Of a stretch of DNA of 64,000 nt, positions 1 to 64,000 are shown one piece after another. The DNA comes from Nitrosomonas sp. (GTDB lineage: Bacteria; Pseudomonadota; Gammaproteobacteria; Burkholderiales; Nitrosomonadaceae). The notes beneath the pieces were generated by a model. That model was not told the origin of the DNA and ran no database searches. It saw nothing but the letters and a program-made list of their open reading frames with translations. A program made the position numbers and the translations under genes. The DNA is taken from contig NZ_JAMWZS010000004.1 in the NCBI RefSeq assembly GCF_024282095.1, positions 1 through 64,000 on the forward strand, in the 5' to 3' direction. Positions within the stretch are counted from its first letter, which is position 1; every line of letters begins with the position of its first letter.

Positions 1-755
1 ACCACTTTATCGACGACCGCGACCGGCGGCTCTGCAAGAATACTCAGTGACGGTATGATGATTTCAAATTTATCCGCACCATATTCCTTGACAGCCAGGA
101 AGGCTTCGTTCTCCCATGAGATCAACACATCGCCCACGCCACGTTCCACAAATGTTGTGGTTGAACCGCGTGCGCCGGAATCAAGGACAGGTACATTTTT
201 GTAGAGGTTACTGACGAATCCTTGTGCCTTGTCTTCACCATAACGCCGCTTGCCAAACTCCCATGCCGCCAGATAATTCCACTGCGCACCGCCGGAAGTT
301 TTCGGATTGGGCGTGATCACAGAAACACCGGGTCGTGCCAGATCGTCCCAGTCTTTAATGCCTTTGGGATTGCCTTTGCGCACCAGGAAAATGATCGTCG
401 AAGTATACGGCGTGCTGTTGAGTGCCAAGCGTTTCTGCCAATCTTGCGGGAGTAATTTGGCTTTCTCTGCAATGGCATTGATATCATTGGCCAAAGCTAA
501 CGTCACAACATCGGCTTCCAAACCATCAATGACGGAACGTGCCTGCTTGCCGGAACCACCGTGGGACTGCCGAATCGTGACCTTTTCGTTGCTTTTTTCC
601 TGCCAGTGCTTGGCAAAAGCCGTATTAAATTCCTGATATAACTCCCGCGTTGGATCGTAGGAAACATTGAGTAATGTTTTTTCCGCCAATACACTGCTGC
701 TGATCAAGAGACTCGCTGTCAAAAAACTTGTTGTCAACCGTGCTTTAATGTTCAT
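1..755 (-). CDS. sbp: Sulfate ABC transporter substrate-binding protein, C-terminus cut by window edge
   Basis: Reading leftward from ATG at 755 gives a signal peptide ([16 protein letters not shown], cleavage after SVLA) and then the family hallmarks [33 protein letters not shown] and [15 protein letters not shown]. These are characteristic of the periplasmic sulfate/thiosulfate-binding proteins Sbp/CysP. About 251 residues are present of the usual 330-345, and the reading frame runs off position 1, so the gene is partial only because of the window. A clear Shine-Dalgarno (GGAGGAAA) precedes the start at about 760-767. The protein would deliver sulfate to a CysTWA-type importer, presumably encoded beyond the left edge. 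The nearby YezD-family gene fits a sulfur-assimilation context. Sbp versus CysP cannot be settled from the sequence. Confidence 0.93.
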
Positions 756-795
756 GATTTTTCCTCCAATAGAAATAATAAAAATTTAAGATGCT

Positions 796-2481
796 TTATA
801 AGAGACTGATGAGTACTTCAAAGTATAGAAAATCAGTATCGCCCGAACGTTGATCGACGCAAGGATGCGAGTGGCGGGTAGCGCAGGAATTCGCTGCGAT
901 ACGGTTTTTTACGAATTCACCCGCGGTAAAATGGGTATAGCCTAAGATGGTGCTGATTCTTGAGGTGGCCTGATAGCGTATGCGTCCTTCAAATGCATGG
1001 CCACCGAAATCACCACTTTGTCCGGTCCGGTCGCGGTTGAATCCGGGATCCTTGACGGTATTACTGATGTTGCCGTCGAGAATATCGAACATGCGGTCAG
1101 TGCTGCTGGCCAGGAAATACGCGCCATAGCCGAGTTCAAATCCCAATTTCTGGGTTGGACTGAATTCAAACCTGATTTTCGGCGCCTTCAAGTTCTCGTA
1201 AATCACATAGTGATCTGCTGACCAAGGCCGTGCGAATCCAAAGAAACGGTCAAAACGATTGTCGACACCGTCATTAGGATCTTTGTCACCGCTGGCATAC
1301 CCGTAAAAAGCACTGAGACGGGGCTTCCACGCGTAGTCAAAATTTCGTCCTACTTCGATGGTATAGCCTTGTGCATCCTGCCGCAAAGGGCCGCTATAAC
1401 CGAGTTGATGGTTGTAGCTGACGTCGAAATCAAAATAATTGCTGACTTTGCCGTAAGCACGGAACCCGGGCATGTGAATTTCCCGATCCAGCTTATTGGT
1501 GTTGGTAAAACCATTCGGATCACCTTGCTGCTTCTGGCCCATGTAATAGGGTTGTATGGTGACGATGTCAGACCATTTGCGCCAAGTGCCGATCGCACCA
1601 AAGAACCACAGATTATCGTTAGCCTCATCAAATTTGGTTTGCAAGCGTCTAACCGGCTGCATGCCGAACAGATCGAGTTCCCAATCATTGGCTTCACGAC
1701 CCAGATTCAGGCGGAATCCTTCAAACGTATTGGTGGTATTGCGCCATTCATTGCGCGCGATAAAACGCCGATCCGTGGTTTCATAAGCCATGCGACCGAC
1801 GCGGAATCGAATCGGCCGATCCTGATTCCGGTCATCGACACCCAACCCTTTCTTGAAATACAACTCGCCATACGCATTGAGCAGATCGTATTCATTTCTT
1901 TCCTGATCCGTAATGGCATGTTTATTATTAACTACCCGTGAATCCTGGAATTCCACTGCAAAGCGGAATGGATCCAGGATATCCTTTATCCCGATCCATG
2001 CGCGATTGCGTAGAAATATGGGATTGTCCTCTCCACCCTCAATGCGCCGTATGTCATTATTGCGCCACTCATAACGCGTACGGTGCTCAAAGCCGATATC
2101 CAACCAGGTAACATCTTTAAACGCCGCAACACCGATATCACTCAACCGGCGCACATACCGCGGCGGATCGGAGTCCGGATTGGTGGCATAACTGTTGGAG
2201 CGGCGATGATAACTGGTCCCTTGATTGCTTACTGCCGGTGCCTTTGCTTCCGGCACAATGGCAGGCAATGATTGTCCTGGCGCTTGCGGTTTAGCCTGAT
2301 CTGATGACTTATCGATTGACTTGCCGGTATCAACAGCGATTACCTGCTGTGCGACCTGCATGATATTCCGTTGCATCGCTTGGAAATCCACCGATATTTT
2401 ATGATCGGATGATGCTTTAGTGGAACTGACCGTCAGTACGCTCAATGCCGCAATGTGTAAAAAAAACCAAAGAAACTTCAC
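796..2481 (-). CDS. Alginate-export-family outer-membrane beta-barrel protein
   Basis: The 561-residue product has an N-terminal signal peptide (MKFLWFFLHIAALSVLTVSS) and a low-complexity Ala/Pro/Gln linker to about residue 110. A barrel-like domain follows, with alternating aromatic strands beginning WLDIGFEHRTRYEW and including FRVGRMAYETTDRRFIARNEW and RPRLSAFYGYASGDKDPND-like segments. The last residues (FLYFEVLISLL) look like a terminal barrel strand. This matches the AlgE-like alginate_exp family, which in nitrifiers and many non-alginate producers is simply a substrate-undefined porin. It sits 40 bases downstream of sbp on the same strand, so the two may be co-transcribed with this gene first. 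Substrate is unknown; alginate export itself is unlikely because no alg genes are visible. Confidence 0.8.
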   Translation of the reverse strand: MKFLWFFLHIAALSVLTVSSTKASSDHKISVDFQAMQRNIMQVAQQVIAVDTGKSIDKSSDQAKPQAPGQSLPAIVPEAKAPAVSNQGTSYHRRSNSYATNPDSDPPRYVRRLSDIGVAAFKDVTWLDIGFEHRTRYEWRNNDIRRIEGGEDNPIFLRNRAWIGIKDILDPFRFAVEFQDSRVVNNKHAITDQERNEYDLLNAYGELYFKKGLGVDDRNQDRPIRFRVGRMAYETTDRRFIARNEWRNTTNTFEGFRLNLGREANDWELDLFGMQPVRRLQTKFDEANDNLWFFGAIGTWRKWSDIVTIQPYYMGQKQQGDPNGFTNTNKLDREIHMPGFRAYGKVSNYFDFDVSYNHQLGYSGPLRQDAQGYTIEVGRNFDYAWKPRLSAFYGYASGDKDPNDGVDNRFDRFFGFARPWSADHYVIYENLKAPKIRFEFSPTQKLGFELGYGAYFLASSTDRMFDILDGNISNTVKDPGFNRDRTGQSGDFGGHAFEGRIRYQATSRISTILGYTHFTAGEFVKNRIAANSCATRHSHPCVDQRSGDTDFLYFEVLISLL

Positions 2482-2622
2482 TTCACTCTCCTTAGTAAAC
2501 CCTCCGGCAATCCGGTTGAGCCACTGATATTTTTTGCTATTTCACCGCCTATGTTATGGGTGGGCGTTATGTTGTCAGATGAATCCGTTGATCTTGATTC
2601 ATCAGAACTAAAATGGATTACG

Positions 2623-2835
2623 CTATGCTTTCGACGCCTTACGTCCGGAAGATCCGCTTTGATTCACGCGAATTTTTTCCCGGCACTCTATTTGCACAAC
2701 TTTACCGTCGTGTATCACTATTTCGACTGATCCATATTCAATACCGTCAACAGCACGCAGAATTTCCTGCGCTACGTCTACAGACACCCGCTTGGTGTTC
2801 TCTTTAACAAGTTTTACTTCTACATCGGTATTCAT
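2623..2835 (-). CDS. YezD family small protein (DUF2292)
   Basis: The 70-residue protein has the family core: an ILRAVDGIEYGSVEIVIHDG segment followed by KVVQIECREKIRV. This is the compact YezD/DUF2292 fold, found widely beside sulfate and cysteine assimilation genes. The C-terminal tail (NQSGSSGRKASKA) is basic and probably disordered. It is transcribed leftward, 141 bases before the porin and sbp genes, so it could be the first gene of a small sulfur-responsive unit. No biochemical function is established for the family that I know of. The start at 2835 is preceded by a GGTGATG stretch, a moderate ribosome-binding site. Confidence 0.8.
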   Translation of the reverse strand: MNTDVEVKLVKENTKRVSVDVAQEILRAVDGIEYGSVEIVIHDGKVVQIECREKIRVNQSGSSGRKASKA

Positions 2836-3212
2836 TTACATCACCTTGTTGGTAACAATATCAACGGGAGCGAACAGTAGCAGTATTTTTATATAAACAA
2901 AAATACTATTTAGTTAGAATATTATTCTTATATGTTATATAGATTGTTTTGTAATGATTTTTTATCAAACATCAGGGAATTCAAGGCAGGAAAGTAGCTA
3001 ATATGTGTCTGGTCAAACCGTCGTGTCGATCTTTTTCGCTCTCCTGGAACGCAAAAACTACAAAACCGGCTGTCCCGAAGGAAAAATGACATCAATAGAC
3101 TGTTGTTATTTTATTAAAAAAGTAAGAGAAACAATAAAATACTCCAATTGCTTTCCATACCTGGTTCTGCTGCAGTGCTAGAATTAATAGAATCAGCAAC
3201 CCTTGGTTTTAT
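2836..3212. other. Intergenic region between divergent genes
   Basis: This 377-base spacer separates yezD (leftward) from the cyclic-di-GMP gene (rightward), so promoters for both should lie here. 2880-2960 is very AT-rich (ATATAAAC, TTAGTTAGAATATTATTC, TTATATAG) and offers several minus-35/minus-10-like words, none decisive. A 28-codon frame (3003-3089, beginning MCLVKPSC) has a weak AGGAAAG upstream but no other support. I see no repeat or RNA gene. Confidence 0.5.
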
Positions 3213-6200
3213 ATGAAACAACGCTTAGAAAAATTACCGGCCGCTCTCATTACACGCATCTTATTATTAGCCGCAGCTTATTTTGTGGGAGGAAAACTTG
3301 GGTTAAGCATACCTTACGTGAGTTCCAGCATTACTTTGTTCTGGCCATCCTCCGGTATCGCCTTGGCAGCACTGTTAGTGTGGAGACTATCGTGCTGGCC
3401 CGGTATATTTCTGGGTGCGCTTGCCATAAACCTGACTATCGGCGATCTTAGCCTGCTTGTTGCCACGGGAATCGCCTTCGGTAATACCGTCGGTCCGGTA
3501 GTAGGTGCTTTGCTACTCAAACGAACCGTGGGATTTCAAAACAGCTTCGTACGCGGATGTGATGTGACAGCGTTCTTACTGATCGGGCCAGGCAGCATGC
3601 TTTTAACCGCAAGTATGGGTGTCTTTGCGCTGTATGCAGGTGGAAATCTATCAGCTGATTTGGCAGCCCAAGCCTGGTTAGGTTGGTGGCTCGGCGACAC
3701 GGTTGGTGTTTTGGTTTTCACTCCACTGCTGCTGTTCTGTACGCCCCATCAAATGACCTCCATATTCCATCTTTCACGCACCAAGTTGGAGTTCGTTTTA
3801 GTCATGGGAAGTTGTATCTCTCTCGCATGGCTGGTATTCGGCGACACCCCGGCAATTGGTCAGCTCAAGTTATCCCTGGCCTTTCTGGTGCTCCCTCCTT
3901 TGATATGGGCAGGCCTGCGCTTTAATGCTTTAGGAACTTTTATTGCAGTCCTGGCAATTGTTTCGATTGCTGTCATAGGAACCGCAAAAGGTTTCGGTCC
4001 TTTTGCCAGAGGGAATCCCCAGCTCGATCAATTGATTTTATGCATTTTTGTAGCAACCACAACATTCATTGCTTTCATGATGATCGGTATCCAGGCAAAC
4101 CGACGCCAAGTTGAGCAAAACTTGCGCGACAGCGAATCCCGCCTGCGTTTAGCCCTGACGGCGGCAAACCAGGGCCTTTATGATCTCAATATACAAACCG
4201 GAGAGGCGATAGTAAGTCCCGAATACGCTCGCATGCTGGGCTATGACCCACAATCTTTTATAGAAACCGATATCAATTGGCGCAATCGCATGCATCCTGA
4301 AGATCGTGAGCCTGTTTATCAGATTTACAAGGATTATATTACCGGGTTACGCAAAGACTATCAGGTGGAATTCCGGCAGCTCACGCAGCAGGGCGAATGG
4401 AAATGGATACTTTCCCTAGGTAAAGTCATTGAATGGGATGATCAAGGCCGGCCGTCGCGAATGCTGGGCACACACACCGACATCAGTGACCGCAAAGCGA
4501 AGGAGCTGATTTTAAAACAGAACGAAGAAGCGCTGCTGCGCGCGCAAGCGCTGGCTAAGCTTGGCAGTTGGCACTTTGATTTAAAAACCGATGAGCTGAC
4601 TTGGTCTAAAGAAGCTTTTCAAATTTTTGGTATTGAAGACAACACACCGCTTACCTACCAAGGTTTTCTGGCGTGCGTCGCCCCAGAGGACTGGGAACGG
4701 GTTGGTCTCGCCTGGCAAGCTGCCTTAAAAGGCGCAACATACGACATTGAACATCGAATCCATGTCAAAGGGCAAACCAAATGGGTGAGGGAACGTGCTG
4801 AGATTACAGTCGACCATACCGGCCAGCTTATTGAAGCATTGGGTACAGTTGAGGATATCAGCGATCGTAAGCAAGCCGAAGAGGAAATTAACCAGGCAAA
4901 AAATTTATTACGTACCGTAATCGATGCCACGCCTGATTGGATTTTTGTAAAAGACAGGCAGCACCGCTTTGTATTGGTAAACCAGGCCTTTGCAGACAGT
5001 CAAGGACTTGCGCCCGCTGCAATGCTGGGTAGGCCGGATACCGATTTCTGGCCAGAATCTCTATGCCATGGCGATGCGGCAAAAAATATCCGGGGATTCC
5101 ACGCCGATGACATCGCCGCACTCGCTGGTGAGAAAATACATAATTCTGCCGATCAAGCGACACTGGCAAATGGACAATTACGCTGGCTTGATACCATCAA
5201 ATTACCATTACGTAATACCATCAGCGGTGAAATCATCGGCATTGTGGGATATGCGCGCGATATTACTGATCGTTTGAGCATCGAATCGAAATACCGAACA
5301 CTGGTCGAACAAATCCCGGCAGTCACTTACACGATTGCCATCAATGCTGCAGACATCCATACCGTTTACGTAAGTCCACAAATCGAATCACAGCTTGGTT
5401 TTAGTGTGCAAGAATGGCTTGATAATCCACGACTCTGGATTGATCAAATACATCCTGATGATAGGCAGCGCATCATGTCTGGCTTGTCGGTCAGCCTGAT
5501 AACTGGAGCGCCTTATTACTCAGAATATCGGATTTATAAAAAAGATGGCAGTATTGCCTGGATTCGGGATGATGCGGCTTGGCTGAAAGATGCCGATGGC
5601 AAGCCTAGCTTGCTGCAAGGTGTGATGCTGGATATTACACACCAAAGACAGACCGAGAATGAATTAAGTTTAACCTTAGAAGAATTACGCGTGTCTGAGA
5701 AATATCAGCGCGAACTGCGTACGCTCGCAGAACGGGAGCAAAGCCGTATGGGTGCTTTACTTTCCGCCATGAATATCGGCATTTTATTTGAAGATAATGC
5801 GCAACGCGTGGAATATGTCAATCCGGCATTCCTGCGCATGTGGAATATCAGCGCACATGAAAATCTATTGAACGAGCCGACAAGCGTTGTACTTGAGCGT
5901 TCTGCCGAGCGTTTTACGCAACCGACACATGCTTTCCAACACGTGCTCAACGTACTCGATACGCATGAAATCAGCGAACGGTTCGAGTTTGGGCTGAATG
6001 ACGGACGAATGCTGACTCAGCTGTCTTACCCGGTAAACGATATCGAAGGCCGGATTATTGGACGGCTCTGGATGTATGAAGATATTACGCAAGAACGGCA
6101 AACCGCTCAGCAACTTCTCTATCTCGCTGAACACGATCCATTGACAGGCTTGTATAACCGTCATCGCTTCCAGGAAGAACTTAATACGATGATTGCAACG

Positions 6201-7391
6201 TCATTGCGTAGCCATCATCAATTTGCACTACTTTACTTTGATTTGGATGATTTCAAATACATCAACGATACGTTTGGGCACAGAGCCGGCGATACGGTAC
6301 TGGTCCGTACTGCCGGGGAAATTTCCACTATTGTTCGCCATATCGAAGTATTTGCGCGGCTGGGTGGCGATGAGTTTGCCATTCTGAGTCTGATACAACC
6401 CCATGATGATATTAGTGTACTACCCGCTCGTATTGTGACGTCGATTGCCGCTATTCCACTGCGTTTCCGCGATACGAACATCCGTTTGACTACCAGTGTC
6501 GGCATCGCCATTTTTCCTGAACATGGCGAAACAGCAGAAGATTTGGTTGCCCACGCCGACGCCGCCATGTATCAAGCCAAGAATCAAGGCAAGAATACCT
6601 GGGCAATCTACGATCCTGCGCGCAACTCAACCGAAATCATGATGCACCGGATGACTTGGTACAATCGAATCGCCCAGGCACTGGAGCAGGATCTTTTTGA
6701 AATTCATTTCCAGGGCATCTACGAAACTGCGCACAACACCTTGTCTCATTTGGAAGTACTCGTCAGGATGCAGAATCCGAATGAACCGGATAATTTGATC
6801 ATGCCGGGCCAATTCATACCGATAGCGGAGAAAAACGGGCAAATCGTCAACATCGATCGATGGGTGATCAAACGCAGTATCGAATTACTGCATCAGAATC
6901 CGGATATGCCCCCGGTTGCGATTAATATTTCCGGACGCACATTTGATGATCCGGCTATTCCGAACTATATCCGCAGCCTGCTGAACGAGCTGAATGTGGA
7001 TCCGGAGCGTCTCATTATTGAATTGACTGAAACAGCGGCGGTATCCGATATCCAGGATGCCCAACGTTTTATCGAAGCCGTTCATCAAACCGGTTGCCGC
7101 GTTTGCCTGGATGATTTCGGCAGCGGGTTTTCAACTTTCGGTTATCTGAAATACTTGGGTGTCGAGATTCTTAAGATCGATGGATTATTCATCCGCGACC
7201 TCCCTAATAATCGGGATAATCAGGTTTTTGTCAAAGCCATGGCAGAAGTCGCGCGCGGACTTGGCAAAATAGCTGTGGCGGAATTCGTTGAAGATGCCGC
7301 GACACTGGATATGGTAAAAAGCTTGGGCATCGAGCTTGCTCAAGGTTATTACTTCGGGTGTCCAAAAGCAGAGATCCCCGGTAAATCCTGA
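3213..7391 (+). CDS. Membrane MASE1 sensor with five PAS domains, GGDEF and EAL
   Basis: This 1392-residue protein begins with a MASE1 membrane sensor (about residues 15-295, at least eight hydrophobic segments). About five PAS/PAC modules follow, beginning near 305, 445, 565, 690 and 840, then a GGDEF domain (about 965-1130) and an EAL domain (about 1150-1388). The cyclase motif is intact (RLGGDEFAIL near 1049). The EAL signature reads LEVLVR near 1179, keeping the E-x-L-x-R residues. NISGR, IELTETA, DDFGSGFS, LKIDG and VAEFVED are also present, so phosphodiesterase activity is plausible. It therefore could both make and degrade cyclic-di-GMP in response to an unidentified signal at the inner membrane. 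It is a single gene, convergent with cca, and the ribosome-binding site is weak. Confidence 0.92.
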   Translation: MKQRLEKLPAALITRILLLAAAYFVGGKLGLSIPYVSSSITLFWPSSGIALAALLVWRLSCWPGIFLGALAINLTIGDLSLLVATGIAFGNTVGPVVGALLLKRTVGFQNSFVRGCDVTAFLLIGPGSMLLTASMGVFALYAGGNLSADLAAQAWLGWWLGDTVGVLVFTPLLLFCTPHQMTSIFHLSRTKLEFVLVMGSCISLAWLVFGDTPAIGQLKLSLAFLVLPPLIWAGLRFNALGTFIAVLAIVSIAVIGTAKGFGPFARGNPQLDQLILCIFVATTTFIAFMMIGIQANRRQVEQNLRDSESRLRLALTAANQGLYDLNIQTGEAIVSPEYARMLGYDPQSFIETDINWRNRMHPEDREPVYQIYKDYITGLRKDYQVEFRQLTQQGEWKWILSLGKVIEWDDQGRPSRMLGTHTDISDRKAKELILKQNEEALLRAQALAKLGSWHFDLKTDELTWSKEAFQIFGIEDNTPLTYQGFLACVAPEDWERVGLAWQAALKGATYDIEHRIHVKGQTKWVRERAEITVDHTGQLIEALGTVEDISDRKQAEEEINQAKNLLRTVIDATPDWIFVKDRQHRFVLVNQAFADSQGLAPAAMLGRPDTDFWPESLCHGDAAKNIRGFHADDIAALAGEKIHNSADQATLANGQLRWLDTIKLPLRNTISGEIIGIVGYARDITDRLSIESKYRTLVEQIPAVTYTIAINAADIHTVYVSPQIESQLGFSVQEWLDNPRLWIDQIHPDDRQRIMSGLSVSLITGAPYYSEYRIYKKDGSIAWIRDDAAWLKDADGKPSLLQGVMLDITHQRQTENELSLTLEELRVSEKYQRELRTLAEREQSRMGALLSAMNIGILFEDNAQRVEYVNPAFLRMWNISAHENLLNEPTSVVLERSAERFTQPTHAFQHVLNVLDTHEISERFEFGLNDGRMLTQLSYPVNDIEGRIIGRLWMYEDITQERQTAQQLLYLAEHDPLTGLYNRHRFQEELNTMIATSLRSHHQFALLYFDLDDFKYINDTFGHRAGDTVLVRTAGEISTIVRHIEVFARLGGDEFAILSLIQPHDDISVLPARIVTSIAAIPLRFRDTNIRLTTSVGIAIFPEHGETAEDLVAHADAAMYQAKNQGKNTWAIYDPARNSTEIMMHRMTWYNRIAQALEQDLFEIHFQGIYETAHNTLSHLEVLVRMQNPNEPDNLIMPGQFIPIAEKNGQIVNIDRWVIKRSIELLHQNPDMPPVAINISGRTFDDPAIPNYIRSLLNELNVDPERLIIELTETAAVSDIQDAQRFIEAVHQTGCRVCLDDFGSGFSTFGYLKYLGVEILKIDGLFIRDLPNNRDNQVFVKAMAEVARGLGKIAVAEFVEDAATLDMVKSLGIELAQGYYFGCPKAEIPGKS

Positions 7392-7425
7392 AACAGGATA
7401 ATCCGGCACCATGCAATTTCTTCCG

Positions 7426-8661
7426 TTAACAGGCTGTTAATTCAGATTTTATTCTGGCGATACGCGCCTCACACACTTTGGCATTGATCGCACCGGGTAA
7501 TTCTGTTGCATCCAATTTCTGGCTTAACTCCGCCGCAATTGCACCCGCATCCACACGTTTAGCTGCGGCAAATGCTTTTTGCAATCGTTCCGCCTGAGGA
7601 TACGGCCTGGCCGCATAGCCTGGCCGTCCATGAAAATCACAGGCACAGGCTTGCAGGAATTCTTCAAATCTTTGCGGTTTGCGATAAGCATCGACCATTT
7701 GCAGCATATTGGCCATGGTGGATGGTTTAAGTTCTGCGGCCCGATGCACATCACCGTGATAGCGGGCAACCAGTAACGCAAGGTCGCGGCAGTCTTTGGG
7801 AATTCTGATGCGCTCGCATAAATCCTGCGTCAACCGGACGCTGCGTGCTTCATGACCGATGTGGCGCGGCCACTCTTCCGGAGGCGTGGTACCTTTGCCT
7901 AAATCGTGCGTCAGTGTTGCGAAACGCGCAGGCAGTGAATAATTTTTCGCTGCGGCGTAATCAATGGCCAACATAATATGCACGCCGGTATCGATTTCAG
8001 GATGTGCGTGTGCCGGCTGCGGAACACCAAACAGCGCATCGACCTCGGGCATGATCCGAGCCAGCGCACCACATTCACGCAGAATATAGAACATTCTTGA
8101 TGGATTATTTTCCATCAATCCTCTGGCAAGTTCTTGCCAGACGCGTTCCGGCACCAACGCATCGACTTCGCCGTTATGCACCATATCATTCATCAGCATC
8201 AACGTTTCCGGTGCCATACGAAAATTGAAACGTGCCGCAAAGCGCGCCGCTCTCAGGATACGTACGGGATCTTCGGAGAATGCAGGACTGACATGGCGCA
8301 GGATGCCGGCTTCCAGATCTGCAACACCGTTAAACGGGTCGATGATATTGCCTGCTTCGTCTTTGGCAATCGAATTGATGGTCAAGTCACGCCGCGCCAA
8401 GTCTTCCTGCAAAGTGACTTGAGGCGAGGCAAACACTTCAAATCCTTTATAGCCGCGGGAAACTTTCCGTTCCGTACGGGCTAACGCGTACTGTTCATGG
8501 GTTTGAGGGTGCAGAAAAACCGGAAAATCCTTACCAACCGGACGATAACCCAGTCGTGCCATGTCTTCCGGCGAGGCGCCCACGACAACATAGTCATGAT
8601 CTTTTACGGGCAGTCCCAATAGTTCATCGCGAACGGAACCACCCACCAGATAAGTTTTCAA
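7426..8661 (-). CDS. cca: Multifunctional CCA tRNA nucleotidyltransferase with HD domain
   Basis: At 411 residues this matches the E. coli-type CCA-adding enzyme. It has the class II nucleotidyltransferase start (YLVGGSVRDELLGL, residues 4-17; KDHDYVVVG carries the catalytic Asp pair), the DLARRDLTINSIA motif and the RILRAARFAARF motif. A C-terminal HD domain follows (HPEIDTGVHIMLAI, LTHDLGKG near 250), which in this subfamily has phosphohydrolase/phosphodiesterase activity. It repairs or adds the 3' CCA of tRNAs in the cytoplasm. The last codons and the stop lie in a 15-bp near-palindrome TTAACAGGCTGTTAA (7426-7440), related to repeat ends found after typA and dsbD. It is convergent with the cyclic-di-GMP gene. 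Confidence 0.96.
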   Translation of the reverse strand: MKTYLVGGSVRDELLGLPVKDHDYVVVGASPEDMARLGYRPVGKDFPVFLHPQTHEQYALARTERKVSRGYKGFEVFASPQVTLQEDLARRDLTINSIAKDEAGNIIDPFNGVADLEAGILRHVSPAFSEDPVRILRAARFAARFNFRMAPETLMLMNDMVHNGEVDALVPERVWQELARGLMENNPSRMFYILRECGALARIMPEVDALFGVPQPAHAHPEIDTGVHIMLAIDYAAAKNYSLPARFATLTHDLGKGTTPPEEWPRHIGHEARSVRLTQDLCERIRIPKDCRDLALLVARYHGDVHRAAELKPSTMANMLQMVDAYRKPQRFEEFLQACACDFHGRPGYAARPYPQAERLQKAFAAAKRVDAGAIAAELSQKLDATELPGAINAKVCEARIARIKSELTAC

Positions 8662-8719
8662 TGTGAGGTATTACAAAAATTAATGGATTCGATGATGCTG
8701 ATTTGGAGAATCTTAAAGG

Positions 8720-9190
8720 CTATTGGTTATTCTCAAAATTCTTGGCCCAGATATCATAAACTTCATCCGGCCATAAGGATTTTATCCAGACAATCACATC
8801 ATCCACCTGCTGTTCAGTCAATTTCCCTTCCCATGCCGGCATCGATCCAATCTCAGGCGGAGTACCTTTAAGTATGGTTTTCTTTAAAACTTCCGTCGAA
8901 TGATGCCAGGCGTGCGCTGTGCCATCCAGCGGTGGTGGTGGATATTTGCCATCCGCATTCGGTTTGCGCCAATCCGGCGTACCTGCGCCATTCGGTCCAT
9001 GACAACCGACGCAATTCGCAACATAAACCGCTTCACCGCGTTTAATCTGTGCCGGGTCAAAATTTCGTTCCACCAAGCCCGTTTTGCTATTGATTTGAGG
9101 TTGCCCCGACAAGGCACGAAGCGGTGCAGAATCACCACAACCCAGCATCAGCGCAGCGATGCCCAGCAGCACAACACTATATTTCGTCAT
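8720..9190 (-). CDS. Class I c-type cytochrome lipoprotein
   Basis: The 156-residue product has a lipobox signal (GIAALMLGC, Cys18) and one haem c site, CVGCH, in VYVANCVGCHGPNGAG. A probable axial Met lies in GSMPAWEGKL, and the C-terminal helix VDDVIVWIKSLWP is typical of the fold. It is probably an outer- or inner-membrane-anchored periplasmic electron carrier. It is the third gene of a leftward operon with a DUF411 protein (13 bases upstream) and a cupredoxin, an arrangement seen in copper-resistance or copper-trafficking clusters. The actual redox partner is unknown. Confidence 0.88.
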   Translation of the reverse strand: MTKYSVVLLGIAALMLGCGDSAPLRALSGQPQINSKTGLVERNFDPAQIKRGEAVYVANCVGCHGPNGAGTPDWRKPNADGKYPPPPLDGTAHAWHHSTEVLKKTILKGTPPEIGSMPAWEGKLTEQQVDDVIVWIKSLWPDEVYDIWAKNFENNQ

Positions 9191-9203
9191 GAAGAAAGTA
9201 CAA

Positions 9204-9740
9204 TCACTTTAAGCGCATGACTGAGGTATTCTTCTCAGACTCAGGTGCTGGTTGTGATGGCTCCGCCTTTTTGGCATAGGGATCATAGCTATTATATATC
9301 GTAGTATCCTTGCGCTCTTCATCACGCTCCTTGATCAGAAGCACGTTATAAGGATCACTCCGAGCACCCTCCATACCCGGCGTTCCGTGCGGCATGTCAG
9401 GCACAGCCAAACCGACTGCTTTGGGTTTTTCTTTCAGTAGCCGTATGATATCCGCTGCCGGTACATGTCCTTCGATAGCATAACCATTGACCAAAGCGGT
9501 ATGGCACGAACCCAGTGTATTTGAAATTCCGGATTTTTTTCTTATTTCTTTGTTGCCGACATCGTGCGTTTTTACGGTAAAACCGTTATCGCGCATATGA
9601 TCAACCCATTTAGCGCAGCATCCGCAGGTTGGGCTTTTATAAACATCAACCGTGGCGGTGGCAACTGCTTGTGAGGCAACACTCAACAAACTGACCGTCA
9701 TGATTGATCCGACTAACAGGCTACTTATTCGTATTTTCAT
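9204..9740 (-). CDS. DUF411 copper-associated periplasmic protein
   Basis: The 178-residue protein has a signal peptide (KIRISSLLVGSIMTVSLLSVASQAVA region). The DUF411 core follows: VDVYKSPTCGCCAKWVDHM with a CGCC metal/thiol motif, GNKEIRKKSGI, LGSCHTALVNGYAIEGHVP and the terminal AVPDMPHGTPGMEG. The family has a thioredoxin-like fold and is commonly encoded in copper and metal resistance loci. Direct metal binding is inferred from the Cys/His/Met residues. Its ATG overlaps the stop of the cupredoxin gene (ATGA, 9737-9740), showing translational coupling. The C-terminal 40 residues are charged and not part of the usual domain. Confidence 0.87.
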   Translation of the reverse strand: MKIRISSLLVGSIMTVSLLSVASQAVATATVDVYKSPTCGCCAKWVDHMRDNGFTVKTHDVGNKEIRKKSGISNTLGSCHTALVNGYAIEGHVPAADIIRLLKEKPKAVGLAVPDMPHGTPGMEGARSDPYNVLLIKERDEERKDTTIYNSYDPYAKKAEPSQPAPESEKNTSVMRLK

Positions 9741-10192
9741 TTCTTCTCCACAGTGATTATTCCACGCATCTTCTTAAAATGGCCGGGCAATGGACAGGCA
9801 AAATCAATCATTCCTGCGCTGGTAAATTGCCAGATTAATTCTTTTTGCTCGCCAGGCTCAAGTTGCACTAAATGTACTTCGGAGTGATCCTTTTCCGGAA
9901 ACATGCGCCGCGTGTTAGCAGCCTTTTTCAGTTCCGCCATCGAACCCATCAGCATTTCATGCTTATTATTACCGCCATTTTTAATGGCAAACCGAACCGT
10001 CTCGCCTTCACTGACCTTAATCTCAGCAGGCAAAAACATATTATCCATTTGGGTCAATTTGATAGTACGCGACACCTTGTCTAAATCACCCGGCCTGCCA
10101 ATATCAACTTCTCTGCTGGAATAGTCTGCACTGGAGTAGCTATTGGTTGAAAACAAGAACAAGGCTAGCAATGGTATAATTAGATAGTTCAT
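9737..10192 (-). CDS. Plastocyanin-like cupredoxin, exported
   Basis: I choose the ATG at 10192 (151 residues): it follows CAGGAG at good spacing and begins a proper signal peptide (MNYLIIPLLALFLFSTNSYS). An upstream in-frame start at 10225 would put 11 charged/polar residues before it. The mature domain is a type 1 copper fold with ligands visible as His in NNKHEML, then Cys, His and Met in FACPLPGHFKKMRG. It is the first gene of the copper operon with the DUF411 protein and cytochrome c. The likely role is copper binding or electron transfer in the periplasm. It resembles CopI/azurin-like small cupredoxins; the exact subfamily is unsure. Confidence 0.88.
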   Translation of the reverse strand: MNYLIIPLLALFLFSTNSYSSADYSSREVDIGRPGDLDKVSRTIKLTQMDNMFLPAEIKVSEGETVRFAIKNGGNNKHEMLMGSMAELKKAANTRRMFPEKDHSEVHLVQLEPGEQKELIWQFTSAGMIDFACPLPGHFKKMRGIITVEKK

Positions 10193-10358
10193 AGGATTCT
10201 CCTGAAAAATTACTCCCGAACCCATTTATCTGTCCGCTCATTAGAATCTGATCATGCTAAATTGTTCCACTTCATTTGTCTAATATTCTGCCACAAGATC
10301 CATAAAGCTCACGTATTTACACAATGAATATTTTCTCTCCTGTCCGCTTATAGAAATC

Positions 10359-11264
10359 ATGCAGAAAAAAGAGCAATACAATACCAATAAGCTACATAAA
10401 CGCTTACGGCGGCAAGTAGGAACAGCCGTTGCCGACTTCAACATGATTGAAGCCGGTGACCGGATCATGGTGTGCTTGTCCGGTGGCAAGGACAGCTATG
10501 CATTGCTGGATATTCTACGCAATTTACAGGCCCATGCACCATTGGAATTCGAGCTGGTGGCGGTTAATCTGGACCAAAAACAGCCCGGTTTTCCTGAACA
10601 AGTACTCCCTGAATACTTGACGAAAATCGATATGCCTTTTCGTATCGTTGAACAAGATACTTACAGTGTCGTGAAACGTGTCATTGCAGAAGGAAAAACC
10701 ACGTGCAGCCTGTGCTCCCGGCTGCGCCGCGGTGTGTTATACCGGGTTGCCAGTGAATTGGGAGCCACCAAGATCGCACTGGGCCATCACCGCGATGATA
10801 TTCTTGAAACCCTGTTTCTGAATATGTTTTATGGCGGCAAACTGAAAGCCATGCCACCCAAACTGGTCAGCGACGACGGCAAACATATCGTTATTCGGCC
10901 GCTGGCTTATTGCAAGGAAAAAGATTTGGCGGCTTACGCCGAAATTGCGGATTTTCCAATTATTCCGTGCAATCTGTGTGGATCGCAAAAAAACCTGCAA
11001 CGCCAAGCCATCAAAGAAATGATGCAGCAGTGGGACAAGAAATTTCCCGGTCGATTGGAAACCATGTTCCGGGCTATACAGAATATTCAACTGTCGCATC
11101 TGGCCGATGCAACTCGTTACGATTTTTTTAACCTGAAAGCACAGGGACAGCCGGTGATTGACGGCGACACCGCATTTGATGAAGAAACATTTGAACCGAC
11201 CATCGAAGAAATGCTGATACCTGCCGCCGAAGAAACAGATGATAATCCGCTGGTTTCAGGATAA
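10359..11264 (+). CDS. ttcA: tRNA 2-thiocytidine(32) synthetase TtcA
   Basis: The 301-residue protein has the PP-loop ATPase motif ([13 protein letters not shown], about residues 39-51) and two CxxC pairs that hold the iron-sulfur cluster ([12 protein letters not shown] and IPCNLCGSQ), with the HHRDDILET motif between them. It 2-thiolates cytidine 32 of certain tRNAs in the cytoplasm using ATP and a sulfur donor. Length and motif order match the bacterial family. It is alone on the plus strand. Its last 9 bases overlap the end of the convergent DUF2784 gene. The ribosome-binding site is weak (TAGAAATC). Confidence 0.95.
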
Positions 11265-11642
11265 TGAACGACGATTTTCGCCAACCTTGGGCGGCACCCA
11301 TTTGAAAGTCGCCGCAACCAAACCGGCAAACACCACATACACTACCGTCAACAAGCTTTCGGACACGTTGTAAAACATGATTTCGTGTATCCAGCGCTGA
11401 ATAAAACTTCCATCCATTTCGGCCTGACGTAATGAATTTTCCCATGCAGTCAACGGGCACACGACTCCCAAAAAAGACTCGACCACGACGAATAAAATAG
11501 CGGCAAGGTGCAAATAGCGAAACCAGCGATTTCTGACAAATGACAGCTTAAGCCATGCACCCAGCCAGATGACGGGCAGGCTTCCGACCACAAACAATAC
11601 ATATAAGAAGTGAATGATCAGCACAAGGTCAGCCAGCAGCAT
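11256..11642 (-). CDS. DUF2784 integral membrane protein
   Basis: The 128-residue protein has about four hydrophobic helices and the family signature [17 protein letters not shown], then [30 protein letters not shown] and IHEIMFYNV. This matches the DUF2784 family of small inner-membrane proteins, whose function is not known to me. It is convergent with ttcA and overlaps its 3' end by 9 bases. No obvious operon partner: the next leftward gene upstream is over 100 bases away. Confidence 0.85.
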
Positions 11643-11748
11643 ATGAATAATTATTTGTTCGGAGGCTTGTCGTGTCAGTTAAGAAGCACTTATTAGCTGG
11701 TAAATTGAGCAGAGCACAAAAAGCCCTGCCCAATTTGCAATTAAGTCA

Positions 11749-12084
11749 TTAATAATGATCGCCGACTCTCTGCAGCAACCGTATGTCGTTCTTGACTAAT
11801 CCTATGCCCTTGATACTGCGTGCAATAGCGACGGCTCTTTCCATCTCATCCCGCGTATTGACGATACCGCTTAGCTCTACGACACCTTTGACGGTACTGA
11901 CATTAATCTCATAGGGTCTCAGAGATCGTTCATCGAGAATTGCTTCATGAACCTTGGCGGTAATGACAATATCATCGAATTGTTCACTGCTCCCCTGATA
12001 CCCGGAGGTCGATGCGCAACCCGAGAAAAAAACCATTTGAGTCATTAAAAAGAATACGATGAAACGGCTATTCAATTGCGTCAT
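11749..12084 (-). CDS. BON-domain lipoprotein (OsmY-like)
   Basis: The 111-residue precursor has a lipobox (MVFFSGC, Cys23) and a single BON domain: DDIVITAKVHEAILDE, EINVSTVKGVVELSG, then MERAVAIARSIKGIGLVKNDI. BON domains bind phospholipid surfaces and are common in periplasmic stress proteins. E. coli OsmY/DolP carry two domains, whereas this has one. It is probably anchored in the outer membrane on the periplasmic side. The upstream 12085-12357 region has no recognisable gene; the promoter should lie there. Confidence 0.85.
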   Translation of the reverse strand: MTQLNSRFIVFFLMTQMVFFSGCASTSGYQGSSEQFDDIVITAKVHEAILDERSLRPYEINVSTVKGVVELSGIVNTRDEMERAVAIARSIKGIGLVKNDIRLLQRVGDHY

Positions 12085-12357
12085 GATAAGGGTCTCCTAA
12101 ATAATTAACGGAAAAAATACCCTCATTACATTTAGATTAAAGGTGCTTGCTTTACTACCTTCAATACGATACTCAATCTGAAATTTACGGCTTTATTGAA
12201 TTCTCCGGTAAGTATTCGGCAAAAATCAGAATGTGGGGTATTGTAAGGATAGAGTAGCTCGTGTGTAAGCTAGCGTACAAAGCATTCCATTCCTGTGGAC
12301 AATATTACATGATTATTGCTGACAGAAACAATTTTTGCGGGACATGCATTGCATGTG

Positions 12358-12951
12358 TCATTTGCTGACCTGCTTTGATGGTTGGGCTTGCGGAGTTTCT
12401 TTTAGCAATGGCACCACCAGCTTTTCCAGTTTTTTCAGATTGACACGACCCAGATAGGTTTCAACAATCTCCCCGGATCGATTGATAACCACTGTGTAGG
12501 GTAGCGCAGATTGGCGATTTCCCGCCGCTTCCAGCAACGACCAGGTATTAAAACTACCAACCAATACCGGATAATTAATGCCTAATTCCTGACTGAACAT
12601 CTTTACCTTGTCGGTTTGATCAATCGCAATTCCCACAAACACCAGCCCCTGATCGCGAAATTTTTTCTGCGCTTCAATAAACTCGGGAATTTCCTCGCGG
12701 CAGGGCGTACACCAGGTGGCCCAGAAATTCACCACCATCACGTTTCCCAGCCACTGCGAAACCGCCTGATTTTCTCCTTGAATATCCGGCAAATTGGCAG
12801 CGAGAATTGCTTTTGCGCCCTGTTGAATTGCATCACCGGGCAGGACGGATTGCGAACCGCCCATGAGTTGTGCACGTAGCATAAAGCCCGTCGTTATTGC
12901 CAGAGCAGCTAAGGCTACATATATGAATAATTGTCTCAATTTTGCCATCAT
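12358..12951 (-). CDS. TlpA-family membrane-anchored thiol-disulfide oxidoreductase
   Basis: The 197-residue protein has one N-terminal membrane anchor (LFIYVALAALAITTGFML) and a periplasmic thioredoxin domain with the redox motif WATWCTPCREE, the cis-Pro loop ALPYTVVIN and the GIAIDQ strand of TlpA/ResA proteins. It would reduce apocytochrome or other periplasmic disulfides. The location next to dsbD, whose product supplies electrons to such proteins, supports this. It is leftward, 118 bases after dsbD, with a short repeat element between them, so it may have its own promoter. Confidence 0.9.
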   Translation of the reverse strand: MMAKLRQLFIYVALAALAITTGFMLRAQLMGGSQSVLPGDAIQQGAKAILAANLPDIQGENQAVSQWLGNVMVVNFWATWCTPCREEIPEFIEAQKKFRDQGLVFVGIAIDQTDKVKMFSQELGINYPVLVGSFNTWSLLEAAGNRQSALPYTVVINRSGEIVETYLGRVNLKKLEKLVVPLLKETPQAQPSKQVSK

Positions 12952-13013
12952 GATTCCTTTAAATGAAGCGACGAGTAGTGAGATGACTCACTTTTCTGCT
13001 TAGTTTTCTCTCA

Positions 13014-13073
13014 TTAACAAGCCGTTTAAAAACGATCGGCTCTGCCTCGAAACGTTTCTCAACGGCCTGTTAA
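13014..13073. repeat. Short TIR-ended repeat overlapping the dsbD stop codon
   Basis: The 60-bp stretch begins TTAACAAGCCGTTTAAAAACG and ends CGTTTCTCAACGGCCTGTTAA on the plus strand; these ends are imperfect inverted repeats. The right half (GCCTCGAAACGTTTCTCAACGG...) matches the reverse complement of the left end of the element after typA (20668 onward). It looks like an internally deleted copy of the same family. The dsbD stop codon (13070-13072) is inside its terminus. Confidence 0.6.
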
Positions 13074-15010
13074 ATCAACACCGCATTCAGCACGGTCAGA
13101 AAATCGTTTTTGTTGAGAAAGCCAATAATTTTGATATCGGGAACGTCATCACCCTGACGATCAATAAATAGAATGCCGGGAGGTCCAAACAGCTTGAAGC
13201 GCTTGAGTAAAGCTGCATCGTCTGGAGTACCGTCGGTCACATCAATTTGCAGCAGAACAACATCCTTTAAGCGGGACTGTACTTTGGCATCGGAGAGCGT
13301 GAAGCGCTCCATTTCTTTACAAGAAACACACCAATCCGCATAAAACTTAACCATGATGTATTTATCTTTGGACTGCCGGATCGTTTCATCCAATTCTGCA
13401 ATGGTTTTCACCCGCTGAAAAGGTAGTGATGCATAAGTAGATGTAATTGCTTCCGCAGTATTAGCGTTATTGACATTATTGGCCAAGCCGATTTTTGACA
13501 GCGGCTGCAACACATCGCGGCTGCCGGACAAAACGCCAATCAATAAAGCAATACCGACCAGCAATGCAATGACACCGATACCTTTGAGAAATTTCTGCAA
13601 CCCTGAAGCCCGTTCCGACAATGGATCAATGGCATGCAGGTAGATGGCGGAGATGATCAGCAATGCCGCCCACAACAACATATGAACCACTTCGTTGATG
13701 ACGGGAGAAATCAACCAAATCGCCACCCCCAGCAACAACACGCCAAAAAACCGCTTGATCGATTCCATCCATGCGCCGGCTTTTGGCAATAACGCGCCAG
13801 CCGATGTGCCTAACAACAACAATGGCACGCCCATGCCCAACGCCATGACAAACAACGCCGAGCCGCCCAAGATCACGTCACGGGTTTGGCTGATATACAA
13901 CAACGCACCCGCCAACGGCGCAGCGACGCACGGACCGACGATCAATGCCGATAATGCACCCATGCCGAATACACCGGTTAAATGCCCACCTTTTAGATGT
14001 CCGGCTTCCTCGGATAATTTAGTCTGCAATGCACCGGGTAATTGCAATTCATAAAAACCAAACATGGAAAAAGACAACAACACGAATATCACTGCAAACG
14101 ACCCCAATACCCACGCATTTTGCAGTGCTGCCGACAGCATCGCACCCGACAGCCCGGCGGCCACGCCTGCAATGGCATAGGTAATCGCCATACCTAATAC
14201 ATAAGCCAGCGCCAGGATAAATCCATGGCCTTTGGTCACGTGCTTACCACGATTGGCAATAATCCCCGACAAAATCGGGAACATCGGAAACACGCACGGC
14301 GTAAATGCAAGCAGCAAGCCAATGCCGAAAAATCCGGTTAAAATCAGCCAGAAATCACCGGTTTGAAACATCTGGTCGATTTTATACGCTTCAGTTTCGA
14401 TGGCCGGTGCCTTGGAAGGCATCTGAAACAATTCAGCGGTCGCATCGATCCCTGCCGCAGCCGCTTTGCCGCTCACTGCTTCAGCAACCGCACCAATAGC
14501 CGCTTTCACCGCCGGCAATGTCAGATCAATGGCTTTGTTGATGGGCGCATAACACACGCCAACCGGCTCATTACAGCCTTGGTAAGAAGCGGTCAACGTG
14601 AGTGGTTGCTCACTTGCGGGATCCTCGCGTTTTAACGAGATGATAGCCTGAATCGGGTTGTAATACACCTCCGTCTGGCCAAACGTCTGATCCTCTTTCA
14701 TTTTGCCCGGTGGCAGCGTTATTTTTTCAATCACCGTACCGGCTTGCTGCGGCTCAAAAGCAATTTTGTCGCGATAAAGATAATAATCCTTTGCCGGCGT
14801 CAATTTGGCAATCAGCGTATTGCCGTCACGCACTTCTACCGAGATCTTGAATGCCTCATCGGGTGGCAAAAGCGCTTGCGGGTTACTTTGACCTAAATTG
14901 ATGCCCAGTCCCTGCAATTTTTGGAACAAGCTGAAAGATCCGTTTTCTTGCGCAGAAACATTGGCACTCGCCAAACATAAAATCAGTAAAAAAAATTGGA
15001 TTAATCGCAT
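13070..15010 (-). CDS. dsbD: Thiol:disulfide interchange protein DsbD
   Basis: The 646-residue protein has a signal peptide (FFLLILCLASANVSAQ) and an N-terminal periplasmic DsbD-alpha domain containing SYQGCNEPVGVCYAP. A multi-helix membrane domain follows with the two redox cysteines (FTPCVFPMFP and VGPCVAAPLAG), and the protein ends in a periplasmic thioredoxin domain with FYADWCVSCKEME. It passes electrons from cytoplasmic thioredoxin to periplasmic substrates such as DsbC and TlpA/CcmG proteins, which is important for cytochrome c-rich physiology. It lies 17 bases downstream of cutA, a common gene pair in Proteobacteria. The stop codon lies inside a TTAACAGG-ended repeat. Confidence 0.96.
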   Translation of the reverse strand: MRLIQFFLLILCLASANVSAQENGSFSLFQKLQGLGINLGQSNPQALLPPDEAFKISVEVRDGNTLIAKLTPAKDYYLYRDKIAFEPQQAGTVIEKITLPPGKMKEDQTFGQTEVYYNPIQAIISLKREDPASEQPLTLTASYQGCNEPVGVCYAPINKAIDLTLPAVKAAIGAVAEAVSGKAAAAGIDATAELFQMPSKAPAIETEAYKIDQMFQTGDFWLILTGFFGIGLLLAFTPCVFPMFPILSGIIANRGKHVTKGHGFILALAYVLGMAITYAIAGVAAGLSGAMLSAALQNAWVLGSFAVIFVLLSFSMFGFYELQLPGALQTKLSEEAGHLKGGHLTGVFGMGALSALIVGPCVAAPLAGALLYISQTRDVILGGSALFVMALGMGVPLLLLGTSAGALLPKAGAWMESIKRFFGVLLLGVAIWLISPVINEVVHMLLWAALLIISAIYLHAIDPLSERASGLQKFLKGIGVIALLVGIALLIGVLSGSRDVLQPLSKIGLANNVNNANTAEAITSTYASLPFQRVKTIAELDETIRQSKDKYIMVKFYADWCVSCKEMERFTLSDAKVQSRLKDVVLLQIDVTDGTPDDAALLKRFKLFGPPGILFIDRQGDDVPDIKIIGFLNKNDFLTVLNAVLI

Positions 15011-15027
15011 CAGTATTCAGTAGTTAT

Positions 15028-15351
15028 TTAATCAGATAGGGGTGTCTCGGCGGCTATCCATTGCAAATAGGCTGGCAGTCCGCCCATGATAGGAACCATA
15101 ATCACTTCCGGAAGTTCATAAGGATGCATCATCTTGATCAACTGTTCAACCTGTTCGTAGTGTTGCCGCTGGGTTTTAATTAAAACAGGAATTTCCTCAG
15201 CCGATTCAATTTTGCCCTGCCAGCGGTAAACCGAAGTGCACGGACTCAGAATATTGACGCACGCAGCCAATTGTTGATCGACTAATGCTTCCGCCAAAGC
15301 AGCCGCGCCCTTTTTATCAGGGAGATTGGTGATGATAAGAATGGGTTCCAT
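15028..15351 (-). CDS. cutA: Divalent cation tolerance protein CutA
   Basis: Using the ATG at 15351 the product is 107 residues, the usual CutA length. The longer in-frame start at 15432 adds a 27-residue basic extension not seen in the family. Family motifs are ITNLPDKKGAAALAEALV, QLAACVNIL, SVYRWQGKIE, EIPVLIKT and HPYELPEVI. CutA forms very stable ferredoxin-like trimers and has been linked to copper tolerance, although its precise biochemical role is debated. The gene precedes dsbD by 17 bases and is likely co-transcribed with it. Confidence 0.94.
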   Translation of the reverse strand: MEPILIITNLPDKKGAAALAEALVDQQLAACVNILSPCTSVYRWQGKIESAEEIPVLIKTQRQHYEQVEQLIKMMHPYELPEVIMVPIMGGLPAYLQWIAAETPLSD

Positions 15352-15497
15352 CAGTGTTATCCGCTGATACAAAATGCTTAATTTTACCTTGCTTAGCCGC
15401 TTAATGGGCACATGTAATAACGAACTTTGCATACTGGGAATACCGTGCCAATAAGCATATACTGTAAAAAAGCAATCTATAAAAAGGACTTGAGCAA

Positions 15498-15689
15498 ATG
15501 AAAGGATTATTTAATTTAGTAATTGTGCTATCGATAATTACCCCGGTCACAATATTTTTAGGTTACATCATCATGGATGAAGGCGATCAATTCACATCCG
15601 AACACTATATGGTGACCGCACTGAGCACGATCCCGTTTATTTTTGCGTTGCTGGTAAAATTCCTGATGTCGGGTGTGGATAAGGAATAG
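15498..15689 (+). CDS. Small two-helix membrane protein, hypothetical
   Basis: The 63-residue frame encodes two hydrophobic helices (LFNLVIVLSIITPVTIFLGY and STIPFIFALLVKFLM) joined by an acidic loop (MDEGDQFTSEH). The upstream AAAAAGGACTTGAGCAA gives a plausible ribosome-binding site. The frame is compact and has no competing gene. I do not recognise the family. The gene is divergent from cutA-dsbD. It could be a small stress or respiratory-accessory membrane protein, but nothing in the sequence shows this. Confidence 0.6.
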   Translation: MKGLFNLVIVLSIITPVTIFLGYIIMDEGDQFTSEHYMVTALSTIPFIFALLVKFLMSGVDKE

Positions 15690-16013
15690 TAAATACACTT
15701 TTCTCCAAAAAACCTGATTCATCTTTCCTATCAATTCCAATGAAGAACCCCGCCGCAAGCAGCGGGGAATATACCCCGAAGAGATTTAAGATTCTTCCAA
15801 GCAAAACAAATAACGTATTTTACTATCTCTATTCCACCGTTATTTCATCTCAGATTTGATTAAGATTCAGGTATCTGCTAAAGAATAATTTATTCCTTCC
15901 GTAAATCGTTTCTCACGTTCCATAAAACCAGCAAATACCATTAAAATCAATGAATTATTATAATAATTCTCGTTATGGATTTGCAAAGAAATTCACCTTT
16001 TTTGAGGAAATAA
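15690..16013. other. Intergenic region with a GC-rich hairpin
   Basis: The 324-base spacer before the chemoreceptor gene has one strong feature, an inverted repeat CCCCGC / GCGGGG at 15748-15753 and 15762-15767 (8-base loop). No U-run follows it. It could terminate the small membrane-protein transcript or be a dispersed hairpin repeat. The remainder is AT-rich and must contain the chemoreceptor promoter. I find no clear minus-35/minus-10 pair or coding frame. Confidence 0.5.
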
Positions 16014-17735
16014 ATGAGCATTTTTAATGATATGAAAATAGGCACCAAACTGATTGGTTCGTTTGCAGTACTCTTGAGCATCACGATTTGTTTGATTGTT
16101 TTTGCTCTATCCCAGATGAGTCGCATTAATGAAGCAACGACTGAAATAACCTCCAACTGGTTGCCAGCAGTAAAAATTATTTCAGAAATAAATACGAATA
16201 CCTCCGACTTTCGTATTGGTGAAATGAGTCATGTCCTTTCAACTGATGACAAGACTATGGAAAAATATGAGAAAGATATTGCCGGTCTTTCAATGACCAT
16301 AGATAAAAACCTCAAGATATATAAAGATCTCATCAGTTCTCCCAAAGAACAAAGCTTGTATGAAGATTTCATGCAAAAGTGGAATCTCTATCTTGCAGAA
16401 CATCGAAAACTGCTCAATCTGTCTCGCGCGAATAAAACGGAAGAAGCAAGTACATTGATGAAGGGTGAATCTGAGCGACTTTTCAATGACATGTGTATGC
16501 AATTGATAAAATTAGTCGACCTTAATGCAGAAGGCGGCACGTTAGCCAGTGAGCATTCCGATCAAATATTTGCATCATCACAAACTTCTGTCATAGTAAT
16601 GCTGGCCATTGCTGTCGTCATTGGACTTGCCTTAGCATTAGCGGTGACGCGTAACCTATTGGCGCAATTAGGCGGTGAACCAAAATATGCAGCTGAAATC
16701 ATGCAAAAAATTGCTCATGGTGATTTATCCAGCAACATCTCGGCTAACGCAAAATACCCGTATAGCATACTATACGAAATGAAGGAAATGCAGGACAACC
16801 TGATTAAGATCGTCAGCGAAGTACGGAGCGGCACCAACTCAATTGGCACAGCCTCGGAAGAAATTGCGCACGGCACCATAGACTTGAGCCAGCGCACTGA
16901 AGAACAGGCCTCCAGCCTGGAAGAAACCGCGTCTTCGATGGAAGAACTGACATCCACCGTGAAACAAAATGCAGACAATGCCCGCCAAGCGAACCAACTT
17001 GCCGTTGGTGCATCCGAAGTCGCAATCAAAGGTGGTGCAGTGGTCAGTCAAGTCGTTCAAACTATGAGCTCGATCAACGATAGTTCCAAAAAGATTGTTG
17101 ACATCATCAGTGTCATTGACGGTATTGCCTTCCAAACCAATATCCTGGCGTTAAACGCAGCAGTAGAAGCAGCGCGTGCCGGTGAACAAGGACGGGGTTT
17201 TGCTGTGGTGGCGACCGAAGTGCGCACACTGGCGCAACGTTCTGCAACAGCAGCCAAAGAGATCAAGGAACTGATCAGCGATTCGGTAACTAAAGTGGAA
17301 GACGGTACCCGCCTAGTGGATGAAGCGGGCGCAACCATGGACGAAATCGTCAACGCTGTCAAACGCGTAACGGACATCATGAGTGAAATCTCCGCTGCAT
17401 CGCATGAACAAAGCTCCGGCATTGAACAAGTTAATCAAGCGGTAACGCAGATGGATGAAGTGACCCAGCAGAATGCAGCGTTAGTGGAAGAAGCCGCAGC
17501 AGCGACTGAATCCATGAAGGAACAGGCACAAGTATTAACAAAAGTAGTTAGCGCATTTAAACTGTCAAGCGACAGCAGTCATACACCTACACCGGTAAAA
17601 AGAAGTAATCGGTCAACGGTTGCCAAGCTGCCAAATCGCGGATCCGCCACAAAAAAGGCAACGGCATCATCGGTACCAGCTCAACCTCGCAAGGTTGCAG
17701 CCGGTGGCGGCGGTGATGAGTGGGAAGAATTCTAA
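16014..17735 (+). CDS. Methyl-accepting chemotaxis protein with C-terminal tether pentapeptide
   Basis: The 573-residue protein has TM1 ([20 protein letters not shown], about 14-33) and a four-helix-bundle periplasmic domain. TM2 ([19 protein letters not shown]) lies near 190-208. HAMP, methylation helices and the conserved hairpin tip ([20 protein letters not shown] and [20 protein letters not shown]) follow. It ends EWEEF after a Gly-rich linker, which resembles the NWETF-type pentapeptide that tethers CheR/CheB. That makes it a high-abundance, self-sufficient receptor of the Tsr/Tar kind. The ligand is unknown. It stands alone, with no che genes in the window. TTTGAGGAAATAA before the ATG is a fair ribosome-binding site. 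Confidence 0.95.
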
Positions 17736-17757
17736 AGCGTCATCAACAATACGTTGA

Positions 17758-18717
17758 TTAACCAGTCAGCGTGCCTCGTGAACATTCACAGGCACGCTGG
17801 TAAGCCAATCCGGCGACAGCCAAATCCCCCAACGCCAAACCCCGAAATACAAAAGCAGTGCGCTCGTCATCGGTGCAGCGAGCAGCCACCTTGCCAGTCA
17901 CTAAACCGGTCAGATCGCCGCAAACCAACGCGGGATCAACTAATGGTTTGGGCATGCTGGCCTCCTGTTCCAGATCATCAACAATAATCCGATCGAACGC
18001 TGACATACTTTCAGCCAACCATGGAGCCGCCAGATCCGTCATCGTGACAAAGGCACCGGGTTTCAGCCAGCGCGCATTGAGAAATGCAACCAGCTGTGGT
18101 GACAATGTTACGGAAGTGACGATCAGATCCGCGTTTTGAATCGCTTCCTGCGCTGTTTTGCTGGCAATTGCAGACAAGCCCATTTTTTCCGCACGGCGAC
18201 AAAATGCATCGCGACTCGCTGCTCCACGCGCAAAGGCATGAATCTGCTTTAACGGAAATAACTCGGCCAATGCCTGCAAGTGACTATGTGCTTGCACGCC
18301 GCAACCGATAAACGCGGCGACGGATGCATCCGGCCGTGCGAACCGCTTGGCAGCCACCGCGCTCAATCCGGCAGTGCGCACAGCGGTCACCCAATTGCCA
18401 TCGAGTACTGCAAGCGGTAATCCACTACGGCTATCCAGCAACGTCACCAGCGCATTGATGCTGCTCAGTCCGTGCTGCGGGTTGTCCGGATTCAGTACCA
18501 GGGCTTTGACCGCAAGAAACGGTGGATCATTGGCAGCCGCTAAGGTGGCCATCATATACCGGCCGTCCGGCGGGGTGATCACCGCCTTGGGTGCATTCCA
18601 GACTTGCTGTTGACTTCGGCCAAAGATCAGGTGCTCAATGCTGGCGACAATGTCTTGCGCTGTCAGTTGCAAATCCTGCAATGAACTTTGCGATAAGTAA
18701 CGGATCAATGGTGGCAT
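17758..18717 (-). CDS. Ornithine cyclodeaminase / mu-crystallin family protein
   Basis: The 319-residue protein carries the OCD/mu-crystallin signatures: LNPDNPQHGLSSINALVTLLD, GLPLAVLDGNWVTAVRTAG, the NAD(P)-binding loop AAFIGCGVQAHSHLQAL and VTMTDLAAPWL. Members act as ornithine cyclodeaminases or as reductases of cyclic imines such as delta-1-pyrroline-2-carboxylate. The exact substrate cannot be told from sequence alone. It is convergent with the chemoreceptor (22-base gap) and divergent from typA. The last codons contain a perfect 10-bp inverted repeat (17767-17776 / 17790-17799) that could fold in either transcript. Confidence 0.88.
   Translation of the reverse strand: MPPLIRYLSQSSLQDLQLTAQDIVASIEHLIFGRSQQQVWNAPKAVITPPDGRYMMATLAAANDPPFLAVKALVLNPDNPQHGLSSINALVTLLDSRSGLPLAVLDGNWVTAVRTAGLSAVAAKRFARPDASVAAFIGCGVQAHSHLQALAELFPLKQIHAFARGAASRDAFCRRAEKMGLSAIASKTAQEAIQNADLIVTSVTLSPQLVAFLNARWLKPGAFVTMTDLAAPWLAESMSAFDRIIVDDLEQEASMPKPLVDPALVCGDLTGLVTGKVAARCTDDERTAFVFRGLALGDLAVAGLAYQRACECSRGTLTG
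17767..17799. terminator. Possible bidirectional terminator hairpin in convergent 3' ends
   Basis: CAGCGTGCCT and AGGCACGCTG form a perfect 10-bp stem around a 13-base loop. It is placed where the convergent chemoreceptor and cyclodeaminase transcripts meet, inside the last cyclodeaminase codons. No U-tract follows on either strand, so intrinsic termination would be weak. The placement, rather than the sequence, suggests a terminator or a 3'-end stabiliser. Confidence 0.4.
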
Positions 18718-18855
18718 CTATCTGAGTCTCTGTTTATTTGCTATCACTCATAGTAAAACTTAAGTCAAGACTTAAATTAGCTATATTAACCATCAACTGC
18801 TATAATGTTGCCCCCGCCGCCGCAACTAACAGCTTATTTTTTGAGGAATTATCTT

Positions 18856-20670
18856 ATGTCTCGTCCAATCCGCAATATCGCCATCATCGCTCACGTTGAC
18901 CATGGTAAAACTACCATGGTTGACAAACTTTTGCATCAAGCCGGCACGTTTGCCGCACATCAACAGATTTCCGAGCGCGTGATGGATTCCAACGATATTG
19001 AACGCGAACGCGGCATTACCATTTTAGCCAAAAATTGCGCCATTGATTACGAAGGCATCCACATCAATATCGTTGATACCCCCGGTCATGCGGATTTTGG
19101 TGGCGAAGTCGAACGTGTTTTGTCGATGGTCGATGGCGTATTACTGCTGGTTGATGCAGTCGAAGGTCCCATGCCGCAAACCCGTTTTGTTACCAAAAAG
19201 GCACTGGCGCTGGGTTTGCGTCCGATCGTCGTGATCAATAAAATTGACCGGCCGGGTGCTCGTGCTGAGTGGGTGGTCGATCAAACGTTTGATTTGTTCG
19301 ACAAACTGGGCGCCAGCGATGAGCAACTGGATTTTCCAGTCGTCTATGCCTCAGCATTGAATGGTTTTGCTACCTTGGATACGAAAAATCCCAGTACGGA
19401 TATGCGCCCACTGTTTGACACCATTGTCAAAAATGTTCCCGCCCCTGAAGGTAATCCTGATGAACCCTTGCAACTGCAAATCAGTGCGCTGGATTACTCC
19501 AGTTTTGTCGGCCGCATAGGCATTGGACGTATCCGTCGCGGCAAATTGAGACCCGGCCAGGAAGTCATGGTATTAACCGGCGACAATACGCCTAAAAAAG
19601 CAAAAGTCAATCAAGTGCTTGGTTTCCAAGGTTTGGAACGTATTCAGATGAAAGAAGCCATGGCGGGCGATATCGTACTGATTAATGGCGTGGAAGAGCT
19701 GAGCATCGGCACCACGCTGGCTGATATCGACAAACCGGAAGCATTGCCTATCCTGGCGGTGGATGAACCGACTTTAACCATGACATTCCAAGTCAATACC
19801 TCGCCTTTTGCCGGCCAGGAAGGTAAATTCGTTACCAGCCGCCAATTGCGCGAACGTCTGGAAAAAGAGTTGTTAATCAACGTTGCGATGCGGCTGGAAG
19901 AAACCAACGAAACTGATTCGTTTTTAATCTCCGGACGCGGCGAACTGCATCTGACCATTCTGCTGGAAAATATGCGCCGGGAAGGTTATGAACTCGCCGT
20001 TTCACGCCCGCATGTCGTGATCCGTGAAATCGACGGTGTCAAATGTGAACCGCTTGAAATGCTGACCGTCGATGTTGAAGAAACCAACCAAGGTGCTGTC
20101 ATGGAAGCATTAGGCGCACGCCGTGGTGATTTGCTGGACATGGTATCGGACTCAAAAGGGCGCGTGCGGCTGGATTATCGCATCCCTGCGCGCGGCCTGA
20201 TCGGCTTTCAATCGGAATTCATGACCATGACACGCGGCACTGGCTTGATGAGCCATGTGTTTGATGAATTTGCACCGATGCGTCCGGAAATTCCGCCGCG
20301 CAGAAACGGCGTGCTGATTTCCGCCGAAAAAGGCGAAGCGGTTGCGTATGCGTTATGGAAACTGCAGGATCGCGGCCGCATGTTCGTCAGTCCTGGCGAT
20401 CGTCTGTATGAAGGCATGGTGATCGGTATCCACAGCCGTGATAATGATCTGGTGGTGAATCCAATCAAAGGTAAGCAACTAACCAACATTCGCGCATCCG
20501 GAACCGACGAAGCAGTGACTTTGGTTCCACCGATTCAGCTCACGCTGGAATCCGCGATTGAATTCATCGCAGATGACGAATTGGTGGAAATTACGCCCAA
20601 AACAATCCGTATCCGCAAACGTTATTTGCTAGAACACGAACGCAAACGCGCATCTCGCGTAGCGGCCTAA
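18856..20670 (+). CDS. typA: Translational GTPase TypA/BipA
   Basis: With the ATG at 18856 the protein is 604 residues, the family norm. TTGAGGAATT lies upstream, and the longer frame from 18805 only adds a Pro-rich stretch. The G motifs are intact: AHVDHGKTT (G1), RGITI (G2), DTPGHADF (G3), NKIDRPGA (G4) and SALNG (G5). The TypA C-terminal domain contains [12 protein letters not shown]. BipA is a ribosome-associated GTPase that aids late large-subunit assembly and stress or low-temperature growth. It is divergent from the cyclodeaminase gene. The stop codon is the first three bases of a TIR-ended repeat (TAACAGG...). Confidence 0.97.
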
Positions 20671-20812
20671 CAGGCTGTTGAAAAACGTTTTCGAGGCAGC
20701 CGATACCAGGCAAAAACAGGCGAGAAAGCGCAGTTTATGCCTAATAAATGAGCATTTTGAGCCTGTTTTTAACACCGTAGCGGCAACGCAGATAGTTTTT
20801 CAACGTCCTGTA
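20668..20812. repeat. MITE-like repeat with imperfect terminal inverted repeats, after typA
   Basis: The left end TAACAGGCTGTTGAAAAAC and the right end GTTTTTCAACGTCCTGTA are near-perfect inverted repeats bounding about 145 bp. The inside contains a second inverted pair (CAGGCAAAAACAGG / CCTGTTTTTAACACC). Parts recur elsewhere in this window: the terminus plus CGTTTTCGAGGC recurs by dsbD (13014-13073) and the core (GAGCATTTTGAGCC side) recurs by gyrB (23888-23935). There is no coding capacity. The typA stop codon is the first triplet of the element. From 20813 to 21069 I see only unique sequence leading to the lipoprotein gene. Confidence 0.65.
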
Positions 20813-21069
20813 AAAACCACCCATTTCGGCAGACAATAAGCAACCCCATGGCAAGACCACGGGGAATCACCAGTTCAATTCAGAATCCAGCCAGCATTTT
20901 GCGTTCAGCAAGAAACACTGGGTTCCCACCCATGCAGAATTCCAGCAGCGACAAGTTTGACTAAACATCAGACTTTATCTATATTTAACTTCAGAAAAAT
21001 ATCTTTTATTTTCTGCACATTGCAACAGGAATGCGCGTTTTTCCTACAATCCATAAGGAGATCAACAGC

Positions 21070-22347
21070 ATGAAAGCAATCACAACATCCCTGTCACACC
21101 TTTTTCAGACACGTCTCGGCGCCTGCAAGTCGTTAATATGGCTGGCAATATTAATGCTGGTCATGATTTCAGGTTGCAGCATTGGCGATAAAATCGATAA
21201 AGCGACCGACAAAGTGAGCGACATTGCTGGCGATACTGTGGCCGCATTGGATGGCGCCATTGATGCCTTGGATCGTAATTCCTCATCCTGGCAAACGATA
21301 TTACAGGACACAACCCAACAATTGACCGCCGATGCCCAGTCAACTATACGTAATGAAGTATCCGATCTGCTCAATCGTAGCGTTGCAGCTACCGGCACAG
21401 AGTTACGCTGTAATGCGGATTTCATCGGCGCCCGCGTGCGTCAGGCACTGGTAAGAATTCGTGCCCGCTTGCTGCATCAGTCGGTGCCTCCGGTTGAGCC
21501 GGCATTGTGCCATGTCACGCCTGCAGCCGTGGATATGGCATTGGATGCAAGCCGCCGCAATAGGCTGGAATTTTTCGGTTACGATTTTGATACCACGCCG
21601 ATCAAAGTAACGCTGCAGGACAAATCACGCACGCTGGATGTATCCTCTAGCTTGGATCGGCTTACTCACTATCATATGACGCTCAACCTCGGTGCCAATG
21701 GTGTACCCGTATCCAGCGCGAGTGATCGCCTGATCCTGGAATGGCAGGATCGTCCCATTTCCAGTATTGCCGTCATTCAACCAGCCACGCCGGTGTGTCG
21801 GGAAAAAACGGAAACCTATACACGCAGCACTTATTTATCCTACACACCACCGCATACCAGAGGCGATAAAGAATATTCGGGTAACGGACCCGAGGTATGG
21901 GCAACCGCAAACTGGATCAATGATGGCACACACGTCAATTTGCGGCTTTGGATGAAAGCCAAGGAAACACGCAGCGATTGGACCACGGCGGAAGGAGAGC
22001 GCACCGAATCTTATTACACAGCGCCGTCCGGCTGGCGTATCGACAGCATACAGGGCAATGTGGAAAGCTCGGCGCACTACGTCGACACCGACCATAACGA
22101 TGATCGCCAAGGTGGCGGCCCCAATGGACCGGTCAAGGAGTTCAAATTCCGTGGTGATCGCGATGGCGACGATGCAGGAAGTTATACCGGTGTCGATGTC
22201 ACCTTTAACCCACTTGTCGTCAAGCTGGTAGAAGTCGCCAATTGCGCACCGGCATCAACGGTTAAAACCTTGCAAATAAAAGGACTGATCGCTCCGGATA
22301 CCATTAAACGTATGCAACCGATGATGCTGAAATTACAACCTAAATAG
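21070..22347 (+). CDS. Hypothetical lipoprotein
   Basis: I start at ATG 21070 because AAGGAG lies 9-10 bases upstream; the in-frame start at 21031 would place the ribosome-binding site inside the gene. The 425-residue product has a long N-region, a hydrophobic segment and a lipobox ending LVMISGC. An amphipathic helical stretch rich in Asp/Ala (KIDKATDKVSDIAGDTV) comes next, then a beta-rich part with two Cys pairs and a His/Asp/Gly stretch (YVDTDHNDDRQGGGPNGP) that could bind a metal ion. I do not recognise the family. A strong hairpin follows the stop, consistent with a single-gene transcript. Confidence 0.7.
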   Translation: MKAITTSLSHLFQTRLGACKSLIWLAILMLVMISGCSIGDKIDKATDKVSDIAGDTVAALDGAIDALDRNSSSWQTILQDTTQQLTADAQSTIRNEVSDLLNRSVAATGTELRCNADFIGARVRQALVRIRARLLHQSVPPVEPALCHVTPAAVDMALDASRRNRLEFFGYDFDTTPIKVTLQDKSRTLDVSSSLDRLTHYHMTLNLGANGVPVSSASDRLILEWQDRPISSIAVIQPATPVCREKTETYTRSTYLSYTPPHTRGDKEYSGNGPEVWATANWINDGTHVNLRLWMKAKETRSDWTTAEGERTESYYTAPSGWRIDSIQGNVESSAHYVDTDHNDDRQGGGPNGPVKEFKFRGDRDGDDAGSYTGVDVTFNPLVVKLVEVANCAPASTVKTLQIKGLIAPDTIKRMQPMMLKLQPK

Positions 22348-22364
22348 TTGTAGCATAGCCAAAT

Positions 22365-22385
22365 ACCACCGGCTTTGCCGGTGGT
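22365..22385. terminator. Hairpin between convergent genes
   Basis: ACCACCGGC / GCCGGTGGT form a perfect 9-bp stem with a TTT loop, 17 bases after the plus-strand lipoprotein stop and 6 bases before the end of the minus-strand hydrolase gene. In minus-strand reading the stem is followed by a TATTT-like stretch (complement of AAATA). The symmetric position suggests a bidirectional terminator. Confidence 0.75.
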
Positions 22386-22391
22386 AATCGC

Positions 22392-23858
22392 TTATTTACA
22401 TTTTTCATTTGCTAAATCACCCATCCAGAATTTCTTTTTCCAGTATGGGCAATTGTCAAAATCACCATGCTTTTGCGGTGAACCGTCGTTTATACCAAAC
22501 ATGGTAAGATGCACGCGCTCCCGTATCCCTTTTTCCTTATCAAAGATATGGTCCACGCTACGAATGATGTTGTACCAAAACCCGGCTGTTCTATCTTGAA
22601 ATGAATTGATGTTTGCTAACGTTTGATCGATCCAAACCAGCAAACTCCCGCGCGGCATTGTGTCGTACAAAACATTCTCCATTATGTCACGCTCCGGATT
22701 AAGCGAAAGATTATAAAAAACCGCTTTTTCGTTTTGCTTGAGATAAGGCGCAATGACGTACTCAATTTCCTTTATGGAACATGCAGCTGCCATGTAGACG
22801 ATTTGGGAGAAATTAATATTTTGGTATTTTGCCACGATATTGTTTGTAATCATCGTACCCATACTGTGTCCGACCAAAACCACTTCGAGTCCATCCTGCT
22901 GGTTCTCTAATTTATTTTTCCCATATTTTTCTTGCCACCGCGTTAAGAATTTTGAAGCTGCAGTTTCAAATGCCGTTTCTTTTTCCAGAACATTTTCAGA
23001 ATCCGGATCTAGATCCCTCATTGCTGACACCGATGTATCCCTATGCAACACCATATCCGTACGTCTTAGCAACGACCCCCATATTCCGGATCCAAATTCA
23101 TCTACAAATGGAGCAGTACCCAGTTTTAACGGATTCCAAATACTCCACCAATCTTTAAAAGGTAAGTGCTCATCAGCGCTATCATGGATCTTGAATTGCC
23201 CATCCTGTTTTAACTTATCCAAGTTTGCTTTAGCAGCAATTATTTCTTTTCCTTGCCAAGATTCTTTTTGAAACTTGTAATGAAGGTTAGTCAGTACATT
23301 GTAGATTGATGTCGGTAAACGAACTATGGATCGCGTAATGTCTTCTACAAAGACGAATGGTGAAGATATCGGACCACGGCTTCCTGACATAACCCCGCGC
23401 CTTAGTGAAAATAGATGATCCGAATAGTTACTGGGCCCTTCCGCATTCCATGAAATAAAAAGCGGATATTTACCATCAGCAATCATCTCGTTAACAGTAT
23501 TTTCATTGACGCGTGAAGTTGCACTGTTAAATGTATTTAATCCGCCATGTACATAAATAAGCAACTGTAAATCGTTTGGTTTTTTCTTTTCGCGCTGTTT
23601 CTCAAAGTTTTCAAAGATTTTTGAGATATATTCGTCTTCTCCTGAAATATATTCATCTTCACTTTCCCCATCGTAGATCACTTCATTTCTTGATTCCGGG
23701 TTCAGTAAATCGCCATTTTTACTAATATATAGCTGATAAAGATGCGCATTAAATTTCCTGTCTTCAGCGATAGTGGTTGAATGCATTCCTGTATTCAATG
23801 AGGAGCATCCAGCACAAAATACAGTAATCAACAAAAGAAATATTAATATAGGATGCAC
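22392..23858 (-). CDS. Alpha/beta-hydrolase-fold lipoprotein, hypothetical
   Basis: The 488-residue protein has a lipobox (LLITVFCAGC, Cys18) and an alpha/beta hydrolase core: LQLLIYVHGGLN (oxyanion-type HGG), then the nucleophile elbow VVLVGHSMGTMI near residue 330, and YMAAACSIKEIEY after it. A late His in GSPQKHGDF could complete the triad. It is probably an esterase or lipase facing the periplasm or cell surface; the substrate is unknown. Codon use is more AT-rich than neighbouring housekeeping genes, hinting at later acquisition. It lies on the same strand as gyrB, 82 bases downstream of it. Confidence 0.72.
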   Translation of the reverse strand: MHPILIFLLLITVFCAGCSSLNTGMHSTTIAEDRKFNAHLYQLYISKNGDLLNPESRNEVIYDGESEDEYISGEDEYISKIFENFEKQREKKKPNDLQLLIYVHGGLNTFNSATSRVNENTVNEMIADGKYPLFISWNAEGPSNYSDHLFSLRRGVMSGSRGPISSPFVFVEDITRSIVRLPTSIYNVLTNLHYKFQKESWQGKEIIAAKANLDKLKQDGQFKIHDSADEHLPFKDWWSIWNPLKLGTAPFVDEFGSGIWGSLLRRTDMVLHRDTSVSAMRDLDPDSENVLEKETAFETAASKFLTRWQEKYGKNKLENQQDGLEVVLVGHSMGTMITNNIVAKYQNINFSQIVYMAAACSIKEIEYVIAPYLKQNEKAVFYNLSLNPERDIMENVLYDTMPRGSLLVWIDQTLANINSFQDRTAGFWYNIIRSVDHIFDKEKGIRERVHLTMFGINDGSPQKHGDFDNCPYWKKKFWMGDLANEKCK

Positions 23859-23887
23859 TGCTTTATAATTTCCTATTGGGGATTAAT

Positions 23888-23935
23888 AGGCTCAAAACGC
23901 GCATTGAACACGCATATAAACTGCGTTTTTCCGCC
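23888..23935. repeat. Remnant of the typA-type repeat after gyrB
   Basis: AGGCTCAAAACGCGCATTGAAC...GCATATAAACTGCG...CCGCC aligns, with several mismatches and small gaps, to the reverse complement of the inner part of the element at 20668-20812 (AGGCTCAAAATGCTCATTTATT...GCATAAACTGCG...CGCC). Terminal TAACAGG ends are missing here. It occupies the short gap downstream of gyrB. Confidence 0.45.
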
Positions 23936-23940
23936 TTGGG

Positions 23941-26424
<2,484 letters not shown>

Positions 26425-26446
26425 TCATTCCTGCCAGGAATTTCGA

Positions 26447-27562
26447 TCAAATTCTCATCGGCATAACGATGTATTTAAATTCATTGTTTCCAGGTACTGT
26501 TATCAGGACACTGCTGTTGGCATTTTCAAATGCACAATGTACTGTTTCATTATCCACATTATTTAATAAATCCAACAGATAGGTGATGTTTAGGCTGATA
26601 TCAATCGATTCATCAGCGTAGTTAATTTCCAACTCTTCCTGAGCTTCTTCCTGTTCGTTGTTTTTGCAGATAATGCATAGATTATCTTTACTGACAATTA
26701 AGCGAACGCCGCGGAATTTCTCGCTTTGATTGGAAAGAATCGACACTCGTTGTAATGCTTGCAGAAAAATTAGGCGATCTATTGCAAACAGTTTTGTGTT
26801 TTTGGTTGGAATGACCCGGTTGTAATCGGGAAATTTACCATCAATGATTTTGGATGTTAAAACGATGTCGGAAAAAGAAAACCGAATTTTGTTTTGAAAA
26901 TATTCAATATTCACCGGATCTTCACTGTCGTTCAGCAATTTTGACAGTTCGAAAACAGCTTTACGTGGAAGAATGACTTCCTGTTTATTCTGAGTGTTAT
27001 CCAAATCGGTTGCAATGTAAGCAAGACGGTGCCCGTCAGTGCCAACACCGATTAAGTGTTTGCCTTCTATTAATAATAAAAGCCCATTCAGATAATAGCG
27101 AATATCTTGCTGTGCCACTGAAAATTGAACATGGTGTAACAGTTTTTTTAACTCACTTTGCTTCAGTGTAACAAGTATATCTGATTTCGATTCTTCGACG
27201 ATTTGCGGAAAATCCTCAGCAGGTAATATTTGCAGGTTAAAGGCGCTTTTACCTGATTTCACTTGCAGGTGATCATCTTGTCTTGTCAGTGCAACTTCTG
27301 CGTCGGATGACAGTGAGCGCAGAATATCCTGAAGCTTCTTCGCTGAAACAGTCAGGGAAAAATTTTGTTTGGCCGAAACGTCTTTAGCAGCAGATGTCTT
27401 GATTTGTATTTCCAGATCAGTCGTTAAAAAAGACGTCTTTTCTTCGTCTTGTTGAATCAAGACGTTTGATAAGATGGGTAACGTTTGACGACGTTCGACA
27501 ATTCCGGTAACTGTCTGCAACGGTTTTAGCAACGTATCTCTGTTAGTTTTTATTAAAAGCAT
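26447..27562 (-). CDS. dnaN: DNA polymerase III sliding clamp (beta subunit)
   Basis: The 371-residue protein has the three clamp repeats and signature segments RRQTLPILSNVLIQ, GTDGHRLAYI, PRKAVFELSKLL and the C-terminal YIVMPMRI. The C-terminal MPMRI is typical of the beta clamp, whose last residues help form the cleft used by polymerases and Hda. It forms the ring that gives DNA polymerase III its processivity. It is separated from the upstream dnaA stop by 201 bases containing DnaA boxes, more than is usual for a simple dnaA-dnaN operon, so it probably has its own promoter there. Confidence 0.97.
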   Translation of the reverse strand: MLLIKTNRDTLLKPLQTVTGIVERRQTLPILSNVLIQQDEEKTSFLTTDLEIQIKTSAAKDVSAKQNFSLTVSAKKLQDILRSLSSDAEVALTRQDDHLQVKSGKSAFNLQILPAEDFPQIVEESKSDILVTLKQSELKKLLHHVQFSVAQQDIRYYLNGLLLLIEGKHLIGVGTDGHRLAYIATDLDNTQNKQEVILPRKAVFELSKLLNDSEDPVNIEYFQNKIRFSFSDIVLTSKIIDGKFPDYNRVIPTKNTKLFAIDRLIFLQALQRVSILSNQSEKFRGVRLIVSKDNLCIICKNNEQEEAQEELEINYADESIDISLNITYLLDLLNNVDNETVHCAFENANSSVLITVPGNNEFKYIVMPMRI

Positions 27563-27763
27563 TTATATAAAAAAATAATAATAATTTAATAGTGTCTTCA
27601 ATACTTCTGTATATCTTATAATACTTAATAAATATCAAAAAGATAGTACAAATTTCCTGTTTGTATGATCCCTGTATAAAAATTGGATAGTTTGTGGATA
27701 AAAACTGAAAATTTTTGTATTAACCAGTTATACACAAGTTATTAAACAATTATTAACAGGTCG
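27563..27763. other. Candidate replication origin region (dnaA-dnaN spacer)
   Basis: This 201-base spacer is strongly AT-rich (27565-27665 contains long A/T runs suited to unwinding). It contains one perfect DnaA box, TGTGGATAA at 27693-27701, and one relaxed-consensus box in the opposite sense, TTATACACA at 27728-27736. The spacer upstream of dnaA (29138-29205) is only 68 bases and has no box. An origin therefore fits here better than on the panC side. Two boxes are few for an oriC, and DnaA-regulated dnaN expression is the alternative. Confidence 0.45.
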
Positions 27764-29137
27764 TTAACCTCTTAAAATCATAATCAGTGCATTAAAATCC
27801 CGACTCACGACAGGATCGGAGACGCGTAATTCGTTAATTTTTCGGTAACCGTGAAGTACAGTTGTATGATCTCTTCCACCAAAGGCTTCGCCGATATCCG
27901 GTAAACTCAGAGAAGTTAGTTCCTTGGCAATTGCCATCGCCATTTGTCGAGGTCTTGCGACAATGCGTGTGCGTTTTTTTGAGTACATCTCCGATACTTT
28001 GATTTTGTAATAATCAGCGACGGTTTTCTGGATGTTCTCAATCGATATTTGACGGCTCTGTACAGCCAGCAAATCCTTTAATGCCTCCTTGGCCAGATCG
28101 AGTGTTATTTCCTGGCCGACGAAGCGTGAGAAAGCCAGTACCCGTTTTAATGCACCTTCCAGTTCACGTACATTCGAGCGGATATGCTTGGCAATAAAAA
28201 AAGCGACATTTTCGTCCAGCCGGATTTTTTCCAACTCGGCTTTCTTTAATAAGATTGCAACACGCATTTCCAATTCAGGTGGTTCTATTGCTACGGTTAA
28301 TCCCCATCCAAATCGTGATACCAGCCGCTCTTCCAATCCGGAAATTTCTTTCGGATAAGAATCGCAGGTAATGATGACTTGTTTGTGTGTTTCTATGAGT
28401 GCATTGAAAGCATAGAAGAATTCTTCCTGAGTGCGATTTTTACCACCGAAAAATTGCACGTCATCAACCAATAAGAGATCCAGTGAGTGATAGTAAAGTT
28501 TAAACTTATCAAAAGCTTTATGCTGGTAAGCGCTCACGACATCCGAGACATATTTTTCAGCATGCACATAGCGGATTTTCGCACTTTTGTCATTGTCATG
28601 CACGTAATTACCAATTGCCTGGATCAAATGGGTTTTTCCTAAGCCTACGCCACCATAGATAAAAAGCGGGTTATAAGCAATTCCAGGTGATTCCGCAACT
28701 TGGATGGCGCCCGCCCGAGCCAGCTGGTTGGCTTTTCCCGTAACGAAATTATCAAATGTGAAGCTAGGATTCAGGCGGCTGGTATTTTTCCTTGTCGGTG
28801 GATATGCCGTACTCGATATAGGTTTCGGTTCACTGGGTATATGTACTGGCGCTGGATCAGGTGGCGTATTTTTAACTTCAGGTTGATTTGCAAGCTTCAG
28901 GTGAAACTGGATTTTTTTAGCAAAATATCCTTGTGCCATCACTTCGATATGAGTAATGAAGTTGTCTTTTACCCACTGTGACACGAAACGATTCGGGGCG
29001 ATGAGTACGACTTCACTGTCGCTATTGAGTGTTGGATCGATTTGTAGCGGCTTGATCCAAGTATTAAATTGTTGTGCGTTAAGTTCTTTTCTGAAATGAT
29101 CCAGGCAAGATAACCAGAAGGTGTTGAGTGATTGCAT
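27764..29137 (-). CDS. dnaA: Chromosomal replication initiator DnaA
   Basis: The 457-residue protein has all four DnaA domains: the helical N-terminus ([13 protein letters not shown]), a variable Pro/Ser linker (about 90-125), and an AAA+ domain with Walker [18 protein letters not shown], Walker [11 protein letters not shown] and sensor/arginine-finger segments. The C-terminal DNA-binding domain contains [14 protein letters not shown] and [12 protein letters not shown]. It binds DnaA boxes and opens oriC. Here panC-panB lie upstream on the same strand, with 68 bases between panC and dnaA. The stop codon is in the near-palindrome TTAACAGGTCGTTAA (27753-27767). Confidence 0.98.
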
Positions 29138-29205
29138 AATTTTTTGTTCTTTATCTGTCTGGTTTTAAAGGCAACAACAGTGCAATGTTAGCGTACAAAA
29201 AATAT

Positions 29206-30036
29206 TTAATCGGTTATTTCCAGGTTGTCGATTAACCGTGTTTTATCCAACCAAGCCGCACCTAATATCACTAGATCGTCATCGTCGCTATGTGCAGGCA
29301 TCAGCGAGCTGCGTTTTTGGATTCGAATGTAATCAACTTTCCATCCGCGTTTCGCAAGATTTTTAGTAGCGTTTTCTTGCAATACCGGAAAATCTTTGCG
29401 GCCGGAAATAATTTCTTGCTTAAGCTGCAGCAGCGTTTGATACAGATTGCAGGCTTCCAATCGTTGTGCGTTATTTAAGTATTGGTTGCGCGAACTTAAC
29501 GCCAATCCATCGGGTGCGCGGACGGTTTCACCGGCAACAATCTCAATCGGTAAATTCAATTGTCGTACCATTTCACGCACGATATGCAATTGCTGGTAAT
29601 CTTTTTTACCGAATACAGCGAGACTGGGTTGAATGATATTGAATAATTTCAATACGATTGTTGCAACACCACGAAAAAAACTCGGACGAAACTCTCCTTC
29701 TAACGTATCTGCTACAGGTGGTAATGCTAGCAAGAATTCTTGCTGTGTTGGGAAAAGAATTTCTTCATTCGGTGCAAAAAGGGTATTGACATTCAGCTCG
29801 GCAAGCAATTTGCAGTCATTGTCAAAAGTGCGCGGGTAGCGGTCGAAATCTTCGTGTGGCAGAAATTGCAGTCGATTGACAAAGATGCTGGCAACCACGC
29901 AATCGGATAGCTGTTTTGCTTGCTTGATCAATGCGAGATGACCCGCATGCAAATTCCCCATGGTGGGAACGAAAGCGATACGTTGTTTATTGCTGAGGCT
30001 ATTACGTAGCGCGATGATGTCGGTAAATGTTTTCAC
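29206..30036 (-). CDS. panC: Pantothenate synthetase
   Basis: The 276-residue protein has the nucleotidyltransferase HxGH motif in FVPTMGNLHAGHLALI, the ATP-binding FGKKDYQQLHIVR and the DGLALSSRNQYL substrate loop. It condenses pantoate with beta-alanine using ATP, the last step of pantothenate synthesis. It follows panB by only 14 bases and is certainly co-transcribed with it. The partner folK and pcnB genes, adjacent in a common gene order, lie beyond the RiPP island at 37 kb. Confidence 0.97.
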   Translation of the reverse strand: MKTFTDIIALRNSLSNKQRIAFVPTMGNLHAGHLALIKQAKQLSDCVVASIFVNRLQFLPHEDFDRYPRTFDNDCKLLAELNVNTLFAPNEEILFPTQQEFLLALPPVADTLEGEFRPSFFRGVATIVLKLFNIIQPSLAVFGKKDYQQLHIVREMVRQLNLPIEIVAGETVRAPDGLALSSRNQYLNNAQRLEACNLYQTLLQLKQEIISGRKDFPVLQENATKNLAKRGWKVDYIRIQKRSSLMPAHSDDDDLVILGAAWLDKTRLIDNLEITD

Positions 30037-30050
30037 ACAATGACGATTAA

Positions 30051-30842
30051 TTAAAATTCATGTTCTTGGCCTGGAAACTGGCCAGTTTTGACAGCAACCA
30101 CATAGTTTGCAACGGCTTCCTGAATGCTATTAGCACCTGCCATAAAATCTTTGACGAAACGGGGTTTTTTACCTGAATACAATCCCAGCATATCGTGCAG
30201 CACCAGAACCTGAGCGGAACAATCAACACCGGCGCCGATTCCGATGGTAGGTATCGTAAGCGCGTGGGTAATCTTTTTAGCCAGTTTTGCCGGCACAACT
30301 TCCATGACCAGCAGACTTGCTCCGGCTTTTTCCAGGTTTTTTGCATCATCGAGCAATTGTTTGGCTGATTCCTCCGAATTACCCTGTAATTTATAGCCGC
30401 CAAGTTGGTGAACTGACTGCGGTGTTAGGCCTATATGGGCACAAACGGGAATACCACGTTGTGTCAGGAATTGGACAGTATCCACCATGATTTGCCCGCC
30501 TTCAATTTTGACCATATGTGCGCCCGCAGCAATAATCCTGGCAGCATTCTCGAAAGCCTGTTCAGGTGAAACCTGGTAGCTGCCGAAGGGCATGTCGGTC
30601 ATGATAAACGCCTTGTCGGCACCACGCGCAACACACCGGGTATGATAAATCATATCGTCCAGTGTCACCGATAGCGTGGTGCTTTCTCCGTGCAACACAT
30701 TTCCCAGCGAATCGCCCACCAGCAAAACATCCACCCCTGCGTTTTTCAGTATGCCTGCAAAAATCGCGTCATAACAGGTCAGGACCGTGAATTTTTCATT
30801 GTTATCAACAAGTTTTTGCAGTGTGGCGAGTGTGGTTCTCAT
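30051..30842 (-). CDS. panB: 3-methyl-2-oxobutanoate hydroxymethyltransferase
   Basis: The 263-residue protein has the PanB motifs VLTCYDAIFAGIL, LLVGDSLGNVLHG (metal-binding Asp), PVCAHIGLTPQSVHQLGG, PTIGIGAG and QVLVLHDMLGL. It transfers a hydroxymethyl group from methylene-tetrahydrofolate to alpha-ketoisovalerate, the first committed step to pantothenate. It heads a panB-panC unit on the minus strand. Directly upstream, where folK would be expected in the pcnB-folK-panB-panC order, is a 512-base non-coding gap and then the plus-strand RiPP island. Confidence 0.97.
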   Translation of the reverse strand: MRTTLATLQKLVDNNEKFTVLTCYDAIFAGILKNAGVDVLLVGDSLGNVLHGESTTLSVTLDDMIYHTRCVARGADKAFIMTDMPFGSYQVSPEQAFENAARIIAAGAHMVKIEGGQIMVDTVQFLTQRGIPVCAHIGLTPQSVHQLGGYKLQGNSEESAKQLLDDAKNLEKAGASLLVMEVVPAKLAKKITHALTIPTIGIGAGVDCSAQVLVLHDMLGLYSGKKPRFVKDFMAGANSIQEAVANYVVAVKTGQFPGQEHEF

Positions 30843-31354
30843 GTAGTGTTTTAATGCCTGAATTGCTGAACGGCTGCTTCGTTTTGTCTGGGTGACGCCA
30901 TGATAACGTATTTGACCTATCCAGTCTTTGTGATAGCAATATCACCGATTTTCCTCAGTGAATTTCTCACCGTTGGCGTGATTATTATCACAGCGATTCC
31001 GATTGCGTAACACTATTCTGAGCACGCCGTAGTTGATTGTCATATGCAGAAAAATCAGCAAAAAAGTCGGAGGTATGACTGCCATGTGCAGATCATGGTG
31101 GCTGTTCTGTATGTAAGGTTTATTTTTGTCATCAGTTTTGCTCAAGCGCCCAGCCGGATTGGGATGGCGCGCAGGTTTTCGCGGTCGTCGGTGGAACGTG
31201 TGGTGCTGAATAAAACGTTTAACTTTATGATTTATTTATAGAAATATGTAGTAAAAAAGATCAATATTTTTTATACCTTGCCTGTGGAATCTGGTAGTCG
31301 CTCTACAGTCTAGGTTTAATTAAGCGACTACTGCAATTAGTTTTAAGGAGAAAT
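30843..31354. other. Intergenic region between panB and the RiPP island
   Basis: The 512-base spacer lies between divergent transcripts, so it should hold the panB promoter and the island promoter. Overlapping open frames of 65-67 codons on opposite strands (30942-31145 and 31044-31241) have no convincing start signals or family features. The only clear structure is an 8-bp inverted repeat at 31295-31330, just before the short peptide gene. No transposase remnant, tRNA or direct-repeat attachment site is visible. Confidence 0.5.
31295..31330. promoter_or_regulatory. Inverted repeat upstream of the double-glycine peptide gene
   Basis: TAGTCGCT (31295-31302) and AGCGACTA (31323-31330) are perfect inverted repeats separated by 20 bases, ending 24 bases before the first ATG of the peptide gene. 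It could be an operator for a dimeric regulator or a stem in the 5' leader. The spacing between arms, about two helical turns, fits a DNA operator. No regulator gene is visible in the island. Confidence 0.4.
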
Positions 31355-31465
31355 ATGATGGAAGAATTAGATAATTATGAAGTTAATCAAATTTCTGGAG
31401 GCTCTTTAGCAGAGTGGTTTCCATGGTTGGATGAACGGAACTATTATCGTTTGTACGGTTTTTGA
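31355..31465 (+). CDS. Short double-glycine leader peptide, bacteriocin-like
   Basis: The 35-36-residue frame (ATGATG; the second ATG at 31358 has 7 bases to AAGGAG) begins MEELDNYEVNQISGG and continues with a 20-residue aromatic-rich core (SLAEWFPWLDER, then NYYRLYGF). The leader with acidic residues, hydrophobic V/I spacing and a terminal GG is the classic cleavage signal for C39-peptidase exporters. Such an exporter is encoded 1.4 kb downstream on the same strand. The core has no Cys and only one Ser, so a graspetide-like modification is unlikely. It may be an unmodified microcin, a signalling peptide, or a substrate of an unknown enzyme. It is followed by a strong hairpin. Confidence 0.7.
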   Translation: MMEELDNYEVNQISGGSLAEWFPWLDERNYYRLYGF

Positions 31466-31503
31466 TCTGCGGAACTAATGCAATTTGTAATTAATAGTTG
31501 GTG

Positions 31504-31533
31504 ATGGCTGAACAAGGAAATTTTTTCAGCCAT
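31504..31533 (+). terminator. Hairpin between peptide gene and exporter genes
   Basis: ATGGCTGAA (31504-31512) and TTCAGCCAT (31525-31533) form a perfect 9-bp stem with a 12-base loop, 38 bases after the peptide stop. There is no long U-run after it. A partial terminator or processing hairpin between a peptide gene and its transporter genes is a common way to make more peptide than exporter. Confidence 0.5.
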
Positions 31534-31583
31534 TGCCTAAATTAGTAAACAAAGTTTAAAGTTTCTTTATCGATGATGGCCAA

Positions 31584-32831
31584 ATGAAACAGTCACTTTT
31601 TCGCTCCGATGCTTTATCTCATGAGCAGGATCGTCTGCATGGCAACGTGTTGATCGTTCGATCACCAACCATCCGGTTTCTCGTCTGGGTGACTGTTTTA
31701 TTTGCTATTACATTGGTGGGTTTTGCCTTCTGGGGTGAATACACGCGTAAGGAGCATGTCGTGGGTTATTTATCTCCTACGCAGGGCATGATCAAGATCT
31801 ACTCACCGCAAACAGGCACCGTACTCGAAAAACACGTCGATGAAGGACAGTTGGTCAAGCAAGGGGATATCCTGTTGACCATTTCCAGTGAACGCGCCAC
31901 GTCCACAACGCGCGAAACCCAGGCGGCCATGCTGATAGAACTCAAACTGCGGCGTGATAGCTTGCGGTTAGAGCAAGGCAAGCAGCAGGAAATTGATGCG
32001 TTGACAGGCAGCGGTATCGCAGGGCGGATACGCGGACTGGAAACTGAGATTCGAGAAGCGCAGGCGCAATTGGCGTTGCAATCCAGTCGTGTGGCCAGTG
32101 CTGAGCGTACGGTAGCACGTTATGAAGAACTACTGACGGAGCGCTTCGTTTCCGACGCCGCATTGCAGGAAAAACAAGAGGAATTGATCAACCAGCGCAA
32201 TCAACTTGCGCAAATAAAACGTAGCATCACCAGTCTGAATCGTGAACTGAATACTGCACGAGTGGAGCTCTCTACCTCCGGATTAAAACGCGATAACAAC
32301 ACATCGGCAATCGAACGGCAGATTTCCGAGTTGGAACAGCAGTTGACCGAGGCGGATGTACGACGCAGAGTCGTGTTGACCGCGCCTGCCGCTGGCACTG
32401 TCACAACCATTCTGGCTGAAATCGGACAAACCGCTAATCCCAATGCACCACTGCTTTCAATTCTGCCAGAGGACGCTGAATTGCAAGCACAATTACTCGT
32501 GCCCACGCGCGCGGCGGGCTTTATCAAACCCACTCAGCAAGTTTCTTTACGCTATCAGGCGTTCCCCTACCAGCGCTTTGGGCATCATTTGGGAGAGGTT
32601 GTTGAAATTGGACGCACGGTCATTCAGTCGAACGAGTCTAATTTACCGTTATCCATTCAGGAATCGGTATACCGCGTGACCGTTCGATTACCTCGTCAGC
32701 AGGTTCAGGCGTATGGACAGGCCATGCCTTTGCAGGCAGGCATGGTGCTGGATGCGGACATTCATATGGATCGGCGGCGTCTGATCGAGTGGGTGTTTGA
32801 TCCGCTACTATCCATTACAGGCCGTATTTAG
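31584..32831 (+). CDS. HlyD-family periplasmic adaptor of a peptide exporter
   Basis: The 415-residue protein has one N-terminal membrane helix (FLVWVTVLFAITLVGFAFWG), a biotinyl-lipoyl-like half motif (IKIYSPQTGTVLEKHVDEGQLVKQGDILLTI) and a long coiled coil (about residues 115-260). The second lipoyl half (LTAPAAGTVTTILAEIGQT) and a beta-barrel end follow. This is the CvaA/HlyD type of membrane fusion protein that bridges the inner-membrane ABC transporter and an outer-membrane TolC-like duct. Its stop (32829-32831) overlaps the ribosome-binding site of the C39 ABC gene. The TolC-family gene at 42.8 kb could supply the duct. Confidence 0.92.
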   Translation: MKQSLFRSDALSHEQDRLHGNVLIVRSPTIRFLVWVTVLFAITLVGFAFWGEYTRKEHVVGYLSPTQGMIKIYSPQTGTVLEKHVDEGQLVKQGDILLTISSERATSTTRETQAAMLIELKLRRDSLRLEQGKQQEIDALTGSGIAGRIRGLETEIREAQAQLALQSSRVASAERTVARYEELLTERFVSDAALQEKQEELINQRNQLAQIKRSITSLNRELNTARVELSTSGLKRDNNTSAIERQISELEQQLTEADVRRRVVLTAPAAGTVTTILAEIGQTANPNAPLLSILPEDAELQAQLLVPTRAAGFIKPTQQVSLRYQAFPYQRFGHHLGEVVEIGRTVIQSNESNLPLSIQESVYRVTVRLPRQQVQAYGQAMPLQAGMVLDADIHMDRRRLIEWVFDPLLSITGRI

Positions 32832-32843
32832 GAGGTGGCTATC

Positions 32844-35018
32844 ATGCTCAACTTTTCCCTTAGCCATCGTGTTCCGGTGATTCTGCAAACTGAAGCTGCA
32901 GAATGTGGCCTGGCGTGTTTAGCCATGATCACCGGGTACCATGGACACCGCATCGATCTGGCAACTTTGCGCGCCCGTCACGCCGTTTCATTACGCGGTT
33001 CGACACTGGCTGATTTAATGAAAGTCGCAGGTCTACTCAAACTCACACCCCGGCCTCTGCGACTTGATCTCGAACATTTACCGGAGCTTAAGCTGCCTTG
33101 TGTGCTGCATTGGGATTTCAATCATTTTGTGGTGCTGACACAGGTTCAGGGTAATCGGGTCATACTGCATGACCCCGCAGTCGGTGAACGCGAAATGCCT
33201 TTATCCGAGTTTTCCAAACATTTTACCGGGGTGGCGTTGGAACTCACGCCGACCAGTGAATTTATGCCGCGTGACGATACACGCAAGGTGAAGCTATCGT
33301 CGCTGATCGGCCACTTGCAAGGACTAGGTGGAACGGTTACACAGATCCTGATTCTGGCCCTGGTATTGCAGCTTTTTGCCATCCTGGCGCCTTTTTACAT
33401 GCAGTGGGTCGTGGATCAGGCGCTGGTGGCGCAGGATTATGATCTTGTCACGGTGTTGGGAATCGGGTTTCTATTGCTTGCCGTGGTGCAAACGGGTGTG
33501 ACGGCTTTACGTGCTTGGGTATTGATGGTATTGAGTACGACGCTGAATTTGCAAATGATCACGAACTTGTTTCGTCACTTGATTCGCTTGCCCATGAGCT
33601 GGTTCGACAAACGCCACATTGGCGATGTCGTGTCGCGCTTTGATTCACTCAATGTAATACAACGCACGCTGACAACGGGATTTCTGGAAGCGTTGATCGA
33701 TGGTGTGATGGTTGTCGTCACGCTGGGCATGATGCTTTTTTACAGTATCAAGCTGGCACTGATCGCGATTATTGCGGCTACGATTTATGCCTTGCTGCGT
33801 TTTGCGCTATACCGTCCATTTCGTCTTGCCACGGAAGATCACATTGTACGAGGCGCAAAGCAACAAAGTCATTTCCTTGAAACCATTCGCGGCATGCAAA
33901 GTATCAAGCTTTTTGCTTATGAGGCACCGCGTACGGCCACCTGGCAGAATCTCGCTGTAGACCAGTTCAATGCCAGCATTCGAACCCAGCGATTGGGCAT
34001 TTTGTATCAAGGCCTCAACGGTTTTCTATTCGGTATTGAAAATGTGATCATCATCTGGTTAGGCGCCATGCTGGTGCTGGACAATGCAAGCGGAAGCGGC
34101 TTTTCAATAGGGATGTTATTTGCTTTTATTGCCTATAAAACCCAATTTGTGCAACGAATGGCTGCATTGATTGAAAAAGGTTTGGAACTGCGCATGCTGG
34201 GGTTACATACTGAGCGGGTGGGCGATATTGCACTGACACCTGCAGAGCAGGACGATGAGTCAGGTAGTGTCGACACTCCCCTCGATGGTCGAATCGAAGT
34301 TAAGCACTTGGCTTTCCGTCATTCAGAAACAGATCCTCTTGTGCTGCAAGATGTCAGTTTCAGTATTAAAGCGGGAGAATCGGTAGCTATCGTTGGCCCA
34401 TCAGGCTGTGGCAAAACGACGCTGGTTAAGCTCATGTTAGGATTGTTACAACCCACCGGCGGAAGTATCGAAGTGGATGGTATTCCACTGAACCGTTTGG
34501 GAATTACACGATACCGCCAAGCAGCCGCCAGCGTCATGCAGGATGATCAGTTATTTGCCGGCTCCATCGCTGAAAATATCTGTTTTTTTGATCCACAAGC
34601 TGATTACAGCCGGATTGAGGCCAGCGCCCGACTTGCAGTCATTCACGATGACATCACGACAATGCCGATGCAATACAATACGTTGGTGGGAGATATGGGA
34701 ACAGTGCTGTCAGGCGGCCAGAAACAGCGTTTGTTGCTCGCCCGTGCGCTCTACCGTCAACCGAGTATTCTGTTTCTGGATGAAGCTACCAGTCATCTCG
34801 ATATCGCTCGGGAACACAGTGTGAATGAAGCCATAAGTACACTTAAACTGACGCGTATCATTGTGGCACATCGCCCGGAAACGATTGCCAGTGCAGATAG
34901 GGTGATTGTACTCAATGGTGGAAAAATTATCAGTGATATGCTAACCCAATCATCTGTTCATGCATTGGAATCCGCTATACCTTCCTCGGAGGTGCCGCGA
35001 GTTGTTGTGGCAAATTAA
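32844..35018 (+). CDS. C39-peptidase ABC exporter (PCAT) for double-glycine peptides
   Basis: I start at ATG 32844, not the GTG at 32835, because GGAGG at 32831-32835 is the ribosome-binding site and ends at that GTG. The 724-residue protein has an N-terminal C39 cysteine peptidase with QTEAAECGLACLAMI (Cys21), FNHFVVL (His94) and HDPAVG (Asp110). Six transmembrane helices and an ATPase domain follow (Walker A GPSGCGKTT near 518, signature LSGGQKQR near 622, Walker B ILFLDEATSHLD). It would cut leaders after Gly-Gly and export the core peptide. Substrates with GG leaders lie on both sides of it (31.4 kb, 35.3 kb, 35.6 kb). The catalytic triad is intact. Confidence 0.95.
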   Translation: MLNFSLSHRVPVILQTEAAECGLACLAMITGYHGHRIDLATLRARHAVSLRGSTLADLMKVAGLLKLTPRPLRLDLEHLPELKLPCVLHWDFNHFVVLTQVQGNRVILHDPAVGEREMPLSEFSKHFTGVALELTPTSEFMPRDDTRKVKLSSLIGHLQGLGGTVTQILILALVLQLFAILAPFYMQWVVDQALVAQDYDLVTVLGIGFLLLAVVQTGVTALRAWVLMVLSTTLNLQMITNLFRHLIRLPMSWFDKRHIGDVVSRFDSLNVIQRTLTTGFLEALIDGVMVVVTLGMMLFYSIKLALIAIIAATIYALLRFALYRPFRLATEDHIVRGAKQQSHFLETIRGMQSIKLFAYEAPRTATWQNLAVDQFNASIRTQRLGILYQGLNGFLFGIENVIIIWLGAMLVLDNASGSGFSIGMLFAFIAYKTQFVQRMAALIEKGLELRMLGLHTERVGDIALTPAEQDDESGSVDTPLDGRIEVKHLAFRHSETDPLVLQDVSFSIKAGESVAIVGPSGCGKTTLVKLMLGLLQPTGGSIEVDGIPLNRLGITRYRQAAASVMQDDQLFAGSIAENICFFDPQADYSRIEASARLAVIHDDITTMPMQYNTLVGDMGTVLSGGQKQRLLLARALYRQPSILFLDEATSHLDIAREHSVNEAISTLKLTRIIVAHRPETIASADRVIVLNGGKIISDMLTQSSVHALESAIPSSEVPRVVVAN

Positions 35019-35251
35019 AGAGAAAGAGGGGCGGATTCAAGAACTAACTGCAACAGTTAATGTTTAATAGCGAATTTGCCCATGAAAAATGGATTGCTCG
35101 CCAAGTATGCAAGTAATAGTTAATCCCTGAGGTGCTTTTCCTCACAGATCCCATGATTTAAATCAGATATTTTGTACATGTAAATCAAACTTTGTTTGAG
35201 TTAGTGCAGAATCATTTACACAATTAATGTGACCATGATTCTTGTATGTGC

Positions 35252-35281
35252 TTGATATCAAATTTGGTTTACAACTATGTT
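35252..35281 (+). promoter_or_regulatory. Possible sigma-70 promoter before the precursor peptide genes
   Basis: TTGATA (35252-35257) and TATGTT (35276-35281) are separated by 18 bases and would start transcription about 29 bases before the first precursor ATG. The match is 5/6 and 4/6 to consensus. The rest of the 298-base spacer after the exporter gene (35019-35316) shows no frame or repeat. A separate promoter would let precursors be made in excess of the exporter. Confidence 0.35.
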
Positions 35282-35316
35282 ACACAATTTAAATTTGATC
35301 AATAAGGAGTAAGAAA

Positions 35317-35511
35317 ATGGAAATTAAAGATTCTAATACATACTGGTGTAATGCTGATGGCACGAATAAGTCAGTACAAACAGATCGGATCCTTGCCCGG
35401 AAAGTAGCGCACGAACTGACTTGTGAAGAAGTCAAGGAAATTGCGGGTGGCATGATGAGTGCACACGTTAGTCATTGCGGGCCGTGCTGTGAAGCGGATG
35501 ATTGTTGCTAA
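35317..35511 (+). CDS. RiPP precursor peptide 1, Cys-rich core after a double-glycine leader
   Basis: The 64-residue peptide has a 45-residue leader ending HELTCEEVKEIAGG, with the hydrophobic/acidic spacing typical of C39 substrates, then a 19-residue core MMSAHVSHCGPCCEADDCC. The AAGGAG ribosome-binding site is ideally spaced. The leader is 36/45 identical to that of the next gene while the cores differ, the hallmark of precursor families. The core retains His-x-Ser-x-x-Gly-Pro and a late Asp that are also in the second core. Ser/Asp side chains are possible ester or amide partners for the adjacent ATP-grasp ligase. The five Cys could form disulfides or bind metal. The exact product is unknown. 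Confidence 0.85.
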   Translation: MEIKDSNTYWCNADGTNKSVQTDRILARKVAHELTCEEVKEIAGGMMSAHVSHCGPCCEADDCC

Positions 35512-35542
35512 CGCAATAATTATCTAATTAAGTTTAATAAAT

Positions 35543-35562
35543 CTCGGGAGCTTGCTCCCGAG
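35543..35562 (+). terminator. Strong hairpin between the two precursor genes
   Basis: CTCGGGAG (35543-35550) and CTCCCGAG (35555-35562) form a perfect 8-bp GC-rich stem with a four-base CTTG loop, 31 bases after precursor 1. No U-tract follows. It may act as a partial terminator or as an RNA-stabilising/processing element that sets the ratio of the two peptides and the downstream ligase. Confidence 0.6.
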
Positions 35563-35606
35563 TAATCGGTTCCAAAGGAATTCTTTACCGATAAAGGAGT
35601 AAGAAA

Positions 35607-35798
35607 ATGGAAATTAAAGATTCTAATACACACTGGTGTAATGCTGATGGCACTGATAAGCCAGCACAAACAGAACGGATTCTTGCGCGGAAAATAGCAC
35701 ATGAGCTGACTTCTGAAGAGATCAAGAAAATTGCAGGTGGCATGCCGCAGCACATTAGTTATGTCGGACCACACCATCTACCGAGTGATGTGATATAG
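35607..35798 (+). CDS. RiPP precursor peptide 2, His-rich core after the same leader
   Basis: The 63-residue paralogue of the previous gene has the same AAGGAGTAAGAAA ribosome-binding region, a 45-residue leader ending HELTSEEIKKIAGG and an 18-residue core MPQHISYVGPHHLPSDVI. Compared with core 1 the pattern H-[VI]-S-x-x-G-P is kept, the Cys-Cys after Gly-Pro becomes His-His, and a late Asp is kept; the terminal Cys pair becomes Val-Ile. Leader conservation over core divergence suggests a shared enzyme and exporter with different end products. It ends 73 bases before the ATP-grasp gene. Confidence 0.85.
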   Translation: MEIKDSNTHWCNADGTDKPAQTERILARKIAHELTSEEIKKIAGGMPQHISYVGPHHLPSDVI

Positions 35799-35812
35799 CA
35801 GCCCAAACAAAT

Positions 35813-35842
35813 AGGTGCCATAGATATTTTTCCATGGCGCTT
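35813..35842 (+). promoter_or_regulatory. Hairpin before the ATP-grasp gene
   Basis: AGGTGCCAT (35813-35821) and ATGGCGCTT (35834-35842) pair over eight of nine positions, allowing one G-U pair, around a 12-base loop, 30 bases before the GTG start. Together with the hairpins at 31504 and 35543 it marks a pattern of one hairpin per gene boundary in the island. It may attenuate or stabilise the ligase message. Confidence 0.4.
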
Positions 35843-35871
35843 CGATTCGTATCCATAAAAGGAATGACCTT

Positions 35872-36999
35872 GTGAAAATTTTGATACCAACAATGGTCGG
35901 TGATGATCATGCGCGGATAGTATGCTGTGCAGCCACTCGCAGAGGTATTGATGTGCACAGATGGTTTACTGCCGATTATCCTTGTCGACAATCGATTTCC
36001 ATTTATTATGAGAATGCAGAAGAAACAAATTGGGTTTTTAACGGCCCTTCTCTTAGTTTAGAAAATCAAAAATTTGATGTGATTTGGTTGCGACGCCCCG
36101 TACCTCCGATATTGCCTGATATTCTGCATCCGGAAGATCGGCAAGTCGCAGTGACGGAGAATGCGTTCTTTTTTAGATCACTGTGGCATGCTTTGGCTAA
36201 AGAGGCTTTTTGGATCAACAGCTATCCTGGCCATCTGGCTGCTCGCAGCAAATTATTGCAGTTACGTGAAGCCAAACAATCCGGGTTTACGATACCTCGT
36301 ACGCTGGTTAGTAATGATCCGGACGATATTGCGGCATTTATCCTTAAGAATCAACCGAATCAGACTATTTATAAATCCTTTTTCCCGGCTCGCTGGGATT
36401 TATCAGATGGTAATGCGGCAGTACTGGAAACTACGAAAATAAGTGTGGAGTCATTGCCCAATCCAGAAATTTTGCGGTTAACCCCAGGAATTTTTCAGCC
36501 TTACATTGAAAAGGAATTTGAAGTTCGGGCGACATTTCTCGGTGCACATGTTGTAGCAATTCGTTTGAATTCTCAACATAGCCAGCAAGGAAAAACGGAT
36601 TACCGCGTGAGTCCAATCAATGAACTGGATCCAGAGCCTTATATATTGCCACCTGAAATCTACGAAAGCTGCCGTCAGTTAATGAAAAAACTGAATATCG
36701 TGTTTGGGTGCTTTGATTTTATTGTTACACCAGAACATGACTTCGTGTTTCTAGAAGTTAACGAGATGGGGCAGTTTTTATGGAAAGAACAAGTATGTCC
36801 TGAAACCAGAATTTTGGATGCTTTTCTCGATTTCTTAATGCACCCATCCTTTGATTTTGAATGGCAACCCAGAGCAGATAGGATCAGGTTGAGCTCTATT
36901 ATAGAGAGTGATGAATATAACCGATTAGAGCTGGAAGAAAATACGTTGCATATGCGCAGCTTCCCTAATCCAACGTCGGGATTTTATGAGGCGAGGTAG
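35872..36999 (+). CDS. Graspetide-type ATP-grasp peptide ligase (MvdC/MvdD-like)
   Basis: The 375-residue protein starts at GTG 35872 with AAGGA 8-10 bases upstream. It has the two-part arrangement of RiPP ATP-grasp maturases: an N-terminal pre-grasp region (KILIPTMVGDDHARIV, DVIWLRRPVPPILP), an ATP-binding part (IYKSFFPARWDL, QPYIEKEFEVRATFLG) and the metal/ATP motif GCFDFIVTPEHDFVFLEVNE, then MGQFLW. The last closely matches the FLEVNPxGQ motif of microviridin and graspetide synthetases. These enzymes form ester or amide macrocycles between Asp/Glu and Ser/Thr/Lys of a precursor. The two precursors just upstream are the evident substrates. Base composition is more AT-rich than the flanking folK/pcnB genes. 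Confidence 0.88.
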   Translation: MKILIPTMVGDDHARIVCCAATRRGIDVHRWFTADYPCRQSISIYYENAEETNWVFNGPSLSLENQKFDVIWLRRPVPPILPDILHPEDRQVAVTENAFFFRSLWHALAKEAFWINSYPGHLAARSKLLQLREAKQSGFTIPRTLVSNDPDDIAAFILKNQPNQTIYKSFFPARWDLSDGNAAVLETTKISVESLPNPEILRLTPGIFQPYIEKEFEVRATFLGAHVVAIRLNSQHSQQGKTDYRVSPINELDPEPYILPPEIYESCRQLMKKLNIVFGCFDFIVTPEHDFVFLEVNEMGQFLWKEQVCPETRILDAFLDFLMHPSFDFEWQPRADRIRLSSIIESDEYNRLELEENTLHMRSFPNPTSGFYEAR

Positions 37000-37045
37000 T
37001 AGTGTGATTGGCATAAGCCCGGGTTTTATGAATATGTGTATTCGA

Positions 37046-37546
37046 TTATTTCAATGCTTTAATTTGTTCGAGTTTTTGCTCATCACACGATAAAAGTAAT
37101 TGAGCGATGTCGTTATGTCCCGGAATATGACAATCCGGGGCGATTTCCATCAGCGGTTTCAGGACAAATGCACGTTGTAACATACGTGGATGCGGTAATG
37201 TCAATTTCTCATCACGGCATTGCAGATCATCGTACAACAGAATGTCGAGATCCAGTGTGCGTGGCGCATTCAAAGATTCGCGTACACGTCCATGGTTTTG
37301 TTCGATAGCCAGCAATGCGTTGAGTAAATCATGCGGTGCCAGATAAGTTTCAATGAGTGCCACCGCATTGATGAAATCGGGTTGATCCAGGCGTCCGACA
37401 GGCGCGCTTTGATAAAGCGAAGATTGCTTCATCAAGCACGTACCGGGAAGTTGTTTTAATTCCTCAAATGCGTGCTGAATCTGGGCAATCGGGTTTTCCA
37501 GATTACTGCCCAAAGCAATGAATGCCTGGCTTGGTTGTTTATCCAT
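37046..37546 (-). CDS. folK: HPPK, 6-hydroxymethyldihydropterin pyrophosphokinase
   Basis: The 166-residue protein has the HPPK signatures AFIALGSNLENP, SSLYQSAPVGRLDQPDF, NAVALIETYL and RTLDLDILLYDD (catalytic Asp pair), then LPHPRMLQRAFVL. It pyrophosphorylates the pterin for folate synthesis. It is 12 bases downstream of pcnB on the minus strand. In many Proteobacteria folK is directly followed by panB; here 6.2 kb containing the RiPP island separates them. Confidence 0.96.
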   Translation of the reverse strand: MDKQPSQAFIALGSNLENPIAQIQHAFEELKQLPGTCLMKQSSLYQSAPVGRLDQPDFINAVALIETYLAPHDLLNALLAIEQNHGRVRESLNAPRTLDLDILLYDDLQCRDEKLTLPHPRMLQRAFVLKPLMEIAPDCHIPGHNDIAQLLLSCDEQKLEQIKALK

Positions 37547-37558
37547 GGAAAGGGTGGA

Positions 37559-38947
37559 TCAACTGTGATCGTTTTTGATGGAATTTTCCCCAGCCAAAGC
37601 AGGATCGGGCGAAGATTTTTTGCGCTTGCGCCGTCTTTTGCCTTTTTTTGCTGCCGGCTGGCTGGACAACATTTTTTCGCGCTGGTTGTGATCCGCAGAT
37701 AGAAAGGTTTTCCACCACTCGCCCAATTCCATGCTCAGCTCACCACTTTCACAGCGCAACAGCATGAAATCATAAGCAGCGCGAAAACGCGGGTGGGTAA
37801 GCAAACGAAAGGGTTTTTGTCCGGCGCGAGCCTCAAAGCGCGGCTGCATCGTCCATATTTCTTGGATAATGGCATCAAAGCGACGCGGGATAGCCAGCTT
37901 TTTATGCTGTATCGAAAGAATTTGATCAATTGCTGTAAATAAAGCGGGCAAAGGTTTTTCCCCGGAAGCCTGGAGAGAATTCCAGTTTGACAGCACTTCG
38001 TGCCATAACAGTATGGCAAACAAAAATGCTGGCGAAACCGGTTTATTTTCTCTAATCCGCTCATCGGTATTTTTCAACGCAATGGTGACAAAACGCTCAC
38101 CTAATGGTTGTTCCAGTATGACATCGAGCATGGGTAGAAGACCGTGATGCAAACCGCGCGCGCGTAAATCAACAACGCAAGACAGCGCATGCCCCGACAA
38201 TAGCAGTTTCAACATTTCATCAAACAAACGGGACGGTGGGACGTTTTGCAGTAATGGTGCCAGATCGCCAATGGGCTTGGCGGTTTCCGCCGCAATTTGC
38301 AAATCCAGTTTTGACGCCAGGCGCACGGCCCGTAATAGGCGCACGGGATCTTCCCGGTAACGTTGTACCGGATCTCCGATGATGCGCAGTTTTTTGGCTT
38401 TGATATCTTCATAGCCATTCAGGTAATCTAGAATTTCTTCTTTGGCAGGATCATAAAACAGCGCATTGACCGTGAAATCACGACGCAAGGCATCTTCTTC
38501 CTGATTACCGAAAACATTGTCGTGCAATAGGCGGCCATGCGGATCGGTCAACTGGATCGATGCAGGATCGTCATCATCATTCGAGGAAGGTCCACGAAAG
38601 GTTGATACTTCCACGGGTTCAGCGCCACACATGACATGAACCAGGCGAAAACGCCGCCCGATAATGCGTGACCGGCGAAAAATGTTGCGCACTTCTTCAG
38701 GTGTCGCATTGGTTGCAATGTCAAAATCTTTGGGCGTCAATCCCAGTAGCAGATCACGCACCGCGCCGCCGACAATATAGGCTGAAAACCCGGCTTGCTG
38801 TATCTGAGTGGTTATCTTTAATGCACAGGGGGCGATTAGATTACGCCGAATACCGTGACGTTTGAAGGGAATGATGTTCAGCTTTGCGATCGATTCGGAA
38901 GCCGGTGCCTTGCGGCTGAATACCTTGCGGAGAAATTTACGGATCAT
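37559..38947 (-). CDS. pcnB: Poly(A) polymerase I
   Basis: The 462-residue protein has the class II nucleotidyltransferase head (YIVGGAVRDLLLGLTPKDFD, ATNATPEEVRNIFRRSRIIGRRF) and the RRDFTVNALFYDP and RLLRAVRLASKL motifs. The GRRFRLVHV segment separates bacterial PcnB from CCA-adding enzymes. The C-terminus is strongly basic (KKGKRRRKRKKSS), as usual for PcnB RNA binding. It adds 3' poly(A) tails that promote RNA decay. A second, distinct family member, cca, is at 7.4-8.7 kb. It is co-oriented and probably co-transcribed with folK. Confidence 0.96.
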   Translation of the reverse strand: MIRKFLRKVFSRKAPASESIAKLNIIPFKRHGIRRNLIAPCALKITTQIQQAGFSAYIVGGAVRDLLLGLTPKDFDIATNATPEEVRNIFRRSRIIGRRFRLVHVMCGAEPVEVSTFRGPSSNDDDDPASIQLTDPHGRLLHDNVFGNQEEDALRRDFTVNALFYDPAKEEILDYLNGYEDIKAKKLRIIGDPVQRYREDPVRLLRAVRLASKLDLQIAAETAKPIGDLAPLLQNVPPSRLFDEMLKLLLSGHALSCVVDLRARGLHHGLLPMLDVILEQPLGERFVTIALKNTDERIRENKPVSPAFLFAILLWHEVLSNWNSLQASGEKPLPALFTAIDQILSIQHKKLAIPRRFDAIIQEIWTMQPRFEARAGQKPFRLLTHPRFRAAYDFMLLRCESGELSMELGEWWKTFLSADHNQREKMLSSQPAAKKGKRRRKRKKSSPDPALAGENSIKNDHS

Positions 38948-39054
38948 TGCGAATTATTGAAAGTATTCAGTACGAGAGTTATACACCGGGTATCCATTCT
39001 GCAGGATGTTTGCACAATCAACTTGGATTAGTCCATCAAATTATCAATTAAGTT

Positions 39055-39351
39055 GAAGCTAGCCGATAAGCCGGGTTCTGTCGTGGACAGTCATTCCTCT
39101 AGATGCACAGTTACCTGTACATTCAAGCAACCTACCCGCAAGCTCTGCGAGCAACATCATCGCTTGCCTATTTGGTCTTGCTCCGGATGGAGGTTACCGC
39201 GTTTCACCGTAACTGAATACGCTCGTCTCTGTGGCCCTATTCCTCACCTCACGGTGGACGGCCGTTAACCGTCATCCTGCTCTGTGGAGCCCGGACTTTC
39301 CTCCCCCTGTGTTCAAGAAGAACAACAGGCGGCGACTGTCTGGCTAACTTC
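39055..39351 (-). ncRNA. rnpB: RNase P RNA (catalytic RNA subunit)
   Basis: In minus-strand reading the 5' end GAAGTTAGCCAGACAGTCGCCGC and the 3' end ACAGAACCCGGCTTATCGGC are the universal bacterial type A RNase P ends. The terminal helix P1 pairs GAAGTTAGCC (39351-39342) with GGCTAGCTTC (39064-39055), one G-U pair included. The core GGGGGAGGAAAGTCCGGGC and the AGGGTGCCA-like / GAGGTGAGGAATAGGGCC segments are also visible. Its length of about 297 nt is slightly short of the 350-400 nt typical of gammaproteobacteria. It processes tRNA 5' ends with RnpA. A long open frame crosses it on the opposite strand and is not coding there. Confidence 0.95.
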
Positions 39352-39358
39352 GCCGGTT

Positions 39359-39364
39359 ATTCTA
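39359..39364 (-). promoter_or_regulatory. rnpB: Minus-10 element of the rnpB promoter
   Basis: In minus-strand reading TAGAAT lies 7 bases before the predicted first nucleotide of RNase P RNA (39351), a near-consensus minus-10 at the correct distance. The minus-35 region is poor by eye. The match between promoter position and the P1 helix end supports the 5' boundary. Confidence 0.55.
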
Positions 39365-39544
39365 TCACTTGCAAAAATGATCGGTTGGGGAAATAATCAA
39401 CCAATGATTTTGAATCGCCTGCAAAAAGGCGTGATGCAATCCTTATCCGTTAATTCGGTATTTACTGTCGGTATGCCATTCAGCCAATACATTTTTCCGG
39501 CTTTGGATGATTGCCGTACCTTTTCACCACGACTATTGGCATCC

Positions 39545-42500
39545 ATGTTGTTAAAACCTGTGTTCGGTTTCAAATCGCTTTTTTTCGTGCTTTTGTGCAG
39601 CATATTAGCGTTGCTGTTCTGGTTACCCGGCAATGCGTACTCAAAAAATCAGTCATCGGTCTACAAAGCCATCGATACCGCACGCGCAGCGGTTGGTCGC
39701 AGCAAGATGGAGGAAGCTCAGCGGCAGGCAGCCATCGAGTACCTTGATGCTGCACGTGCCGATGAGCGCGAAGCGGAAACGCTGAATGAGCAATTAACCG
39801 CGTTGCGTGCGGAAGCTGCCGATCAACCTGCGCGGATGGAGCGTTTGAATAAAGCGTTGGCAACAGACCGTGAGCGGGAATTACTCGAGTGGTCCAAGCG
39901 CTTGCCGGCTGACGCTGATGGCGAAACACTGGAACAGCTCCTGGAGCAGGAACGCACCATCATCACCGATCTGCGCGCGCAGATCGGGGTCGCCGGCACA
40001 GATCTGGCCCTGGTGCTATCGCGCCCGGCGCAGGCAGCCGATGAAATCACCGCATTGCACCGCCGCATCGAAGAACAATCAACACCGATCGTGGCCCAAT
40101 CCGATGAGCCTGCCGCACTATTTGAAGCGCGTCGCCTACGCCGCAGCAGCGAACAGCATCGCTTGCAAGCAATGCTGGAACTGCGTCTTACCGAGCAGGA
40201 CACCGCCACGCAGCGTCAGAGCCTGCACGAATTGGCGCTGCGCGAGTTGCGCTATCGCCTGGGATTGCACGAAAAACGCGTGGAACATTTACAGCAGCGC
40301 ATTACCAACCGTGGTCGGCGTGAACTGGAAGCATTGAGCGAACAATTAATCAAGCGTGAACAAGAATTGGCTGGAGATGCTTTCGTACTGGCATCCGCTG
40401 CTGTTGCGAATCGTACCATGGGTGCGGAGCTGATACAGCAAAATGAGCATTTGGCGCGGGATCGCGCCGCTTTGGCCAGTATCGAACAAGCCGGTGAGCA
40501 TATTGCCGTGACTTTGCGCGATAGCCGCACCCGGCTTGATGTGGGTGGAACCAGTGAACGCGTTGGTCGTTGGCTGTGGAGTGAGCGGCGCCAATTGGAG
40601 ACGCCCGCCCGCCTTGAGCTGCGTCTGGAATTGATTCGCAATAATCTGGCGGATTTGCGGTTGGAACGGATAATGCTCAGCGAACAGCAACGCGGTCTGT
40701 TGGATATGGGTGCCGTTGCCCGGACGTTAGTTAGGGCACATTCGCAGGCGGACGAGGAGGGGCGCAGCGACAAAAATATTCAAAACTTGCTGTTGCCTTT
40801 GTTGCATAAGCGTACCGAACTGTTGGCGCTGCTCGAGTCTTTGCTACAGCGACGTATTGCGGCGCTGGAAAAGAGCGAGCAAGCTTTGCAGCAGCAGATT
40901 CAAAACGCTCAGGAATTGCAGCAGATGCTGGATCGTTACCTGCTATGGATTCCCAGCCATGGTGTGATCAATGGTAAATGGCTGCAGCGGTTGCCGGATG
41001 GACTGCATGATTTGATCAAACCATCGCGTTTTACTACTGTGATGACGCTGAGTGTGCAAAATTTTTACCAGCAACCTGCACCCTGGCTAGGCAGTCTGCT
41101 GCTCATACTGGTTTTACTGGAACTTCGGCGCCGCGCTCCGGTACATATCGAGGCCTTGGCGGCTAATACCTACCAGATTCGCAAAGACAGTTACCAGACA
41201 ACCCTCAAAACATTGGGATGGACCCTGCTGGCCGCGTTGCCTGCTCCTGTTACGTTAGCCTTGCTGGGGCAACTGCTGCAAGGTGTCGGCAATCCTGGAC
41301 GATTCAGTCATTCCTTAGGTCAGGCTTGTGTGTTACTGGCGTTACCGCTATTGGCAGTGCAACTGCTGCGCTGGATCAGTATGGAGCGTGGCTTGGGGCA
41401 CGCACATTTCCGCTGGACCCGGCAGCGCCGTACCGCACTGCATTATTGGTTACCGCGGATCGCTGTTGTTGTGCTGCCGCTATACTTTGTCAGTTCGCTG
41501 GCGTTTATCCGCAGGCTTGATCTGGCCATCGATGTGCAGGCACGTATGGCGATCATGCTGAGTTGTGTGGCGCTGGCGTGGGCTCTCTGGCGACTGCTGG
41601 ATGTTGGCCGGCTCTGGGTCATTCGAGGCGTAGTCAGCGAACCATCGACTTTGCGCAAGCTATTGCGCGTGCTGCTGCCCGCATTGCTATTAGCCGTTGC
41701 AATACTGGCGTTGACGGGCTATGTTTATTCTGCGGGCATGATATTGCAGTCGCTATTGGCCAGCTTTAGCCTGATTGTCATGATCGCCATTGGACTGGGG
41801 CTGCTGGCGCGCTGGTTTTTGCTCGGAGAGCGGCGCCTGATGCTGCATCGCCTGGATGAACGTCGCTTGGCGGCAGCGCACGCCGCTGAAGAATCCGGTG
41901 AAGTGATACCGGAGCCGGAAGAGAACATTACGCTGGAACAAGTCAATACTCAGACCCGCCGGCTGTTGCGCGCATTACGGCTGAGTTTGCTGGCATTGGG
42001 TTTGATCTGGGTGTGGGCTGCCATACTACCCGCCATCACGCGCCTGGACGAGATTGCACTGTGGCATATCAGTGAGATTGGCACCGATGGTGTTACGATC
42101 CAGCAACCCATCACGCTGATGGCGGTGTTGTCGGGTATCTTTACGTTGGTGCTGACCACGGTTGGCGCCAGAAACCTGCCAGGATTGATCGAAATCAGCC
42201 TGTTGTCACATATCCGTATCGATGTCGCTTCACGTTATGCCATCACCAGCGTGTTGCGCTACGCGATCGTGATTGGCGGTACCTTGGTGGGATTGAGTTT
42301 TCTGGGTATGCGCTGGTCGCAGTTGCAGTGGATGGCCGCTGCCTTGACGGTCGGACTTGGATTTGGTTTACAGGAAATTTTTGCCAACTTTGTATCCGGC
42401 ATCATTGTGCTGTTTGAGCGGCCGTTCCGGGTCGGTGATGTGATCACAGTCGGTGATCTTTCCGGCCGCGTTACCCGTATCCGTACTCGCGCTACCACTG

Positions 42501-42859
42501 TGCTTGATTTCGATAACAAGGAAATCGTCATTCCCAATAAGACCTTCATCACCGGCCAACTGATCAATTGGACATTGACCGATACCATTACTCGCGTTGT
42601 CATTCGGATAGGGGTTACGCATGGTGCGGATGTAAACAAAGTGCGTGCGTTGCTGTTGCAGGCTGCCAGGGAAGATGACCGGGTGCTGAAAGAACCGGAG
42701 CCATCCTGCTGGTTCCTGACTTTCGGGGCAAAATCTCTGGATTTTGAACTTCGTGTATTCGTTAATACCTTAAATCAGCGATTGGAAGTCCAGAATGCCC
42801 TCAACACACGCATCATGGTGTTATTTGCCGAGCACGGCATCGAGATTGCCGCTACTTGA
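39545..42859 (+). CDS. mscK: Large MscS-family mechanosensitive channel (MscK/KefA-like)
   Basis: The open frame extends to 39284, but that part overlaps rnpB. I take ATG 39545, which starts a signal peptide (LFFVLLCSILALLFWLPGNAYS) and gives 1104 residues, close to E. coli MscK (1120) and MscM (1107). The ribosome-binding site is weak, so the start is uncertain. The architecture is a coiled-coil periplasmic domain (about 30-540), about eight membrane helices, then the MscS core: TVGLGFGLQEIFANFVSG (TM3), the beta domain FERPFRVGDVITVGDLSG, and VIPNKTFITGQLINW. It releases solutes on hypo-osmotic shock. It overlaps the convergent TolC-family gene by 8 bases. kefA is a synonym. Confidence 0.88.
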   Translation: MLLKPVFGFKSLFFVLLCSILALLFWLPGNAYSKNQSSVYKAIDTARAAVGRSKMEEAQRQAAIEYLDAARADEREAETLNEQLTALRAEAADQPARMERLNKALATDRERELLEWSKRLPADADGETLEQLLEQERTIITDLRAQIGVAGTDLALVLSRPAQAADEITALHRRIEEQSTPIVAQSDEPAALFEARRLRRSSEQHRLQAMLELRLTEQDTATQRQSLHELALRELRYRLGLHEKRVEHLQQRITNRGRRELEALSEQLIKREQELAGDAFVLASAAVANRTMGAELIQQNEHLARDRAALASIEQAGEHIAVTLRDSRTRLDVGGTSERVGRWLWSERRQLETPARLELRLELIRNNLADLRLERIMLSEQQRGLLDMGAVARTLVRAHSQADEEGRSDKNIQNLLLPLLHKRTELLALLESLLQRRIAALEKSEQALQQQIQNAQELQQMLDRYLLWIPSHGVINGKWLQRLPDGLHDLIKPSRFTTVMTLSVQNFYQQPAPWLGSLLLILVLLELRRRAPVHIEALAANTYQIRKDSYQTTLKTLGWTLLAALPAPVTLALLGQLLQGVGNPGRFSHSLGQACVLLALPLLAVQLLRWISMERGLGHAHFRWTRQRRTALHYWLPRIAVVVLPLYFVSSLAFIRRLDLAIDVQARMAIMLSCVALAWALWRLLDVGRLWVIRGVVSEPSTLRKLLRVLLPALLLAVAILALTGYVYSAGMILQSLLASFSLIVMIAIGLGLLARWFLLGERRLMLHRLDERRLAAAHAAEESGEVIPEPEENITLEQVNTQTRRLLRALRLSLLALGLIWVWAAILPAITRLDEIALWHISEIGTDGVTIQQPITLMAVLSGIFTLVLTTVGARNLPGLIEISLLSHIRIDVASRYAITSVLRYAIVIGGTLVGLSFLGMRWSQLQWMAAALTVGLGFGLQEIFANFVSGIIVLFERPFRVGDVITVGDLSGRVTRIRTRATTVLDFDNKEIVIPNKTFITGQLINWTLTDTITRVVIRIGVTHGADVNKVRALLLQAAREDDRVLKEPEPSCWFLTFGAKSLDFELRVFVNTLNQRLEVQNALNTRIMVLFAEHGIEIAAT

Positions 42860-44183
42860 TCAGCATGGCATTAATTTGTGTCAGCGTTTCTTCGTCGAGC
42901 TCACCCGCTTCCGCATTCAGACGTAATCTTGACATGAGATAACCGTGATACGCTTTGGCCAGATCACGTCTGGCCGAGTACATTTGTTGTTGTGCGTTCA
43001 GTACATCGACTTCGGTTCTGACACCGACTTTTTGTCCGAGAACGGTTGAATCCAGTTGACTCTGGCTGGATTTCAAGGCCTGTTTGAGTGCGTTTACCTG
43101 TGCAATACCGTTAGTGACATTCAGAAATTGCTGGCGGATCTGCACGGCAATGTTGCGCCGGGTGCTTTCAAGGTCATGCAGCGCTTTATCCTGAAGTGCC
43201 AATGCTTCGCGTACACGGGATTGCACGGAAAAGCCCTGGAATAGCGGTATATTGAGTTGCAGTCCGATCGATTTTGAGACGAGGTCGATGCCGCGGCCGG
43301 TAATGGCACCACCGACGCCGGTTTGATCGCTGTATTGTGCAACCAGATCCAACGTCGGGTAATGTTGCGCCCAGGCCTTTTTTACATCCTGGTGGGCTAT
43401 TTCATAGGCTGCTTGCTGGATTTTCAACGTGAAATTCTTTTCTTCCGCAACGCGTACCCATTCATCCATGCTGCTGTATTGCAAATTAGCCAAATCGGAA
43501 GCGATTTCCTTGGCGCCTACAAGATTTTCAGGAAAGCGGTCAATGATGCCTTGTAACGTGCGCTTCCTGATTTCAAGCGCATTACGCGCGGCAATTTCTT
43601 GCGATGTGGTGAGGTCATGGCGGGCTTGTGCTTCGTTGGTATCCACAATGGTGGAAACACCGACTTCAAAATTACGCTTGGCTTGTTGCAGTTGTATCAG
43701 AATCGCTTTTTTCTGCGCTTCAGCAACTTCGACATCGACCTGCGCATCCAGTACATCAAAATACGCTTGTGCAACCCGTAGTATCAAATCTTGCGCAGCC
43801 ACGACAAATTGTGAATCCGCTCTGCTGACTTCAATTTTTGATTGCTGATAAATGACAATATTTTCCATGCGGAACAGCGGTTGTGTCGCTGATATCGTCA
43901 CACCCCGGCTTTGAATCGTGACTTCCGGCGGATTGATATTGCCGATGTTGTTTGCGTTTACTTGCTGAACCGTGCGTGTTCCCAATAGGGTGATATTCGG
44001 CAAGAAACCTGCTCTACCCTGCGGCAACTTTTCCTGCGCAGCCTGATAGGCGGCACGCGCCGAGCGGTATTGTGCATCCTGTGCCAGCGCTTCATGATAG
44101 ATACCCATCAAATCAGCAGCGTACAGAGCGGAATGCCCTGTAATGCCGATAAAAGCAGCAAAAACGAATTGCAAGCATTTCAT
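42852..44183 (-). CDS. tolC: TolC-family outer-membrane efflux/secretion duct
   Basis: The 443-residue protein has a signal peptide (FVFAAFIGITGHSALYA) and two OEP repeats: DLMGIYHEALAQDAQYRSARA, the ATQPLFRMENIVIYQQSKIEV segment and, in the second repeat, GLQLNIPLFQGFSVQSRVREA. The LRLNAEAGEL ending is typical of TolC of the type I secretion class. It forms the trimeric outer-membrane tunnel for type I secretion and drug efflux. It may serve the HlyD/C39 exporter of the RiPP island, which lacks its own duct. It lies downstream of pcm, a common arrangement, with a 97-base gap. Confidence 0.9.
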   Translation of the reverse strand: MKCLQFVFAAFIGITGHSALYAADLMGIYHEALAQDAQYRSARAAYQAAQEKLPQGRAGFLPNITLLGTRTVQQVNANNIGNINPPEVTIQSRGVTISATQPLFRMENIVIYQQSKIEVSRADSQFVVAAQDLILRVAQAYFDVLDAQVDVEVAEAQKKAILIQLQQAKRNFEVGVSTIVDTNEAQARHDLTTSQEIAARNALEIRKRTLQGIIDRFPENLVGAKEIASDLANLQYSSMDEWVRVAEEKNFTLKIQQAAYEIAHQDVKKAWAQHYPTLDLVAQYSDQTGVGGAITGRGIDLVSKSIGLQLNIPLFQGFSVQSRVREALALQDKALHDLESTRRNIAVQIRQQFLNVTNGIAQVNALKQALKSSQSQLDSTVLGQKVGVRTEVDVLNAQQQMYSARRDLAKAYHGYLMSRLRLNAEAGELDEETLTQINAMLIK

Positions 44184-44280
44184 ATGGATTTCCGATATTC
44201 GTTCGGAGCTGATGATATTTCAGCAATAAGTTGGCCGCTGTGACAAATAGCACGCGTGATCGTTGTTCTAATTCTAATCT

Positions 44281-44934
44281 TCAAAAGACAAACTTTGTCG
44301 GTTGCAGTGCATTGATGAGCGGGATTGTACTGGTCTCAAACAATTTTTTAGTTGTGTATTCGCCCGGTGCTACACAAGTGATGAGTGAAGCTTCCATGGC
44401 GGGATCTTCGCCGACAATCGCAAATAATCGACCTCCCGGGTTCAGGCTTTGCAGAAAAGCATCGGGTAAAACAGGCGTCGATGCGGTTAACACGATGACA
44501 TCATAAGGACCATGTTTAGACCAGCCTTGTGCAGCATCGCCTTGTTCGATCGTGACATTCGTAATATCGTGCGCTTTAAGATTATTTTCCGCCATGGTTT
44601 TTAGTTCAGGCACGATCTCAACACTATAAACGTGAGCACCTTTCTCAGCCAGTAGCGCTGCCAGGTATCCACTGCCGCTGCCGACTTCCAGAATTTTGTC
44701 CGTTTTCTTAATGTGAAGTTCTTGCAGTATGCGAGCTTCCATTTTAGGCGCCAGCATGACTTGACCATAGCCCAAAGGAATTTCCATATCCACAAAAGCC
44801 ATGGCGCGATTTGCAGGCAGAGCAAATTCTTCGCGCCGTATTTTGTACAATAAATCCAGGACACTATCATCCAATACATTCCACGTACGGATTTGTTGCG
44901 TAACCATATTTAATCGAGTTTCTTCAAGATTCAT
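44281..44934 (-). CDS. pcm: Protein-L-isoaspartate O-methyltransferase family protein
   Basis: The 217-residue SAM methyltransferase has ARNMVTQQIR-like start residues (LNMVTQQIRTWNV), the catalytic-region FVDMEIPLGYGQVMLAPKMEARILQEL and the SAM loop ILEVGSGSGYLAALLA. VYSVEIVPEL and PGGRLFAIVG follow. It belongs to the Pcm branch that commonly precedes tolC in Betaproteobacteria. Canonical Pcm carries an IGYGQTISQP substrate motif; here it reads LGYGQVMLAP, so repair of isoaspartate is probable but not certain. It is transcribed divergently from thiC and its riboswitch. Confidence 0.85.
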   Translation of the reverse strand: MNLEETRLNMVTQQIRTWNVLDDSVLDLLYKIRREEFALPANRAMAFVDMEIPLGYGQVMLAPKMEARILQELHIKKTDKILEVGSGSGYLAALLAEKGAHVYSVEIVPELKTMAENNLKAHDITNVTIEQGDAAQGWSKHGPYDVIVLTASTPVLPDAFLQSLNPGGRLFAIVGEDPAMEASLITCVAPGEYTTKKLFETSTIPLINALQPTKFVF

Positions 44935-45003
44935 TTCTAGATCCGTATTGTTAATTGAGGTAAGACTTGCAATTATTTCACATTTCCATTAGCTTCACAG
45001 CAT

Positions 45004-47194
<2,191 letters not shown>

Positions 47195-47242
47195 TTTTGA
47201 TCCAAAATTATCAATTTTATTAAAGCATAACAACAACGCGAT

Positions 47243-48067
47243 ATGGATATTATTTTACTGTTAAAAGCTTTGATCCTGGGCGTTGTTGAAGGATTGACCG
47301 AGTTCCTGCCGGTTTCTTCCACCGGTCATTTGATCCTGGTCGGTGATCTGCTCGATTTCAACGATGAGCGTGGCATGGTTTTTACCATCGCGATTCAATT
47401 GGGCGCGATTCTGGCCGTGTGCTGGGAATATCGCAGCAAGATTGCCGAAGTCATTCGGGGCATCGGTACCGACCCGGCAGCCAATCGCTTTGTGATCAAC
47501 TTGTTTATTGCATTCTTGCCCGCCGCCATCATGGGGCTGCTGTTTATTAAAACCATCAAATTCTATTTGTTTCATCCTGTCCCTGTTGCGTTGGCGTTGA
47601 TCATCGGCGGTTTCCTGATTTTATGGGCGGAACGCAGAGAACATGTGATTGAAGTCGAGCAAGTCGACGACATGGATTGGAAACACGCGCTGAAAGTCGG
47701 TCTGGCGCAATGTCTGGCGCTGATTCCAGGCACCTCGCGCTCGGGTGCCACGATTATCGGCGGCTTGTTTTTTGGCCTGTCGCGCAAAGCGGCCACCGAA
47801 TTCTCATTTTTTCTGGCAATCCCCATCATGTTTGCCGCCACCTTTTATGATGTCTACAAACACCGCGAGTTTTTGGAATGGAATGATTTGGGCATGTTTG
47901 CGGTAGGCTTTGTCGCCGCTTTCCTGAGTGCGCTGCTGGCGGTGCGTGGCCTGATACGTTTTATCAGCAGCCATGACTTTACCGTATTCGCTTGGTATCG
48001 CATCGTATTCGGCTTCATTATTCTGATAACGGCGTATACGGGTGTGATTGCTTGGTCGGAGGCGTGA
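47243..48067 (+). CDS. uppP: Undecaprenyl-diphosphatase UppP/BacA
   Basis: The 274-residue integral membrane protein has both family motifs: [19 protein letters not shown] with the catalytic Glu pair, and [16 protein letters not shown] with the active-site Ser/Arg. It has about eight membrane helices. It recycles undecaprenyl pyrophosphate to the monophosphate carrier for cell-wall synthesis and confers bacitracin tolerance. It is 48 bases after thiC on the same strand but functionally unrelated to it. Confidence 0.97.
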
Positions 48068-48193
48068 GGAAAGCAGGATTCTTAATCTGTACTCGCTCAG
48101 ATCAAGGCTTGCGATTGACGCTCAATACATCTTTCTGTACATTCTTTTTAAAGCCATAAGGCCTTTTCTCTTCTACTGGTTATATTCAATCAA

Positions 48194-48682
48194 ATGATTC
48201 ATCACGTTACCGGCGATATTCTACTGTCAAAAGCGCGGGTCATCGCCCATGGTGTTGCGCCGAATGATCCGTTCTCTACGGGTTTAGCGTTAAGTTTAAG
48301 GGAGCGGTGGCCGGCCATGTATAAAGATTTCCGGCATTTCTGCCAAACTACGCATCCCAAGTCAGGAAGCGCGTGGGTGTGGGGCGGGGCGGAAGGATCA
48401 CGCATTATTAACCTGTTTACGCAGGATGCTGCTTATGATCATGACGCCAAGCCTGGAAAAGCAACAGTCGAGCATGTGAATCACGCGCTGCGCGAACTAC
48501 GCCGCTTGATGGATGCTGAAAATTTTCACAGTCTTGCTTTGCCTCGTCTGGCCACTGGTGTCGGTGGATTGAACTGGGATGACGTCAGTCCGTTGATCAC
48601 TAAGCATCTGGGTGATTTGCAAGTACCTATCTACGTGTATGTTACTTTCCACAAGGGTGTTGCTGCCAACGAGCCTGAATAA
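48194..48682 (+). CDS. Macro-domain protein (ADP-ribose binding)
   Basis: The 162-residue protein is essentially one macro domain: HHVTGDILLSKARVIAHGVAPND, KSGSAWVWGG, RIINLFTQDA, and the substrate loop LALPRLATGVGGLNWDDV. Such domains bind or hydrolyse ADP-ribose derivatives (ADP-ribosyl ester removal, or ADP-ribose-1''-phosphate, in various members). Here an unusually short N-terminus enters the domain directly. It is 18 bases before a GCS2-type ligase gene, which itself abuts an M14-type amidohydrolase gene, suggesting a three-gene operon. The substrate is unknown. Confidence 0.85.
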   Translation: MIHHVTGDILLSKARVIAHGVAPNDPFSTGLALSLRERWPAMYKDFRHFCQTTHPKSGSAWVWGGAEGSRIINLFTQDAAYDHDAKPGKATVEHVNHALRELRRLMDAENFHSLALPRLATGVGGLNWDDVSPLITKHLGDLQVPIYVYVTFHKGVAANEPE

Positions 48683-48700
48683 TTAATTCGAGTGATCGCG

Positions 48701-50125
48701 ATGGGCCAGGAAATCAACCAAACGCAGTTTAGTGATCAGATTTTCAAGGAATATAAGCGCCGCTTATGTCATGAAGCTGAGTTATTAGGGAATCAGCTGT
48801 CGGAAGGATGTTTTTCGGGTATTGGTGAAATTGGCGGCTATGAGCTCGAATCCTGGCTGGTGGATCACAATTATTTTCCAGCACCGATCAATCAAGCATT
48901 TCTGACCCGCCTGAACAATCCGTTGGTGGTGCATGAGTTGTCCCGCTTCAACGTCGAACTCAATGGTGCGCCTTTGCCGCTTAAAGGCAACGCCTTGTCT
49001 GCCATGGCGCTTGAATTGACCCATACTTGGCAGGAATGCCAGGACATTGCGCACGGAATGGATAGCGTATTGATGATGATCGGCATTTTGCCGACTGTGC
49101 GGCAATCCGATCTGTGTCTGGCGAATATGTCGGATCTCAAGCGGTATCGTGCGCTGAACGAACAAGTATTGAAACGCCGTTGTGGACGTCTGTTGCACAT
49201 TTGTATCGACGGTCGCGAACATTTGGATCTCGATCATGCGGATGTGATGTTGGAAGCCGCTACCACGTCGTTCCAGGTGCACTTGCAAAGCGCACAACGC
49301 AACGCCGTACGCTATTTCAATGCATCTATCATTGCAGCCGGGCCGTTGATTGCCGCGGCAGGCAATTCGCCGTTGCTATTTGATGCTGACTTATGGGACG
49401 AAACGCGCATCCCGCTGTTTGAACAGTCGGTTGAAATTGGCGACCAGCCGGATCAGAGAAATCGTCGTGTCAGTTTTGGTCAGGGCTATGCGCGCGAATC
49501 CCTATTCGAATGTTTTGCGGAAAATCTTGCCAATCATGCCGTGCTGCTACCCATTCTGATGGATGGCCCGCCGCAACAGTTTGCGCACCTCAGATTGCAT
49601 AATGGAACTATCTGGCGCTGGGTTCGGCCACTCATCGGTTTTGATCCAGACGGCACGCCGCATTTGCGCATTGAGCAGCGCGTGCTTCCCGCCGGGCCCA
49701 CGATTGCCGATATGATGGCCAATGCCGCCTTGTTTTACGGCTTGGCGCGTTTTCTGGCCAGCATGTCTGATGCGCCGGAATCCGTATTCAGTTTTGACAA
49801 GGCCCGCGATAATTTTTATGCCGCAGCGCGCGATGGACTGCGATCTAAGCTTATCTGGCTGGATGGCAGCACAACCGATGCCAGGACTTTGTTGCTGGAA
49901 GAAATTTTACCGATGGCGCGGCAGGGTTTGAAATCGCTTGAAATCGATCGTGACGAAATCGATCAAAATCTCGATATTCTGGAATCCCGGATCAAAAGTG
50001 GCCAGACCGGCGCCGCGTGGCAGCGTGCTTACCGCGAGAAGCATCAATCCGACAGTTTGCATCTCGTTGCCGCCTATCTTGAGCGTCAACGCAGCGGTGC
50101 GCCGGTGCATGAGTGGGCGTTGTAG
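48701..50125 (+). CDS. GCS2-family glutamate-cysteine ligase-like carboxylate-amine ligase
   Basis: From ATG 48701 the product is 474 residues; a GTG at 48692 is in frame, but GAGTG just before 48701 serves better as ribosome-binding site. Motifs of the GCS2 fold are GEIGGYELESWLVD, SRFNVELNGAPLPL, LAMMIGILPT-like VLMMIGILPTVRQSDL and TTSFQVHLQ, with HLRIEQRVLPAGPT late. This family joins a glutamate carboxylate to an amine using ATP. True glutathione synthesis is possible, but the genomic setting between a macro-domain gene and an M14-type amidohydrolase points to another gamma-glutamyl-type product. The gap to the next gene is 2 bases. Confidence 0.75.
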   Translation: MGQEINQTQFSDQIFKEYKRRLCHEAELLGNQLSEGCFSGIGEIGGYELESWLVDHNYFPAPINQAFLTRLNNPLVVHELSRFNVELNGAPLPLKGNALSAMALELTHTWQECQDIAHGMDSVLMMIGILPTVRQSDLCLANMSDLKRYRALNEQVLKRRCGRLLHICIDGREHLDLDHADVMLEAATTSFQVHLQSAQRNAVRYFNASIIAAGPLIAAAGNSPLLFDADLWDETRIPLFEQSVEIGDQPDQRNRRVSFGQGYARESLFECFAENLANHAVLLPILMDGPPQQFAHLRLHNGTIWRWVRPLIGFDPDGTPHLRIEQRVLPAGPTIADMMANAALFYGLARFLASMSDAPESVFSFDKARDNFYAAARDGLRSKLIWLDGSTTDARTLLLEEILPMARQGLKSLEIDRDEIDQNLDILESRIKSGQTGAAWQRAYREKHQSDSLHLVAAYLERQRSGAPVHEWAL

Positions 50126-50127
50126 GC

Positions 50128-51141
50128 ATGTTGACGGAATTGGATTATTTACCGGAAAAATTCTTGCAGGTCGAAGCCAGCGAATTGCATACGGTACTGC
50201 CCGGCCCTACCCTGATCCATCTTCCCGGCAGGCGTGACGTACCCCTGTTTGTGTCGATTCTGTTGCACGGCAATGAAGACACGGGTTTGAAGGCCATGCA
50301 GGTGGTCTTGAAAAAATATCAGAACCAATCCCTGCCACGCGCACTGTCGCTGTATGTCGGCAATATTGAAGCAGCGCGCGCCGGTGTGCGCCGCCTTGAA
50401 GGGCAGCTGGATTACAACCGCGTTTGGTCATTCGATGCGGATTCAGTTGTTACAGAAGAGCACCGCATGATGCAAACAGTGATCGGTATCATGGCGCAGC
50501 GCGGCGTATTTGCCAGCATCGACATTCACAACAATACCGGATTGAATCCACATTACGCGTGCGTTAATCGCCTGGATGATGCTTTTTTGCATCTCGCCAC
50601 GATGTTCTCGCGTATCGTGGTGTATTTCACCGAGCCCAAAGGTGTTCAGTCAGAAGCCTTTGCGCAGCTTTGCCCGGCGGTTACGCTGGAGTGTGGCAAG
50701 CCCGGTGGAACTGGCGGAGTCGAACATGCGGCTTCCTTTGTCGAAGGCGCGTTGCATTTATCCGCCTTCCCGACGCATCCTGTGGCCAGTCACGACCTGG
50801 AGCTTTTTCATACGGTAGCCATCGTTACGGTGCCGGAAACGGTCAGCCTGAGCGTCGGTGATCCGTCAGCGGATTTGTGTTTGATAGACAATATCGATCA
50901 TTACAATTTCCGCTTGCTGGATCCCGGAACGCGCTTGGCAATCGTTGCACCCGACTGTACAAACCCTTTGCATGTTCGCAATGGCGCAGGCAATGACATG
51001 AGCGAGCATTATTTTGAAAACCGGGAAGGCAATCTTCTGACCAAGCAGCAGGTGATGCCAGCCATGCTGACGCGCGATATCCGCATCATTCGCCAAGATT
51101 GTCTGTGCTACCTGATGGAGCGTTTGGATAGAAAATCCTGA
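50128..51141 (+). CDS. Succinylglutamate desuccinylase/aspartoacylase-family zinc amidohydrolase
   Basis: From ATG 50128 (2 bases after the previous stop) the protein is 337 residues. Zinc-site motifs of the AstE/AspA branch of M14 peptidases are visible: SILLHGNEDTGLKAM (HxxE) and FASIDIHNNTGLNP (third ligand His). VTLECGKPGGTGGVEHA carries the likely catalytic Glu. Such enzymes hydrolyse N-acyl amino acids or gamma-linked amides. Tight coupling to the GCS2-type ligase suggests opposite or successive steps on the same amide. The exact substrate is not known. Confidence 0.82.
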   Translation: MLTELDYLPEKFLQVEASELHTVLPGPTLIHLPGRRDVPLFVSILLHGNEDTGLKAMQVVLKKYQNQSLPRALSLYVGNIEAARAGVRRLEGQLDYNRVWSFDADSVVTEEHRMMQTVIGIMAQRGVFASIDIHNNTGLNPHYACVNRLDDAFLHLATMFSRIVVYFTEPKGVQSEAFAQLCPAVTLECGKPGGTGGVEHAASFVEGALHLSAFPTHPVASHDLELFHTVAIVTVPETVSLSVGDPSADLCLIDNIDHYNFRLLDPGTRLAIVAPDCTNPLHVRNGAGNDMSEHYFENREGNLLTKQQVMPAMLTRDIRIIRQDCLCYLMERLDRKS

Positions 51142-51168
51142 CGCCGGATACTTTTCAAAACAATATTC

Positions 51169-51621
51169 TCAACTCTGTACCCACGGCAATCCCGCCACTT
51201 TCCAGCCGGAGGCTTTGCCGCGTTGACCTTGTTCATCTCTATCGCCTTCAAAGCCCTCGAGGATGTTGTAACAGTCGGTAAAACCGCTCTGGGTGGCCAT
51301 TATCGCAGCCTGATTCGAGCGTGAACCGCTGCGGCAAATAAACAGAACGGGCGATGTTTTATCAACTTGTTTGACCAGCTGATCAAGAAAATCCGGATTG
51401 GGCTGCATGCCGGGGTATGCCCGTAATTCAATTTCTATTGCTCCCGGAATACGCCCAACCCAATCGAATTCAGCGTGGGAACGCACATCGACCAATTGCG
51501 CTTGCGCAGATTCTTGTAAAATTCGGTAAGCCTCCATCGGGAGCAATGCACCTTTGTAAGGAAGTTCCATTTCGTCAGCGCGTTGGTGCGCTTTTTCCAG
51601 TATTGCTGCGGTCGTTTCCAT
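51169..51621 (-). CDS. Rhodanese-like sulfurtransferase
   Basis: I start at ATG 51621 (150 residues), which follows AAGAGGTAA; the frame from 51714 adds 31 residues without a ribosome-binding site. The rhodanese domain contains QLVDVRSHAEFDWVGRIPGA and the active-site loop LFICRSGSRSNQAA (Cys persulfide site), then GWKVAGLPW. It transfers sulfane sulfur to an unknown acceptor in the cytoplasm. It is convergent with the M14-type gene and divergent from the pseudouridine synthase. Confidence 0.9.
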   Translation of the reverse strand: METTAAILEKAHQRADEMELPYKGALLPMEAYRILQESAQAQLVDVRSHAEFDWVGRIPGAIEIELRAYPGMQPNPDFLDQLVKQVDKTSPVLFICRSGSRSNQAAIMATQSGFTDCYNILEGFEGDRDEQGQRGKASGWKVAGLPWVQS

Positions 51622-51725
51622 AATAGTTACCTCTTGATAGTTGTCAAAAATGATGGAGCGATTGGCTTTATAATAAGCCACTAACTTTGCATTCATCCTT
51701 TCCACTTTTCTCATTATAGCGCCTC

Positions 51726-52457
51726 ATGGAAAAAATCCGCTTATCCAAATTGATGTCCGAACAAGGCATCTGCTCGCGCCGTGAGGCGGATCGCTATATT
51801 GAATTGGGCTGGGTGTTTGTCGATGGCGAGCAGATTTCCGAACTGGGTACCAAAATTTATCCCACGCAGAAAATCAAATTGAACAAAGCGGCGCAGCTGC
51901 AGCAAACACAGTTGGTCACCATTTTGCTGAATAAACCGGTGGGCTATGTATCAGGGCAGCCGGAACCGGGTTACCAGCCCGCTGTGGTGCTGGTCAAACC
52001 GGAAAACCAGTTTGTTCCTAAGCAGTCGGTCAAGCGTTTTCAGCCCGCGCATTTGAGAAATTTGGCACCGGCCGGCCGGCTGGATATCGATTCGCAAGGT
52101 TTGCTGATTTTTACGCAGGATGGCCGGATTGCCAAGCAGTTAATCGGTGAGAATTCTACGATTGAAAAAGAATATCTGGTGCGGGTTGAGGGCGCTCTGC
52201 CGCCTGCAAAACTGGCACTGCTGAATCATGGGTTGAGTCTGGACGGTCAGGCGTTAAAATCGGCGCAGGTGAGCTGGCAAAATCAGGATCAACTGCGTTT
52301 TATCCTGCAGGAAGGCAAAAAACGCCAAATTCGCCGCATGTGCGAACTGGTTAATCTGAAAGTGACCGGCTTGAAACGGGTGCGTATCGGCAAAGTCAAG
52401 CTGGGCAATTTACCCGAAGGTCAGTGGCGCTATTTGGAAGATGGCGAGAAGTTTTGA
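51726..52457 (+). CDS. RsuA/RluF-family pseudouridine synthase
   Basis: The 243-residue protein has an S4 RNA-binding domain ([21 protein letters not shown]) and the catalytic motif [20 protein letters not shown] with the nucleophilic Asp, then [10 protein letters not shown] and [16 protein letters not shown]. These define the RsuA/RluB/E/F branch, which isomerises a specific uridine in 16S or 23S rRNA or tRNA. A longer insert between [10 protein letters not shown] and the catalytic loop resembles RluF. The target base is not assignable from sequence. Confidence 0.88.
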
Positions 52458-52490
52458 CAGGAGTTCTTCAAAAACGGGTGAGGTTTGCTT

Positions 52491-52718
52491 ATGTATCAGC
52501 GTTTGCACGTTGTACTTAAAATTCCAGCCTATCAGCTTTTGTATTATTACGAAGGTGAAGTGGATACTGTGGCAGCGAAGGCAGTCGATGGCCGCATTAT
52601 CCATTTTCCCGCCAATATCTTGCGTGCCGTGGTACAGAATAATGGCGTGTATGGCACGTTCGAGCTGGTTTTCGATGAGAATAATAAATTCGTGTCGATC
52701 AGCCGCGTGAGTGATTGA
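52491..52718 (+). CDS. DUF2835 small protein
   Basis: From ATG 52491 (GTGAGG upstream) the product is 75 residues. It matches the DUF2835 pattern: YQRLHVVLKIPAYQLLYYYEG, then GRIIHFPANILRAVVQNNGVYG, then FELVFDENNKFVSI. The family is found across Gammaproteobacteria and Betaproteobacteria and has no known role. The gene starts 33 bases after the pseudouridine synthase stop and may be co-transcribed with it. Confidence 0.82.
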   Translation: MYQRLHVVLKIPAYQLLYYYEGEVDTVAAKAVDGRIIHFPANILRAVVQNNGVYGTFELVFDENNKFVSISRVSD

Positions 52719-52821
52719 CTGTAATCCAGGCAATCGCGGCTTTCATTGCCCGATAACCTACGCTAAACTCACTATCTATCAAGTTTTAAACTTTTTCCCT
52801 AAATAAACAAAGATCAAACTC

Positions 52822-54486
52822 ATGGCTCAATATGTAATGTCGATGCTCCGCGTGAGCAAAATAGTTCCTCCCAAACGTCAGATTATCAAAGATATATCGC
52901 TCAGTTTTTTCCCCGGTGCCAAGATCGGTTTGCTGGGACTGAATGGTTCCGGTAAATCTACCGTGCTGCGCATCATGGCCGGTGTGGATAAGGAGTTTGA
53001 CGGTGAGGTGCAGCGCCTGCCCAATATCCGCATCGGTTATTTGCCGCAGGAGCCGCAACTGAATCCCGAGCACACCGTGCGCCAGGAAGTGGAAGAAGGC
53101 TTGGGCGAAGTGATGCAGGCACAGAAAAAACTTGACGAGGTGTATGCCGCTTATGCTGAAGAAGGTGCTGACTTTGATGCGCTGGCTACCGAGCAGGCAC
53201 GCCTGGAAGCGATTCTGGCGACCGCCGGCAGCGATACCGAGCATCAGATGGAGATTGCCGCCGATGCATTGCGTTTGCCATCGTGGGATGCGGTGATCGG
53301 ACATCTTTCCGGCGGTGAAAAACGCCGCGTGGCATTGTGCAAATTACTGCTGGAAAAGCCGGATATGCTGTTGTTGGACGAGCCGACCAACCACTTGGAT
53401 GCCGAATCCGTGGAATGGCTGGAGCAATTCCTGGTGCGCTTTCCCGGCACTGTGGTGGCGGTGACGCATGATCGCTACTTCCTCGACAACGCCGCCGAAT
53501 GGATACTGGAACTCGACCGCGGCCACGGTATTCCATGGAAGGGTAATTATTCCAGTTGGCTGGAACAGAAAGAAGCGCGGCTGGAGCAAGAAAACAAGCA
53601 GATTGATGCACACATGAAATCGATGAAACAAGAGCTGGAATGGGTGCGGCAAAATCCCAAAGGACGCCAGGCGAAATCCAAGGCGCGTCTCGCCCGTTTT
53701 GAAGAACTCAATTCGCAGGAATACCAGAAACGCAATGAAACCCAGGAGATTTTCATTCCCGTCGGTGAGCGTTTGGGTAATGAGGTCATTGAGTTTACCG
53801 GTGTCTCCAAATCGTATGGTGACCGCCTGCTGATCGACAATCTGAGCTTCAAGGTGCCGCCGGGCGCGATTGTCGGCATTATCGGCCCGAACGGTGCAGG
53901 TAAATCCACCTTGTTCAAACTGATAACCGGTAAGGAACAGCCGGATTCCGGCGAAGTGAAAATCGGTCACACGGTTCAGATTGCGCACGTCGATCAGGCG
54001 CGCGACTCACTGGAAAATGACAAGACCGTGTTCGATGCCATCTCCGGCGGCAACGATCTGCTGACCGTAGGCAAATACACCACGCCAGCGCGCGCTTATC
54101 TGGGGCGCTTTAACTTCAAAGGCGGCGACCAGCAAAAAATCATCGGCCAGCTTTCCGGCGGTGAGCGTGGCCGCCTGCATCTGGCGCAAACGCTGATTTC
54201 CGGTGGTAACGTGCTGCTGCTCGACGAACCTTCCAACGATCTCGACGTGGAAACCCTGCGCGCACTGGAAGACGCATTGCTCGAATTCGCCGGCTGCGTA
54301 CTGGTCATCTCGCACGACCGCTGGTTCCTCGACCGTATCGCCACGCACATCCTCGCTGCGGAAGGTGAATCGCAATGGACATTCTTCAACGGCAACTACC
54401 AGGAATACGAAGCCGACAAGAAAAAACGTCTGGGTGAAGAAGGTGCGAAACCGAAACGGATTCGGTATAAGCCGATTAGTAGGTAA
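52822..54486 (+). CDS. ettA: Energy-dependent translational throttle EttA (ABC-F)
   Basis: The 554-residue protein is nearly identical in length to E. coli EttA (555). It has two ABC domains: GLNGSGKSTVLRIMAG with LSGGEKRRVALCKLL and LLLDEPTNHLDAESVEW, and GPNGAGKSTLFKLITG with LSGGERGRLHLAQTL and LLLDEPSNDLDVETLRA. The arm/linker carries EWVRQNPKGRQAKSKARLARFE. It binds the ribosomal E site and gates entry into elongation according to ATP/ADP ratio. It is a single gene with its own upstream region. Confidence 0.96.
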   Translation: MAQYVMSMLRVSKIVPPKRQIIKDISLSFFPGAKIGLLGLNGSGKSTVLRIMAGVDKEFDGEVQRLPNIRIGYLPQEPQLNPEHTVRQEVEEGLGEVMQAQKKLDEVYAAYAEEGADFDALATEQARLEAILATAGSDTEHQMEIAADALRLPSWDAVIGHLSGGEKRRVALCKLLLEKPDMLLLDEPTNHLDAESVEWLEQFLVRFPGTVVAVTHDRYFLDNAAEWILELDRGHGIPWKGNYSSWLEQKEARLEQENKQIDAHMKSMKQELEWVRQNPKGRQAKSKARLARFEELNSQEYQKRNETQEIFIPVGERLGNEVIEFTGVSKSYGDRLLIDNLSFKVPPGAIVGIIGPNGAGKSTLFKLITGKEQPDSGEVKIGHTVQIAHVDQARDSLENDKTVFDAISGGNDLLTVGKYTTPARAYLGRFNFKGGDQQKIIGQLSGGERGRLHLAQTLISGGNVLLLDEPSNDLDVETLRALEDALLEFAGCVLVISHDRWFLDRIATHILAAEGESQWTFFNGNYQEYEADKKKRLGEEGAKPKRIRYKPISR

Positions 54487-54515
54487 CACATGGACATACG
54501 TAACATCTGAATTAC

Positions 54516-54586
54516 TGTCATTTTGAGCATAGCGAGAAATCTGTACTGTTAGTTATCAAAGACTCCTCACTATGTTCGGAATGACA
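54516..54586. repeat. Palindromic dispersed repeat (TGTCATTNNGANCATAGNGAG type)
   Basis: The left arm TGTCATTTTGAGCATAGCGAG (54516-54536) and the right arm CTCACTATGTTCGGAATGACA are inverted repeats with four mismatches around a 29-base loop. This kind of 'TGTCATTNNGAGCNNAG' palindrome is widespread in bacterial intergenic regions. It lies between ettA and the relB-like gene. It marks the boundary of the accessory region that follows. Confidence 0.7.
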
Positions 54587-54635
54587 AATAAAGGTAAACC
54601 AGAGACTCATTTAACTGATAAGCAAGGTACACAAA

Positions 54636-54848
54636 ATGTTAGCAATCAAACTGCCTGAAGACATTGAGAGTCGCCTAGCCGAGCTAGCTGCAAAGACCGG
54701 TCGCACCAAAACCTATTACGTACGCGAAGCGATTCTGGAACATCTCGATGAGATGGAAGAAAAATACTTGGCGGTAGAGCGTCTGGACAAAACGGGTAAG
54801 CGCTGGACGCTGGACGAAGTGGAGAAGGGTATTGATCTGGAAGGTTGA
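54636..54848 (+). CDS. RelB-type antitoxin (ribbon-helix-helix)
   Basis: The 70-residue protein has an N-terminal ribbon-helix-helix DNA-binding segment (MLAIKLPEDIESRLAELAAKTGRTKTYYVREAI pattern; key residues Leu2, Ile4, Leu6, then two helices). An acidic toxin-binding tail (WTLDEVEKGIDLEG) ends it. This is the RelB/ParD-like antitoxin preceding RelE-type toxins. It neutralises the downstream toxin and represses the operon. Its last 17 bases overlap the toxin start, giving translational coupling. Confidence 0.88.
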   Translation: MLAIKLPEDIESRLAELAAKTGRTKTYYVREAILEHLDEMEEKYLAVERLDKTGKRWTLDEVEKGIDLEG

Positions 54849-55098
54849 GTTTGATGATGCAGCGGTAAAAGAGCTGCGTAAACTCGATCATACTGCGCAA
54901 CAAGACATTCTGCGGTATTTCCGCGAACGCATAGCAACCGAAGAAGATCCGCGCAGATTTGGAAAACAATTGACTCATGATCTCTCTACTTTGTGGCGCT
55001 ACCGTGTACAGGACTACCGCATGATCTGTCATATTGAGGATGAGAAACTGACAGTACTGGTGTTAACCATCGGTCATCGAAAAGATGTGTACAAATAA
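54832..55098 (+). CDS. RelE/ParE-superfamily toxin, TTG start
   Basis: The 88-residue protein starts at TTG 54832 inside the antitoxin 3' end; AAGGG at 54824-54830 is the ribosome-binding site. The toxin fold is visible: WKVEFDDAAVKELRKLD, LWRYRVQDYRMICHIEDEKLTVLVLTIGHRKDVYK. The Arg and final HRKDVY motif are typical of RelE family ribosome-dependent mRNA interferases. It would be held inactive by the preceding RelB-like protein. The C-terminal Tyr is present, suggesting an active toxin. Confidence 0.88.
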   Translation: MIWKVEFDDAAVKELRKLDHTAQQDILRYFRERIATEEDPRRFGKQLTHDLSTLWRYRVQDYRMICHIEDEKLTVLVLTIGHRKDVYK

Positions 55099-55111
55099 GC
55101 AACATGAATTA

Positions 55112-55432
55112 ATGTCACTAGAAATTGTTAATCCACTGCATCGCACCATTGGAGTAACGGCATCGGCATCGTGGCGAACGCGTGCTGTTGCTGTGCTACC
55201 TAATTATTGCCTTGCCGTTACTTGCAACGATGGTACTGCTGGCATCATCGATATGTCGCAGCTCATTCTAAGTGAGAAGGCCGGTATATTTGCTGCACTG
55301 AAGGATGGGCAATTATTTAGTCAGGTTTGCATCGAATTGGGGGCGATTACATGGCCTAACGGCGCAGATCTTGATCCAGCGTGGGTGTATGAAGAGATTG
55401 GGAGGAATAAAATTTGGTGTATTCCAGGATAG
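55112..55432 (+). CDS. DUF2442 protein
   Basis: From ATG 55112 the product is 106 residues; an earlier in-frame ATG at 55085 overlaps the toxin end. It follows the DUF2442 pattern: AVAVLPNYCLAVTCNDGTAGIIDMSQ, GIFAALKDGQLFSQVCIELGAITWPNGADLDPAWVY in segments. DUF2442 proteins are frequent beside DUF4160 genes and toxin-antitoxin-like loci, but no function is proven. It overlaps the next small gene. Confidence 0.8.
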   Translation: MSLEIVNPLHRTIGVTASASWRTRAVAVLPNYCLAVTCNDGTAGIIDMSQLILSEKAGIFAALKDGQLFSQVCIELGAITWPNGADLDPAWVYEEIGRNKIWCIPG

Positions 55433-55680
55433 ATGTCTTATTACAAGATATTGAGAATCAGAAATACGGAGGAATTGAGCATGTATCACGAAGAACGACT
55501 ATCAATTCTATCGAACCTAATTATCCAGAAGAAGAGCTTATTAGATTGATGCATATTCAAATAGAAATCCAATTTGCTATTGGTGCTAACCTTCTTGCCC
55601 TGTCAAATAATCTAGCAGGAATAGAGAAGCTTGAGGCAATGGCACAGCGTTATCGGGTAGCTGCTCGGGGCATTAGTTGA
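55414..55680 (+). CDS. Hypothetical protein after DUF2442
   Basis: The 88-residue frame can start at TTG 55414 or GTG 55417, after GGAGG at 55401-55405 (about 9-12 bases away). Residues 41-70 form a predicted amphipathic helix (EELIRLMHIQIEIQFAIGAN, then LLALSNNL). I do not recognise the family. It overlaps the DUF2442 gene by 19 bases, in the style of paired accessory genes, so the two may function together. The start choice is uncertain. Confidence 0.5.
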   Translation: MVYSRIDVLLQDIENQKYGGIEHVSRRTTINSIEPNYPEEELIRLMHIQIEIQFAIGANLLALSNNLAGIEKLEAMAQRYRVAARGIS

Positions 55681-55706
55681 CGCATTGAATGCGCATGCTA
55701 AACTTG

Positions 55707-55725
55707 CTGTACTTTATTCTGTACT
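55707..55725. promoter_or_regulatory. Possible YefM operator: CTGTACT direct repeats
   Basis: Two CTGTACT copies (55707-55713 and 55719-55725) sit 12 bp apart, just upstream of the yefM-like start. YefM family antitoxins bind TGTAC-containing operators at their own promoters. The spacing is roughly one helical turn. This is a plausible autoregulatory site, not proven. Confidence 0.45.
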
Positions 55726-55740
55726 GTAAATGAGATTATT

Positions 55741-55992
55741 ATGGATGCTATCAGTTATACAGCCGCTCGCGCCAATTTAGCCAAAACAATGGAACAGGTT
55801 TGCAATGATCATTCGCCTGTCATTATCACTCGCAAACGGGAAGCGCCAGTAGTGATGATTTCCTTGGAAGATTATCAGGCGATGGAAGAAACGACCTATT
55901 TACTTCGCTCACCTGCCAATGCACGTCATTTATTGGAATCTATTGCTGAGCTTGAAACAGGGAAAGGCATTGAGCAAAAACTGATTGAATGA
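55741..55992 (+). CDS. yefM: YefM/Phd-family antitoxin
   Basis: The 83-residue protein follows the Phd/YefM pattern: MDAISYTAARANLAKTMEQVC, SPVIITRKREAPVVMISLEDYQAMEETTYLLRSPANARHLLES split across the DNA-binding and toxin-binding parts. The LxSPxNAxRLL motif is the hallmark of YefM that pairs with YoeB. It neutralises the toxin encoded next, and its stop overlaps the toxin start (ATGA, 55989-55992). Probable operator repeats lie at 55707-55725. Confidence 0.92.
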   Translation: MDAISYTAARANLAKTMEQVCNDHSPVIITRKREAPVVMISLEDYQAMEETTYLLRSPANARHLLESIAELETGKGIEQKLIE

Positions 55993-56243
55993 ATCTGATT
56001 TTTTCCTCTAAAGCTTGGGAGGACTATCTGTACTGGCAGGCAACTGATAAGCCTATGCTAAAAAGAATTAATCTTCTGATTAAAGCTATTCAACAAAATC
56101 CCTTCGAGGGGATTGGCAAACCAGAGCCGCTGAAGCATAGCCTATCGGGTTATTGGTCAAGGCGTATCAATGATGAGCACAGAATTGTCTATAAAGTTGC
56201 TGGCAATGATTTGTTCATTGTTCAGCTTCGTTATCACTATTAA
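55989..56243 (+). CDS. yoeB: YoeB-family toxin (mRNA interferase)
   Basis: The 84-residue protein has the YoeB signature: MNLIFSSKAWEDYLYWQATD, LIKAIQQNPFEGIGKPEPLKHSLSGYWSRRINDEHRIVYKV in part, and the final QLRYHY. YoeB is a ribosome-dependent endoribonuclease. The active-site Glu, Arg, His and C-terminal Tyr are all present, so the toxin seems intact. It is translationally coupled to yefM. Confidence 0.93.
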   Translation: MNLIFSSKAWEDYLYWQATDKPMLKRINLLIKAIQQNPFEGIGKPEPLKHSLSGYWSRRINDEHRIVYKVAGNDLFIVQLRYHY

Positions 56244-56255
56244 CGCTCACTTCAA

Positions 56256-56381
56256 ATGAACGACACCCAACAAATCACCGCAGCCCTCCTCAAATTCCGC
56301 GATGAGCGCGATTGGGCGCAATTTCATAATGCCAAAGACTTGGCAATGGCGTTGAAACCAGTTTTTCCCACCGAGCAATAG
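56256..56381 (+). pseudogene. Truncated MazG-like pyrophosphohydrolase fragment
   Basis: ATG 56256 opens a 41-codon frame MNDTQQITAALLKFRD, then ERDWAQFHNAKDLAMAL, that stops at TAG 56379-56381. It closely resembles the first 33 residues of the intact MazG-like protein at 62214-62543 (SDLKQITEALLKFRDERDW, AQFHTAKDLALAL) at both protein and DNA levels. After residue 33 the homology ends and the catalytic helices are absent, so it is a decayed or partial duplicate. Nothing recognisable lies between it and the small gene at 56486 apart from a 26-codon frame (56382-56462). Confidence 0.8.
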
Positions 56382-56485
56382 ATGTATATTGAGGTCGCGC
56401 AAAAATCCTTGCAACATGCGGTTTTTCTGATCAAAATTTATGATGTTCCCAGAAAATCTTAATACACGATGACCAGGAAGACAGT

Positions 56486-56656
56486 TTGACACAATTTCCA
56501 AACAAGATTTTCCGCTGGAATAACGGCAGCTATACTATGGTTTGTTTAGTGATTTATAACGATGGTAAAGCGGGTATGGTTGGCATGTCTCAAGACTTGA
56601 TTCCGCATGGTTGCATGAAGAAAATGGTACAGCTAGGCATATCCGGAGAATTCTAA
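56486..56656 (+). CDS. Small protein coupled to the TIR gene, TTG start
   Basis: AGGAAG at 56475-56480 precedes TTG 56486 by 5 bases, opening a 56-residue frame (MTQFPNKIFRWNNGSYTMV, CLVIYNDGKAGMVGMSQDL, IPHGCMKKMVQLGISGEF). It is short and starts with TTG. Its stop overlaps the TIR-gene ATG by one base (TAATG at 56654-56658), the signature of translational coupling, so it is probably real. The protein is Met- and Gly-rich with a mixed alpha/beta pattern. I do not recognise it. It may be an accessory or a fragment of a longer ancestral protein. Confidence 0.55.
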   Translation: MTQFPNKIFRWNNGSYTMVCLVIYNDGKAGMVGMSQDLIPHGCMKKMVQLGISGEF

Positions 56657-58116
56657 TGGTTCACGACATCTTTGTTAGTTATGCGCACAACGATGATTTG
56701 CTGCCGGAGGGGTCAACTTACGGTTGGATTACTCATTTTATCGAAGAGTTAAGAAAAGTATTAACGCAAAGATTAGGTAGAAAACCTGATGTGTGGATGG
56801 ATCATTTGTTGTTGGAAAATGCTCAGGTTGATGCAACACTCATCGAAAAAATTCGTACCAGTCAGACCATAATTTTGTTCATGTCACCTAGTTATTTGAA
56901 TTCCGAATGGTGTAAACAGGAAATCGGTGACTTTTTGACCGTTCATAGCGCGCATAAAAATAAGGAAAGTGTTTTTATTGTTGCGGTGGAGGAAACGGAA
57001 CGAGAAAAATGGCATTCGCGATTACAGGCACTCACGCCTCTGCAGCTTTATCAAAAATCTTTGAGTGGCGCTGTTCATAGGCTGGGGTATCCCAACCCGC
57101 CGATCGATGGTGAACACGAATATTGGAGGCAGCTCAACGAACTTGCGCATCTGATAAAGTTACAACTGGCGTTAATTGATAACACACGTGGTACTCGATC
57201 GATATCAGCTACCCCAGTAGCGGAGGCTGCGCAATCCGATAAAAAAATAAAACCCCCTGTTGTCTGGATTGCGCAACCCACTGCGGATCTTCATAGTCAA
57301 TGGGAGGCTTTAGCTGCATCAATACGCCAGAGAGGCGCACAAATTTTACCCGTTGGTCATAGCATATATCCACTGGGCGATAGTGATTTCCGTGCAGTGG
57401 TTGAGAACGATATTTCCCAAGCGGATTTGTTGATTCAACTTCTAAGCAAGGAAGCCGGTGACGCAGCCAAGTTCCTGCAACTACAAGCATTAGCTGCAAG
57501 AATGCGCGTAACAATAGCGGAAATACCTTTTTTGCAATGGCGACCGGAAAATATCGATCTACAGACCGTCATCGATTCAAAGCATCGGGAATTGTTGCAA
57601 GGCACCATCGCTTGCGGATTCGAGCAATTCCGTCAACAAGTGCTTGAGAAATTGGATAAGCTCATGAATCCTGTGCCGTTCAAGCCCATTAACAAGCCGG
57701 AGCAAAATGCATTGACGCTCTGCATTACTGCAGGACAAAAAGATTTCATCCTGGCAGAAGAGATCGTCACAATGGTAGCCAATTTAAAGCATGCTGCAAT
57801 TTCGATACCGCCAATACCCGAACAAGATCAAACGATAGAGGAATACAACGCTTACCTGCGTTTGTTGCTGGCTAATGTTGACGGTGTGATTCTCGCTCAC
57901 AGCCAAGAAAATGCCATGTGGTTGCAAGGCCAACATGCCAAAGTCAAAAAAATGGTTCATAAATCGAATCCCTGGGGCGCTTTTATTGATGGCCCGCCGC
58001 CGGCAAAACAGAAGATTTTATGGAATGATCCTGGGTTAATGTATCTGGATTGTCGCAACGGCTTGAGCCAGGAGCCTATTCAGCGTTTTATCGATTCGCT
58101 GCAAGTGAGAGTTTGA
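56656..58116 (+). CDS. TIR-domain protein with two further TIR/Rossmann-like domains
   Basis: I choose ATG 56656 (486 residues), which opens directly into the TIR strand MVHDIFVSYAHND and overlaps the small gene's stop; the longer frame to 56611 lies in that gene. The N-terminal TIR (1 to about 150) has the SPSYLNSEWCKQE motif with the putative NADase glutamate at residue 89. A second alpha/beta domain (about 205-330, PPVVWIAQPTADLHSQW, DISQADLLIQLLS) and a third (about 355-480, TLCITAGQKDFILAEE, ANVDGVILAHSQENAMW) look TIR- or SLOG-like. The stop is one base from the STAND gene start. It is most likely the effector or signalling partner of that protein. Confidence 0.8.
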   Translation: MVHDIFVSYAHNDDLLPEGSTYGWITHFIEELRKVLTQRLGRKPDVWMDHLLLENAQVDATLIEKIRTSQTIILFMSPSYLNSEWCKQEIGDFLTVHSAHKNKESVFIVAVEETEREKWHSRLQALTPLQLYQKSLSGAVHRLGYPNPPIDGEHEYWRQLNELAHLIKLQLALIDNTRGTRSISATPVAEAAQSDKKIKPPVVWIAQPTADLHSQWEALAASIRQRGAQILPVGHSIYPLGDSDFRAVVENDISQADLLIQLLSKEAGDAAKFLQLQALAARMRVTIAEIPFLQWRPENIDLQTVIDSKHRELLQGTIACGFEQFRQQVLEKLDKLMNPVPFKPINKPEQNALTLCITAGQKDFILAEEIVTMVANLKHAAISIPPIPEQDQTIEEYNAYLRLLLANVDGVILAHSQENAMWLQGQHAKVKKMVHKSNPWGAFIDGPPPAKQKILWNDPGLMYLDCRNGLSQEPIQRFIDSLQVRV

Positions 58117-58117
58117 G

Positions 58118-61100
58118 ATGTTTGCATACTTGCAGGTAGATCGCCCCTACCCTGGACTGAGACCCTTCGAGCCTTGGGAAACGGGCATTTTTTTCGGCCG
58201 GGATATTCATATTGATCGTCTGCAAGATATTCTTAAATCCCAGCATTTTCTCACTGTAACAGGACCCTCCGGTTCGGGAAAATCCAGTCTGGTACGTGCC
58301 GGGCTATTGCCGGCATTACCCTTGGGCGCTATCGGAACCGGTAGCGACTGGCGTGCAGTCATTATGCGTCCGGGTGATAAACCGTTATCGAGTTTGGCAA
58401 AAGCTTTGTGCGACCACTATGCACTGGGTCCGGAGCTGAATCAAGCCGAAAAATCGGCGAGTACTGAAATCAATTCAACACTTCCAGCACTTGAGGCAGA
58501 GCTAAGACGCGGTCCATTAGGGCTGGTTGATTTGGTTAAAGATCTGCGTCAGCACGCCCGAGATCCCGATTTCAATTTACTGATCCTGGTTGATCAGTTT
58601 GAAGAAATCTTCACCTATGCCGAAGCCGGCACCTATCAGGCTGACGAATCCGATGCCTTTGTCAATTTGTTATTGGCAGCCGGTAACAACAAGGAAATGC
58701 GGATTTTTGTGATTATTACCATGCGCACCGATTTCCTGGGTGCTTGTACCCGTTTTCTGGGTTTACCGGAAATGATTAACCGCTCGTTGTATCTAACGCC
58801 GCGGTTGAACCGGGAACAATTGACTCAGGCTATCGCCGGACCCGCTGCGCTGTTTAATTTGAAATTATCCGCAGACTTGGTTGCAGAATATGTCAATGCC
58901 ATCCAGAATGAACAGGATCAATTGCCGGTTTTACAGCATGCTTTGGCGAGGCGCTGGGATCAGTTACTGGAAAAGAAAGGGTTGCATGCTGATACCACGG
59001 ATTATCCTGAAGTGGATGTTTTTCAAACCGTGGATAATTTAGGGCAAGCTTTATCGGATCACGCCGACACGGTTTACAACACCTTAACCGACGAGCAAAA
59101 GCTCAATGCACAGTGGCTGTTTCGTGCAATTACTGAGCAGCGAATTACTGAAGGTGGTGGGCAAACAGTGCGCAGGCCGCAATCGTTGGCGCGTATTGCG
59201 GAATGGTCCGGGCGGTCTTGGAAAGAATTTTTACCCATCATTAAAGCCTTCGCCGATCCAACAGTGAGCTTTCTCACGTATAAAAGCAAGCCCGATCAGC
59301 CCGGTGAACCGGAAGATGATGAAAAAACCGTCATTGATATTTCTCATGAGGCGGTGATGCGGCAATGGGCTAGTCTGAAAAGCTGGATCAACAGCGAAGG
59401 CAAGGCTGCGCAGGAATATCGCGAATGGCGTCAGCGTGCAGCGCGTAAAGACAGCGGCAGCGGTTCTTACCTTAGCGGCGCCGATTTAAGTCAGGCGGAA
59501 GCCTGGCTCAAGCAAGGATTGGATTTTGTCGCGCCTTCAACACAATCGGCTCAGCCGAATTCGGCACCGCATGCCGAATGGGCTAACCGCTACCATGAGA
59601 ACAAAAATTCCGCACATTCCTTCGCATCGATAGAAGCTTTTATTTTGCAAAGCCGGGATGCGTCGCAATTCTCGAAACGCTTGCTGAATCTGCTGGGCGC
59701 ATTTATGGTGACGGCCTGTTTGATTGCTGCCGGGTTTGGTTACTACAGTTACCAGCAATCCATTGAATCCGCCGCTAAGTCATTGTGGTTCCGGTTTAAA
59801 TCCGATTCAAGGCTGACACGAGGCAGTGGTGCTGATGATCTGATTACCGTTGCAAAGCAAGACAAAAATATTCGATTGCGCTTTATCGAAGAAATCCTGC
59901 ATGATGGAAACATCGCCACCGTATTTTCCTCCCATCCGGTATTGTTCTTGCGAGCGAGCGTCCAATCGGATTCCAGTCTAAGGGATCAGTTGCTTGAGAA
60001 ACTGCGGATTGCTGATGCTGATGCTGATGGAAAAGACTCAATTTCATTAGCTCGTATTCAGGCACTGTTGGAATTGGATACGGGTGAAGGTATCCAACAG
60101 CTATTAAATACAGTTGCCAAGAATGGAGATTATAAAATAATCGATAAGTTAGGTAAGGAAAGGTTAGTAAACTATATCAGCAAACTCAATGAAGATCAGG
60201 TAGCCAGTATTGTCGCTCTGATACAGAAAACGACGGATTTTCATCAACTTAAGGCCATGGGTGAGGGGCTAGTGTCTTTGGTAGACAAACTCAGTGAGAG
60301 CCAGGCAACCAGTGTCGTTGCGCAGGTTGTGGAAGCGATACAGGAAACGACGAATTTTTATCAACTTGAGGCCCTGAGTAAGGGGCTAGCGCCTTTGGCA
60401 GGCAAACTCAGTGTGAGTCAGGCAATCAGTGTCGTTGCGCAGTATGTGGAAGCGATACAGAAAACGACGGATCCTTATCAACTTGAGGCCCTGGGTAAGG
60501 GGCTAGCGCCTTTGGCAGTCGAACTCAGTGAGAGCCAGGCAACCAGTGTTGTTGCGCATGTTGTAGAAGTGATACAGAAAACGACGGATTTTCATCAACT
60601 TAAAGCCATGGATGAGGGGCTAGTGTCTTTGGCAGGCAAACTCAGTGAGAGCCAGGCAAACAGTGTCGTTGCGCAGGTTGTGGAAGCGATACAGGAAACG
60701 AAGGATTTTTATCAACTCAGAGCCTTGGGTGAGGGGCTAGTGTCTTTGGCAGGCAAACTCAGTGGGAGCCAGGCAACCATTATTGTTGCGCAGGTTGTGG
60801 AAGCGATACAGGAAACGAAGGATTTTTATCAACTCAGAGCCTTGGGTGAGGGGCTAGTGTCTTTGGCAGACAAACTCAGTGAGAGCCAGGCAACCAGTGT
60901 TGTTGCGCAGGTTGTGGAAGTGATACAGAAAACGAAGGATCCTTATCAACTCAGAGCCTTGGGTGAGGGGCTAGTGTCTTTGGCAGACAAACTCAGTGAG
61001 AGCCAGGCAACCAGTGTCGTTGCGCAGGTTGTGGAAGCGATACAGGAAACGACGGATCCTTATCAACTCAGAGCCTTGGGTGAGGGGCTAGTGTCTTTGG

Positions 61101-62194
61101 CAGGCAAACTCAGTGAGAGCCAGGCAACCAGTGTTGTTGCGCAGGTTGTGGAAGTGATACAGAAAACGATGGATCCTTATCAACTTAGAGCCTTGAGTGA
61201 GAGGTTAGCGTCTTTGGCAGGCAAACTCAGTGAAAATCAGGCAACCATTATTATTGCGCAGTATGTGGAAGCGATACAGGAACCGACGAATTCTGATCGA
61301 CTCAGAGTCTTGGGTGAGGGGCTAGCGCCTTTGGCAGGCAAGTTCAATGACATAATTACGGGACCTATTGTGGGTATACTGCTAACCGAGTGGGAGATCA
61401 GACCAAGTGATGCACAGGTGGCTGCTCTGGCTGAGCCGATCAATACTTTGATTCCACGCTTGGTTTTATCTGAGAATCAAACCAAAGTATGGTTAAAGCT
61501 GCTTGATATCCCATTTATCGATCGGGATGCTATAGCTACTGCAATTCGCAAACAATATGCAGATGCTCCTGGCGAAGACCAAGGTATTTGGACATTTGTG
61601 AAATGGGCTAACAGTTATTTTGGTGTTAATGGTCCGAACAAAGCCGATTTGATATCAGCTACCCTGGAAATTCTGTTATTGCCATTGCTGGTTTTGATTG
61701 GCGGTGGTTTATTGCTGCAGCTTTTGTCCGGGCGCAAGCTGGTTACTTTGCAACTTGATAAGTTAGCAAATAAAAAAGACCGGCAGAATTTAGGCATACG
61801 TTTCACAGGGTACACAGCAGAACAGGTAAAAAGCCATTGGAGTGTGTTGGGTGCAGACGAACGTATGATTGAACAGCGATTTCTAACGATGGATCTGATA
61901 TTTGCACCGATTTATGGCGCTACCTTTTTATACGCACTGCTCAAAGGGGCGGAATATTTGGATTTTCCATTCTCGCCTGCAATGCTGGTTGCATTAATTT
62001 GTACCATGATACTAGCTGATTGGACTGAAAATACGATTCAACTCCAACAGCTAAAACATATGAATCAACGCGGTGCAGTACTGCAAAGTGGCTGGATCAG
62101 GATAGCCAGTTTGGCCACGCAAATAAAACTATTGTGTGGGATCATCGTTATGATGTTATTGCTTTATATCTGTGCACAACTGCTACTGTTCTAG
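58118..62194 (+). CDS. Membrane nSTAND1-type NTPase with 39-residue tandem repeats
   Basis: The 1358-residue protein starts with the nSTAND1 signature RPYPGLRPFEPWETGIFFGR, Walker A GPSGSGKSSLVRAG (49-62), Walker B NLLILVDQFEEIF (about 152-164) and the HALARRWDQL helical region. A membrane helix follows near 521-545. Residues 690-1075 are ten tandem helical repeats (one of 35, nine of 39), each like LSESQATSVVAQVVEAIQ, then ETTDPYQLRALGEGLVSLAGK. Four hydrophobic segments end the protein (near 1178-1202, 1262-1276, 1288-1302, 1338-1358). nSTAND1 proteins usually end in WD40 repeats; a membrane C-terminus with HEAT-like repeats is unusual. It is predicted to sense a trigger and act with the TIR protein. 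Confidence 0.85.
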   Translation: MFAYLQVDRPYPGLRPFEPWETGIFFGRDIHIDRLQDILKSQHFLTVTGPSGSGKSSLVRAGLLPALPLGAIGTGSDWRAVIMRPGDKPLSSLAKALCDHYALGPELNQAEKSASTEINSTLPALEAELRRGPLGLVDLVKDLRQHARDPDFNLLILVDQFEEIFTYAEAGTYQADESDAFVNLLLAAGNNKEMRIFVIITMRTDFLGACTRFLGLPEMINRSLYLTPRLNREQLTQAIAGPAALFNLKLSADLVAEYVNAIQNEQDQLPVLQHALARRWDQLLEKKGLHADTTDYPEVDVFQTVDNLGQALSDHADTVYNTLTDEQKLNAQWLFRAITEQRITEGGGQTVRRPQSLARIAEWSGRSWKEFLPIIKAFADPTVSFLTYKSKPDQPGEPEDDEKTVIDISHEAVMRQWASLKSWINSEGKAAQEYREWRQRAARKDSGSGSYLSGADLSQAEAWLKQGLDFVAPSTQSAQPNSAPHAEWANRYHENKNSAHSFASIEAFILQSRDASQFSKRLLNLLGAFMVTACLIAAGFGYYSYQQSIESAAKSLWFRFKSDSRLTRGSGADDLITVAKQDKNIRLRFIEEILHDGNIATVFSSHPVLFLRASVQSDSSLRDQLLEKLRIADADADGKDSISLARIQALLELDTGEGIQQLLNTVAKNGDYKIIDKLGKERLVNYISKLNEDQVASIVALIQKTTDFHQLKAMGEGLVSLVDKLSESQATSVVAQVVEAIQETTNFYQLEALSKGLAPLAGKLSVSQAISVVAQYVEAIQKTTDPYQLEALGKGLAPLAVELSESQATSVVAHVVEVIQKTTDFHQLKAMDEGLVSLAGKLSESQANSVVAQVVEAIQETKDFYQLRALGEGLVSLAGKLSGSQATIIVAQVVEAIQETKDFYQLRALGEGLVSLADKLSESQATSVVAQVVEVIQKTKDPYQLRALGEGLVSLADKLSESQATSVVAQVVEAIQETTDPYQLRALGEGLVSLAGKLSESQATSVVAQVVEVIQKTMDPYQLRALSERLASLAGKLSENQATIIIAQYVEAIQEPTNSDRLRVLGEGLAPLAGKFNDIITGPIVGILLTEWEIRPSDAQVAALAEPINTLIPRLVLSENQTKVWLKLLDIPFIDRDAIATAIRKQYADAPGEDQGIWTFVKWANSYFGVNGPNKADLISATLEILLLPLLVLIGGGLLLQLLSGRKLVTLQLDKLANKKDRQNLGIRFTGYTAEQVKSHWSVLGADERMIEQRFLTMDLIFAPIYGATFLYALLKGAEYLDFPFSPAMLVALICTMILADWTENTIQLQQLKHMNQRGAVLQSGWIRIASLATQIKLLCGIIVMMLLLYICAQLLLF
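60185..61342 (+). repeat. In-frame 117-bp tandem repeat array in the STAND gene
   Basis: Ten units in head-to-tail order cover 1158 bp: a first of 105 bp and nine of 117 bp. Blocks such as GCCTTGGGTGAGGGGCTAG and GGCAGACAAACTCAGTGAG recur unchanged. The middle units (about 60650-61190) are nearly identical, while the outer ones diverge, a pattern of recent unequal expansion and homogenisation. Within units, the variable positions concentrate on ETTDPY/KTKDFY and ALGEGL/AMDEGL. Confidence 0.92.
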
Positions 62195-62213
62195 GATTGC
62201 TGATAAAAACAAA

Positions 62214-62543
62214 ATGAGCGACCTGAAACAAATCACCGAAGCCCTCCTCAAATTCCGAGATGAGCGCGATTGGGCGCAGTTTCACACGGCAAAGGATCTC
62301 GCGCTGGCGCTGAATATTGAAGCGGGTGAGTTACTGGAAGCTTTTTTGTGGAAGTCTTCCGAGCAAGCGGATATCGACAAAGTGAAAGAAGAGTTGGCCG
62401 ATGTTTTGGCGTTTGCTTTTCTACTGGCTGAAAAGTACGATTTGGATGTGAAGCAGATTGTATTGGAGAAGATTGAAAAGAATGCGCTGAAGTATCCGGT
62501 TGAGAAATCCAAGGGCAGTGCAAAAAAATACACGGATTTATAG
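62214..62543 (+). CDS. MazG-like nucleotide pyrophosphohydrolase
   Basis: From ATG 62214 the product is 109 residues. It has the all-alpha NTP pyrophosphohydrolase core: HTAKDLALALNIEAGELLEAF (metal-binding EAxE type) and KVKEELADVLAFAFLLAEKY with the second ExxD motif. This is the MazG/dCTPase RS21-C6-like branch that hydrolyses (d)NTPs to monophosphates, perhaps house-cleaning. It follows the STAND gene by 19 bases. A truncated copy of its first 33 codons lies at 56256, so this gene pair brackets the TIR/STAND genes. Confidence 0.88.
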   Translation: MSDLKQITEALLKFRDERDWAQFHTAKDLALALNIEAGELLEAFLWKSSEQADIDKVKEELADVLAFAFLLAEKYDLDVKQIVLEKIEKNALKYPVEKSKGSAKKYTDL

Positions 62544-62613
62544 ACTGCTTCTAAAAATTCAGATTTCATCCCTGCTGCATTGCAGGAAAAATTCTTTTCT
62601 TACCTGCTCCTCG

Positions 62614-63759
62614 TCATTTTACTAGCCGCCACAGCGAAGTAAGTTCCGCGGCACGGGCAGCATGTAGTGGGTCGCTGGTATCCGAGACGCGTGGGTGATG
62701 CGGTTTGATATCGGTTTTACTCAAGACTTTCAAGTTTGCCGCGTCAATCGCGGACAACAATTCAGCGCGCGTGCGCAATCCCAAATGTTCGGCAAAATCA
62801 GACAGAATCAGCCAGCCTTCGCCGCCGGGCGTCAGGTGGGCGCTGAGGCCGTGCAGAAATCCGCGCAGCATGCGGCTTTCCGGATCGAATATCGCGTGTT
62901 CCAGCGGTGAGCTGGGTCGTGCCGGAATCCACGGCGGGTTGCATACGATCAGCGCGGCTTGCCCTGCGGGAAAAAGATCAGCCTGAATGACGTCAACTTG
63001 GTTGATGAGGCCAAGGCGGGTCAGGTTGCCGCGTGCGCAGTTCAAAGCACGGTCATCCTGATCGGTGGCGACGATGCGCTGAATGCCGCGACGCGCCAGC
63101 ACGGCGGCCAGTATGCCTGTCCCGGTGCCGATATCAAAGGCAATCGATTGCTGCGCAACGAGCTGGGGTAATGGCGTTTCTGCAACCAATTCCACATACT
63201 CGCTGCGAATCGGCGCGAAAACGCCATAGTGCGGATGAATTCGCGCGCCCAATACCGGGATCTCTATGCCTTTCTTACGCCATTCATAAGCCCCGATCAA
63301 TCCCTGCAATTCGCGCAGTGAAGCGATATACGCTTCGGTACTCGGACCATACGCTTCCAGGCAGGCTGCGCGTACATCAGGCGCGCGACGTAACGGAATG
63401 CTGTGGTCGGCATTAAAGGGGATGAGTAAATTACCCAAGGTGCGAGCGCGCTGCGATTGCGTCTGGCGATGCAGATGGAAGGTTTCTGCAGGGGATGATA
63501 GTAATTTTTCGGTTTTTTTCGTCGGGCGTTTTTTATCGATGCGCCGCGCCAATGCCTGCAATAATTGGCGCGCATTTTGGAAATCGCCGCGCCACAACAG
63601 CGCGGTACCTTCACAAGCCAGACGGTAAGCCGTATCGGCTGTCATGCGATCATCGACAACTTGTACGCGCTTGGGTGGCGGCAAGTCCTTTTCTGAATGC
63701 CATCGGGCTGATTTTTCCTCGCCGTCTTCATGCCAGTGAATGATGGAATGCTCGCTCAT
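62614..63759 (-). CDS. Class I SAM-dependent methyltransferase (PrmB/RsmC-like)
   Basis: The 381-residue protein has an N-terminal helical region and a C-terminal Rossmann methyltransferase with the SAM loop AFDIGTGTGILAAVLARRG and the acidic strand VATDQDDRALNCARGN. The catalytic motif LIVCNPPWIPA (NPPW variant of NPPY/F) follows. The NPP motif indicates transfer to an exocyclic or side-chain amide nitrogen (adenine N6, guanine N2 or glutamine). Candidate targets are rRNA or a translation factor. It is transcribed convergently to the MazG-like gene with a 70-base gap. Confidence 0.82.
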   Translation of the reverse strand: MSEHSIIHWHEDGEEKSARWHSEKDLPPPKRVQVVDDRMTADTAYRLACEGTALLWRGDFQNARQLLQALARRIDKKRPTKKTEKLLSSPAETFHLHRQTQSQRARTLGNLLIPFNADHSIPLRRAPDVRAACLEAYGPSTEAYIASLRELQGLIGAYEWRKKGIEIPVLGARIHPHYGVFAPIRSEYVELVAETPLPQLVAQQSIAFDIGTGTGILAAVLARRGIQRIVATDQDDRALNCARGNLTRLGLINQVDVIQADLFPAGQAALIVCNPPWIPARPSSPLEHAIFDPESRMLRGFLHGLSAHLTPGGEGWLILSDFAEHLGLRTRAELLSAIDAANLKVLSKTDIKPHHPRVSDTSDPLHAARAAELTSLWRLVK

Positions 63760-63971
63760 GGCGAACGGTGTGACGAACTAAGTAAGGCAGCGAAATAGCA
63801 ATATAAGTACATAGAAAAGTGAGGAAAATTTATCGATTATTGTTGAGATTTTAATATTCGCCCATATTATACTCCTCACAAGATCTGGATTTATGGCGAT
63901 ACCCTTCATCCGCTTCCCTTACCTGTTATGCCATAATCGGGCTGACAGACCATTTACCTTCCTGGAGTTTT
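63760..63971. other. Divergent promoter region
   Basis: The 212-base gap lies between the methyltransferase (leftward) and the start of the next plus-strand gene. An AT-rich stretch (63830-63870, including TATTATAC) is a plausible minus-10 region for the rightward gene. I see no gene or repeat. Confidence 0.4.
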
Positions 63972-64000
63972 ATGTCTTTTTCTGCTTTCGGCTTGTCCGA
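63972..64000 (+). CDS. rhlE: Probable DEAD-box RNA helicase RhlE, N-terminus only
   Basis: ATG 63972, preceded by TGGAG at 5-6 bases, opens MSFSAFGLS, which runs off the window. The MSFxxxGLS start, with the aromatic and Leu of the Q-motif region, is typical of RhlE-type DEAD-box helicases in Betaproteobacteria. Only nine full codons are present, so the assignment rests on that short motif and may be wrong. Confidence 0.45.

Follow-up and report, generated by a model that had tools for sequence, protein, structure and literature searches.

Two tandem precursors with short Cys- and His-rich cores in a very probable graspetide gene cluster of Nitrosomonas sp.

Do two small tandem genes and the ATP-grasp gene that directly follows them in Nitrosomonas sp. 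form a graspetide locus, and what would their peptides be? We addressed this question in the window, meaning the whole 64,000-nucleotide stretch of contig NZ_JAMWZS010000004.1 that was analysed, starting from a sequence-only reading that had proposed a new graspetide-like family with a possible copper-binding end product.

Layout of the locus and its two precursors

Five plus-strand genes lie between panB (30051–30842, minus strand) and folK (37046–37546, minus strand), in the order hlyD, PCAT, precursor 1, precursor 2 and ATP-grasp ligase. The hlyD gene (31584–32831, plus strand), encoding the periplasmic adaptor of an exporter, scored above the cut-off for PF13437 in domain profile searches and matched TIGR01843 at 4.8e-45, under the curated cut-off. 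The gene for a C39 peptidase-containing ABC transporter (PCAT; 32835–35018, plus strand), predicted to cleave the leader after GG and to export the core, carries PF03412 (8.4e-37), PF00664 and PF00005 domains, with a TIGR03796 match at 1.6e-154, under its cut-off. This exporter, the position between panB and folK and the wider leader family described below had gone unmentioned in the sequence-only reading. The gap between panB and hlyD (30843–31583) consists of about 740 AT-rich bases (GC 39%) in which no gene was recognised, and lies inside the stretch missing from the closest relative. Additionally, dnaA (27764–29137, minus strand) adjoins panC and panB, placing the cluster about 2.4 kb from dnaA.

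The two tandem precursors proposed earlier were confirmed, both on the plus strand. Precursor 1 (64 aa, 35317–35511), an open reading frame also supported by its leader family, comprises a leader at 35317–35451 and the core MMSAHVSHCGPCCEADDCC at 35452–35508; precursor 2 (63 aa, 35607–35798), likewise an open reading frame, comprises a leader at 35607–35741 and the core MPQHISYVGPHHLPSDVI at 35742–35795. An identical AAGGAGTAAGAAA stands directly 5′ of the ATG in both genes. The 45-residue leaders end in IAGG and are identical at 36 of 45 positions. A gapless alignment of the 19- and 18-residue cores, with core 1 beginning one residue earlier, bore out the H-[VI]-S-x-x-G-P pattern and the late Asp ascribed to both, with 6 of 18 positions identical (M, H, S, G, P and D), a similarity beyond chance given that 2 of 2000 composition-keeping shuffles scored as high. 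The same alignment showed that the swap from CC in core 1 to HH in core 2, at the same two positions after Gly-Pro, is real. Between the two precursor genes, dN and dS were 0.09 and 0.33 in the leader and 0.84 and 0.75 in the core, which shows a constrained leader and a core that changes freely but not positive selection as such, the core values coming from only 18 codons, near saturation.

When 5.8 billion proteins were searched with a single sequence, two matches came back: P0001, which has the core of precursor 1 unchanged and differs from that precursor at two leader positions, and P0002, which is identical to precursor 2. Searching the nitrifier genus for the leader, a check that the sequence-only reading had suggested, recovered the precursors in this genome but in no other of the 85 same-genus genomes, and a scan of viral contigs found no relatives.

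Each precursor gene is followed by a hairpin, the first a GC-rich 8-bp hairpin between the two genes (35543–35562, plus strand; region z -2.22) and the second 3′ of precursor 2 (35813–35842, plus strand; region z -2.93); both resemble terminators only when read on the minus strand, and neither has a plus-strand T-run. Hairpins in these places might set the ratio of precursor to ligase. Terminator-like sites numbered 10 against 5.7 in shuffles, while promoter-like sites showed no excess (9 against a mean of 11.4 in shuffles). The stretch 3′ of the ligase gene showed no strong hairpin (z 0.94), and no known RNA family reached its gathering score within 30000–38000.

The ATP-grasp ligase and its relatives

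The ATP-grasp gene after the precursors is present as described, an open reading frame at 35872–36999 (plus strand, GTG start, 375 aa) containing FLEVNEMGQF, and its assignment as an MvdC/MvdD-type graspetide synthetase is strongly supported by domain, sequence and structure matches. The protein scored 39.2 bits against PF21068 (MvdD pre-ATP-grasp; cut-off 27), and NCBIfam models TIGR04187 (5.4e-53), TIGR04185 (1.4e-50) and TIGR04184 (3.4e-47) matched it at scores under their curated cut-offs (MvdD 161.2 of 475 bits, MvdC 172.3 of 425, SAV_5884 180.2 of 350). Its best sequence matches in the PDB were AMdnB (7m4s, 8.1e-39), MdnB, MdnC and CdnC, with PruB at 1e-9. An AlphaFold2 model built from an alignment of 48 rows reached a mean pLDDT of 92.3, making the fold a confident prediction; Foldseek searches with this model returned CdnC, AMdnB, MdnC and MdnB at ranks 1–14 (including 7mgv, 7m4s and 5ig9; 7mgv is the CdnC structure solved with leader and core), and graspetide-type ligases, PruB and PsnB among them, filled ranks 1–32. 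Residues K168, R219, D282, E295, N297, G300 and F302 are invariant across the 48 aligned rows, and the first five presumably have the ATP and Mg roles assigned to them in the ATP-grasp superfamily.

RimK structures match the model too, from rank 33, and a weak rimK_fam match was found at 1.7e-05, as would suit an enzyme that adds amino acids in RimK fashion and forms no side-chain cross-links, the small genes then encoding plain bacteriocin-like peptides. This is extremely unlikely, however, given the MvdC/MvdD/SAV_5884-type models at 3.4e-47 to 5.4e-53, the placing of graspetide-type ligases above RimK by Foldseek, and a leader family tied to a graspetide-type enzyme. The features of the graspetide class occur together here, namely the ligase domain and fold, the conserved ATP/Mg residues, and adjoining precursors with a leader, a GG-type site and a donor/acceptor core, and we regard the locus as very probably a genuine graspetide gene cluster.

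A protein search gave 411 relatives of the ligase at E up to 1e-40. Among genomes, with this one included each time, matches were found in 9 of 199 near genomes at 1e-10 and in 2 of 398 genomes of the phylum at 1e-30. In a tree of 37 rows, which left out L005, L011 and L051–L056 (8 of 22 locus rows, with no open reading frame under the filter) and contained several long branches, with a program warning of long-branch joins, the window ligase fell into a set of 11 (support 100/99), distinct from the branches that hold Azospirillum/Bradyrhizobium, Lysobacter and Legionella. The other ten members of this set (P0004–P0013) are 77 to 46% identical to the window ligase and sit on contigs of at most 8760 bases; six have no annotated name, three are annotated as hypothetical and one as RimK-type ligase-like. 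Seven same-genus genomes (L050–L056) carry a different MvdD-like ATP-grasp gene, 24–29% identical to the window ligase, with no precursor of the RILAR leader type recognised within about 1.5 kb on each side; as orthologues these were rejected on identity, and L050 also on its place in the tree.

The leader family and the predicted rings

A profile combining the two window precursors with P0001 and four members of the RILAR-LT-GG family, seven precursors in all, gave 206 matches at E up to 1, for example P0123 at 7.2e-20, so that the claim of a new family proved too strong. By sequence, the window leaders belong to a RILARxxAxxLT...GG family found in Azospirillum, Bradyrhizobium and Anaeromyxobacter. 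Motif counts were made on the 120 of 206 matches listed, from which P0001 and P0002 were removed; among these 118 listed matches, 116 contained the leader motif [RK]-h-h-[AS]-[RHY]-x-x-A. At the motif site the window leaders read RILARKVA and RILARKIA, with RILAR and no Pro where the motif Phhx(1,2)h would stand, a motif present in about 50% of precursors and hence not universal (PMC8939145). Leader-family genes adjoin ATP-grasp genes at seven of the loci compared (L003, L004, L010, L011, L049, L059 and L060), and a limited literature search, with graspetide and Bradyrhizobium among its terms, found no characterised member of the family.

Several of these loci resemble the window closely. Azospirillum rugosum (L004), Bradyrhizobium (L010 and L060) and Anaeromyxobacter oryzae (L011) have the same RILAR..AR.LT..E.....GG leader adjoining an MvdD-like ATP-grasp gene, and A. 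rugosum also has the window's order of hlyD, pcat, precursor and ligase, with a PCAT 48.7% identical. These four differ from the window, however, in ligases only 32–35% identical to its own and in cores that mostly read [ST]x[ST]xCPxNDxD. In Oxalobacteraceae (L003), hlyD and PCAT lie downstream. Legionella adelaidensis plasmid 26 (L059) is like the window in its tandem precursors (three), IAGG leaders, ATP-grasp gene (39% identical), HlyD and PCAT, but its cores are longer and different, and its hlyD and PCAT come after the ligase, with another gene in between. The three tandem RVhAYQLAK...IAGG precursors there (L059:5328-5945) have differing cores and, like their ligase, are annotated as hypothetical.

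Among the matches listed there were 103 distinct cores, of which 4 longer than 45 residues were dropped, and 86 of the remaining 99 contained [ST]x[ST]xCPxNDxD. This near-constant core end is typical of the precursor family (P0123–P0240, L010, L060 and L011). The donors of the pattern, at -4 and -2 from the Cys, and acceptors, at +4 and +6, are placed symmetrically, because of which two nested hairpin esters would be expected; the pattern would apparently suit two nested rings. Spacings of [ST]x5D, [ST]x7D and [ST]x9D occurred in 93, 96 and 95 of the 99 distinct cores among the matches listed, where 100 shuffles gave means of 40.4, 37.7 and 34.8; the cores are near-copies of one another and hence not independent counts. 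The pattern [ST]x[ST]xCPxNDxD is absent from both window cores. Homology of the window cores to relatives' cores, such as the CC-x-x-D of Azospirillum, was rejected by a shuffle test, in which 162 of 2000 shuffles did as well for Azospirillum (the best raw score) and 124 of 2000 for P0224; neither similarity is significant. Among the matches listed, the window core type was seen only here and in the near-identical copy P0001.

Which residues would the ligase join? In core 2, two Ser and one Asp allow S6–D16 (x9) or S15–D16 only, and because the latter two are adjacent, S6–D16 is the only sensible pair. The aligned columns of core 1 hold S7–D17, also at x9, with S3, E14, D16 and Cys as a donor as further options. 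The earlier proposal that the conserved Ser and Asp are linked stands as the best guess in that they make the only non-adjacent pair of core 2, but spacing alone cannot fix the pairing, because x5 and x7 are as common as x9 in the relatives. The x9 spacing taken from relatives is an analogy, since similarity of the window cores to theirs is not significant, and by itself it argues weakly, since shuffled versions of core 2 and core 1 contain an x9 pair with probabilities of 0.05 and 0.10. We favour S-x9-D because no other pair occurs in both cores, because its two residues stand on either side of the Gly-Pro that both contain and because its spacing is that of the outer pair in the relatives; on this basis each core would, reasonably probably, carry one Ser–Asp ester closing an 11-residue macrolactone.

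In PMC8939145, only two of the new clusters with at least five proteins had a single possible ester. Each corallotide repeat has one Lys–Asp link (PMC13097080), and on variants with a short loop ThfB goes no further than the outer ester (PMC12291112). Core 1, with two Ser and three acidic residues, might still be doubly closed, S3 and S7 being joined to E14, D16 or D17, or a Cys forming a thioester. Core 2 would then keep its one ring, and the two precursors would have different topologies; 86 of the 99 distinct relatives' cores among the matches listed are patterned for two rings. Such other or additional cross-links seem rather unlikely, however, in that the gapless core alignment shares just one donor–acceptor pair, and the thioesters mentioned in the excerpt of PMC13097080 are termed non-native there.

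The single Ser–Asp ring per core would arise by the following predicted steps. One ATP-grasp ligase would act on both precursors, with the RILARxxA part of the leader docking on it in the manner of PFFARFL in microviridins. The enzyme would phosphorylate the late Asp, which would then be attacked by the Ser at the third position ahead of Gly-Pro, giving the 11-residue macrolactone (S7–D17 in core 1, S6–D16 in core 2; -18 Da), which would fold back at the Gly-Pro turn. The microviridins (MdnA with MdnB/MdnC; AMdnB) resemble this system in ligase sequence and fold, and the window leader shares the AR of their leader motif PFFARFL (PMC8939145). Their cores differ: neither window core has Thr or Lys, confirming the earlier view that these are not microviridin-type, whereas microviridins use Thr/Lys donors and form three rings, against one predicted here. 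The microviridin core pattern is TxKxPSD. Fuscimiditide (ThfA/ThfB) is alike in its nested stem-loop ester logic, and engineered short-loop fuscimiditide substrates stop with the outer ester only (PMC12291112). It differs in having a dedicated PIMT, whereas the window system has a smaller ring, another leader and a single predicted native ester. No dedicated PIMT, a mark of the graspimiditides (fuscimiditide type), occurs in the cluster. Some graspetides are tailored by PIMTs; the nearest PIMT-like gene (44281–44934, minus strand) is 7.3 kb away and under both equivalog cut-offs.

Export, metal binding and origin of the cluster

The motifs of the PCAT place its C39 triad at Cys24, His97 and Asp113, the LahT triad being Cys27/His101/Asp117 (PMC6363468). 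Leader residues L-12, V/I-7, I-4, G-2 and G-1 are present in the window precursors, and the pockets of LahT take L-12, L-7 and V-4 (PMC6363468); by analogy, the double-Gly features fit LahT-type pockets, and cleavage after GG is predicted. The C39 peptidase would thus cut the leader after GG, and HlyD together with a TolC would carry the peptide out. A tolC-family gene at 42852–44183 (minus strand) could provide the outer-membrane channel; it adjoins the PIMT-like gene, 6–8 kb from the cluster, and the pair looks like a housekeeping neighbourhood. C39-ABC and HlyD belong to the families most often encoded at graspetide loci (PMC8939145 Table 1), so the export part is ordinary. Once outside, the Cys of core 1 may form disulfides. 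The products are likely two short exported peptides with Cys- or His-rich cores, each with one Ser–Asp ester ring, and, like some graspetides, they might serve in competition or inhibit proteases.

The sequence-only reading had linked the CC-to-HH swap to copper. That CC and HH take matching places behind Gly-Pro, in a genus that includes ammonia oxidisers (AmoA was found in 13 of the 24 other same-genus genomes searched, and in none of 14 control genomes), would suit mature peptides that bind metal such as copper and act as a chalkophore or metal-sequestering pair. In this 81-contig assembly AmoA was not found; repeated amo operons often assemble badly. We consider metal binding very unlikely and found the copper idea to be without support, however: Cys cores occur in leader-family loci of Azospirillum, Bradyrhizobium and Anaeromyxobacter, none of which is to our knowledge an ammonia oxidiser, no metal transporter, receptor or regulator is among the five cluster genes, and the precursors are confined to this one of 85 same-genus genomes. 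More doubtful still is the specific version in which an ammonia oxidiser exports a matched pair of single-macrolactone hairpins, one showing CC and the other HH at the same position of the turn, that together act as ligands of a transition metal, possibly copper.

In the closest relative (G052/L066; folK 90% identical), folK and panB are 27 bases apart, so that by gene arrangement a stretch of approximately 30843–37045, bearing the cluster, is absent at the same site. Of 29 other loci from the genus, 18 have panB adjoining folK; in the other 11 panB was not within the approximately 1.5 kb examined, and the ligase was found in none of the 29 folK loci within that distance. The simplest reading is that the cluster was probably gained by horizontal transfer in this lineage, and loss in the relatives is a possible alternative. 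This reading is based on gene arrangement, because base composition is mixed and says little (GC 42.4% in the ligase, 51.8% in hlyD and 49.7% in PCAT, against 47.7% in the window).

As a whole, we favour a transferred graspetide cluster whose products have single Ser–Asp rings and are exported by C39-ABC/HlyD, an explanation that we hold to be fairly probable. Its enzyme and export logic is ordinary and its cores appear to be new; the excerpt of Carter 2026 (PMC13097080) describes no core of this type, and a literature search covering titles and the beginnings of abstracts, including PMC9765116 on activated-sludge gene clusters, named no such Nitrosomonas cluster.

The locus offers a compact, testable graspetide system, with two precursors, one ligase and one exporter, in an ammonia-oxidiser genus, and its predicted ring pattern would be among the simplest in the class. 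If the ligand-pair reading were true, it would be a metallophore on a graspetide scaffold. The window precursors are tied to a widespread leader family whose soil members keep a constant, two-ring-like core pattern, so that ligase, leader and number of rings lend themselves to comparison within a single family.
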